Under the pieces are notes generated by a model. That model searched no databases. It was not told the DNA's origin and saw nothing but the letters and a program-made list of their open reading frames with translations. A program made the translations under genes and the position numbers. A stretch of DNA of 36,647 bases from an uncultured Intestinimonas sp. (GTDB lineage Bacteria > Bacillota > Clostridia > Oscillospirales > Oscillospiraceae), in the NCBI RefSeq assembly GCF_944387245.1, contig NZ_CALXEE010000013.1, positions 1-36,647 on the forward strand, read 5' to 3'. Shown in pieces: positions 1 to 36,647 of this stretch (its first letter is position 1; each line of letters starts with the position of its first letter).

Positions 1-57
1 GACGTAAAGAGCATCCTGGAGACTCTGGAGAAGGAGCTGGGCGCTATCCTGCGCTAA
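1..57 (+). CDS. 3' end of an unidentified upstream gene (partial)
   Basis: The window opens inside a reading frame that encodes [18 protein letters not shown] and stops at TAA 55-57. Eighteen residues, acidic and helical in character, are too few to name the protein. In Firmicutes, alaS is commonly the gene before ireB, so an AlaS C-terminus is possible by synteny only. The same tail is encoded again at 228-284 with nine differences, on the far side of a hairpin-rich noncoding element, so this copy is the one attached to the real gene. The 5' part lies outside the window. Confidence 0.6.
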
Positions 58-227
58 AGCCCTCGGCCTCCTCTTGGGGCCCCGTGCAGCGGGGCGCACG
101 TCTGTGCGTACAAGCATCCCGGCTCTAGCCGGGATCTTGGCGCAAGGCGGAATTCATTTCCGCCGCGCAGGTTTGATCGCCCTCGGGCCCCCGCAAATGC
201 TCTGCATTTGCGGGAATGGCCGACGCC
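58..227 (+). mobile_element. Multi-hairpin noncoding element A
   Basis: Five successive stem-loops follow the stop codon: 79-95, 95-108, 116-135 (9-bp stem), 146-164 (7-bp stem, loop TTCAT) and 191-213 (10-bp stem). The linkers are CAAGC (111-115), CTTGGCGCAAG (136-146, itself able to form a small hairpin) and GCGCAGGTTTGATC (165-178). The same order of stems and linkers occurs on the minus strand at about 7651-7752 (element B). There the linkers are identical or nearly so, while the stem sequences differ but still pair. It lies in sense orientation directly after a stop codon and is followed by a second copy of that gene's last codons. No protein or transposase is encoded. The mobile-element label is inferred from the second copy and the flanking duplication. 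Confidence 0.65.
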
Positions 228-284
228 GACGTAAAGAGTATCCTGGAGACTTTGGAGAAAGACTGCGGCGCTGTCCTGCGCTGA
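228..284 (+). repeat. Duplicated 3' coding tail of the upstream gene (copy 2)
   Basis: This segment encodes [18 protein letters not shown] and ends in TGA (282-284). It matches positions 1-57 at 48 of 57 bases. Most differences are silent or conservative, so it descends from a duplicated gene end that has drifted. It has no ribosome site of its own and is not expected to be a gene. The match may extend upstream (ATGGCCGACGCC, 216-227), but the corresponding bases of copy 1 lie outside the window. Confidence 0.75.
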
Positions 285-332
285 CGGCTGGCGGCGAACC
301 CTTAAATCTTCATAAAAATTCGTCCCCACCCC

Positions 333-361
333 TTTACACCCGGAGCCATTTCGAGTACAAT
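333..361 (+). promoter_or_regulatory. Promoter of ireB
   Basis: TTTACA (333-338), a 17-bp spacer and TACAAT (356-361) form a good vegetative promoter ahead of ireB. In the leader, GATGAGCA (374-381) and TGCTCATC (401-408) can pair around an AT-rich loop. Apart from these signals, 285-442 holds nothing recognisable. Confidence 0.7.
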
Positions 362-442
362 AAGAGCATCCGTGATGAGCAAGATATACTATATTTTGTG
401 TGCTCATCCCCATTATCACACCAAACGGGAGGTGTTTCCGAC

Positions 443-691
443 ATGGAGATCGATTTCACACGCAAATTCAGCCTCAATGAGGACCGGGACGAGGAGATCA
501 AGGCCATTCTGACCGCCGTCTACAACGCCCTCCAGGAGAAGGGGTACAACCCCATCAACCAGATCGTCGGTTACATCCTGTCCGAGGACCCCACCTATAT
601 CACCAACTACAACAATGCCCGCTCCCTGATCCGCAAGCTGGACCGGGACGAGCTGCTCCAGGAGCTGGTGAAGAAATATCTGGCCAGTTGA
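443..691 (+). CDS. ireB: IreB family regulatory phosphoprotein (UPF0297)
   Basis: This 82-residue cytoplasmic protein has the family's typical length. It carries the conserved core [16 protein letters not shown] near residues 32-47 and the C-terminal [17 protein letters not shown], and resembles Bacillus YrzL. Family knowledge: IreB is a small dimeric target of the PASTA-domain Ser/Thr kinase IreK/PrkC and limits cephalosporin resistance in Enterococcus. The start is ATG 443 behind GGGAGGTG; longer readings upstream run into the element A scar. The usual downstream partners (ruvX, yrzB) are absent: a terminator follows at once, so the gene is monocistronic. Confidence 0.93.
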
Positions 692-700
692 AAACCGATA

Positions 701-740
701 AAAACAGTGCCTGCATGGTCTCACGCAGGCACTGTTTTTA
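701..740 (+). terminator. Terminator of ireB
   Basis: A 14-bp perfect stem (701-714 with 724-737) is followed by a T run, just after the ireB stop codon. Confidence 0.85.
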
Positions 741-746
741 TTCCAC

Positions 747-792
747 AAAAAAAGGACGCCCCGTTCCGGCATACCGGAACGGGGCGTCCTTT
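747..792 (-). terminator. Terminator of the arginine operon
   Basis: A 19-bp perfect stem (751-769 with 774-792) has a CATA loop and an A run at 747-753, which is a U run on the minus strand. It sits directly beyond the argF stop. It is convergent with the ireB terminator and may work both ways. Confidence 0.85.
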
Positions 793-797
793 CTGTA

Positions 798-1718
798 TCA
801 GTTGTCGCCCATCAGCAGGCTGAGCACGGCCTTCTGGGCGTGGAGGCGGTTCTCGGCCTCTTCGAAGATCTCGTCGGCGTGGGCCTCAAAGACCTCGGCG
901 GTGATCTCCTCCCCCCTGTGGGCGGGCAGGCAATGCTGTACCATGGCGCCAGGGTGAGCCAGGGCCATGAGATCGGCGTTGACCTGATAAATCCCCTCAA
1001 AGGCCAGTCGGCGCTTCTGAGCCTCCTCCTCCTGGCCCATGGAGGCCCACACGTCGGTGATGACCACATCGGCCCCAGCCACGGCCTCCTTGGGGTCCCG
1101 GCATAGGGTGAACTTGGCATCGGTGACGGTCTTGGCGAAGTCCAGCACCTTCGGATCAGGATCATAGCCCTCGGGGCAGGCCATGGACACATCCATGCCG
1201 CACTTCAGACCGCCCACGATGAGGGAGTTGGCCATGTTGTTGCCGTCACCGATAAAGCACAGCTTCAGGCCCTCCAATCGGGTCATCTTCTCCCGGACGG
1301 TCATCAGGTCGGCCAACACCTGGCAGGGGTGAGCGAAGTCGGTGAGGCCGTTGATGACGGGGATGGTGGCGTACTTGGCCAGCTCCTCCACCTCAGCCTG
1401 GGCATAGGTGCGGATCATGATACCGTCACAGTAGCGGCTGAGCACCCGGGCGGTATCGGCGATGGGCTCGCCCCGACCGATCTGGCTCTCCTTTCCGGAG
1501 AGGAAGAGGGCGTGACCCCCCATCTGGTAGGTCCCCACCTCAAAGGACACACGGGTCCGGGTGGAGTTTTTCTCAAAAATCATGGCCAGGGTCTTGCCTT
1601 TCAGGCAGTCGTGGGGCAGGCCGTGCTTCTGGTTGTACTTCATCTGGTCGGCCACGTCCAGGATCTTGGTAATGTCCTCCCGGGTCAGATCCAGCAGCTT
1701 GAGCAGGTCTTTCTTCAT
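798..1718 (-). CDS. argF: Ornithine carbamoyltransferase
   Basis: Converts ornithine and carbamoyl phosphate to citrulline in the cytoplasm. At 306 residues it has normal length. The carbamoyl-phosphate site STRTR lies near residues 52-56 and HPCQ near 130-133. The ornithine-binding loop DVWASMGQ is near 221-228 and the catalytic HCLPAHRGEE near 261-270. It is the last gene of the arg operon, 40 bp after argD, with a GAGGTGA ribosome site. A catabolic (arcB) role cannot be excluded from sequence, but no arcA or arcC is nearby and the operon is otherwise biosynthetic. Confidence 0.95.
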   Translation of the reverse strand: MKKDLLKLLDLTREDITKILDVADQMKYNQKHGLPHDCLKGKTLAMIFEKNSTRTRVSFEVGTYQMGGHALFLSGKESQIGRGEPIADTARVLSRYCDGIMIRTYAQAEVEELAKYATIPVINGLTDFAHPCQVLADLMTVREKMTRLEGLKLCFIGDGNNMANSLIVGGLKCGMDVSMACPEGYDPDPKVLDFAKTVTDAKFTLCRDPKEAVAGADVVITDVWASMGQEEEAQKRRLAFEGIYQVNADLMALAHPGAMVQHCLPAHRGEEITAEVFEAHADEIFEEAENRLHAQKAVLSLLMGDN

Positions 1719-1758
1719 CTTCGATCACCTCATCCTAACTTCTCTCGTCTTTTCTGTC

Positions 1759-2934
1759 TTACGAAAGGGTCTGCTTCATGATGGCCAGGCCCTTGTCCAT
1801 CTCGTCCTTGGTGATGGTCAGCGGCGGCAGCAGCCGCAGGGCGGGGCCCGCCGTCAGCACCAGCAGGCCGTTGTCCATGAGCTTGGTGGCCACGTCCCGG
1901 TTGGTCTGGCCGGGCTTGACTTCTATGCCGATCATCAGCCCCATGCCGCGGGTCTTGCCCAGGCAGGGCAGGTCCATGGCCTCAATGGCACTGCGGAGAT
2001 ACTTGCCCTTGTCGGCGATCTCCCCCATCATATCCTCGCTGAGGATGTCCAGGGTAGCCAGGGCGGCGGCGGCGCAGACGGGGTTGCCGCCGAAGGTGGT
2101 GGCGTGGGTACCGGGACCCAGCACGTTCCGGCACTTCTCCCCCACCAGGAAGCCTCCGAAGGGCAGGCCGCCGGCGATGCCCTTGGCGAAGGAGACGGCG
2201 TCGGGCAGGATACCGTACTGCTGGTAGCAGAACAGGGTGCCGGTGCGGCCGATGCCGGTCTGGACCTCATCCACCAGCAGCAGCCAGTCCCGCTCGGCGC
2301 AGAGGACGGCCAGGTCGTGGATAAAGGACTGCTCCAGGGGCCACACGCCGCTCTCCCCCTGGATGAGCTCCAGCATGACGGCGCAGACGTCGTGGCCGGA
2401 AACCTGGGCAATGCCGTCCATGGTGGGCTCGGCGGAGCGGAAGCCGTCGGTGAAGGGGAAGAAATAGTTGTGGAACACGTCCTGGCCGGTGGCGGACAGG
2501 GTGGTCACCGTTCGGCCGTGGAAGGAGTTGGTCAGGGTGAGAATAGTGCCCCTTCCCTTCCCGTACTTGTCAAAGGAATATTTGCGGGCCAGCTTGATGA
2601 GGCCCTCGTTGGACTCGGCGCCGGAGTTGGCAAAAAAGGCCGCCGACATCCCCGCCCGGCGGCACAGCCGCTCGGCCAGAGCCCCGCAGGGCTGGGTGTA
2701 GAACAGGTTTGACATGTGGCCCAGCTTGGCCGCCTGGACGGCCACGGCGTCCACCCACTTGGGGTTGGCCACGCCCACGGAATTGACGCCAATGCCGGAG
2801 GTGAAGTCAATGTACTCCTTCCCCTCGGCGCTCCAGAGGGTGGCGTTCTTGCCGTGGTCGATATCTACCGGGAAGCGGTTGTAGGTATGCATCACATACT
2901 GGTCATCCCGGGCTTTGATGGTCTGAAAATCCAT
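1759..2934 (-). CDS. argD: Acetylornithine aminotransferase
   Basis: A class III PLP aminotransferase of 391 residues that makes N-acetylornithine from N-acetylglutamate semialdehyde and glutamate. The phosphate-binding SGAE is near 104-107. The PLP-contacting VDEVQTGIGRTG begins near 221 and the Schiff-base lysine is near 251 (SFAKGIAGG). THATTFGGNP near 277-285 is also typical. It starts at ATG 2934 behind GAGGTGA, which overlaps the argB TGA, so the two genes are nearly fused (9-bp gap). Related enzymes can also serve lysine synthesis (DapC activity), but the context points to arginine. Confidence 0.95.
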   Translation of the reverse strand: MDFQTIKARDDQYVMHTYNRFPVDIDHGKNATLWSAEGKEYIDFTSGIGVNSVGVANPKWVDAVAVQAAKLGHMSNLFYTQPCGALAERLCRRAGMSAAFFANSGAESNEGLIKLARKYSFDKYGKGRGTILTLTNSFHGRTVTTLSATGQDVFHNYFFPFTDGFRSAEPTMDGIAQVSGHDVCAVMLELIQGESGVWPLEQSFIHDLAVLCAERDWLLLVDEVQTGIGRTGTLFCYQQYGILPDAVSFAKGIAGGLPFGGFLVGEKCRNVLGPGTHATTFGGNPVCAAAALATLDILSEDMMGEIADKGKYLRSAIEAMDLPCLGKTRGMGLMIGIEVKPGQTNRDVATKLMDNGLLVLTAGPALRLLPPLTITKDEMDKGLAIMKQTLS

Positions 2935-2943
2935 GGTGTCACC

Positions 2944-3801
2944 TCATAGAAGCATGGTGCCGATGCCCTCATTGGACAGCAGCTCGATGAGAATGGAGTG
3001 GGGGATGCGGCCGTCCAGGATGACGGCGTTCTTCACGCCGGAGCGCACCGCCTCCACGCAGCAGTCCACCTTAGGGATCATGCCCCCCTGGATGACCCCG
3101 TCCTTGATGAGGCCGGGCACCTTGGAGAGCTCCACCACGGGCAGGAGGGTGGACTCGTCCTTGGGGTCCCGCAGGAGCCCCCGGACGTCGGTGAGGAGGA
3201 TGAGCTTCTCCGCCCCCAGGGCCACCGCCAGCTTGGCGGCAGCAGTGTCGGCGTTGATGTTGTAGGCCGTCTCCCCGTCCACCCCCTGGGCCACGGTGGA
3301 TACCACGGGGATATAGCCGTCGGCGAGGGCGTCGTTGACGATGGCGGGGGCCACCTGGACCATCTCCCCCACCAGACCATACTTCTCATCCAGCTTTTTG
3401 GCCTGGAAGAGACCGGCATCCATACCGCACAGGCCCAGGGCCCGTCCGCCCACAGCATTGAGGGTGGCCACCAGGTCCTTGTTTACCTTGCCGCACAGCA
3501 CCTGCTGGACCACCTCCATGGTCTCGGCGTCGGTGTAGCGCAGGCCGTCCACGAATTTGGACTCCTTGCCGATCTTCTTGAGCATGGCGGAGATCTCGGG
3601 GCCGCCGCCGTGGACCACCACCACCTGGATACCCACCAGGTGGAGAAGGATGATGTCGCTGATGACGGCCTGGCGGAGCTCCTCTGAGATCATGGCGTTG
3701 CCGCCGTATTTGACCACGATGGTCTTGCCGTAGTATTTCTGAATATAGGGCAGGGCTTCGGCCAGGACCTGGGCCCGCTGCGCCACCGGGAAATCGGACA
3801 T
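2944..3801 (-). CDS. argB: Acetylglutamate kinase
   Basis: Phosphorylates N-acetylglutamate with ATP; 285 residues, amino-acid kinase fold. KYGGNAM (31-37) and VHGGGPE (63-69) are the nucleotide and substrate glycine loops, and NINADTAAAKLA is the later ATP-site signature. About 25 residues precede the first strand (AQVLAEALPYIQKYYGK). In the family, such an N-terminal helix is found in the arginine-inhibited hexameric kinases. Feedback inhibition is therefore likely, but this is inference. The ribosome site is GGAGG, 9 bp before ATG. Confidence 0.95.
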   Translation of the reverse strand: MSDFPVAQRAQVLAEALPYIQKYYGKTIVVKYGGNAMISEELRQAVISDIILLHLVGIQVVVVHGGGPEISAMLKKIGKESKFVDGLRYTDAETMEVVQQVLCGKVNKDLVATLNAVGGRALGLCGMDAGLFQAKKLDEKYGLVGEMVQVAPAIVNDALADGYIPVVSTVAQGVDGETAYNINADTAAAKLAVALGAEKLILLTDVRGLLRDPKDESTLLPVVELSKVPGLIKDGVIQGGMIPKVDCCVEAVRSGVKNAVILDGRIPHSILIELLSNEGIGTMLL

Positions 3802-3834
3802 TTTACAAAACCTCCATGGGAAGTAGCGGACCCA

Positions 3835-5097
3835 TCAGGTCCGGTAGTCCCCGTTGATCTTCACATAGTCGTAGGTGAGATCGCAGCCCCAGCAGGTGGC
3901 CTGGTGCTCACCCTCATTGAGGTCCACGTCGATGACCACCTCGTCCTGGCTGAGGATGCTCTTGGCGGCCTCCTCGTCGAAATCCACTCCGGCCCCCTGT
4001 TTACACACCAGGATCTCCCCCACAGCCGAGGAGAACTTCACATCCACATACTCGGGGCGGAAGGGGGCCTTGGAGTAGCCCATGGCGCAGAGGACCCGGC
4101 CCCAGTTGGCGTCCGAGCCGAACATGGCGGCCTTCACCAGGGAAGATCCTACCACCGCCTTGGCCAGACGCTCGGCGGCCTCCTCGCTGCGGGCCTTGCC
4201 CACAGTGCAGGTGATAAGCTTGCTGGCACCCTCGCCGTCGGCGGCAATGGAGCGGGCCATCTGCTCAAAGACGCTGTAAAGGGTCTTGAAGAAAACAGTA
4301 TAGCCGTCGTCCTTCCACTCGATGAGGGGGTTCTCCGCCATGCCGTTGGCCAGCACCACGCACATATCGTTGGTGGAGGTATCTCCATCGATGGTCACCC
4401 GGTTGAAGGTACGGGGGACGATCTCATGGAGGGCATCGGTAAGCATCTCGTGGGTAATCGCGCAGTCGGTGGTGACAAAGCACAGCATGGTGCCCATGTT
4501 GGGGTGGATCATGCCGGAGCCCTTGGCAATGGTGCCGATGGTCACCGTCTTGCCCCCGATGGAGCAGGTCACTGCCAGCTCCTTTTTCACCGTGTCAGTG
4601 GTCATGATGGCGTTGGCCGCAGCGTCGGAGCCGTCCTTGGAGAGGGCGGCGGCGCAGGCGGGCAGGCCGGCCTGGATGGCGGCGATGTTGAGCTCCTGGC
4701 CGATGACGCCGGTGGAGGCCACCACGAAGTCACTGGCCTTCAGGCCGGTGGCCTGGGCGGCCAGCTCGCACATCTCCTCGGCGTGCTCATGGCTGTTTGG
4801 GGCGCAGGCGTTGGCGTTGCCGGAGTTGGCCACGATGGCCTGGGCTTCGCCGTTTTCCAGGTGGTCCATGGTGACGTACAGAGGCGCCGCCTTCACCCGG
4901 TTCATGGTGTAGACCGCCGCGGCGGTGCAGGGCTGCTCCGAGACGATGAGGGCCAGGTCCTTCTTGCCCTCCAGTACCTCGGGCTTTTTGCTCATGGGGG
5001 GCTGGTTGCCGTCCCCCTTCCCTTTCTTCACGCCGCAGTGGACACCAGAGGCGGTAAATCCCTTGGGGGCGGCCACGCCGCCGGAGATCTGTTTCAT
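3835..5097 (-). CDS. argJ: Bifunctional ornithine acetyltransferase / N-acetylglutamate synthase
   Basis: ArgJ moves the acetyl group from N-acetylornithine to glutamate, recycling acetyl in the cyclic arginine pathway. Bifunctional forms also start the pathway from acetyl-CoA. The protein has 420 residues. The self-cleavage site is KGSGMIHPNMGTML, with the nucleophilic Thr near residue 203. It is preceded here by Gly rather than the more usual Ala (MATML). I chose ATG 5097 because AGGAG lies 9 bp upstream; a TTG three codons earlier would touch that site. No argA lies in the window. Whether this form is mono- or bifunctional cannot be read from sequence. Confidence 0.94.
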   Translation of the reverse strand: MKQISGGVAAPKGFTASGVHCGVKKGKGDGNQPPMSKKPEVLEGKKDLALIVSEQPCTAAAVYTMNRVKAAPLYVTMDHLENGEAQAIVANSGNANACAPNSHEHAEEMCELAAQATGLKASDFVVASTGVIGQELNIAAIQAGLPACAAALSKDGSDAAANAIMTTDTVKKELAVTCSIGGKTVTIGTIAKGSGMIHPNMGTMLCFVTTDCAITHEMLTDALHEIVPRTFNRVTIDGDTSTNDMCVVLANGMAENPLIEWKDDGYTVFFKTLYSVFEQMARSIAADGEGASKLITCTVGKARSEEAAERLAKAVVGSSLVKAAMFGSDANWGRVLCAMGYSKAPFRPEYVDVKFSSAVGEILVCKQGAGVDFDEEAAKSILSQDEVVIDVDLNEGEHQATCWGCDLTYDYVKINGDYRT

Positions 5098-5116
5098 ATC
5101 ACACAACTCCTTATCA

Positions 5117-6055
5117 TCACAGGGCCAACCCAGTGGTTTCGGGAAAGCCCAGCATCAGGTTCATGTTCTGGACCGCCGCGCCGGAAGCGCCCTTACCCAG
5201 GTTATCAAAGATGGCGGTCACAATGATCTGCTCCTCATGGCCGGAGACCACCAGCTGCAGGCTGTCCTTCCCCGCCATGGCGTTGGCCGCCAGGAAGGTG
5301 CTCTCCTTCTGATAGGGCAGCACCTGTACCAGGGCCTCCCCCTCGTAGTACCTGGCCAGCATCTCGCTGACGTCCTCCGCCGTGGGGTGGCCGGACAGCA
5401 GGTCCACGGGCAGCATCAGGGTGGTGGCCATGCCCTTGTAGTAGTCGTCCACCACCGGGCAGAAGATGGGCGGATGTTCCAGGCCGGCATAGACCTTCAT
5501 CTCAGGCAGGTGCTTGTGGCAGAGGTTGGTGCCGTAAATTCTAGGACTGTAAAGGGCTTCCGCCTTCTCCCCATTCTCATAGTCGGCAATCATTTTCTTG
5601 CCGCCGCCGGAGTAGCCGGTGAGGGAGAAGCAGGTGACATGAGCTTCCTTGGGCAGGACCCCCATGGCGGTCAGCGGAGCCGCAGAGGCCAGAAAGCCGG
5701 TGGCGTGGCAGCCGGGGTTGGCCACCCGTTTGGCGAACTTCACCCGCTGGCGCTGTCCGGCCAGCAGTTCCGGAAAGCCGTAGGTCCAGCCCTCCGCCGT
5801 CCGGTGGGCAGTAGAGGCATCGATGACCTTGGTCTTTTCGTTTTCAATGAGGCCCACCGCCTCCACGGCGGCAGCGTCGGGCAGGCACAGGAAGCAGAGA
5901 TCGGCGGCGTTGAGGAGCTTCTTACGTTCTGTCAAGTCTTTCCGCTTGTCAGGGTCAATGAGAAGGAGCTCGATGTCCTCCCGTCCCCCCAGCCGCTCGT
6001 AGATCTGGAGACCTGTGGTCCCCTCCTGGCCGTCGATATAAACCTTGGGTTTCAT
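5117..6055 (-). CDS. argC: N-acetyl-gamma-glutamyl-phosphate reductase, short form
   Basis: Reduces N-acetylglutamyl phosphate to the semialdehyde with NADPH. At 312 residues it is shorter than the common ~345-residue ArgC. Its N-terminus VYIDGQEGTTGLQIYERL matches the 'uncommon' ArgC type (TIGR01851 as I recall it) rather than the GxxGY(A/T)G form. The catalytic cysteine is in ANPGCHATG, near residue 116, and the proton-transfer His is probably in the later HLPEM region. The ATG overlaps the argH stop by 4 bp (ATGA), and argJ starts 19 bp downstream, so translation is coupled. Confidence 0.93.
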   Translation of the reverse strand: MKPKVYIDGQEGTTGLQIYERLGGREDIELLLIDPDKRKDLTERKKLLNAADLCFLCLPDAAAVEAVGLIENEKTKVIDASTAHRTAEGWTYGFPELLAGQRQRVKFAKRVANPGCHATGFLASAAPLTAMGVLPKEAHVTCFSLTGYSGGGKKMIADYENGEKAEALYSPRIYGTNLCHKHLPEMKVYAGLEHPPIFCPVVDDYYKGMATTLMLPVDLLSGHPTAEDVSEMLARYYEGEALVQVLPYQKESTFLAANAMAGKDSLQLVVSGHEEQIIVTAIFDNLGKGASGAAVQNMNLMLGFPETTGLAL

Positions 6056-7437
6056 TTCTTCTCACGCGCCTCCACGAACTGCTGGATATGCTCGATCTGG
6101 GTTTTGACAGAGTCAGGAGCGGGGCCGCCGTAAACCTTCCGGCCACCCACACAGGTCTTGAGCTCCAGGGCCTGGTATACATCGGGGCCGAAGGCGCCGG
6201 ACACCGACTGGAAGTCCTTCAGGGGCAGGGTGTCCAGGGTCTCTCCGGTCTTGATGCACATGTGGACCAGTCGGCCCACGATCATATAGGCGTCCCGGAA
6301 CGGGAGCCCCTTCTTCACCAGGTAGTCGGCACAGTCTGTGGCGTTGATGAAGCCGCCGGCAGCGGCCTTCTGCATGTTCTTACTCTTGACGGTGAGGGTG
6401 TCCACCATGGCGGCAAAGACGGGCAGACACTGTTCCACGGTATCAATGGCGTCAAAGACGGGCTCCTTGTCCTCCTGCATGTCCTTGTTGTAGGCAAGGG
6501 GCAGGCCCTTCATGATGGTGAGGAGGGTGATGAGGGAGCCGTACACCCGGCCCGTCTTGCCCCGAACCAGCTCGGCCACGTCGGGGTTCTTCTTCTGAGG
6601 CATGATGGAGGAGCCGGTGGAGTAGGCGTCGTCCAGTTCCACGAACTTGAACTCCCAGGAGCACCAGAGGATGATCTCCTCGGAGAACCGGGACAGATGC
6701 ATCATGAGGATGGACAGGGCCGAGGTGAACTCGATGGCGAAGTCACGGTCAGAGACGGAATCCAGGGAGTTGTCGGTGGGCTTGGCAAAGCCCAGGGCGG
6801 CGGCAGTCTGGAACCGGTCCACGGGATAGGTGGAGGTAGCCAGGGCGCCGGCCCCCAAGGGGCACTCGTCCATTCGCTCCAGGCAGTCCTCCAGCCGGGT
6901 CACGTCCCGTTTGAGCATGTTGGCGTAGGCCATCATGTAGTGGGCAAAGGTGGTGGGCTGGGCCCGCTGGAGGTGAGTGTAGCCCGGCATGACGGTATCC
7001 AGGTTGGCCTGGGCCTTCTTGACCAAAACCTTTTCCAGGTCCAGCACCATGCCGATGATGATGGGGATCTCCTTCTTTACATAGAGGCGGAAGTCCACCG
7101 CCACCTGGTCGTTCCGGCTGCGGGCGGTGTGGAGGCGCTTGCCCGTGTCCCCGATGCGGGAGGTGAGCTCGCTTTCGATGTTCATGTGGATATCTTCGTT
7201 CTCCTCGGAGAACTCCACCTTGTCGGCCTCGATGTCGGCCAGAATGGCCTTCAGGCCCTCGATGATCTTCTCCGCCTCGTGCTCCTCAATAATGCCCTGC
7301 TTGCCCAGCATGGCGGCGTGGGCGATGGAACCGGCGATGTCCTCCTTGTAGAGCCGCGCGTCAAAGCTGATGGAGGAGTTGAAGTCGTTGACCGCGGTGT
7401 CGGTCTCCTTCTGGAAGCGTCCAGCCCAAAGTTTCAT
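6052..7437 (-). CDS. argH: Argininosuccinate lyase
   Basis: Splits argininosuccinate into arginine and fumarate; 461 residues, fumarase/aspartase superfamily. The signature GSSIMPQKKNPD is near 275-286. The catalytic His lies in GYTHLQRAQP near residue 155, and TARSRNDQV near 104-112 is the substrate-binding loop. It starts at ATG 7437 with AAGGAG upstream. The distance from argG (over 330 bp) is unusual for this otherwise tight operon and is explained by element B and its duplicated argG tail. Confidence 0.96.
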   Translation of the reverse strand: MKLWAGRFQKETDTAVNDFNSSISFDARLYKEDIAGSIAHAAMLGKQGIIEEHEAEKIIEGLKAILADIEADKVEFSEENEDIHMNIESELTSRIGDTGKRLHTARSRNDQVAVDFRLYVKKEIPIIIGMVLDLEKVLVKKAQANLDTVMPGYTHLQRAQPTTFAHYMMAYANMLKRDVTRLEDCLERMDECPLGAGALATSTYPVDRFQTAAALGFAKPTDNSLDSVSDRDFAIEFTSALSILMMHLSRFSEEIILWCSWEFKFVELDDAYSTGSSIMPQKKNPDVAELVRGKTGRVYGSLITLLTIMKGLPLAYNKDMQEDKEPVFDAIDTVEQCLPVFAAMVDTLTVKSKNMQKAAAGGFINATDCADYLVKKGLPFRDAYMIVGRLVHMCIKTGETLDTLPLKDFQSVSGAFGPDVYQALELKTCVGGRKVYGGPAPDSVKTQIEHIQQFVEAREKK

Positions 7438-7464
7438 ATCCTTCGCTCCTTATGTATGGGGATA

Positions 7465-7502
7465 GGGACGCCGTGCCGGTCCGCTGGCCGGCGCGGCGTC
7501 CC
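7465..7502 (-). repeat. Strong intercistronic hairpin before argH
   Basis: GGGACGCCG (7465-7473) pairs with CGGCGTCCC (7494-7502), and CCGG arms inside extend the stem. No U run follows on the minus strand, so it is not an obvious terminator. It could protect or expose an RNA end between argG and argH. Confidence 0.5.
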
Positions 7503-7528
7503 TCTTTGTCCGTTTCTGATTTCAGCTT

Positions 7529-7615
7529 GCCACTGTTTACTTCAGCTTGCCCTGCTCCCGCAGCGCCTGGACGGTATCGGGCAGGCCCCACAGATTGATA
7601 AAACCGGTGGCGTCG
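7529..7615 (-). repeat. Duplicated argG 3' end (copy 2, 87 bp)
   Basis: The segment matches 7763-7849 at 85 of 87 bases. It covers the last 25 codons of argG ([20 protein letters not shown] and the following GKLK end), the stop codon and eight bases beyond. The two differences are one at the stop-proximal Lys codon and one silent change. It lacks a start and is not a gene. Beyond its far end, about 13 bases (GGCAAGCTGAAAT) repeat the argG end a third time before the sequence diverges, which suggests an earlier similar event. Confidence 0.9.
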
Positions 7616-7762
7616 CTCCCCAGCGCCACAGCCGCCGGGGGCCCCTTGGATCTCATTTGCGCGGGCGAAGTGAATTCGCCCTTGCGCCAAGGTTTTCGCT
7701 GCGCGAAAACGCTTGCACGGCGCACCTGCGCCGTCCCGGCCTTGCCGGGGGACCAGTACGAC
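7616..7762 (-). mobile_element. Multi-hairpin noncoding element B
   Basis: Read on the minus strand from just after argG, it holds a stem at 7735-7749, a stem at 7717-7734 (8 bp), the linker CAAGC (7711-7715), a stem at 7692-7710 (8 bp), the linker CTTGGCGCAAG (7681-7691), a stem at 7663-7681 (7 bp, loop TTCAC) and the linker GCGCAAATGAGATC. Element A has the same order with the 5-base and 11-base linkers identical. The third stem is entirely different in sequence yet still paired. The fourth shows matched swaps on both arms (GGCGGAA/TTCCGCC in A, GGGCGAA/TTCGCCC in B). It is flanked by an 87-bp duplication of the argG end. Mobility is inferred; no protein is encoded. Confidence 0.7.
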
Positions 7763-7770
7763 GCCACTGT

Positions 7771-8997
7771 TTATTTCAGCTTGCCCTGCTCCCGCAGCGC
7801 CTGGACGGTATCGGGCAGGCCCCACAGATTGATAAAGCCGGTGGCGTCGTCCTGGTTGTAGTCGCTCTCCTCGAAGGTGACCAGATCCTCAGAGTAGAGG
7901 GTCTCGGGAGAGGTGACGCCGGCATTGATGATGTTGCCCTTGTAGAGCTTGAGCTTCACGGTGCCGGTGACATGCTCCTGGGTCTTGTCGGCAAAGGCGC
8001 TCAGAGCCTCCCGCAGGGGGGTGAACCACTTGCCGTTATAAACCAGATCTGCGAAGTCCACCGCCAGCTTGGCCTTCATGTGGGCGATATCCTTGTCGAT
8101 GGTGATCATCTCCAGCACCTCGTGGGCGTGGTAGAGGATGGTGCCGCCGGGGGTCTCGTACACGCCCCGGTCCTTCATGCCCACCAGCCGGTTCTCCACG
8201 ATGTCCAGCAGACCGATGCCGTTCTCGCCGCCCAGCTTGTTGAGCTTGCGGACGATGTCGCTGGCCTTCATTTTCTCCCCGTCGATGGCCACGGGCACAC
8301 CCTTGACAAACTCCAGGGTGACATAGGTGGGCTTGTCCGGGGCGGCGATGGGGCTCACGCCCATCTCCAAAAAGCCCTCCTTCTCATAAAGAGGCTCGTT
8401 GGAGGGGTCCTCCAGGTCCAGGCCCTCGTGGGAGAGGTGCCACAGGTTCTTGTCCTTGGAGTAGTTGGTCTCCCGGCTGATCTTCAGGGGGATATTGTGG
8501 GCCTCGGCGTAGTCAATCTCCTCTTCCCGGCCCTTGATATCCCACTCACGCCAGGGAGCGATGATCTTCATCTCGGGAGCAAAACGCTTGATGGCCAACT
8601 CGAACCGGACCTGGTCGTTACCCTTGCCAGTGCAGCCGTGGCAGATGGCGTCGGCCCCCTCCTTCTTGGCGATCTCCACCAGCCGCTTGGCGATGATGGG
8701 CCGGGCAAAGGCGGTGCCCAGCAGGTACTGCTCGTACTTGGCCCCCATCTTCATGGAGGGGATGATGACCTCATCCACCATCTCGTCGGTGAGATCCTCC
8801 ACATAGAGCTTGGAGGCTCCGGTCTTGAGGGCCTTCTCCTCCAGGCCGTCCAGTTCGGTGCCCTGGCCCACGTCGCCGGAGACGGCGATGACCTCGCAGT
8901 TGTTGTAGTTCTCCTTCAGCCAGGGGATGATGATGGATGTATCCAAGCCGCCGGAATAGGCGAGTACGACTTTCTTGATGTCCTTGTGATCTGTCAT
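7771..8997 (-). CDS. argG: Argininosuccinate synthase
   Basis: Joins citrulline and aspartate using ATP; about 408 residues. The N-terminal PP-loop AYSGGLDTS identifies the family, and [15 protein letters not shown] is the characteristic ATP/aspartate region. First gene of the arg operon. I chose ATG 8997 because GGAGG stands 8 bp ahead; the ATG five codons upstream overlaps that ribosome site. Directly downstream are element B and a second copy of the gene's 3' end. The retained copy is intact, so the insertion did not damage the enzyme. Confidence 0.96.
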
Positions 8998-9031
8998 GGT
9001 GAACGCCTCCATGTCTTTCGATGTTGGACAC

Positions 9032-9060
9032 AGTGTACCACTTCCTCAGAGAAAATGCAA
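9032..9060 (-). promoter_or_regulatory. Promoter of the arginine operon
   Basis: On the minus strand, TTGCAT (9055-9060), a 17-bp spacer and TACACT (9032-9037) lie 35 bp before the argG ATG. Confidence 0.75.
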
Positions 9061-9065
9061 GAGGC

Positions 9066-9087
9066 AATTCGCATAAATATGCGAATT
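9066..9087. promoter_or_regulatory. Palindromic operator, probable ArgR (ARG) box 1
   Basis: AATTCGCATA-AA-TATGCGAATT is a perfect 22-bp palindrome starting 5 bp upstream of the argG -35 box. Its spacing and AT-rich centre resemble ARG boxes (TGAATnnnnATTCA), with CGCAT/ATGCG half-sites. Assigning it to ArgR is inference from location and form. Confidence 0.6.
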
Positions 9088-9120
9088 ACCTCCCTGTTTT
9101 CTCGTGCGTTCTCACATCAA

Positions 9121-9150
9121 TATGCATAATATGCGTTATATAATGCATAT
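9121..9150. promoter_or_regulatory. Second palindromic operator region, probable ArgR box 2
   Basis: The region holds overlapping half-sites of the same type: TATGCATAATATGCG and TGCGTTATATAATGCA, the latter a palindrome with one mismatch. The two operator regions are centred about 58 bp apart, which would suit co-operative binding by hexameric ArgR. The rest of 9013-9185 shows only the promoter. Confidence 0.5.
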
Positions 9151-9185
9151 CCACATTGTTTATACGCTTCCTTCGCCCATTTGAG

Positions 9186-9890
9186 CTACATGTGGAACCG
9201 CCGGCGCACCTCGTCCCGAAGAGCCGGACGGCGGCGGACGATGACCAGAGGGATAATGAGCGCCACACACACGGCAGCCACCACCAGAGACCAACCGGGC
9301 ACATAATCCTGATGGAGCCAGTGGTCCACGTAGAGTTCAACGCTCATGACAAAGAGGCCGATGGCACCGATGATGAGGGTAACACTGGTAAGGATAGACC
9401 GCCCCCTGCTGAGAATCAGCCCCAATGCCACCATAATGGCCCCACCAGTGAGAATAATAGGCAGGGCCAGCCCCAGATACCACCGTAGGCCGTGAAGGTC
9501 GATGGAGATGAGGTAGACGTACACCCCCACGGCGCAGGCGTCCAGGCCCAACCGGACCCACAGGGGCATCCCCCGGAAGAGGAGGGGCGGCACCAGCCAG
9601 ATCCACAGCATCACTGCCGCGCCGATGACGTAGAGGGACCAGGGGCGGCTGGAGTGGAGGAAAAAGAGGTTCAGCACCCCGCAGACCACCGCCACCGAGC
9701 CCAGCATGGCTGAGAGCAGCAGAGCCAGCTCCAGCTTGTTCACCGGCTGCACCTCCTCCCGCCGGCTGGGGAAAGGAGGGGGCAGCTCGGTGTCCACCGG
9801 CTGCCGGGGGTTGACCACCGGGGTCTGGCACAGCGGGCAGGCGCTGGCGGTGGGGTCCAGCTCTACCCCGCAGTTGACGCAGTATGACAT
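9186..9890 (-). CDS. Zinc-ribbon membrane protein (DUF6320-like)
   Basis: A 234-residue protein. Residues 1-27 form a zinc ribbon with two Cys pairs (CVNCG at 4-8, CPLC at 18-21). A proline-rich linker follows, then six hydrophobic segments between roughly residues 52 and 220, with a basic C-terminus (RRRPALRDEVRRRFHM). No enzymatic motif is visible. It follows the acyltransferase gene by 21 bp. A zinc-ribbon membrane protein beside a CAT-fold acyltransferase and an alpha/beta hydrolase is a grouping I recall from Firmicutes genomes, where this family is named DUF6320. Function is unknown; a membrane partner of the acyltransferase is a guess. Confidence 0.75.
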   Translation of the reverse strand: MSYCVNCGVELDPTASACPLCQTPVVNPRQPVDTELPPPFPSRREEVQPVNKLELALLLSAMLGSVAVVCGVLNLFFLHSSRPWSLYVIGAAVMLWIWLVPPLLFRGMPLWVRLGLDACAVGVYVYLISIDLHGLRWYLGLALPIILTGGAIMVALGLILSRGRSILTSVTLIIGAIGLFVMSVELYVDHWLHQDYVPGWSLVVAAVCVALIIPLVIVRRRPALRDEVRRRFHM

Positions 9891-9911
9891 TTGTATCTCC
9901 TCCCTGTGCCT

Positions 9912-11219
9912 TCAGCGAGCCGGCGGTTCCGGTCCCTGGCGGTTGGATATGACTTTGACATGGATGCCCTCCCGGACCAGGTGACGGAAGAAGTCCCGCT
10001 CCACATCGGACTCCTTCACCGTACCGGCAAAGGTGATCTCCATGGTGTTTCCATAACTGATGGAGGCGCAGTTGCTCCGAGGCGTGTAGGACTGGCCCAG
10101 AATGACCTCCATACGCTGGATGTGAGGCTCCATCTCCGGTGGGACCTTGAAGGCTCCGGGGTTGGTATAGGTTGTGGAATAGGGACGGCAGCCCACCAGC
10201 TTGTAGCTGATGGCCATGGTGAGGTTCTTCACCGGTGCCGGCACCAGTTGGAGCAGCTTGTTTTTCTGGAGCATCACGTTCCGGGTGATGACCGCCTGCA
10301 TCTCCTGGCGGCTGATGTGCAGGCGCATGTGGTGGTGGACCTGGGAGACGATCTCCGGAAAAGTGTAGTCCCCCAGCTCCGGGTCGATGACCGGCCGCAC
10401 CGTCAGGATAAAGTTGCGCAGGGTGCGGGAGGGAAAGTGGGGCCGCAGGTTGATGGGCACCGCCAGGGCCACCGGCAGCTCCCGGCGGCGGCCCTCCCGG
10501 CGCTGCTTGGCCAGGATGGATTCGATGAGAACCGCGGAGAGGTACTCCGTCACCGAGGCGCCGTAGCCCTTGGCCACCTCCCGGAGCTTGTCCAGGGGCA
10601 CCAGACCCATGGTGACGTTGAGGGTGTAGAAGGGCTCCGGTGTGCCGTTGTTCTGATAGGCCTTGCTCTCCCCCATGCCCCGGCGCACCCGGGACTTGGC
10701 ATAGCGGAAATAGGAGTCCTCCTGCTCCTCCCGGGAGGGCGGCTCGTCCACGTCCAGGACACCGCCGGTATTGGGGATCTGGTGGCCCAGCTCCCGCAGG
10801 TAGACCGCCAGCAGGGTGCGGAACAATGTAAGGGCGCCCGCCCCGTCGGCCAGGGCGTGGAAGACTTCCAGGGAGATGCGGTGGCCGTAGTAGAAAAAGC
10901 GGATGAGCCAGCCGTCATCCTCCCGGAAGCGCACCGGCTGGCAGGGATTGCTCATGTCCTCCTTCACAAAGGGACCGGGGGCATCGTTGGGTTCAAAGTA
11001 GTACCAGAAAAAACCACGCTTGATGTGAACCCGGAAACCGGGGAACCGGGGCATGGTCCGGTCGATGGCCCGCTGAAGGGCGGCGGGGTCCACCAGCTCC
11101 GTCATCACCGCCGAGAACCGGTAGATGGCAGAGTAGTTCTCCTTCTGGATGGCGGAGTACATCATGGCGGCGTTATCCAGGCGGTACCACTCCGTCTTCT
11201 TCTTTTTCGGCACAGCCAA
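9912..11219 (-). CDS. CAT-fold acyltransferase (condensation/alcohol acetyltransferase type)
   Basis: A 435-residue protein with the HxxxDG active-site motif HALADGAG near residue 137, as in chloramphenicol acetyltransferases, NRPS condensation domains and alcohol acetyltransferases. A late segment with NPGAF and SYTPRSNCASISYGNT fits the second half of the two-lobed fold, where DFGWG-like sites would lie. Such enzymes move acyl groups from CoA or a carrier to an alcohol or amine. The substrate here is unknown. It starts at TTG 11219 behind a strong G-rich ribosome site (GGAAGGGGGGGG). It is the first gene of a two-gene minus transcript, divergent from the hydrolase. Confidence 0.75.
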   Translation of the reverse strand: MAVPKKKKTEWYRLDNAAMMYSAIQKENYSAIYRFSAVMTELVDPAALQRAIDRTMPRFPGFRVHIKRGFFWYYFEPNDAPGPFVKEDMSNPCQPVRFREDDGWLIRFFYYGHRISLEVFHALADGAGALTLFRTLLAVYLRELGHQIPNTGGVLDVDEPPSREEQEDSYFRYAKSRVRRGMGESKAYQNNGTPEPFYTLNVTMGLVPLDKLREVAKGYGASVTEYLSAVLIESILAKQRREGRRRELPVALAVPINLRPHFPSRTLRNFILTVRPVIDPELGDYTFPEIVSQVHHHMRLHISRQEMQAVITRNVMLQKNKLLQLVPAPVKNLTMAISYKLVGCRPYSTTYTNPGAFKVPPEMEPHIQRMEVILGQSYTPRSNCASISYGNTMEITFAGTVKESDVERDFFRHLVREGIHVKVISNRQGPEPPAR

Positions 11220-11282
11220 ACAGCCCCCCCTTCCTCTATGCGCCCGGGAACCAGAAGCCCCGAACGATGGTCAGCAGGTATC

Positions 11283-11311
11283 ATTATACTATAAACCCCA
11301 CGCCCTTGCAA
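11283..11311 (-). promoter_or_regulatory. Leftward promoter of the acyltransferase transcript
   Basis: On the minus strand, TTGCAA (11306-11311), a 17-bp spacer and TATAAT (11283-11288). The -35 hexamer is its own reverse complement and also serves the rightward promoter. Confidence 0.75.
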
Positions 11312-11334
11312 TCCGGGGGAATATCCTGTAAGAT
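11306..11334 (+). promoter_or_regulatory. Rightward promoter of the hydrolase, sharing the -35 box
   Basis: TTGCAA (11306-11311), a 17-bp spacer and TGTAAGAT, an extended -10 with TAAGAT at 11329-11334. Both polymerases would contact the same palindromic -35, so the two directions should exclude each other. Confidence 0.65.
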
Positions 11335-11406
11335 GAGAAAAGAATCCTTTTTCACCGCATCTCATATGGCGGAAGCTTCGTCTCCGCCGCACAGTCAGGA
11401 GTTTTT

Positions 11407-12372
11407 ATGGAACAGAAAGAAAAAAAGCGCAAACGCCTGTCTCCCCTCTCCCCCGAGGCACGCCAGACCGCAGAGCAAAGGCGCACCAATGCCGTCATGG
11501 GCGCCCTCAAGGCCATCCACTCCGCCACCTCCCCTGATTCCATGGACCCGGGCGACCTGGACCGCCAGCGCAAGGGCCAGGAGCTGCTGGGGCGCCTGGT
11601 GGCCCCCATGCTGGGCATGAGCTGGGAACCCTTTGACCTCCGGGGTATGCCCGCCGCCTGGGTGCGGCCGGAGCGGGGCCACGACAGGCGCCATGTCATT
11701 CTATACTGCCATGGCGGCGGATATACCAGCGGGAACCTGGGCTATGCCCGCATCCTGGCCGCCAAGCTGGCCGGCGTCACCGGCTACGAGGTGCTGGCCT
11801 TTGAGTACCGCCTGGCCCCCGAGCACACCTACCCCGCCCCCCTGGAGGACGCCATGAAGGCCTGGGACTATCTGATGCACCTGGGCTACGGCGCCCGGGA
11901 CGTTGTGGTGGCCGGCGACTCGGCCGGCGGCAACCTGGCCCTTGTCCTGGCCATGCTCCTCCGGGATGCCGGACGTCTCCTCCCCCGGCGGCTGGTCCTC
12001 CTCTCCCCCTGGACCGACATGACGGCCAGCGGAAAGTCCTACCAAGAGCACCGGGACGACGACCCCATGCTCACCATGGACTATATCCAGGCGGTCCGGG
12101 GGGTGTACGCCCCCGGCCAGGACCTGTCCGCCCCCCTACTCTCCCCCCTCTTCGGGGATCTGCGGCGGCTCCCACCTGTTCTCATCCAGGCCGGCACCAA
12201 TGAGATCCTGCTCTCCGACTCGGTGCGGCTCCGGGACCGGCTGGTCCAGGCCGGCACCCCCTGCCGCCTGGAGGTCTGGCCCGACATGTGGCACGTCTTC
12301 CAGATGTTCCCCATGAAAAAAGCTTCTCAGGCTATGAATCACATCGGCCAGTTCCTGCTGGAGCTGGACTGA
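11407..12372 (+). CDS. Alpha/beta hydrolase, hormone-sensitive-lipase type
   Basis: A 321-residue cytoplasmic esterase-like protein. The oxyanion-hole HGGG lies at 102-105, the nucleophile Ser172 in GDSAGG (170-175) and the catalytic His near 296 (MWHVF). In the usual acid segment (D in GSDExLL or DPL), this protein has TNEILLSDS: position 265 is Asn, so Glu266 or Asp271 would have to serve. The 60-residue charged N-terminal cap has no signal peptide. It starts at ATG 11407 behind AGGAG and is divergent from the acyltransferase. The trio may make and cleave an ester, which is inference. Confidence 0.85.
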   Translation: MEQKEKKRKRLSPLSPEARQTAEQRRTNAVMGALKAIHSATSPDSMDPGDLDRQRKGQELLGRLVAPMLGMSWEPFDLRGMPAAWVRPERGHDRRHVILYCHGGGYTSGNLGYARILAAKLAGVTGYEVLAFEYRLAPEHTYPAPLEDAMKAWDYLMHLGYGARDVVVAGDSAGGNLALVLAMLLRDAGRLLPRRLVLLSPWTDMTASGKSYQEHRDDDPMLTMDYIQAVRGVYAPGQDLSAPLLSPLFGDLRRLPPVLIQAGTNEILLSDSVRLRDRLVQAGTPCRLEVWPDMWHVFQMFPMKKASQAMNHIGQFLLELD

Positions 12373-12377
12373 TACAA

Positions 12378-12412
12378 AAACGGGAGGCCGCGCGATGCGC
12401 GGCCTCCCGTTT
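12378..12412 (+). terminator. Terminator of the hydrolase gene
   Basis: A 16-bp perfect stem with a GAT loop, AAACGGGAGGCCGCGC pairing to its complement, ending in TTT, 6 bp after the stop codon. The U run is short. Confidence 0.65.
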
Positions 12413-12764
12413 GAGCCTGCCGATAAAGTCGGCAGGCTCTCTCAAAAATGCAAGCATTTTTTCGAAGAGATGCAGGCCACTGCGTCGCACTTCGTCGGGG
12501 CAAAGTCCACACCGCTCATCCTGGCCTGACGGCCAGGCATCGCTCCGCTTCCTTGCCCCTCCTCTCCCAAACAAACCCGCTTCGCTGGGCTTTGTTTGGG
12601 GCCCCGACTCGCACGTTTGCGGCCTGAGAAGTGTTTTTTCCGAGGCACATGTCCCCGGAAAAAACAGATTTTTATTTGGTTCCGTCGTCTGCGGACGACG
12701 GAACTCTGCGAGGCTCTTGTACGAAATCCGCCACATCTGCCCTTTTTCGGCGGTCTCGTCTGCT
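12413..12764. ncRNA. Six-hairpin noncoding region C, candidate structured RNA
   Basis: No convincing gene lies here. Hairpins stand at 12413-12439 (11-bp stem), 12444-12461, 12497-12559, 12566-12600 (10-bp stem, TTCG loop inside), 12634-12664 (9 bp) and 12680-12703 (10-bp perfect stem). The largest, 12497-12559, closes with GGGGCAA/TTGCCCC, opens into a purine-rich internal loop of about 15 bases on each side and closes again with CCTGGCC/GGCCAGG. Loops of that kind usually carry conserved tertiary contacts. Strand and function are unknown. Linkers differ from those of elements A and B, and no flanking gene end is duplicated. Confidence 0.45.
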
Positions 12765-13241
12765 TTATCCCTCCGCCGGGGCGATGCTCCCCAGCTCCAG
12801 CACAGGGGTGTCCCCCAGAAAGCCCGGCCGGCCCTTAGCCTCCTCCACCGTGCGGCAGAAATAGGCATACAGCTGGGAGGTCCGGTACTCCTCATAGGGG
12901 TAGCCCTCCAGAGCATATCCATAGTCCAGGGTGATCCAACCCCGGCGCTCCAGATCCAGCAGCAGTGCCCCCATCTCCTTCACCTGCTCCATGGTGTCCT
13001 CAGGACTAAGCAGGTAGACCGGCGAGAGAGCCACGGCGGAGAAGTCGTCCTCCACCGTGCTCTCCATCAGGAACCGGGCCAGAGGCAGGTAGCGGTGATG
13101 CTCCAGCTCGTGGAGAAAGGCGGCCTGGGCCGGAGTGAGCTCCCCTTGCCGGTGGGCGTGCTCACCGTGGTGCTCATGATGGTGCTCATGGCTGTGGTCG
13201 TGTCCGCAGCCGCAGCCGCAGTGCTCGTGGTGGTGTTCCAT
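12765..13241 (-). CDS. Histidine-rich metal-binding protein of unknown function
   Basis: A 158-residue protein. Residues 1-30 are dominated by His, Cys, Glu and Asp (MEHHHEHCGCGCGHDHSHEH and more), as in the metal-binding tails of nickel, zinc or cobalt chaperones. The rest (from QGELTPAQAAFLHELEHHRY) looks like a compact helical domain with no motif I can name. It starts at ATG 13241 behind AGGAG; the ORF can be read 19 codons further but without a ribosome site. It is encoded just downstream of the ferredoxin but separated by a terminator. Metal storage or delivery is inferred from composition only. Confidence 0.75.
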   Translation of the reverse strand: MEHHHEHCGCGCGHDHSHEHHHEHHGEHAHRQGELTPAQAAFLHELEHHRYLPLARFLMESTVEDDFSAVALSPVYLLSPEDTMEQVKEMGALLLDLERRGWITLDYGYALEGYPYEEYRTSQLYAYFCRTVEEAKGRPGFLGDTPVLELGSIAPAEG

Positions 13242-13301
13242 GTTGTTGCTCCTTTTTCTTATTTGCTCCAGCATACCCAAGGCCGGCAGTCCTGTCAAGA
13301 G

Positions 13302-13342
13302 AAAAAACAGGGCGGCGCACCAAGTACGCCGCCCTGTTTTTT
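13302..13342 (-). terminator. Terminator of the ferredoxin gene
   Basis: AAAACAGGGCGGCG pairs with CGCCGCCCTGTTTT around a short loop, with a U run on either strand, 19 bp beyond the ferredoxin stop codon. Confidence 0.8.
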
Positions 13343-13360
13343 CGTTAAGTACGCTGTGTG

Positions 13361-13531
13361 TTAGCCCTGGGAGATAGCGCCGGTGGGGCAGGCATCAGCG
13401 CAGGAACCGCAATCGATGCAGGTATTGGCGTCGATGACGTACTGGCTGTCGCCCTGAGAAATAGCACCCATGGGGCAGGTATCGGCACAAGAGCCGCAGC
13501 TCACACAAGCATCACTGATGACATAGGCCAT
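13361..13531 (-). CDS. 2[4Fe-4S] ferredoxin
   Basis: A 56-residue clostridial-type ferredoxin with two complete CxxCxxCxxxCP clusters, CVSCGSCADTCP and CIDCGSCADACP, each followed by GAISQG. It carries low-potential electrons in the cytoplasm of anaerobes. It starts at ATG 13531, 8 bp after GGAGG; the upstream ATG has no such site. It has its own promoter and terminator, so it is monocistronic. The near-identical halves show the classic internal duplication. Confidence 0.96.
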   Translation of the reverse strand: MAYVISDACVSCGSCADTCPMGAISQGDSQYVIDANTCIDCGSCADACPTGAISQG

Positions 13532-13561
13532 TGGTAACACCTCCAATTTGAATGTAAGCCT

Positions 13562-13589
13562 ATTCTACCACAGTTTTGAAAAAATGCAA
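13562..13589 (-). promoter_or_regulatory. Promoter of the ferredoxin gene
   Basis: On the minus strand, TTGCAT (13584-13589), a 16-bp spacer and TAGAAT (13562-13567). The rest of 13590-13767 holds no gene; the only weak rightward -10 candidate is TATAGT near 13719. Confidence 0.65.
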
Positions 13590-13767
13590 CGTTTATTTCT
13601 GCAAATTTCCCCCCTCATTTTTTTGCCCCCACGGGTAGAAGCCCTCAGAGTGGTTAAACTAGGGATGTAATCCAGGTGTGACCAGCCGGAAGGTGGTTTA
13701 TCCCGCCGGAGATCTGGATATAGTTAGAAGCGTGAGAAAAAACGATGCTTTCCCGGGAGGTGAGCAT

Positions 13768-13950
13768 ATGCGGGAATATCAGGATCGTTTTCGTGTGGAA
13801 CTGGCCGGCGCCCTGACCCCTGAGCTGGCTGGCGCCGCTCACAGCCGCGCCCACGGACACCGGACCGACCGTCCGGCCCAGACCAAACGGAACCGAGGTG
13901 AGAGATCATCCGAGAAGAGCGATTCACACAGCGAGCCCAGGCAGCCCTGA
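13768..13950 (+). CDS. Small basic ORF overlapping the start of clpC
   Basis: Sixty residues (MREYQDRFRVELAGALTPEL and on) start at ATG 13768 behind an excellent GGGAGGTGAG ribosome site and end at 13950, overlapping the clpC coding region in another frame. The C-terminal half is rich in Arg, Ser, His and Glu and does not look folded. I recognise no family. The usual clpC neighbours ctsR, mcsA and mcsB are absent, so this may be a leader ORF that delivers ribosomes to clpC. It could also be the true 5' end of a gene broken by a frameshift. Confidence 0.4.
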   Translation: MREYQDRFRVELAGALTPELAGAAHSRAHGHRTDRPAQTKRNRGERSSEKSDSHSEPRQP

Positions 13951-16433
13951 AGCTGGCACAGAAGGCCGCAGTGCGGCTGGGCCACAGCTATGTGGGAACG
14001 GAGCACCTACTTCTGGGACTCAGTCAGGAGGGACAGGGCATCGCCGCCCAGATCCTTCGGGCCTCCGGCCTCACCCCTCAGCGTTTAGAGGAGGGGGTGA
14101 AGCTGGTCTCCGGCGCGGGCAGCGCCGTGAGCCTCCCCCTCCATGGCCTGACGCCCAACTGCCGGCAGGCGGTGGAGCTGGCGGCGGCGGAGTGTCTGCG
14201 GACCGGCTTCCGGAGGGTGGACACCGAACACCTACTTCTGGGGCTCCTCCGCCTGCGCACCTGCGCCGCCACCCGGGTCCTGGCCGCCACCGGCCAGCTG
14301 GGTGGCCTTTACACAGACACCATGAAAGCTCTGGGCGAGACGCCCGCCGGTCCCCCCCATTGGAGTGAGCCGGCCCGGCCACGCCCGGAGCGCGAACACA
14401 CGGAACGGGGCGAGAAAAAGCTGTTAGAACAATTTGCAAAAGATCTGACCCGGCTGGCCGCCGCCGGCAGCCTGGACCCTGTCATCGGCCGGGATCGGGA
14501 AATCCGCCGGGTCATCCAGATCCTCTCCCGGCGGCAGAAGAACAACCCCGCCCTCATCGGCGAGCCCGGCGTGGGTAAGACGGCCATAGCGGAGGGTCTG
14601 GCCCGACGCATTGTCTCCGGCCAGGTCCCCGACTGCCTGCGGGGCAAGCGGCTCCTGGCCCTGGACCTCTCCGCCACCGTGGCCGGGACCAAGTACCGGG
14701 GCGAGTTTGAGGAGCGGGTCAAAAATATCTTGGCCGAGGTCCGTCGGGCGGGGGACATCATTCTCTTTCTGGATGAGCTCCACACCATTGTGGGGGCGGG
14801 CAGTGCCGAGGGCGCCATCGATGCAGCCAACATCATCAAGCCGGCCCTGAGCCGGGGCGATCTTCAGGTGGTGGGGGCCACTACCCTGGCGGAATACCGG
14901 AAATATATCGAAAAGGACGCCGCACTGGAGCGACGATTCCAGTCCGTATTGGTGGAGGAGCCCAGCCAGGCGGATGCCCTGGCCATCCTCAGGGGCCTGC
15001 GCAGCCGCTACGAAAGCCACCACAAGCTGACCATCTCCGACCAGGCTCTGGAGGCGGCGGTGACCCTCTCCTGCCGCTACCTCCCCGACCGCTTCCTCCC
15101 GGACAAGGCGGTAGACCTCATCGACGAGGCCGCCGCCCGGGTCCGGATCGGCGCCCTGGAGACGCCTCCCGCCCTGCGTGGGCTGGAGGAAAAGGCCTGT
15201 CAGGCCGCCGCCGCCCGGGAGACCGCTATCCGGGGGCAGAACTATGAGCGGGCCGCCATGCTCCGAGACGCAGAGCGGGACTTTCGGCGGGAGTTGGCAG
15301 TGCAGTGCTGTGCCTGGCACCAGGGTCAGAGAAAACAGAGCGTGGAGGCCGAGGACGTGGCCGCCGTAGTGGCCGACTGCACCGGCATCCCGGTGAGTAC
15401 CCTGACTCAGGCCGAGTCTGACCGCCTCCTGGCCCTGGAGGGGGAGCTCCACCGCCGGGTGGTGGGGCAGGACGCCGCCGTCAAAGCTGTGGCCCGGGCC
15501 ATCCGCCGGAGTCGTGCGGGCCTGAAGGAGCCCAGTCGTCCCATCGGTTCCTTTCTCTTCCTGGGTCCCACCGGTGTGGGCAAGACCGAGCTGTGCAAGG
15601 CCCTGGCCGCCGCCATGTTCGGCACCGAAGACGCCCTCCTTCGTTTTGACATGTCAGAATATATGGAAAAGCACACTGTCTCCCGGCTCCTGGGCTCTCC
15701 GCCGGGTTATGTGGGCTACGACGAGGGAGGGCAGCTCACGGAAAAGGTGCGGCGCAAGCCCTATTCCGTGGTCCTCTTTGACGAGCTGGAGAAGGCCCAC
15801 CCCGATGTATGGGGCATCCTGCTCCAGATCCTGGAGGACGGCATGGTCACCGACGCCCAGGGCCGGAAAGTGGACTTTCGAAACACTGTGGTGGTCATGA
15901 CCTCCAACGCCGGCGCCCGGCGGCTCACTGCCAAAGGAGGTCATCTGGGCTTCACTGCTCGTCAGGGCGATACCCGGCCTCCGGAGGAGCTGCGTCAGGC
16001 TGTCCTCTCTGAGCTCAAGCAGATCTTCCGCCCTGAATTCCTCAATCGGGTGGACGAAATCATTGTATTTCAGCAGCTCACCCGACCCGAGTTGCGGCGG
16101 ATCGCCCGTCGGCTGCTGGATCAGCTTGGGCGGCGGCTGGGGGAGCACCAGGTGGCCCTCAAGGTCAGCGACAAAGCCCTGGACCAGCTCACCGATGCAG
16201 GCTTTGATCCGGAATACGGCGCCCGCCCCCTCCGTCGGGCCATCCGCACCCAGGTGGAGGACCCCATCGCCGAGCTGCTCCTGGGAGGCAGGCTGTCCGC
16301 TGGAGAGACTGCCATGGTCCTGGCCGAAGAAAATAAATTCAATATTTTTTCTGCGCCGGGGGAACAAAATCCGGCGGCCTGCGTCCAAGGAGACTGTAAA
16401 CAAAACAAAACCAAAGGAGAATCATCCCCATGA
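13905..16433 (+). CDS. clpC: ATP-dependent Clp protease ATPase subunit ClpC
   Basis: An AAA+ unfoldase that feeds ClpP; about 842 residues from 13905. It has two Clp_N repeats ([10 protein letters not shown] and [10 protein letters not shown]). Walker A1 GEPGVGKT is near 219 and Walker B LFLDELHT near 287. A UVR-type M-domain coiled coil carries [12 protein letters not shown]. Walker A2 GPTGVGKT is near 554, followed by [15 protein letters not shown]. The first in-frame canonical start is GTG 13971, but codons upstream still encode the conserved [17 protein letters not shown] of the Clp_N domain, back to a TGA at 13899. Within that stretch only ATC (13905 or 13908) stands at proper distance from GAGGTGA. 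The start is therefore uncertain. It overlaps the lipoprotein ATG by 4 bp. Confidence 0.93.
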
Positions 16434-16951
16434 AACGTATGCTGTCTCTGTCCCTGTCCGCCCTGCTGCTGCTTTCCGCCCTGGTGGGCTGCGGAGGAAG
16501 CAAGGACAATTCCGGTACCACCAACAAGACCCCCGAGGAGTATACCGAGGCCTACAAGACCTCCATCGAGTCCGCCCGGGACGCCGAGCTCAACGAGGCC
16601 ATCCCCGTGATCACCTCCACTGAGGACAACATGGCCGCCATGGTGCTCCCCCTCATCGGCGTCACCGACGAAAACACCGACGCCTTTGCCGTGGCCATCT
16701 CTCCCATGAACGTGAAGGCCTACGGCGTGGCCGCCATTCTCCCCGCCGAGGGCAAGAGCGAGGAGGTCCTGGATGGCGTTAACGCCTTCGTGGACCAGCA
16801 GAAGCAGAACTTCCAGCAGTACCTCATCGACCAGTACGACATCGCCAACGCCGCCAAGGTGGAGACCCTGGACGACGGCACCATCCTCCTGGTCATGTGT
16901 GAGGACCAGGATACCGTTCTGGACGCCATCAAGACCTCTCTCAACGGCTGA
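16430..16951 (+). CDS. DUF4358 lipoprotein
   Basis: A 173-residue secreted lipoprotein. The signal peptide [20 protein letters not shown] ends at the lipobox LVGC, so Cys21 would be lipidated. The mature part carries the pattern VTDENTDAFAVAISPM and a later AKVETLDDGTILLVM that I associate with DUF4358 proteins of Clostridia; function unknown. ATG overlaps the clpC TGA (ATGA), with AAAGGAG upstream, so it is co-translated with clpC. A functional link to proteolysis or envelope stress is possible but unproven. Confidence 0.85.
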   Translation: MKRMLSLSLSALLLLSALVGCGGSKDNSGTTNKTPEEYTEAYKTSIESARDAELNEAIPVITSTEDNMAAMVLPLIGVTDENTDAFAVAISPMNVKAYGVAAILPAEGKSEEVLDGVNAFVDQQKQNFQQYLIDQYDIANAAKVETLDDGTILLVMCEDQDTVLDAIKTSLNG

Positions 16952-16958
16952 GACAAAT

Positions 16959-17000
16959 AAAAAATGGTCCCTTCCCGGTTCGGGAAGGGACCATTTTTTA
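16959..17000. terminator. Bidirectional terminator between the lipoprotein gene and tsaD
   Basis: A 17-bp perfect stem (16961-16977 with 16981-16997) has A and T runs on its two sides. It serves the convergent genes, and the tsaD stop codon lies inside its T run. Confidence 0.85.
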
Positions 17001-18008
17001 GCCCTTTTCGATGTCTAAATTGGCGTAGGCGTTCAGGTCCAGGCCGCCCCGGGTACCGGCCAGGTACTCGTAATAGGCCTGGCAGCCGATCATGGCGCCG
17101 TTGTCTCCACACAGGGAGAGGGGGGGCAGGTAGAGCTCCATACCCGCCTGGGCACAGGCTCGCTCCAGATCCCCCCGGATGCGGGAGTTAGCCGCTACAC
17201 CGCCGGCCACCGCCACCTTCCGGTAGCGGCAGAGCCTGGCCGCCTCCATGACTCTGGGGACCAGCATGTCACTGACCGCCCCGGCGAAGGAGGCCGCCAG
17301 AGAGGGCAGGTCCAGCTCCTCTCCCTTCTGCTGGGCGTTGTGGATGAGGTTGATGGCCGCCGTCTTCAGCCCCGAGAAGGACATGTCCATAGGGGCGTCG
17401 TGGACGTGGACCGAGGGAAAGGTGTACTTTTTGTCGTCACCCCCCCGGCTCAGCCGGTCCATGGGGGCGCCGCCGGGGTAACCGATGCCCAGCACCCGGG
17501 CCACCTTGTCGAAGCACTCCCCCGCCGCGTCGTCCCGGGTGGCGCCCAGCACCCGCATCTTGGTGTAGTCCTTCACATCCACGATGAGGGTGGTGCCGCC
17601 GGAGACACACAGGCAGACAAAGGGGGGCTCCAGGTCCAGGTGGGCGATGTAGTTGGCCGAGATGTGTCCCCGGACGTGGTGGACGGGGATAAGGGGCACC
17701 CCCAGGCCGTAGGCCACCGACTTGGCAAAGTTGACCCCCACCAGCACCGCACCGATGAGGCCAGGGCCGTAGGTGACGGCCACAGCATCGATGTCCCGCC
17801 GCTGGAGGCCGGCCTTCTGGAGGGCGGCGTCGGCCAGACCGGCGATGGCCTCCACGTGCTTCCGGGAGGCGATCTCCGGCACCACACCGCCGTAGATGGC
17901 GTGCATATCCGCCTGGGAGGCGATGACGTCGGACAGGACCTGACGGCCGTCCCGGACCACCGCGGCGGCGGTCTCGTCACAGGAGGATTCAAAGGCTAGA
18001 ATGTTCAT
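16998..18008 (-). CDS. tsaD: tRNA threonylcarbamoyladenosine transferase TsaD
   Basis: The catalytic subunit that transfers threonylcarbamoyl to A37 of ANN-decoding tRNAs; 336 residues, ASKHA fold. The metal-binding HHVRGH (His111, His115) and the ATP-site segments SGGTT and CGDNGAM are present. Last gene of the minus operon polA-rimI-GNAT-GNAT(pseudo)-tsaD. Its ATG overlaps the restored stop of the frameshifted GNAT by 4 bp. Its partners TsaB and TsaE are encoded about 14 kb away. Confidence 0.95.
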   Translation of the reverse strand: MNILAFESSCDETAAAVVRDGRQVLSDVIASQADMHAIYGGVVPEIASRKHVEAIAGLADAALQKAGLQRRDIDAVAVTYGPGLIGAVLVGVNFAKSVAYGLGVPLIPVHHVRGHISANYIAHLDLEPPFVCLCVSGGTTLIVDVKDYTKMRVLGATRDDAAGECFDKVARVLGIGYPGGAPMDRLSRGGDDKKYTFPSVHVHDAPMDMSFSGLKTAAINLIHNAQQKGEELDLPSLAASFAGAVSDMLVPRVMEAARLCRYRKVAVAGGVAANSRIRGDLERACAQAGMELYLPPLSLCGDNGAMIGCQAYYEYLAGTRGGLDLNAYANLDIEKG

Positions 18009-18621
18009 GTCTCTATCCCCTCCTCATTTTCCTCCAGCCACTGCTCCGCCGGGTGAATCTCCTCCCCTGGCGACAACGGCAGCTGGATATACCGCCCCAT
18101 ATGCTCCGTGGAAAAATAGTCTGCGTACACGCTCCGGTGGATCTCCTGTACCCGCTGGTCGTCCATCTCCGGCCCACGGTACAGGCAATGAAATCGCACA
18201 CCGAACAGGGCGCACATGTAGTTGAGGACCCGGAATCCGTTCCGGACATAGAAACCGATGCGCCGCCGGCGCAGATCATCCTCCGCCGGATCTCCTGTAT
18301 CCGGCGCCTCAGCCTCTCCGAACAGCTCATTGTAGCGCTCCCCAGCTGGGCCAGGATTCGGCTGCCTGCGCCTCCGTTGCGCTTTCCGCGCAGGACGCCC
18401 AGATACTCCAGAAGCGCGCTGCCCGGTCGGCCCGAGCGCCAGAGCATGGCATAGCCAATGGGTTCTCCGTCCTCAAGGGCCAGCAATGCCTCGTATCGCC
18501 CCATCTCCAGCAGCCGGAGTATGGCCGCTAGAGGCCGCCGCTCGCTATCAGAGAATACCTGCTCCAGTTCCTGGTGATACAGGTCCTCCAGGCCGTTTCT
18601 GTCCAAAACCTTCAGTTCCAT
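18005..18621 (-). pseudogene. GNAT acetyltransferase broken by a one-base frameshift
   Basis: The first ~95 codons (MELKVLDRNGLEDLYHQELE and on, with YLGVLRGKRNGGAGSRIL as the acetyl-CoA loop) resemble the next gene upstream (18682-19269). The frame then turns to low-complexity Arg/Ser text. Shifting frame at the four-C tract 18340-18343 restores homology: LRRRRIGFYVRNGFRVLNYM against LRRRRLGFYRRVGFKDLSYV in the paralog, ending EENEEGIET and TGA 18005. That TGA overlaps the tsaD ATG as a coupled operon would, so one base is probably missing. It could be a real loss, a slippage-prone tract, or a sequencing error. Confidence 0.82.
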
Positions 18622-18681
18622 ATCGATCTACCTCGTATTTCGCACCATCAGCCTCCTACCCGGAAGGGCAGCCTGGCCGTC

Positions 18682-19269
18682 TCAGGCCTTTTCGGGGATG
18701 TGGATGAACTTGTCGTAGAGCCAGGGGCTGAGCTCGTAGTGATAGAGGCGCTGGTGGGCCTCCATGGCCTCCTCCTCGCTCTTGTCGCCGTAGAGGAACA
18801 TGGCGTAGCGCACACCATAGATCTCCGCCACATAGCTCAGGTCTTTGAAACCCACCCGGCGGTAGAAGCCCAGCCGCCGGCGGCGCAGGGCGTTCTCCTC
18901 CTCGGACAGCTTGTCATCTTCGGCCTCGGCCTCCACCAGGACGCCCTCCACGTGGCTGTAGTGGTCCATAAGGTAGGCCACCATCACGGTACCAATGCCC
19001 TCACCCCGGGGCTTACCCTGGCAGACGCCCAGGTAGTCCAGCAGTTCAAAGCCCCCCTCAGGGTCCTTCCACATCATGGCATAGGCCATAAGCTCCTCCC
19101 CCCGGTAGAGGCCCCAGGGCTCATACCGCCCTGCGGAGAGCAGCTTCTCCATGGCGGCCAGGGGCTTGCGCTCCGCAGGGGGAAAATCGGGGGTCAGATG
19201 GTCGCGGTAGACCAGGTGCAGGGCGTCCAGATCCAACTTCTTCAACTCATACTGTTCCAATTCTATCAA
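18682..19269 (-). CDS. GNAT family N-acetyltransferase
   Basis: A 195-residue protein with a GNAT core: YLGVCQGKPRGEGIGTVMV is the acetyl-CoA (Q/RxxGxG/A-like) loop and LGFYRRVGFKDL is the late strand-helix motif. The C-terminal 60 residues (YHYELSPWLYDKFIHIPEKA) are shared with the frameshifted neighbour, so the two are tandem paralogs. The start is uncertain: TTG 19269 sits only 1 bp from GGAG, while TTG 19260 is 10 bp away. Both overlap rimI. Substrate unknown. Confidence 0.8.
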   Translation of the reverse strand: MIELEQYELKKLDLDALHLVYRDHLTPDFPPAERKPLAAMEKLLSAGRYEPWGLYRGEELMAYAMMWKDPEGGFELLDYLGVCQGKPRGEGIGTVMVAYLMDHYSHVEGVLVEAEAEDDKLSEEENALRRRRLGFYRRVGFKDLSYVAEIYGVRYAMFLYGDKSEEEAMEAHQRLYHYELSPWLYDKFIHIPEKA

Positions 19270-19705
19270 ACTCCACCGTCATTAAAATTGCGTCCTCATG
19301 GACTTCTGCATAGTAATTCTTTCTCCGCCCCACCTGCCGGAAGCCCAGCTTTTCGTAGAGGGCGATGGCCGGGGCGTTGCTCTCCCGGACCTCCAGAGTG
19401 ATGAAGGCCAGATTGGCCCGGCCGAACCGCAGAAAGGCCCCTAAAAGCTCCTCGGCCACCCCCTGGCGGCGGTACTTGGGGTCCACGGCGATCTTCTCCA
19501 GACAGCCCTCGTCCAGGATCACCGACAGCTCGGCATAGCCCAGCACTGTTCCATCCTCCCCCTGGGCCGCGATCAGGGAGACGGCATCGTTATACAGCGC
19601 GTCGGTAAAGGTCTGCTCCGACCACGGCCGTTCAAAGCAGGCACGTTCAATGGACAGCACACCCTCCAGATGGGAGCGGTCCATGGGAACCAGATCATAA
19701 TGCAC
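19247..19705 (-). CDS. rimI: Ribosomal protein S18-alanine N-acetyltransferase
   Basis: A 152-residue GNAT. LEKIAVDPKYRRQGVAEELL is the acetyl-CoA loop, and ESNAPAIALYEKLGFRQVGR with a following NYY is the RimI signature. In Firmicutes, rimI is usually next to tsaB and tsaD; here it lies two genes upstream of tsaD. It starts at GTG 19705 with an AGGAG-rich stretch upstream, 30 bp after polA, and overlaps the next GNAT gene. Confidence 0.87.
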   Translation of the reverse strand: MHYDLVPMDRSHLEGVLSIERACFERPWSEQTFTDALYNDAVSLIAAQGEDGTVLGYAELSVILDEGCLEKIAVDPKYRRQGVAEELLGAFLRFGRANLAFITLEVRESNAPAIALYEKLGFRQVGRRKNYYAEVHEDAILMTVEFDRIGTV

Positions 19706-19735
19706 GGGTACTCTCTCTCCTTCTCTCTTTTCCTC

Positions 19736-22471
19736 TTATTCCTTGGCCTCCGCCCAGCTCCGCCCGGCGGCGGAGTCGGCGCGCATGGGTACCGGCAGGT
19801 CCATGACCCCCTCCATCTCCTGTGTGAGGAGGGCCTTGACCCGCTCCACCTCATCGTCAGGACACTCCACGATGAGCTCGTCGTGGACCTGGAGGACCAG
19901 CCGAGCCTCCAGCCCCTCCGTCTTCAGCCGGTCCCGTACGTGAATCATGGCCAGCTTGATGAGGTCGGCGGCAGTGCCCTGAATGGGCATGTTGAGGGCC
20001 ACCCGCTCCCCAAAGGAGCGCAGGTTGAAGTTGGAGGACTTCAGCTCCGGCAGCCACCGCCGCCGGCCCAGGATGGTGGAGACATAGCCGTTCTCCTTGG
20101 CCTGCTCCACCACCTCCTTCATATAGTCCCGGACCCCATGGTAGGTCTCAAAGTACTTGTCCATATACTCCCTGGCCTCTGCACGGGTAACCCCAATGTC
20201 CTGGGACAGGGAGAAGTCGGAGATACCGTAGACGATGCCGAAGTTCACCGCCTTGGCCCGCCGACGCATCTCGTGGGTCACCGACTCGGGCGGTACCCCA
20301 AAGACCTGGGAAGCCGTCACGGTGTGGATGTCCTCCCCGCTCCGGAAGGCGGCCTGCATGGCCTCGTCCCCGGAGATGCAGGCCAGCAGCCGCAGCTCGA
20401 TCTGAGAGTAGTCGGCGTCCACCAGCTGCCACCCCTTGGGGGAGACGAACATCTTTCGCAGCTCCGCCCCCAGCTCAGTGCGCACCGGGATATTTTGCAG
20501 ATTGGGCTCAGTAGAGCTCAGGCGTCCGGTGGCGGTGACAGTGTTCTGGAAAGAGGTGTGAATGCGCCCGTCGGCGGCGATGACCTTGGTGAGGCCGTCC
20601 ACATAAGTGCTCTTCAGCTTGGCCAGCTGCCGGTAGTCCAGCACCGCCTCCACGATGGGGTGCTTGCCCCGCAGTTTCTCCAGCACCTCGGCGCTGGTGG
20701 ACCAGCCGCTCTTGGTCTTCTTCACCGGGGGGAGTCCCAGCTTCTCAAAGAGTATCTTGCCGAACTGCTGGGTGGAGTTGATGTTGAATTCCTCCCCCGC
20801 CAGGTCGTAGATGACGGCCTCGTCGGCTTTGATGCGCTCCTCCAGCATGGCACCGAAGGCGGTGAGGGCCTGCCGGTCCACCAGCACTCCGGCGTGCTCC
20901 ATCTCTGAGAGCACCGGGCACAGGGGGAGCTCCACTTCATAAAAGAGCCTGTCCATGCCCAGCTCGGTAAGCCGGGGGGCCATGGCCTCCTTCAGGGCAC
21001 CGATGAGGGCGCAGTGGGACAGGAGGGCGCCCATGGGGCCGCTCACCTCCGCTGCGGCGACCTCCCTATCCTCCGCCCCCTCATAGGGGTCCTTCCCCAG
21101 GTCCAGAGCGGTCTGAAAATCGGCCAGAGGGGAGAAAGCATCCTTTGCCAGGTAGGTCTCCTTGGCCTTGGCCGTCTCGTGGTTGAAATAAGTCACCGAC
21201 AGCTTTTCCAGGTCGTAGCTACCGTCGGTGGGGGCCAGAAGGTAGGCGGCGATGGCGGTATCAAAGACGAAGCCGCCCCCTTCGATGCCCTCAGCCAGCA
21301 GTCGGGAGAGGAGGGTCTTTACGTCGTGGGTGTTCTTCTTGATATTGGGAGCGAAAAGGGCCTTCAGGGTGTCGTTGTACCCCTCCAGCTTGGAGGCCAT
21401 CAGCACGGCGGCGTGGGCCTCCTCCTTGCTCTCCCACCAGTCCACCGCCACCACGTCCAGCCCAGGGAGGGCCAGCACGTCCACACTGTCCTGTCCCCGC
21501 CAGATGGTCAGCAGCTCCTCCGCCCGGGCGGGGTCAGTGACCACCTCACTGGTACAGGTACCCGTCACCATCTCCTCGGCCTGGACCGCCTCCCCCTGGG
21601 GGGCTTTCAGACCCATCTTGTCGATGAGCTTGTTGAACTCCAGCTTCAGGAAGAGGTCATAGAGCGCCCGCCCGTCAGGTTCCCTCCTCAGGGCGTCGTC
21701 GGGAGCGAACTCCAGGGGGGCATCGGTGCGGATGGTGGCCAGGTCGTAGGACATCTTGGCCTGGTCCGCCCCCTCCTTCAGCTTTTTGAGCACCGCCGGC
21801 TTGGCCTCCACAGCGTCCAGGTCTGCGTAAATGGCCTCTACACTGCCGTAGCGCTGGATGAGGTCCATGGCCGTCTTTTCCCCGATGCCCTTGACGCCGG
21901 GAATGTTGTCGCTGGCGTCTCCCATGAGGGCCTTGAGGTCGATGATGTGGATGGGGTCGAAGCCGTAGGCCTCCCGGAAGGTCTCGGGGGTCATGTCCTT
22001 CTCGGTGGTCTGGCCCATACGGGTGGTGACCAGCTTTACCCGGGCAGTGTCGGTGATGAGCTGGAGGGAGTCCTTGTCGCCGGTGACGATGACGGTCTCC
22101 CAGCCCGCTGCCGTATCCTTTACAGAAATGGTGCCCATGAGGTCGTCGGCCTCCCAGCCGTCCATCTCATAGCGGGGAATGTTCATGGCGGCGAGCACGT
22201 CCTTCAGAATGGGCAGCTGGGCGGCCAACTCGTCGGGCATCCCCTTCCGCTGGGCCTTGTAGCCCTCGTAGGCCAGGTGGCGGAAGGTTGGGGCCTTGCG
22301 GTCGAAGCAGACGCACAGGGCATCAGGCAACTCCTCCCCCACCAGCTTCTGGAGGATGGTGAGGAAACCGTAGACGGCATTGGTGGGGGTGCCGTCCCGG
22401 GTGGTGAGCATCCGGATGCCGTAAAAGGCCCGGTTGATGATGGAGTTGCCGTCGATGACCATGAGCTTCAT
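19736..22471 (-). CDS. polA: DNA polymerase I
   Basis: Family A polymerase, 911 residues, for Okazaki fragment processing and repair. The N-terminal 5' nuclease begins MKLMVIDGNSIINRAFYGI and includes LMGDASDNIPGVKGIGEKTA. The central 3'-5' exonuclease-like domain lacks the DxE metal motif, so proofreading is probably absent, as in Bacillus. The polymerase domain has VDADYSQIELRLLA (motif A), RRRAKAVNFGIVYGIS (motif B) and LQVHDELIVE (motif C). I chose ATG 22471 because GGAGG lies 8 bp upstream; the longer reading adds eight unlikely residues. Confidence 0.96.
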   Translation of the reverse strand: MKLMVIDGNSIINRAFYGIRMLTTRDGTPTNAVYGFLTILQKLVGEELPDALCVCFDRKAPTFRHLAYEGYKAQRKGMPDELAAQLPILKDVLAAMNIPRYEMDGWEADDLMGTISVKDTAAGWETVIVTGDKDSLQLITDTARVKLVTTRMGQTTEKDMTPETFREAYGFDPIHIIDLKALMGDASDNIPGVKGIGEKTAMDLIQRYGSVEAIYADLDAVEAKPAVLKKLKEGADQAKMSYDLATIRTDAPLEFAPDDALRREPDGRALYDLFLKLEFNKLIDKMGLKAPQGEAVQAEEMVTGTCTSEVVTDPARAEELLTIWRGQDSVDVLALPGLDVVAVDWWESKEEAHAAVLMASKLEGYNDTLKALFAPNIKKNTHDVKTLLSRLLAEGIEGGGFVFDTAIAAYLLAPTDGSYDLEKLSVTYFNHETAKAKETYLAKDAFSPLADFQTALDLGKDPYEGAEDREVAAAEVSGPMGALLSHCALIGALKEAMAPRLTELGMDRLFYEVELPLCPVLSEMEHAGVLVDRQALTAFGAMLEERIKADEAVIYDLAGEEFNINSTQQFGKILFEKLGLPPVKKTKSGWSTSAEVLEKLRGKHPIVEAVLDYRQLAKLKSTYVDGLTKVIAADGRIHTSFQNTVTATGRLSSTEPNLQNIPVRTELGAELRKMFVSPKGWQLVDADYSQIELRLLACISGDEAMQAAFRSGEDIHTVTASQVFGVPPESVTHEMRRRAKAVNFGIVYGISDFSLSQDIGVTRAEAREYMDKYFETYHGVRDYMKEVVEQAKENGYVSTILGRRRWLPELKSSNFNLRSFGERVALNMPIQGTAADLIKLAMIHVRDRLKTEGLEARLVLQVHDELIVECPDDEVERVKALLTQEMEGVMDLPVPMRADSAAGRSWAEAKE

Positions 22472-22520
22472 GGAAGTTCCCTCCGCGCCGCGCAAAAGTT
22501 CAGATACACAGATACAGTAT

Positions 22521-22549
22521 AGTATAACAGCTTTCCCGCCTCAGGGCAA
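22521..22549 (-). promoter_or_regulatory. Promoter of the polA operon
   Basis: On the minus strand, TTGCCC (22544-22549), a 17-bp spacer and TATACT (22521-22526), about 50 bp before the polA start. Confidence 0.65.
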
Positions 22550-22606
22550 GAAAAAGCCATTCCCGTCCACAGAGGCAAAAATGTACTGTTATCACAAAAC
22601 TCCCCC

Positions 22607-22635
22607 TATGCAGCCCGGCCGGCAGGGGGTATAAT
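22607..22635 (+). promoter_or_regulatory. Promoter of rsmA
   Basis: TATGCA (22607-22612, a weak -35), a 17-bp GC-rich spacer and a perfect TATAAT (22630-22635). Confidence 0.6.
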
Positions 22636-22682
22636 GGTCACGGCTGATTTTCGCCCAATCATTGACACATAGGAGTGCTGTT

Positions 22683-23537
22683 ATGGATCTCTGCGATCTC
22701 AATACCATCAAGGCCCTGCTGGGCCGCCACGGCTTTTACTTTTCCAAATCCATGGGCCAGAATTTCCTCATCCAGGACTGGGTCCCAAGGGGACTGGTGG
22801 AGGGCGCTGGCGTGGGACCGGAAAACGGTGTGCTGGAGATCGGCCCCGGCATCGGCCCCCTCACCTCGCAGCTGGCCGCCGCGGCCCAGAGGGTGGTGGC
22901 GGTGGAGCTGGACCGCTCCCTCCTGCCGGTGCTGGACGAGACCCTGCGGGACTTTTCCAACGTGGAGATCCTCCCCGCCGACATTCTGAAGCTGGACATC
23001 CCCGCCCTGGTGGATGAGAAGTTCCCCGGCATGGTGCCCATGGCCTGCGCCAATCTGCCCTACAACATCACCACCCCCGTCCTCACCGCCCTCATTGAGG
23101 CCGACCGATTCGCCTGCATCGCGGTGATGATCCAACGGGAGGTGGCCCTGCGCATCTGCGCCGCCCCGGGTACGGCGGACTACGGCGCCTTCTCGGTGTA
23201 CTGTCAGTACCACACCGTTCCCGAGCTCCTCTTCGACGTGGGGCCCGAGTGCTTCGTCCCCGCCCCCAAGGTGACCTCTTCGGTGATCCGCATGGTCCCC
23301 CGGTCCGCTCCCCCAGAGGGTGTGGAGGACGAGAAGCGGTTCTTCCGGGTGGTGAAGGCCGCCTTCGGCCAGCGCCGCAAGACCCTCCTCAACGCCCTCT
23401 CCGCCGGCCTGGGCGGCGTGGACAAGGAGGCCATCAAGGCCGCCATCGCCGCCGCCGGCCTGCCCGAGAACATCCGGGGCGAACGGCTGGGCATCCCGGA
23501 GTTTGCCGCCCTCACCCGTGCCCTGGGGGATTTCTAA
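22683..23537 (+). CDS. rsmA: 16S rRNA (adenine1518-N6/adenine1519-N6)-dimethyltransferase
   Basis: KsgA/RsmA dimethylates two adjacent adenines in helix 45 of 16S rRNA during 30S maturation; 284 residues. GQNFL (25-29), the SAM loop EIGPGIGPLT (52-61) and the catalytic NLPYN (124-128) are intact. I chose ATG 22683 because AGGAG stands 8 bp upstream; a TTG seven codons earlier overlaps that site. It is divergent from polA. Confidence 0.95.
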   Translation: MDLCDLNTIKALLGRHGFYFSKSMGQNFLIQDWVPRGLVEGAGVGPENGVLEIGPGIGPLTSQLAAAAQRVVAVELDRSLLPVLDETLRDFSNVEILPADILKLDIPALVDEKFPGMVPMACANLPYNITTPVLTALIEADRFACIAVMIQREVALRICAAPGTADYGAFSVYCQYHTVPELLFDVGPECFVPAPKVTSSVIRMVPRSAPPEGVEDEKRFFRVVKAAFGQRRKTLLNALSAGLGGVDKEAIKAAIAAAGLPENIRGERLGIPEFAALTRALGDF

Positions 23538-23599
23538 CGCTCTTTTCGTGTCCACGGCCCTCCTTCCCGCATAGCATGAAGGGAAAGGAGGGCCTCTCC

Positions 23600-24340
23600 A
23601 TGCCCATCATCTACCTCTCTCCCTCCACCCAGGAGAACAACCTCTATGTGAGCGGCGGCTCCGAAGAGTACTGGATGAACCGTCTGGCCGACGCCATGGT
23701 GCCCTACCTGGACGCCTCCGGCATCCGCTACGTGCGGAACACCCCCGACATGACCGCCTCCAGCTCCATCACCGCCTCCAACCGGGGCAATTACGACCTC
23801 CATCTGGCCCTCCACTCCAACGCCGCCCCGGAGGGGCGCTACGGAGAGGTGCGGGGCGTGCTGGTCTTTTACTACCCCGGCAGCGCTAAGGGTCGCCGGG
23901 CCGCCGAGATTATGGCGGAGAATTTGAAGCGGATCTACCCCATCCCCTCCCTGGTCCGGGCCGAGGCCACCACCACCATCGGTGAGGTCCGCAGGGTCCG
24001 GGCCCCCTCCGTCTTTCTGGAGCTGGGCTACCACGACAACCCGGACGACGCCGCCTGGGTGAAGAGCCAGCTGGAGCTCATCGCCCAAACCCTGGTGGGC
24101 TCCCTGTGCCAATACTTCGGCATCCCCTTCCTCACTCCGGTGCCGGAGCGCCGGGGAGTGGTGGACGTGTCCTGGGGCTCCCTCAACATCCGCGCCCGGC
24201 CCGACCGCTCCGCCCCCATCCTGGCTCGGGCCTATGACGGCGCCCGTCTCACCATTATTAACCAGTGGCAGGGGTGGTATCTGGTCCGCTTCGGGGATGT
24301 GACCGGTTACGCCAGCGGGGACTATATCACCCTGGTTTGA
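23600..24340 (+). CDS. N-acetylmuramoyl-L-alanine amidase with C-terminal SH3 domain
   Basis: A 246-residue protein. An Amidase_3-like domain (1-175) begins IIYLSPSTQENN, with LALHSNAA near 75 supplying a zinc His and FLELGYHDN near 144 the catalytic Glu. A bacterial SH3 domain follows (about 188-246: GSLNIRARPDRSAPILARAY, then WQGWYLVRFGDVTGYASGDY). Such enzymes cut the muramoyl-peptide bond of peptidoglycan. There is no signal peptide from ATG 23600, which follows AAAGGAGG, so export, if any, would need holin-like release or lysis. It follows rsmA by 62 bp. Confidence 0.85.
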   Translation: MPIIYLSPSTQENNLYVSGGSEEYWMNRLADAMVPYLDASGIRYVRNTPDMTASSSITASNRGNYDLHLALHSNAAPEGRYGEVRGVLVFYYPGSAKGRRAAEIMAENLKRIYPIPSLVRAEATTTIGEVRRVRAPSVFLELGYHDNPDDAAWVKSQLELIAQTLVGSLCQYFGIPFLTPVPERRGVVDVSWGSLNIRARPDRSAPILARAYDGARLTIINQWQGWYLVRFGDVTGYASGDYITLV

Positions 24341-24415
24341 GGCCCTCTGTGACGTTCATAGAAAGTTCACAGAGCGTTCTAAATCTGTCCATCACTTCTG
24401 TGTGGGGTGTGGTAT

Positions 24416-24557
24416 CCTAATACTCGCAAGGACCCAAACCATTCCAACCTCCTCCCTCTCTCTCTTTGCAACACCGCTGTGCTCCCCGGAGAGGCAGCCG
24501 CTTCTCCGGGGAGACAGACCAAAACTTCCGCCGACAGCCTGGCTGCCGGCGTTTTTT
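24416..24557 (+). ncRNA. Candidate small RNA with anti-Shine-Dalgarno tract
   Basis: This gene-free interval contains a 24-base C/U tract (24444-24467, including CCTCCT at 24448-24453, the 16S anti-SD core), then a 10-bp stem (24482-24491 with 24504-24513), then an intrinsic terminator. Firmicutes trans-acting sRNAs often have this form: an exposed C-rich seed between hairpins. Upstream -10-like TATCCT or TAATAC lies near 24411-24420, with only weak -35 candidates. No plus-strand gene follows the terminator, so it is not a leader. Expression is not shown. Confidence 0.4.
24529..24557 (+). terminator. Rightward intrinsic terminator of the candidate sRNA
   Basis: CGCCGACAGCC pairs with GGCTGCCGGCG (one A/C mismatch), followed by six T. 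Confidence 0.75.
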
Positions 24558-24565
24558 GCATCCAG

Positions 24566-24606
24566 ACAAAACAGGACGCGGCAGAGTACTCTGCCGCGTC
24601 CTGTTT
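24566..24606 (-). terminator. Terminator of the cobalamin importer operon
   Basis: A perfect 34-base palindromic hairpin (24571-24604) overlaps the ATPase stop codon, with a short U run on the minus strand. Confidence 0.65.
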
Positions 24607-25384
24607 ATGTGTTCGATCTATGGCTGCCGGGGTGATAGAAGATGCGCAGCCCACCCCCTCTGTCCCGGAGCACCTCGGCCTCCACCTTGTAGACCGCCCG
24701 GATCAGCTCGGGGGTGAGCACCTCCTCCGGCCTGCCGGCGGCCACCACCCTTCCCTCCTTGACCGCGTAGAGCCGGTCGCAATACATGGCGGCGATGTTC
24801 AGGTCGTGGATGGCGGCGATCACCGTCCGGTCCAGCCCCTTCACAATGTCCATGAGCTGGAGTTGGTACTTGATGTCCAGATGGTTGGTAGGCTCGTCCA
24901 GGATGAGGCAGGGAGTGTCCTGGGCCAGGGCCCGGGCCAGGATGACCCGCTGCTGCTCGCCCCCGGAGAGGGTGGCGAAGGAGCGTTGGGCAAAGTCCGC
25001 CATGCCCACCGTCTCCAGGGCCTGGGCCACCATCTGATGGTCCCGGGCATTGTCCCGTTCCAGAGCCCGCTTGTGAGGTGAGCGGCCCATCATGACCACG
25101 TCCCGGACGGAGAAGTCGAAGCTATAGTAGTTGTGCTGGGCCACCACGGCCACCTGCCGGGCGGACTCCTTATAGCTGTAATCGGAAAGTGCCTTTCCGT
25201 CCAGCCAGACGGCACCTCCCGTGGGCCTCAGGACCCGGTAGATGCACTTGAGCAGGGTGCTCTTGCCGCTGCCGTTGGGGCCGATGACCCCCACCAGCTC
25301 CCCCCGCTCCGCCCGGAGGTCCACTCCACCGAGGATTTGGCTGCCCCCCAGGACGGCCTGGACGTCTGACGCACGGATTTCCAT
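24605..25384 (-). CDS. btuD: ABC transporter ATPase, cobalamin (BtuD-like)
   Basis: A 259-residue ATPase of the FecE/BtuD group. Walker A GPNGSGKS is at 35-42, the Q-loop near VVAQHNYY (80-87), the signature LSGGEQQR from 139, and Walker B with D-loop ILDEPTNHLD at 161-170. The switch His lies in AAIHDLNIA. It energises the adjoining permease, with which it overlaps by one base. Homologs also carry iron-siderophores; the riboswitch upstream of the operon argues for a corrinoid. Gene symbol by function, moderate certainty. Confidence 0.85.
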   Translation of the reverse strand: MEIRASDVQAVLGGSQILGGVDLRAERGELVGVIGPNGSGKSTLLKCIYRVLRPTGGAVWLDGKALSDYSYKESARQVAVVAQHNYYSFDFSVRDVVMMGRSPHKRALERDNARDHQMVAQALETVGMADFAQRSFATLSGGEQQRVILARALAQDTPCLILDEPTNHLDIKYQLQLMDIVKGLDRTVIAAIHDLNIAAMYCDRLYAVKEGRVVAAGRPEEVLTPELIRAVYKVEAEVLRDRGGGLRIFYHPGSHRSNT

Positions 25385-26451
25385 CAGTCACCACCTCCGA
25401 AGCCATATTTTTTTCGGGCCATGAGGTAGACGAAGGCGGGCGCTCCCACCAGGGCAGTGAGCACACCGATGGGCAGCTCGTTGCCCGGCAGGATAACCCG
25501 GCAGAGCACGTCGGCCCATACCAGGAAGATGGCCCCCAGGAGGGCAGAGACGGGGATGAGCTTTTTGTGGTCGGTACCGAAGAGCATCCGTACCACATGG
25601 GGGATGAGCAGCCCTACAAAGCCGATGAGTCCCGCCTTGTAGACTGCGGAGCCCACCATCACTGCCGCCACCGTCAGGTAGATGAGCCGCCACCGGTGGA
25701 GGTCGGTGCCCAGGGTGACAGCGCAATCGTCCCCCAACAACATCAGGTTGAGATTTCGATACTGGCTCCAGAAAAAGAGTGTCCCCAATACCGCCACGGC
25801 AACGATGACGGCGTTGCTCCCCCAGTCGGCGGCGGCCAGAGAGCCCATGGACCACTGGACCACAGCGCTAGCGGCGTGGTCGTCATTGAGGAGGAAGATG
25901 AAGAAGTTGGAGAAGCCGGCACACACAGCGCTGAGGGCGGTACCGGCCAGGAGGAGCTTGACGGCGTTGGACCTGCCTCCCAGATTGGCCAGAGCCATCA
26001 CTCCCAGAGAGACCAGCAGCGCCCCGGCGCAGCCCAGCACCCCCATGGCGCTGCCCCCCAGAAGGCCTCCCACTCCCAGCAGCATGGCCAGGGAGGCACC
26101 CAGGTAGGCGCCGGAGGACACACCCAGCACATAGGGGTCGGCCAAGGGATTTTTGACGATGGCCTGCATGACGGCTCCACAGACCGAGAGCCCCATACCC
26201 ACCCCCACGGCCAGGATCAGCCGGGGCAGCCGAATGAGCCACACCACGTCGTGGACACTGCCCCCGGCGGATGCCGTCCCGCCTGGGAGCAGGGCCTTCA
26301 GCTCTTCCAAAATAACCTGGTACACCTGCCCCAGGGGGATGGACACGGTGCCAAAGCTGACGGCGGCCAGGAGGGAGAGCAGCAGCGCCCCCAACAGACC
26401 CAGACAGACCAGGAGGTAGGCTGAATTAGCCCCAAAACGGTTCCGTTCCAC
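25384..26451 (-). CDS. btuC: ABC transporter permease, FecCD/BtuC family
   Basis: A 355-residue integral membrane protein with about ten hydrophobic segments. It has the family loops LPRLILAVGVGMGLSVCGAV and PLADPYVLGVSSGA near residues 75-115, and GFVGLLIPHVVRM and ELPIGVLTALVGAPAFVYLM near the C-terminus. It starts at GTG 26451, 5 bp after the binding-protein stop, without a clear ribosome site, so coupling is likely. It should form a homodimer with two BtuD subunits. Confidence 0.88.
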   Translation of the reverse strand: MERNRFGANSAYLLVCLGLLGALLLSLLAAVSFGTVSIPLGQVYQVILEELKALLPGGTASAGGSVHDVVWLIRLPRLILAVGVGMGLSVCGAVMQAIVKNPLADPYVLGVSSGAYLGASLAMLLGVGGLLGGSAMGVLGCAGALLVSLGVMALANLGGRSNAVKLLLAGTALSAVCAGFSNFFIFLLNDDHAASAVVQWSMGSLAAADWGSNAVIVAVAVLGTLFFWSQYRNLNLMLLGDDCAVTLGTDLHRWRLIYLTVAAVMVGSAVYKAGLIGFVGLLIPHVVRMLFGTDHKKLIPVSALLGAIFLVWADVLCRVILPGNELPIGVLTALVGAPAFVYLMARKKYGFGGGD

Positions 26452-26456
26452 GGCGT

Positions 26457-27482
26457 TCAGAGGTCCAGGCCGGGGTACATGCCCTGGGCCAAGGTTTTGA
26501 GGCCGTCGATGGTACGGGGACCGCTGGCGTACATGTCGCCCAGCATAATGAGGTGAACCCGGCCGCTCTGCACCGCCGACAGGCTGGCCAGGGCGGGGTC
26601 GTCCTGGATGGCAGCAAGCTGCTCCGCCCGGACGGCGTCAGGGTCGTCCCCGGCATAGGCCATATAGACCACGAAGATCACATCGGGATCGAAGGCCACC
26701 AGATCCTCTTTGCCCATGTCGCTTCCGTCGGGCCTGGCCAACTCTCCGCCCAGAGCCGTGACCATATCCCCGGCCAGAGAGTCGGCGCCGTAATTGGTGA
26801 TCGTGCCGCCGGCCGTGGGCTCCACCACCGCCACCCGGACGGGGTCCTGGCCCTGAGCGGCGGCTAGGGTGGCCTCCACCTGGCCCTTCATCTCGTCCAC
26901 CAGGGCCTGGGCCTTCTCCTCCACGTCAAAGATCTTTCCGATGTTCAGAATGTCAGTGTATTCGTTCTCCAGGGTGCGGGCGCCGCCGGGGACGGTGTTG
27001 GAGTTCATGTAGGTCCCCACCCCCTTCTCGTTCCAGGCCCCCACGTCGCCCAGCTTCTTCTCCCCAAAGTAGGAGCCCCAGGAGAAGATCATGTCCGGCT
27101 CCAGGAGGGTGACCGTCTCCTTGTCGGGGGCAAAGACGGTCTCGTCGTAGTGCATCTGGGCAAAGCCGTCCTTCCACTCGTCCTTGACCTCGTTATCCAG
27201 GCCGTAGGAGGCCAGCACATGGTCCTCCAGTCCCAGGGCGATCATGGTCTCGATGCAGCCCTGGTACACAGCGACGACCTTCTCCGGCGCCTTTTCGTAG
27301 GTGTAGGTCACCGGCTCGCCGGCGTAGTTGTAGTTGGTGATGGTCACCGGGTAGTGCCCGCTCTGGGGCTGGGTCTCCGTGGGCACCGGGGTCGTTGTCG
27401 CCGTTTTTCCGGCGGAACAGGCGGTCAGAGAGACCGTCAGGGCCAGGGCCGTCAGGGCGGCCAGCGTCTTTGTGTTTTTCAT
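26457..27482 (-). CDS. btuF: Corrinoid/siderophore-type substrate-binding lipoprotein (BtuF-like)
   Basis: A 341-residue lipoprotein. The signal peptide starts MKNTKTLAALTALALTVSLT and is followed by ACSAG with lipobox Cys near 22. A Thr/Pro-rich linker leads to a helical-backbone binding domain (AYDDEV-like segments; PEKVVAVYQGCIETMIALGL; DLVAFDPDVIFVVY). It delivers ligand to BtuC on the outer face of the membrane. I chose ATG 27482 because AGGAG lies 8 bp upstream; a longer reading would run into the riboswitch leader. First gene of the importer operon. Confidence 0.87.
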   Translation of the reverse strand: MKNTKTLAALTALALTVSLTACSAGKTATTTPVPTETQPQSGHYPVTITNYNYAGEPVTYTYEKAPEKVVAVYQGCIETMIALGLEDHVLASYGLDNEVKDEWKDGFAQMHYDETVFAPDKETVTLLEPDMIFSWGSYFGEKKLGDVGAWNEKGVGTYMNSNTVPGGARTLENEYTDILNIGKIFDVEEKAQALVDEMKGQVEATLAAAQGQDPVRVAVVEPTAGGTITNYGADSLAGDMVTALGGELARPDGSDMGKEDLVAFDPDVIFVVYMAYAGDDPDAVRAEQLAAIQDDPALASLSAVQSGRVHLIMLGDMYASGPRTIDGLKTLAQGMYPGLDL

Positions 27483-27521
27483 GGGGAGCGCTCCTTTCCT
27501 GCTTCCATGTGTCTCCCGCCG

Positions 27522-27557
27522 AAAAACAACGGCCGCCTGCCCAACCGGGCAGACGGC
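27522..27557 (-). terminator. Expression-platform terminator of the cobalamin riboswitch
   Basis: On the minus strand, GCCGTCTGCCC and GGGCAGGCGGC (one G-T pair) form an 11-bp stem with a GGTT loop, followed by CGTTGTTTTT. It lies between the aptamer and btuF, so bound cobalamin would favour premature termination. Confidence 0.75.
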
Positions 27558-27635
27558 ACCAAAACAGCACCCGGCAAAGGCCGTGCACCGTTTCAACAGA
27601 CTGCTCTCAGCGGAAGACATCTCTGTTCTCATTCA

Positions 27636-27812
27636 ACCAAGCAGGTTTCCTGGCTCACGGATCGCCGCGGGCCGCGCCTTCTCACCGCGCCCTGCGCGGC
27701 AATGGCATCTGCGGCTCGCTCCCCGTTCACAGTGACCGGATCGCTCGGGACTCTCACCCGATTCCCTTTTACCCCAGCCGGAGCTGGGCACTTGCCGAAT
27801 ATGTAGTTGTGA
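27636..27812 (-). promoter_or_regulatory. Cobalamin (adenosylcobalamin-type) riboswitch
   Basis: Read on the minus strand, the segment holds the B12-box pattern GAGCCAGGAAACCTGC (27641-27656), GGGAATCGGGTGAGAGTCCC (27749-27766 region) and GGTCACTGTGA, in the expected order. Length (about 175 bases) and the position ahead of btuF fit the family. It identifies the downstream ABC importer as a corrinoid transporter. Confidence 0.92.
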
Positions 27813-27911
27813 CAGTCCCCTATTCTAGAGGATGCGCCCCCGGTTGTCAAGCACCATACCGGAACAGGGCGTCTTTCTCCCGGTTATCCCCACACCGCAG
27901 TGACGCAAGGC

Positions 27912-27951
27912 AAGAAAGAAGCGCATCGCAAGTGAAACACTTGCGATGCGC
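27912..27951 (-). terminator. Terminator of tRNA-Arg copy 2
   Basis: A 14-bp perfect stem (27921-27951) directly abuts the tRNA CCA end, followed by a U-rich stretch. Confidence 0.85.
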
Positions 27952-28028
27952 TGGTACGGCTGAAGGGATTCGAACCCCCGACCTACTGGTTCGTAGCCAG
28001 TCACTCTATCCAGCTGAGCTACAGCCGC
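27952..28028 (-). tRNA. tRNA-Arg(ACG), copy 2
   Basis: A complete 77-base cloverleaf with encoded CCA. The acceptor is GCGGCTG/CAGCCGT, the anticodon arm ACTGG-CTACGAA-CCAGT (anticodon ACG, read as ICG) and the T arm GGGGGTTCGAATCCC. It decodes CGU, CGC and CGA after A34-to-inosine editing by TadA. The mature sequence is identical to the copy at 28201-28277. Confidence 0.97.
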
Positions 28029-28068
28029 TTGTCGCCTTCCAGGAAATTCTCCCTGACAGTTAAATCTT

Positions 28069-28097
28069 ATTTTATAGCATATTCCGCCAATTGTCAA
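28069..28097 (-). promoter_or_regulatory. Promoter of tRNA-Arg copy 2
   Basis: On the minus strand, a perfect TTGACA (28092-28097), a 17-bp spacer and TAAAAT (28069-28074). Confidence 0.8.
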
Positions 28098-28160
28098 GTG
28101 CTATTTAGGGCGCAGCCCCTTATTTTTATCTATGTTATGTTTTAAAGAAGGCGGTCAAGG

Positions 28161-28199
28161 AAGAAAAAAGCGCATCGCAAGTAAAATACCTGCGATGCA
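28161..28199 (-). terminator. Terminator of tRNA-Arg copy 1
   Basis: A hairpin at 28170-28199, related to but less perfect than that of copy 2, abuts the CCA end and is followed by a U run. Confidence 0.8.
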
Positions 28200-28200
28200 C

Positions 28201-28277
28201 TGGTACGGCTGAAGGGATTCGAACCCCCGACCTACTGGTTCGTAGCCAGTCACTCTATCCAGCTGAGCTACAGCCGC
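28201..28277 (-). tRNA. tRNA-Arg(ACG), copy 1
   Basis: Same 77-base sequence, anticodon and encoded CCA as copy 2. The flanks (leader CTGACAG, hairpin terminator) are similar but diverged, so the whole transcription unit of about 249 bp was duplicated and the tRNA kept identical. Confidence 0.97.
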
Positions 28278-28315
28278 TTACTGTCTTCAGAGATGTTGTC
28301 CCTGACAGCCAGATT

Positions 28316-28344
28316 ATAATAGCACACCCTTTGAGGAAATGCAA
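28316..28344 (-). promoter_or_regulatory. Promoter of tRNA-Arg copy 1
   Basis: On the minus strand, TTGCAT (28339-28344), a 17-bp spacer and TATTAT (28316-28321); TATAAT three bases on is an alternative -10. Confidence 0.65.
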
Positions 28345-28354
28345 GAGATATTTT

Positions 28355-28410
28355 TAAAAAAAGACAATTTTTTTGTGGCGGGCGGGGAGGACCCCCGCCC
28401 GCACCCTATG
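28355..28410 (-). terminator. Probable terminator of the Gly/Cys-rich gene
   Basis: A GC-rich hairpin (GCGGGCGGGGG with its near-complement, about 28379-28403) is followed on the minus strand by A7-TTGTC-T7, itself a small hairpin with a U run. Confidence 0.55.
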
Positions 28411-28415
28411 TCTCC

Positions 28416-28580
28416 TCAGCAGCAGCCGTTGCTGCCGCCGCAGCCACAGTTATTGCCGCAGCTGTTGCCGCAGCCACCCCAACTACCACCGCAGCAGCAG
28501 ATCAGGATGATGATCAGAATGATCCACAGGCAGCTGCCGCCGCCAAAGCCGCCGATCCCGCAGCCGTTGTTGCACCCCAT
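28416..28580 (-). CDS. Small Gly/Cys-rich membrane protein
   Basis: A 54-residue protein. A short Gly/Cys head (MGCNNGCGIGGFGGGS) precedes one membrane segment (LWIILIIILI), and then a tail built of Cys, Gly, Asn and Ser (CCCGGSWGGCGNSCGNNCGC and on). Proteins like this are annotated in Clostridia as 'chorion class high-cysteine' or YjcZ-like; no function is known to me. It starts at ATG 28580 behind GGGAGG. The Cys density suggests metal binding or cross-linking, perhaps in spores; this is a guess. Confidence 0.65.
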   Translation of the reverse strand: MGCNNGCGIGGFGGGSCLWIILIIILICCCGGSWGGCGNSCGNNCGCGGSNGCC

Positions 28581-28679
28581 AATGAAGTACCTCCCAATGA
28601 GATGGTAGACCGTCTCCGGCCTCCATCTCATCCTATGCGCGGGCTGGCATTTCGTGCGCTGCAAATGAAAACTGACCCC

Positions 28680-29825
28680 TTACAGCCGGGAGACAGTCAC
28701 ACCGGCCCGTACTGTGATCACCACCGCCTGATCCAGGACTCCATCGGCCACCAGCCGCTCTTGAAGGGTGCCGCTGCCGTTCTTCTGCTCAGCGTCCAGA
28801 GCGAAATAGGAGAGATAGACCACGTGGGCCCGCAGAAAGGTACCGCTTTCCAGGGTCTGCCGCTCCCCCGCCGTCAGGACGCCCAGCTCCACGCTCCGCT
28901 GAAGGGCAGTATCCCAGGTGAAATCGGGACTCTCTCCGCTGTCGCTGTATCCCAGTGCGCGCAGCAGGAAAATCACATACTGTTTGGCAGTCAGGGTGTC
29001 GTTGGTTCCGAAGAGCTTGGCCGCCTCGTCCATGCCCTTGGTATACCCCTTCTCATAGGCGTAGGCCACATAGCTCTGACACCAAGCCGGCACATCTGTG
29101 AAGGGACACGCCGCCGTGGTGGCCAGGGCTGCCTTCTCCTCCCCGATGAGGCGGAGGAACATGATGAGGCCCTGGATGCGGGTGGGCCCCTGCTCCAGGT
29201 CGTAGCCGGAGCCATAGCCCGTACCGCTGCCCTGGAAGAGCCCCATAATGTGCAGAGCGTCCGCTAAGGTGTTATAGTCAGTCTTGCTGCTCTCTGTCAA
29301 GGTATAGTACCCCTCCAGGGAAATCACCGCAGTGGGAGAGGTCACCGTGATGGTGGCCGTGGTGTCCTCCATCACCAGATATCGCCGACCCTGGGTCAGG
29401 GTGCCTGCCCCCTTTTCCCACCCGTTGGAGAGGTCAATAGTCTTTTTCCCATTGCAGGAGAGGTCCCCGCTGCCGGCCAGCAGCAGAAAACCCGACCCGG
29501 CGGTCACCTGAATGGTATCCCCCTGCTTGACCCGGATGTCCTGGAAGGCGGCCTGATAGCTGCCACTGCGGGAGGTATCGCCGCTGAGCCGGGCCAGGTT
29601 GGCCTCGTGCTCCGCCTTCAGCCTGGCCTCGACGTCGGCATACAGGCTGTCATGGCGCTGGGTGATGCGGCTCTCCGCCTGGGCCACCGCCTGGGTGGTA
29701 TAGGTCCCGTCCACGTAGCTCTTGCTCACCAGCGGATCGTCCGACCCGCCGCCCACAGCCAGGGCCACAGAGGCGCAGAGCAGCACACCCGCCGCCCCTG
29801 TAACCACCAGTACTCGCTTTTTCAT
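28680..29825 (-). CDS. Secreted SLH-domain surface protein
   Basis: A 381-residue exported protein. The signal peptide starts MKKRVLVVTGAAGVLLCASV and ends near ALA. A coiled-coil-like segment follows (YTTQAVAQAESRITQRHDSL to about residue 80), then a beta-rich middle, then SLH-like repeats (CPFTDVPAWCQSYVAYAYEK followed by GYTKGMDEAAKLFGTNDTLT). SLH repeats bind pyruvylated or related cell-wall polymers. I chose ATG 29825 because AAGGAG lies upstream. It has its own promoter. Confidence 0.82.
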   Translation of the reverse strand: MKKRVLVVTGAAGVLLCASVALAVGGGSDDPLVSKSYVDGTYTTQAVAQAESRITQRHDSLYADVEARLKAEHEANLARLSGDTSRSGSYQAAFQDIRVKQGDTIQVTAGSGFLLLAGSGDLSCNGKKTIDLSNGWEKGAGTLTQGRRYLVMEDTTATITVTSPTAVISLEGYYTLTESSKTDYNTLADALHIMGLFQGSGTGYGSGYDLEQGPTRIQGLIMFLRLIGEEKAALATTAACPFTDVPAWCQSYVAYAYEKGYTKGMDEAAKLFGTNDTLTAKQYVIFLLRALGYSDSGESPDFTWDTALQRSVELGVLTAGERQTLESGTFLRAHVVYLSYFALDAEQKNGSGTLQERLVADGVLDQAVVITVRAGVTVSRL

Positions 29826-29880
29826 GTCAAACTCCTTTGTCCGTGGCTCCTGCCCGCCCATCGGGCGCGGCTTTCTTTCA

Positions 29881-29909
29881 AGTATAGCAAACCGGTCCTG
29901 GCCTTGCAA
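29881..29909 (-). promoter_or_regulatory. Promoter of the SLH protein gene
   Basis: On the minus strand, TTGCAA (29904-29909), a 17-bp spacer and TATACT (29881-29886). Confidence 0.7.
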
Positions 29910-29942
29910 TCCCCAGAACCCGGAAAGCCCCGCCCGGACGTG

Positions 29943-29980
29943 GAAAAAACAGCGCGGAGAGCTTCTCCGCTCTCCGCGTT
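29943..29980 (-). terminator. Terminator of the tsaE-tsaB-upp-GNAT operon
   Basis: CGCGGAGAG pairs with CTCTCCGCG, followed on the minus strand by CTGTTTTTT, 20 bp after the last stop codon. Confidence 0.85.
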
Positions 29981-29999
29981 TGATTCGCTCTGCTCGTTT

Positions 30000-30581
30000 T
30001 TACTGAGGAATCTTCTCCAGACCCTGCCACAGCTCGCTGCGGAGGACCATGTGGATGTGATCCTCCCACACGCCGTTGATCTTCAGGTATTTGAGGGCCA
30101 GTCCCTCGTTGTAAAAGCCGGCCTTCTCCGCCACCCGGAGGGAGGCCTTGTTCCGGGGCATGATATTGGCCTCGATACGGTGGAGGCCCAGATCGGAAAA
30201 GGCAATATCGGAGGCGGCCTTCACCGCCTCGGTCATATACCCCCGGCAGAGGTGCGCCCCGTCCAGCTTGTAGCCCATGTGGCAGGACTGAAAAGCTCCC
30301 CGGACCAGGTTGTTGAGCCCCACCATGCCAATGATGGTCTCTGGCTCCTCCTTTAAAGAAAGGTAGAACCGATAGCCCCGGTCCTCTTCCGCCAGAGCGG
30401 CGTCCCGCTCCAGAGAGGCCCGCTGGCTGGCCTCCGTGAAGAAGTCCTCCTCCCGCTCCGGGTCAAAGGCGGAGAAGAAGGTACGGTTCCGGCGGTAGTA
30501 GTCAACCAGAGCGGGTGCAAGGGACGGCGCGGCCAGCCGCAGGGCCAGCCGCGCCGTCTCATAGACAGACTTACACTGCAT
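30000..30581 (-). CDS. GNAT family acetyltransferase, RimJ/RimL type
   Basis: A 193-residue GNAT_3 protein: ETARLALRLAAPSLAPALVD at the start, HMGYKLDGAHLCRGYMTEAV as the acetyl-CoA segment, and LHRIEANIMPRNKASLRVAE with the following KAGF, all typical of RimJ/RimL. It may acetylate a protein N-terminus or a small amine. Its ATG overlaps the upp stop (TAATG) and lacks a good ribosome site, so translation is coupled. Last gene of its operon. Confidence 0.88.
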   Translation of the reverse strand: MQCKSVYETARLALRLAAPSLAPALVDYYRRNRTFFSAFDPEREEDFFTEASQRASLERDAALAEEDRGYRFYLSLKEEPETIIGMVGLNNLVRGAFQSCHMGYKLDGAHLCRGYMTEAVKAASDIAFSDLGLHRIEANIMPRNKASLRVAEKAGFYNEGLALKYLKINGVWEDHIHMVLRSELWQGLEKIPQ

Positions 30582-31213
30582 TACTTGGTGCCAAAAATCC
30601 GGTCGCCGGCGTCGCCCAGGCCGGGGACGATGTAGCCGTGCTCATTGAGCTTCTCGTCCAGGGCAGCGCAGTAGATCTCCACGTCGGGGTGATCCTTGCG
30701 GACCCGCTCCACGCCCTCGGGGGCGGCGATGATGTTCATGAGCTTGATGTGCTTGACGTCGTAGTTCTTGATGAACTGGATGGCAGCGGAGGCAGAGCCA
30801 CCGGTGGCCAGCATGGGGTCCAGGATGATGACGTCCCGCTCGGAGATGTCGGTGGGCATCTTGCAGTAGTACTCCACAGGCTCCAGGGTGTCGGGGTCAC
30901 GGTACAGGCCGATGTGGCCCACCTTGGCGGAGGGGATCAGGGTCAGAATGCCGTCCACCATCCCCAGGCCGGCCCGGAGGACAGGGACGATGGCCAGCTT
31001 CTTGCCGGCCAGGATGCGGAAGGTACCGGTGGCCACAGGGGTCTTGATGGTGACCTCCTCGGTGGGCAGGTCCCGGGTGGCCTCATAGCACATGAGGGTG
31101 GCGATCTCGGAGACGATCTCTCTAAACTCCTTGACGCCGGTGCGCTCATCCCGGAGGATGGCCAGCTTGTGCTGGATCAGAGGGTGGTCAAAAATGTGTA
31201 CCATTTTATCCAT
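30581..31213 (-). CDS. upp: Uracil phosphoribosyltransferase
   Basis: Salvages uracil to UMP with PRPP; 210 residues, normal length. The PRPP loop DPMLATGGS is at 132-140, the [11 protein letters not shown] flexible region at 78-88 and the uracil-binding [13 protein letters not shown] at the C-terminus. It starts at ATG 31213 behind GGGGAAG, 43 bp after tsaB. Confidence 0.96.
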
Positions 31214-31256
31214 GTCGTTCTTCCCCTTTATCGTTTTTCATGGTCATTTCTTTTTC

Positions 31257-31946
31257 TTAGGCCAGCCGTTCCCGCTCGGCCTGGGAGAGCCGGTGGTAGA
31301 CAGGCGTCAGGGCGGCGGCGGCCACCAGGCCGTCCTTCCGGGCCAGCTCTAGGGCACCCCGGGCCACTCCCCACGCGCTCTGAAGGCGCAGGTGGGGCGG
31401 CGCCAGCTCCACGGGCAGGCCCCGTTTGGTCAATTCATTATAACACAGTACCGCGCCGTCTCCAACCAGTATTTGTGTTTTTTTGCGCGCCTCCAGCTCA
31501 CCGGCCAGCTCCTCGATGGAGATGGCCCGGTCGGGACACAGCCGGGTGAGACTCCCGCCCCCCGCCTGGAACCGGGCATTGTAGACCTGATTCCGCCGGG
31601 CGTCCATAACGGGGCAGATGTCCCCCTCCACGTGGGCCAGGCTCCAGGCCATGGCCTCCAGGGTGGAGACCCCCGCGCAGGGCTTGTTCCCCGGCCAGGC
31701 CAGGCCCTTGGCCGCCGCCACGCCGATGCGCAATCCAGTAAAGGAACCAGGTCCCGCCGCCACGGCGATGACGTCCATCTCCTCCAGAGTGAGGCCGCAG
31801 TTCTTCAGCAGGTCGCCGCACATAGGCAGGAGGGTCCGGCTGTGGGTGAGTCCGCTGTGCTGGAAGGACTGTGCAATCAGCTCCTCCTCCTCGCACACTG
31901 CCACGGAGCACGCCACGGCGGAGGACTCCAATGCCAAAATCTTCAA
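31257..31946 (-). CDS. tsaB: tRNA threonylcarbamoyladenosine protein TsaB
   Basis: A 229-residue ASKHA pseudo-enzyme that scaffolds TsaD and TsaE for t6A37 synthesis. MKILALESSAVACSVAVCEE and AAGPGSFTGLRIGVAAAKGL are the family hallmarks. Its ATG overlaps the tsaE stop by 4 bp. It is separated from tsaD by about 13 kb, although the proteins act together. Confidence 0.94.
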   Translation of the reverse strand: MKILALESSAVACSVAVCEEEELIAQSFQHSGLTHSRTLLPMCGDLLKNCGLTLEEMDVIAVAAGPGSFTGLRIGVAAAKGLAWPGNKPCAGVSTLEAMAWSLAHVEGDICPVMDARRNQVYNARFQAGGGSLTRLCPDRAISIEELAGELEARKKTQILVGDGAVLCYNELTKRGLPVELAPPHLRLQSAWGVARGALELARKDGLVAAAALTPVYHRLSQAERERLA

Positions 31947-32371
31947 TCTGATTTCCCTCCTCCGATGGTAATGATCCGCTGGTCATCGCCCTCGCCCCGG
32001 CGGATGTCCACCCGGAGGCAGTCGTCGTCCAGGGCGTCGGAAACGTTTTCGCTCCACTCCACAGCGCACACGCCCCCCCGGGCCAGGTAGTCCTCCCAGC
32101 CGATGTCAAAGAGCTCATCGGCGCTGCCCAGGCGGTACATGTCGAAGTGGAACAGCGGGAGCCGGCCCCCCCCATATTCGTTGACAATGGTGAAGGTAGG
32201 GCTGGTCACCCGCTCCCGCACCCCCAGGCCCCGGGCCAGACCCCGGACAAAGGCGGTCTTCCCCGCCCCCAGGTCGCCGGTGAAAGCGATGACGGTCCCC
32301 GGCTCCAGCTGCCCGGCCAGTGCCTCTCCCAGCGCCTCGGTCTCCTCCGGGCTGTTGGTCACATGCTCCAA
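31943..32371 (-). CDS. tsaE: tRNA threonylcarbamoyladenosine ATPase TsaE
   Basis: A 142-residue P-loop ATPase of the t6A machinery. Walker A GDLGAGKT is at 32-39, switch TSPTF near 53 and HFDMYRL near 71, with VEWSEN near 99. I chose TTG 32371 (then EHVTNSPEET) because GAGGGAG lies just upstream and the length fits the family; a reading from 32443 adds 24 residues that cover the leader. First gene of the operon. Confidence 0.93.
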   Translation of the reverse strand: MEHVTNSPEETEALGEALAGQLEPGTVIAFTGDLGAGKTAFVRGLARGLGVRERVTSPTFTIVNEYGGGRLPLFHFDMYRLGSADELFDIGWEDYLARGGVCAVEWSENVSDALDDDCLRVDIRRGEGDDQRIITIGGGKSD

Positions 32372-32423
32372 TGGATCTCCCTCCTCTCCTCCGGTTCCGT
32401 ATACCCGCAATGATATCCGGTTG

Positions 32424-32452
32424 ATTATAGCACAAAAAAGCACCGGTGTAAA
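32424..32452 (-). promoter_or_regulatory. Promoter of the tsaE operon
   Basis: On the minus strand, TTTACA (32447-32452), a 17-bp spacer and a perfect TATAAT (32424-32429). Confidence 0.75.
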
Positions 32453-32457
32453 ACCTG

Positions 32458-32486
32458 TTTACGAAATCTGTCCGGAGTGGTACAAT
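32458..32486 (+). promoter_or_regulatory. Promoter of the SEDS gene
   Basis: TTTACG (32458-32463), a 17-bp spacer and TACAAT (32481-32486), back to back with the tsaE promoter. Confidence 0.65.
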
Positions 32487-32564
32487 AAGACGATTACCTT
32501 TCCATTTTCCCGCCGTCTCCCGGGCCAGACGCCCGGAGACATTGAAAAGGAGTGTTCACAGCCC

Positions 32565-33755
32565 GTGTGGCTTACCGACTGGGTCAAAGAATTTTTCCGC
32601 AAGGCGGACATGGTCCTCCTTGCGCTCATCGTGGCCGCCTCCCTCTTCGGAGTGGTCCTCATCTACAGCGCCACCCGCTATCTGGGACAGGACGGCATCC
32701 GTTACGTCCCCATTCAGATCATCTCCATCCTTCTGGGTGTGGTGGCCTACTTCATCATGTCCTTTGTGGACGTGGAGCTCTTCACCGAAAAGAGCTGGAA
32801 GTGGATGCTCGGCTTCAACGTCTTTATCATCCTCCTGCTCAAAACCCCCTTCGGTGTAGGTGCTGAGACCACCGGCAACAACTCCTGGCTGGCTTTTCCC
32901 TTCCTGCCGGTGAACATCCAGCCCGCTGAGGTGGCCAAGGTCTTCTTCGTCCTCCTGCTGGCCCTCCAGTGCCGCAAGCTCCAGGACTGGGGCATCAGCC
33001 GCTTCAGCTCCGTGGTCCAGTTGGCGGGCCACACCCTCTTCATGGCGGGGCTCATCGCCGTCATTTCCGGGGATTTCGGCATGTCCCTGGTCTACCTGGG
33101 GCTCTTCGTCATCATGGCCTGGACCGCCGGCGTGAAAAAGCGCTGGTTCCTCCTGGGCCTGGCCGGCTCCGCCGGAGGCATGGCCCTGGTCTGGTCTCAC
33201 CTCCCCTCCTATATCCAGGAACGTTTTACCGTGGTCATCGACCACATCACCGGCAACCCTGAGACCCTCTACCAGCAGACCCAGGACAGAGGCTGGCAGC
33301 AGACCCGCAGCGTGCTTGCCATCGGCAGCGGCGGCGTCTTCGGCCAGGGCTACCTCCAGGGCACCCAGACCCAGAGCACCTCTGAGGGGACCCTCCCCGC
33401 CCGCTACACCGACGAGATCTTTGCCGTGTGCGGCGAGGAGCTGGGACTCATCGGCTGCGTGGCGGTGATGCTCCTCCTCACCGCCATCATCCTGCGCTGC
33501 ATCTGGGTGGCCCGGCGGGCCAGCAGCCCCATGTCGGCCTATATCGCCATGGGCTATGCCGCCATGCTTCTCCTCCAGACCGGTATCAACATCGGCATGT
33601 GCCTCTACGTCTTCCCAGTGGTGGGCCTCACCCTCCCCTTCTTCAGCTACGGCGGCTCCTCCATTATCACCCTCTACGCCTGTATGGGCATCGTCTCCGG
33701 CATCAAGATGCGCTCCCTGCCCAGCTGGCTCCGGGACCGCAGTCAGCTAGAGTGA
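32565..33755 (+). CDS. SEDS peptidoglycan polymerase (RodA/FtsW family)
   Basis: A 396-residue membrane protein with about ten transmembrane segments. It has the SEDS marks IYSATRYLGQDG near 34, PAEVAKVFFVLLLA near 120, GDFGMSLVY, YTDEIFAVCGEELGLIG (the Asp is the proposed catalytic residue) and the C-terminal LPFFSYGGSS. These enzymes polymerise lipid II with a class B PBP. RodA, FtsW and SpoVE cannot be separated safely here, and no PBP gene is adjacent. The start is probably GTG 32565, 12 bp after AAGGAG. Confidence 0.92.
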   Translation: MWLTDWVKEFFRKADMVLLALIVAASLFGVVLIYSATRYLGQDGIRYVPIQIISILLGVVAYFIMSFVDVELFTEKSWKWMLGFNVFIILLLKTPFGVGAETTGNNSWLAFPFLPVNIQPAEVAKVFFVLLLALQCRKLQDWGISRFSSVVQLAGHTLFMAGLIAVISGDFGMSLVYLGLFVIMAWTAGVKKRWFLLGLAGSAGGMALVWSHLPSYIQERFTVVIDHITGNPETLYQQTQDRGWQQTRSVLAIGSGGVFGQGYLQGTQTQSTSEGTLPARYTDEIFAVCGEELGLIGCVAVMLLLTAIILRCIWVARRASSPMSAYIAMGYAAMLLLQTGINIGMCLYVFPVVGLTLPFFSYGGSSIITLYACMGIVSGIKMRSLPSWLRDRSQLE

Positions 33756-33855
33756 GAAAAAGGGCCTTTCTTCCTGCCGGGCTGGAATAATCTCACGGCA
33801 AGCGTCCAAACTAAGACCACACCCTGACCCTGTGTCATTGAAGGAGGTCTTCGTT

Positions 33856-35175
33856 TTGAACTGTCCCCGTTCCCTGCGCCGGGGGGTGCTGCTGCTCCTG
33901 ATGGCCACCCTCTCCGTGCTCATGGTCCTACCCGTCTCCGCCCAGCTGCTCAGCCCGGAGGCGGAGGGCCCCACCGTGGCCACCTTTGCCAAAAACGGCA
34001 CCCCCCAGGAGGTCTTTACCTTCTCCGCCGACGATTTTCTGGTGGAGAACAGCGAGGAGGCCCTGGACTCCATCGTGCTCACCTCCCTGCCCGACTCCAA
34101 CGCCGGTGTGCTCACCTTGGGCGGCATCGATTTAGCCGTGGGTGAGGCCGTGGCCATGGAGGCCGTCTCCGGCATGGCCTTCACCCCCAACGCCTCACCC
34201 ACCGCCGCCACCACCAGCTTTTCCTTCACTCCTGTCTTTGCCGATGGCTCCGCCGGTGAGGATGTGACGGTGGACCTCTACCTGCTCACTGCCGAGAACG
34301 CCGCCCCCATCGCCCAGGACCTGGAGCTGAGCACCTATAAGAACGTGGCCGCTCAGGGCCAGTTCTCCGCCGTGGACCCGGAGGGCGACCTGCTCACCTT
34401 CCGCCTGGTGGACAAGCCTGCACGGGGCGCCGTCACCCTGCCGGAGGACGGCTCTGCCACCTTCACCTATACCCCATATGAGAATAAGACCGGCAAGGAC
34501 TCCTTCACCTACGTGGCGGTGGACGCCGTGGGCAACACCTCCGAACCCGCCACCGTGAAGGTGAAGATTGAGAAGGCCAACACCAAGGTGACCTATGCCG
34601 ACATGGACGGGGTGAGCGCCTACCGCTCCGCCCTGCGGCTGGCCGAGGAGGGGGTCCTCATCGGCGAGTGTGTGGGCGGCACCTATTTCTTCCAGCCCGA
34701 CCTGCCCGTGAGCCGGGAGGAATTCGTGACCCTTGCCATGCACACCATGGATCTGGAGGCCCTGGAGGGGGTCACCCGCACCGGCTTTGCCGACGATGAC
34801 ACAATCCCCACCTGGGCCAAGGGCTATGTGTCCTCCGCCCTGAAGTCGGGCTACGTCCAGGGCGTGGTCAGCGCCGACGGTGTGGTCTTTGACCCGGAGC
34901 GCACTATCACCCGGGCGGAGGCTGTCGTGCTTCTGGACCGGATGCTCCAGGTCACCGATGCCGCCGTCACCACCATGTACACCGACTACGACGTGGCTCC
35001 CGCCTGGGCCTGCCAGGCGGCGGTGAATCTGGAGACCGCCGGGGTCCTCCAGACCAACGCCGACGGTGCCCTCGCCCTCTCCGACCCCCTGACCCGGGCC
35101 GACGCCGCCGACCTGCTCTGCGGCGCCCTGGACGTGCTGGAGAGCCGTGAGGACCAGGGCTGGTCCCTGTGGTGA
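33856..35175 (+). CDS. Secreted cadherin-like/SLH surface protein
   Basis: A 439-residue protein. The signal peptide, with LLLLMATLSVLMVLPVSAQ, ends near residue 34. A Ser/Thr/Ala-rich beta region follows, then one cadherin-like/Ig tandem domain (APIAQDLELSTYKNVAAQGQ, FSAVDPEGDLLTFRLVDKPA, KTGKDSFTYVAVDAVGN). Three SLH-type repeats (around 260-430; e.g. GFADDDTIPTWAKGYVSSAL, ITRAEAVVLLDRML) anchor it to the wall. It starts at TTG 33856 behind AAGGAGGT. It lies 100 bp after the SEDS gene, with no strong terminator between. Confidence 0.85.
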   Translation: MNCPRSLRRGVLLLLMATLSVLMVLPVSAQLLSPEAEGPTVATFAKNGTPQEVFTFSADDFLVENSEEALDSIVLTSLPDSNAGVLTLGGIDLAVGEAVAMEAVSGMAFTPNASPTAATTSFSFTPVFADGSAGEDVTVDLYLLTAENAAPIAQDLELSTYKNVAAQGQFSAVDPEGDLLTFRLVDKPARGAVTLPEDGSATFTYTPYENKTGKDSFTYVAVDAVGNTSEPATVKVKIEKANTKVTYADMDGVSAYRSALRLAEEGVLIGECVGGTYFFQPDLPVSREEFVTLAMHTMDLEALEGVTRTGFADDDTIPTWAKGYVSSALKSGYVQGVVSADGVVFDPERTITRAEAVVLLDRMLQVTDAAVTTMYTDYDVAPAWACQAAVNLETAGVLQTNADGALALSDPLTRADAADLLCGALDVLESREDQGWSLW

Positions 35176-35188
35176 TTGATTTCCCCTC

Positions 35189-35217
35189 TTGACAAGTGCC
35201 CTCTTTCGGGCTATGAT
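35189..35217 (+). promoter_or_regulatory. Promoter of the fluoride-riboswitch antiporter unit
   Basis: A perfect TTGACA (35189-35194), a 17-bp spacer and TATGAT (35212-35217). A short hairpin (35229-35248, GGCGGCCC/GGGCTGCC around TGAA) follows in the leader. Confidence 0.85.
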
Positions 35218-35249
35218 ATGGCCTGCAAGGCGGCCCTGAAGGGCTGCCC

Positions 35250-35312
35250 CGGGGAATGAAGTGCTCCCCTGGCCACGGCCTGAACCGCTGAAAAGCTGAT
35301 GACTTCTGCAAT
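35250..35312 (+). promoter_or_regulatory. Fluoride riboswitch (crcB motif)
   Basis: The aptamer has GGGGAATGAAGTGCTCCCC (35251-35269), matching the GGGnGAUGnnnnnCnCCC hairpin. GAACCGCTGAAAAGCTGATG (35283-35302) follows, matching the conserved AACnGCnnUGAAAAGnnCUGAUG block, and then ACTTCTGC. GAAGT in the first loop can pair with ACTTC, the family's long-range pseudoknot. A small extra hairpin (GGCCACGGCC) is inserted between the two blocks. The right half also forms one arm of the terminator, so fluoride binding should permit readthrough. Confidence 0.82.
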
Positions 35313-35339
35313 TTCTTTGCAGGAGCATCAGCTTTTTTT
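35291..35339 (+). terminator. Riboswitch-controlled terminator
   Basis: AGCTGATG and CTTCTGCA pair with TGCAGGAG and CATCAGCT, followed by seven T. The 5' arm contains the conserved aptamer block and the pseudoknot strand, so terminator and aptamer exclude each other. Confidence 0.88.
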
Positions 35340-35375
35340 GCGCTCCTGCGCCACAAACGAAGGAGGAACCTCACC

Positions 35376-36566
35376 ATGCTCACCAGTCTCGCCCTCATTT
35401 TCCTCGTCGGCATGACCCTGGGCTGGGTCTTCAGCCGGCTCCGGCTGCCCAGCCTCCTGGGAATGCTGCTCACCGGTATCCTGCTTGGCCCCTATGTCCT
35501 CGATCTGCTGGACGACTCCATCCTGGGCATCTCCGCCGATCTCAGGCAGCTGGCCCTCATCATCATCCTCACTCGGGCCGGCCTCTCCCTACAGGTGGAC
35601 GACCTCAAACGGGTGGGCCGCCCCGCCGTCCTTATGTGCTTCGTCCCCGCCTGCTTCGAGGTGGCGGGCATGCTTCTGCTGGCCCCCGCCCTTCTGGACA
35701 TCTCCCTGCTGGACGCCGCCATCATGGGGGCCGTGGTGGCCGCCGTCTCCCCCGCCGTGGTGGTCCCCCGGATGCTCAAGCTCATGGAGGAGGGCTATGG
35801 CATCGACCACAGCATCCCCCAGCTCATCCTGGCCGGGGCGTCGGTGGATGACGTCTTTGTCATCGTCCTCTTCACCTCCTTCACCGGCCTCGCCCAGGGA
35901 GGCACCCTCTCCCCTGCCACCTTCCTCCAGGTGCCCGTCTCGGTGGTCACTGGCCTGGCCTTCGGCGCCGTGGCCGGGGTCCTCTTCGGCGCCTTCTACC
36001 GCCGGTTCCACGTCCGGGACTCCGCCAAGGTGGTGGTCCTCCTCAGCCTCTCCTTCCTCTTCGTGGCCCTGGAGAACGCCATCAAAGGCACCATCCCCTT
36101 CTCCGGCCTGCTGGCCGTCATGAGCTGCGGCATCGCCCTCCAGCGGACCCGGCCCGAAGTGGCCCAGCGCCTGGCCGCCAAGTACTCCAAGCTGTGGGTG
36201 GCCTCCGAGATTCTTCTTTTTGTGCTGGTGGGCGCCACTGTGGACATCTCCTACGCCCGCTCCGCCGGCGCCACCGCCTTAGTCGTCATCCTGGGCTGCC
36301 TGGTCTTCCGCATGGTGGGGGTTTTCGTCTGCCTGCTGGGCACCGGCCTCCCCCTTCGGGAGCGGCTCTTCTCCATGATCGCCTACACCCCCAAGGCCAC
36401 CGTCCAGGCCGCCATCGGCTCGGTGCCTCTAGCCATGGGCCTGCCCTGCGGACAGATCGTGCTGACGGTGGCCGTGCTGGCCATCCTGGTCACCGCCCCC
36501 CTGGGGGCCTTCGGCATCGACATGACCTACCGGCGGCTCCTTACAAAACATACCCCCGTTGTATAA
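35376..36566 (+). CDS. Cation:proton antiporter (CPA family), fluoride-responsive
   Basis: A 396-residue membrane protein with about 11-12 transmembrane segments. It starts MLTSLALIFLVGMTLGWVFS with no signal cleavage. The conserved GASVDDV motif near residue 156 supplies the DD pair of CPA antiporters. AVSPAVVVPRMLKLMEEGYG and YTPKATVQAAIGSVPL are further family marks. Family members exchange Na+, K+ or H+. Some lie under fluoride riboswitches, where they presumably help ion and pH balance during fluoride stress. It starts at ATG 35376 behind AGGAGG. No crcB or eriC gene is in the window. Confidence 0.88.
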   Translation: MLTSLALIFLVGMTLGWVFSRLRLPSLLGMLLTGILLGPYVLDLLDDSILGISADLRQLALIIILTRAGLSLQVDDLKRVGRPAVLMCFVPACFEVAGMLLLAPALLDISLLDAAIMGAVVAAVSPAVVVPRMLKLMEEGYGIDHSIPQLILAGASVDDVFVIVLFTSFTGLAQGGTLSPATFLQVPVSVVTGLAFGAVAGVLFGAFYRRFHVRDSAKVVVLLSLSFLFVALENAIKGTIPFSGLLAVMSCGIALQRTRPEVAQRLAAKYSKLWVASEILLFVLVGATVDISYARSAGATALVVILGCLVFRMVGVFVCLLGTGLPLRERLFSMIAYTPKATVQAAIGSVPLAMGLPCGQIVLTVAVLAILVTAPLGAFGIDMTYRRLLTKHTPVV

Positions 36567-36596
36567 GGAAAGGGCGCGTTGCAAAATGAAGCCATA

Positions 36597-36643
36597 AAAA
36601 TGAGCGAGGTTTGGAGCCCGAAAAGGGTTTCCAAACCTCGCTC
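36597..36643. terminator. Long-stem terminator at the window end
   Basis: GAGCGAGGTTTGGA (36602-36615) pairs perfectly with TCCAAACCTCGCTC (36630-36643), with an inner GCCC/GGGT step and a GAAAA loop. The AAAAA at 36596-36600 is a U run on the minus strand. It ends the antiporter unit, a leftward gene beyond the window, or both. Confidence 0.65.
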
Positions 36644-36647
36644 GTTG

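What the first reader, a model, noticed from the sequence alone, without database searches (positions are those of the whole stretch)
58..227. Elements A and B: a covarying multi-hairpin element found twice after stop codons
A (58-227, plus) and B (7616-7762, minus) share the same order of four stems and the same linkers: CAAGC and CTTGGCGCAAG are identical, and a GAATTCA-like fourth hairpin and a GCGCAnnTnGATC-like tail are nearly so. The stems are rewritten but still pair: stem 3 is ATCCCGGCT/AGCCGGGAT in A and GTTTTCGC/GCGAAAAC on the plus strand of B, and stem 4 shows matched swaps. Compensatory change implies selection on RNA or single-stranded DNA structure. I do not recognise this as a named family.
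Basis: seen in the sequence. Interest (0 to 1): 0.78.

Follow-up and report, generated by a model that had tools for sequence, protein, structure and literature searches.

The report
Hairpin element that duplicates gene ends
Elements A and B belong to a repeated family of DNA hairpin elements in gut bacteria, most of which (here) sit between two copies of a gene end and carry an inverted copy of their own insertion point, which looks like an undescribed way for mobile DNA to enter genes without breaking them.

Summary
A and B are two of about 40 copies in this draft genome; the core model hits 22 of 60 genomes (own and 59 relatives) but only 2 of 100 others drawn across the phylum. Stems covary strongly (526 double-change cells, shuffles 178). 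No Rfam family reaches its threshold.

Of 36 testable own-genome copies, 30 lie between two copies of a gene terminus. B sits between two 87-nt argG ends, A between two pheT ends. On the 5' side lies an 8-20 nt inverted copy of the gene sequence that straddles the point where the element's 3' end joins the second gene end.

Empty alleles exist in sister species. DNA after the second copy matches empty-allele intergenic DNA in 10 of 20 alleles, after the first copy in 0 of 20. The copies differ mainly at synonymous sites, so the displaced copy was recently functional.

Best reading: a non-autonomous mobile DNA element that makes or brings a working gene terminus, then spreads by recombination through the duplicated ends. 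The enzyme is unknown: four families tested do not track it. Covariation alone does not prove RNA function.

The parts
1..57 (+). First copy (U) of the pheT 3' end at element A, stop TAA at 55-57; the window is a whole contig that begins inside this copy; contig C44 of the same genome overlaps the first 77 bases (other strand) and carries the rest of pheT
   Evidence: pheT by NCBIfam TIGR00472 on C44
63..73 (+). A: inverted copy of pheT sequence GAGGAGGCCGA; the second copy starts inside that sequence
   Evidence: exact 11-nt reverse complement on C44, 15 to 5 nt upstream of the sequence with which the window begins
76..95 (+). A: hairpin 1 (GGGGCCCC type)
94..108 (+). A: hairpin 2
111..139 (+). 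A: stem 3, CAAG C ... CTTG frame
140..168 (+). A: hairpin 4 (GAATTCA loop) closed by GCGC/GCGC, followed by conserved tail
179..214 (+). A: 3' terminal hairpin region (hairpin 5), at the 3' end of the element
218..284 (+). Second copy (D) of the pheT 3' end, own stop TGA at 282-284
7763..7849 (-). B: first copy (U) of the argG 3' end, stop TAA at 7773-7771; this is the translated end of the argG ORF 7771-9012
   Evidence: (D3, 98% identical to 7529-7615)
7752..7767 (-). B: inverted copy, 15 of 16 complementary to argG at 7841-7856
7734..7752 (-). B: hairpin 1
7718..7733 (-). B: hairpin 2
7688..7715 (-). B: stem 3, CAAG C ... CTTG frame
7659..7687 (-). B: hairpin 4 (GAATTCA loop)
7616..7645 (-). 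B: 3' terminal hairpin (hairpin 5)
7529..7615 (-). B: second copy (D) of the argG 3' end, stop TAA at 7539-7537, followed by a further remnant of an argG end (AAGCTGAAATC, 7528-7518)

Best explanation
A and B are copies of a non-autonomous mobile DNA element of roughly 130-170 nt: an inverted copy of its insertion point, then up to five hairpins. Shown: it occurs in many copies, is absent from the same genes in sister species (six genes examined), has a 3' end at a fixed distance from the core, and most often sits between two copies of a gene terminus so that the gene still reads through to a stop (or keeps a start). Its 3' end is joined to the gene inside the sequence that is complementary to its own 5' end. 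Inferred: (1) on entering a gene, the element's 3' end is joined at the point its 5' arm can pair with, and a working gene terminus is made or brought on its 5' side, leaving the native terminus displaced downstream; (2) the 5' arm is written, or kept matched, by copying from the host gene; (3) once made, the cassette [gene end + element] spreads to the same gene of related species, is lost and is tandemly amplified by homologous recombination through the duplicated ends. The enzyme for the first insertion is not identified.
For: Duplications: 30 of 36 testable own-genome copies (5 more lie at contig edges; copies in arrays counted singly, and L052/L053 may be one copy at a contig overlap); 94 of 125 usable copies in named and IMG/VR loci score above 60, control pairings (at most 125) have median 20, three above 60 and one at 60. 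3' end: the second copy starts 36-55 nt after the core in 76 of 94; the 5' distance is spread over 20 (the script's floor) to 102 nt in 89 of 94. Inverted insertion-point copy: score >=9 in 54 of 94 against 17 of 470 mismatched pairings; in the 51 displayed it spans a median of -5 to +8 around the junction and lies on both sides of it in 45; >=9 in 74 of 114 in the enlarged set and in 23 of 30 in the own genome, without a control there. Polarity: six genes in genus genomes, DNA after D aligns (score >=30) to an empty orthologue's intergenic DNA in 10 of 20 filled alleles, DNA after U in 0 of 20. Recently functional D: differences by codon position 46, 29, 174; 184 synonymous, 65 not; frame open in 58 of 61. 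Recombination, read by eye: at uvrB the two variant ends are swapped between own genome and G005; at the L043 gene spacer and inverted copy are identical in own and G001 while the tails after D are each native-like. Arrays: serC (130 of 130 nt identical between units), secA, uvrB in G008.
Against: No partner enzyme. Of 60 genomes (22 with the element): RVT_1 in 6 of 22 and 12 of 38, Y1_Tnp 6 of 22 and 12 of 38, a RAYT-like protein 10 of 22 and 6 of 38, IS110 7 of 22 and 3 of 38. The last two are commoner with the element, but many of these genomes are one genus, and G042 (78 core matches, 98% complete) has none of the four at the thresholds used. No insertion event was seen in real time. 31 of 125 copies lack a clear duplication, and 11 of 14 copies inspected in G020 and G042 have no flanking gene-end pair, so duplication is not obligatory for the core. 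A spacer of up to about 50 nt before the inverted copy is missing after D even where the coding copies are identical (L116, L130, L216), which a simple target-site duplication does not give. In the other 10 of 20 alleles the DNA after D matched no empty allele either. Most genomes are draft assemblies.
Confidence: 0.62

Rival explanations
1. Structured 3' UTR RNA: the element is selected as an RNA (terminator, mRNA stabiliser or processed small RNA), and the duplications are by-products of recombination between hairpins.
For: Strong covariation and conserved unpaired linkers; 68 of 77 classified copies lie after a frame that ends in a stop in the element's sense (in 66 of these the other strand is open too, so the test is not exclusive); G.U cells exceed A.C cells 35 to 11 on the model-fitted alignment.
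Against: Presence at a gene is patchy within one genus; a count made without the model gives G.U 7 and A.C 11 over stem 3 and hairpin 4; sense orientation is needed anyway to keep the gene intact. It does not explain the inverted copy that straddles the second-copy junction.
Confidence: 0.15
2. Retroelement: element RNA is inserted by target-primed reverse transcription, the second gene end being a long target-site duplication and the inverted copy a 5' twin-priming-like scar.
For: 3' end at a fixed distance with a variable 5' side and duplications of variable length, 36-155 nt in 92 of 94.
Against: RVT_1 absent from element-rich near-complete G020 and G042 and not found in the drafts G000, G001, G009; DNA after U matched no empty allele (0 of 20).
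Confidence: 0.1
3. Guide-directed homing, a sharper form of the best explanation rather than its opposite: the 5' arm pairs with the target gene and directs insertion inside that segment, so each lineage re-enters the same gene in new species and the arm is afterwards corrected to the new host's codons.
For: Junction lies inside the complementary segment in 45 of 51 displayed copies; a lepA-like start hit in 6 loci at the same codon within about 1 nt, typA-, uvrB-, serC-, aspS-like genes and argG also hit in 3-6 loci each (names other than argG read by eye); mostly one subtype per gene; arm fits own gene better in 56 against 6.
Against: The arm also matches the intact first gene copy, so a nuclease using it would attack its own host gene; IS110, the one RNA-guided recombinase family tested, is absent from G000, G008, G020 and G042; type II and OMEGA nucleases were not searched.
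Confidence: 0.3
4. No mobility of its own: replication template switching and transfer by ordinary recombination produce and spread the structures, with arm homogenisation explaining both covariation and the inverted copy.
For: Scar-like remains with only stop, inverted copy and hairpin-1 start (G003, G006 at the g6 gene; G003 uvrB second copy); nearly all Watson-Crick pairing of the inverted copy (935 of 961 cells; cells inside alignments chosen for matching).
Against: About 40 dispersed copies with conserved linkers and a 3' end at a fixed distance need an amplifying process.
Confidence: 0.13

Closest known systems
REP/REPIN elements with REP-associated tyrosine transposase (RAYT, TnpA_REP)
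   Same: High-copy, dispersed, palindromic, extragenic, non-autonomous; a RAYT-like gene (NF047646, below its cut-off) lies beside a uvrB-like gene in several genomes of the genus, with the element between them in G000, G005, G006, G008.
   Different: Up to five hairpins instead of one short palindrome; gene-end duplications; RAYT-like protein in only 10 of 22 element-positive genomes (and 6 of 38 negative ones).
MITEs and other small bacterial repeats (BOX, RUP, ERIC, Correia; recalled)
   Same: Small, non-coding, many copies, intergenic.
   Different: No constant terminal inverted repeat (the inverted repeat is host-gene sequence) and no short constant target-site duplication.
Integrative elements that restore the 3' end of the gene they enter (recalled)
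   Same: The element side supplies a working gene terminus and the native one is displaced.
   Different: Those use a recombinase at one att site; here many genes, each with its own terminus, and the element is too short to encode a recombinase.
Group I/II introns (internal guide or exon-binding sequences), OMEGA and bridge RNAs (recalled)
   Same: A short segment complementary to the two sides of the insertion point.
   Different: No Rfam family at threshold, no protein, and the intact complementary site remains in the first gene copy.
Helitron / IS91 rolling-circle elements
   Same: One hairpin end, other end that can include host sequence (recalled; start of the abstract of PMC4778049 seen).
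   Different: Y2 transposases were not searched for; an inverted insertion-point copy is not a feature I know of there.

Membership tests
REP/REPIN | Short (20-40 bp) palindrome with a GTAG or CGTC tag at one end (start of the abstract of PMC3733652; the tag names are from its title) | tested here: not met
   length and number of hairpins do not fit: hand-trimmed copies 128-171 nt, one truncated at 76, five hairpins in A and B. No scan for the GTAG/CGTC tag was made
REP/REPIN | Cognate RAYT gene in the genome | tested here: inconclusive
   RAYT-like protein in 10 of 22 element-positive and 6 of 38 negative genomes, 7 of the 10 in one genus; absent from element-rich, near-complete G004, G032, G042 at E 1e-5 with one query
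MITE | Constant terminal inverted repeats plus short fixed target-site duplication | tested here: not met
   5' side variable, duplications 36-155 nt in 92 of 94
Target-primed retroelement | Reverse transcriptase present in genomes with many copies | tested here: not met
   RVT_1 absent from G020 and G042; 6 of 22 with and 12 of 38 without the element
IS200/IS605 derivative | Y1 transposase in genomes with many copies | tested here: not met
   PF01797 absent from G004, G020, G042; 6 of 22 with and 12 of 38 without the element
IS110 / bridge RNA | DEDD transposase in genomes with many copies | tested here: not met
   PF01548 absent from G000, G008, G020, G042; 7 of 22 with and 3 of 38 without the element
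Any Rfam RNA family | Score above the family's gathering threshold | tested here: not met
   none on A or B; best weak hit on A is psaA, 19 bits of 50, E 0.023; in five more loci two weak antisense Thermales-rpoB hits (22 and 20.9 bits of 77.3, E 0.43 and 0.97) overlap the element's 3' part and the second gene end in L022
OMEGA / CRISPR guide RNA | Nuclease partner and target-adjacent motif | not tested
   no search for IscB, TnpB or Cas9; only a weak preference around the junction was seen (G 66% at -2, 62% and 57% at 0 and +1), part of which may come from chance extension of the alignments
Functional RNA | Discrete transcript | not testable with these tools
   no expression data

The most novel reading that the evidence does not exclude
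A self-reprogramming, gene-terminus-replacing mobile element: the short 5' arm finds a conserved codon stretch near a gene end, the element enters inside that pairing, supplies its own working gene terminus so that even housekeeping genes survive, and then rewrites the arm from the new host's codons, which lets it home to the same gene in species after species.
Probability: 0.3. Interest if true: 0.92.

Novelty: new variant of a known kind. Interest (0 to 1): 0.74.

Why it matters
If right, common gut bacteria (Flavonifractor, Intestinimonas, Pseudoflavonifractor and relatives) carry a class of small mobile DNA that can enter housekeeping genes without breaking them because it leaves or brings a second, working gene end. 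That would explain broken assemblies and stray copies of gene ends in these genomes, give a natural marker of recombination between species, and pose a testable question about how an element without a protein selects a codon-precise site and copies it inverted. It is also a warning that compensatory covariation in palindromes need not mean functional RNA.

Tried and rejected
Rejected or unsupported as partner: reverse transcriptase, Y1 transposase, RAYT-like protein, IS110. RAYT and IS110 are commoner in element-positive genomes (10 of 22 against 6 of 38; 7 of 22 against 3 of 38) but are missing from element-rich genomes. 28 RAYT loci were scanned for the element: five matches in four loci, all at the uvrB-RAYT junction.

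Phage or plasmid origin: no plasmid match with A. With B, two records labelled phage: MT838705 carries a 526-aa ORF that reads, by eye, as peptide chain release factor 3, so it is probably a bacterial scaffold; MT837775 was fetched but its genes were not examined. The IMG/VR hit L226 has the contig length and element position of the Pseudoflavonifractor isolate contig L145.

The RNA-strand test was inconclusive: model-fitted cells gave G.U 35 and A.C 11, model-free cells 7 and 11. A tRNA control for it gave no data because the program's output had no brackets.

A simple target-site duplication was set aside because the spacer after U is absent after D and DNA after U never matched empty alleles, but de novo insertions may still start that way. 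An RNA-guided nuclease was judged unlikely because the arm matches the intact first copy; no such nuclease was searched for.

Paper searches showed no description of this element; I saw listings and starts of abstracts (one search returned none), and the outlines with abstracts of PMC8266576 and PMC8604942. Most subscription papers and all bioRxiv preprints are outside that library.

Rows dropped: searches used 125 of 130 copies (5 too near a locus end); displays 51 of the 94; one search classified 77 of 94 and counted differences in 61 (7 gapped and 9 not in sense dropped); one search kept 114 of 181 copies; one search used the 114. One search used 20 filled and 30 empty alleles; left out were two scar alleles (G003, G006 at g6), G008 at g5, G007 at argG and g3, and alleles seen but not fetched; three secA regions fetched were not analysed. 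Filled and empty alleles were sorted by eye after a script had missed variants. Gene names other than argG and pheT are read by eye.

Full report
Observation. Folding of each beats all 200 shuffles. Rfam has nothing at gathering score on the window's elements, and permissive scans give only weak hits.

Copies. A search of the own genome (2.31 Mb draft, 136 contigs, 82% complete; the window is the whole contig C13) with A as query gave 18 matches. A covariance model from 13 copies gave 41 matches at E<=1. In 60 genomes (own and 59 relatives), 22 have matches at E<=0.01: all 11 of the genus (1 to 49 each), 10 of the 26 others in the family (1 to 28 each, some weak), and 1 of 23 in other families of the order. 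Across the phylum, 3 of 101 genomes match: the own genome, one of the same family and one weak hit. A pattern scan of named genomes stopped at its limit with 114 stretches; titles include Flavonifractor, Pseudoflavonifractor, Intestinimonas, Dysosmobacter, Oscillibacter, Evtepia, Enterenecus and unnamed Oscillospiraceae or Clostridiales.

Covariation. 128 matches in 100 named loci were aligned to the model. Of the cells 98.2% pair, 18 of 24 pairs have double changes, 526 cells are changed on both sides (shuffles 178), and sliding the partner columns destroys the signal.

Gene ends on both sides. Reading the flanks showed that copies lie between two copies of a gene terminus. For B the copies are 87 nt of argG, 98% identical; for A they are the pheT end, whose upstream part lies on contig C44. 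In the own genome 30 of 36 testable copies have this, with 42-151 nt, one array pair 247; among named and IMG/VR loci 94 of 125. Of 77 classified, 68 follow a frame that ends in a stop in the element's sense (66 of them are open on the other strand too), 8 fit only an antisense frame and 1 neither. The antisense class includes lepA- and arcC-like starts (by eye).

Inverted insertion point. A short way 5' of the hairpins lies the reverse complement of the gene sequence at which the second copy begins. It scores >=9 in 54 of 94 against 17 of 470 mismatched pairings; in the 51 displayed it is 8-20 nt long, spans a median of -5 to +8 around the junction and crosses it in 45; in B it pairs at 15 of 16 positions. 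Of 114 copies in the enlarged set 74 score >=9 and 30 below 8; in 9 of these 30 a match of >=11 appears when more upstream DNA is allowed, mostly at the same place. The second copy begins 36-55 nt after the core in 76 of 94, while the 5' distance varies. The inverted copy fits its own host gene better than the orthologous site of another genome in 56 ordered pairs, worse in 6, equal in 24.

Which copy is native. Empty alleles exist in sister species for argG (6 of the 9 genus genomes whose argG was found) and for typA-, uvrB-like and three other genes. DNA after the second copy aligns to an empty allele's intergenic DNA in 10 of 20 filled alleles, DNA after the first copy in none; in the other 10 neither matched. 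Differences between the copies fall at codon positions 1, 2, 3 as 46, 29, 174, and the displaced copy's frame is open in 58 of 61. A copy lying beyond a stop since a remote insertion would not look like this; it was functional until recently.

Recombination. At uvrB the first and second copy of the own genome appear swapped in G005, with the switch near the stop in both copies of G005 (by eye). At another gene (L043) the spacer and inverted copy are identical and the element near identical in own and G001, while the tails after D are each native-like. This is what a single exchange through the duplicated segment gives, whether from a circle or from a looped-out insert during annealing; few loci were compared in this way. 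Tandem units occur at serC (130 of 130 nt identical), secA and, in the single-contig genome G008, uvrB. At the g6 gene G003 and G006 keep only stop, inverted copy and hairpin-1 start, which looks like loss of the element. Subtypes of the core are mostly constant per gene across genomes (82 of 96 pairs, shuffled mean 37), although one genome holds several subtypes.

Mechanism. I think the element inserts as DNA (or through a DNA intermediate) with its 3' end joined inside the segment its 5' arm can pair with, that a working gene terminus is made or carried on its 5' side, and that later spread and loss run through the duplicated ends. Steps shown: copy number, empty sites, 3' end at a fixed distance, inverted copy, recently functional displaced copy, exchange between copies at two loci. 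Steps inferred: order of events, role of pairing, existence of a circular or single-stranded form, unknown enzyme. Four enzyme families were tested: none is present in all element-rich genomes, and G042 has none; RAYT and IS110 are weakly enriched in element-positive genomes, without correction for relatedness. Copies without a gene-end pair (11 of 14 inspected in G020 and G042) show that the core can live without this architecture, so the gene-end form may be a specialised branch.

What the covariation means. Arm homogenisation by template switching (abstract of PMC8604942) can give matched changes without selection, and the inverted copy of host codons is an internal example of an arm that follows its partner. 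The strand test for RNA was inconclusive. I therefore do not claim a functional RNA.

Limits. Many genomes are drafts whose contigs often break at these repeats; the named loci and the genus genomes partly overlap (contig lengths suggest that L197 is G006 and L183 is G032), though copies with identical core and 60-nt flanks were counted once. No expression data were available, and the absence from print rests on seven searches of one open-access library.

Noticed in passing
window 27912-28308: Two tandem tRNA-Arg (ACG) genes in a 148-nt direct duplication, 90% identical, on the minus strand.
   Followed up: no
window 27622-27810 (-) and 35243-35315 (+): A cobalamin riboswitch and a fluoride riboswitch above Rfam gathering score.
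   Followed up: no
G000 contig C75:2767-3264 (L365); L362-L366, L369: A RAYT-like gene downstream of a uvrB-like gene in several genomes of the genus; the own copy has an in-frame TAG. The element lies between the two genes in four genomes.
   Followed up: partly
L058, L061, L066, L068, L078: Another context of the same core: no gene-end duplication but a GGGTGGAGC...AACCC stretch and a terminator-like hairpin, in some next to what look like tRNA genes.
   Followed up: no
G042, e.g. contig C12:9233-9675 and C37, C38: Tandem arrays of the core with a period of about 118 nt in a genome with 78 matches.
   Followed up: no
window 7518-7528 (-): After the second argG copy at B stands a remnant AAGCTGAAATC of a further argG end, suggesting an older or double event.
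   Followed up: partly
L023 2496-2617 (-): Sub-threshold match to sX11 (42.5 bits of 70, E 3e-5), away from the element.
   Followed up: no
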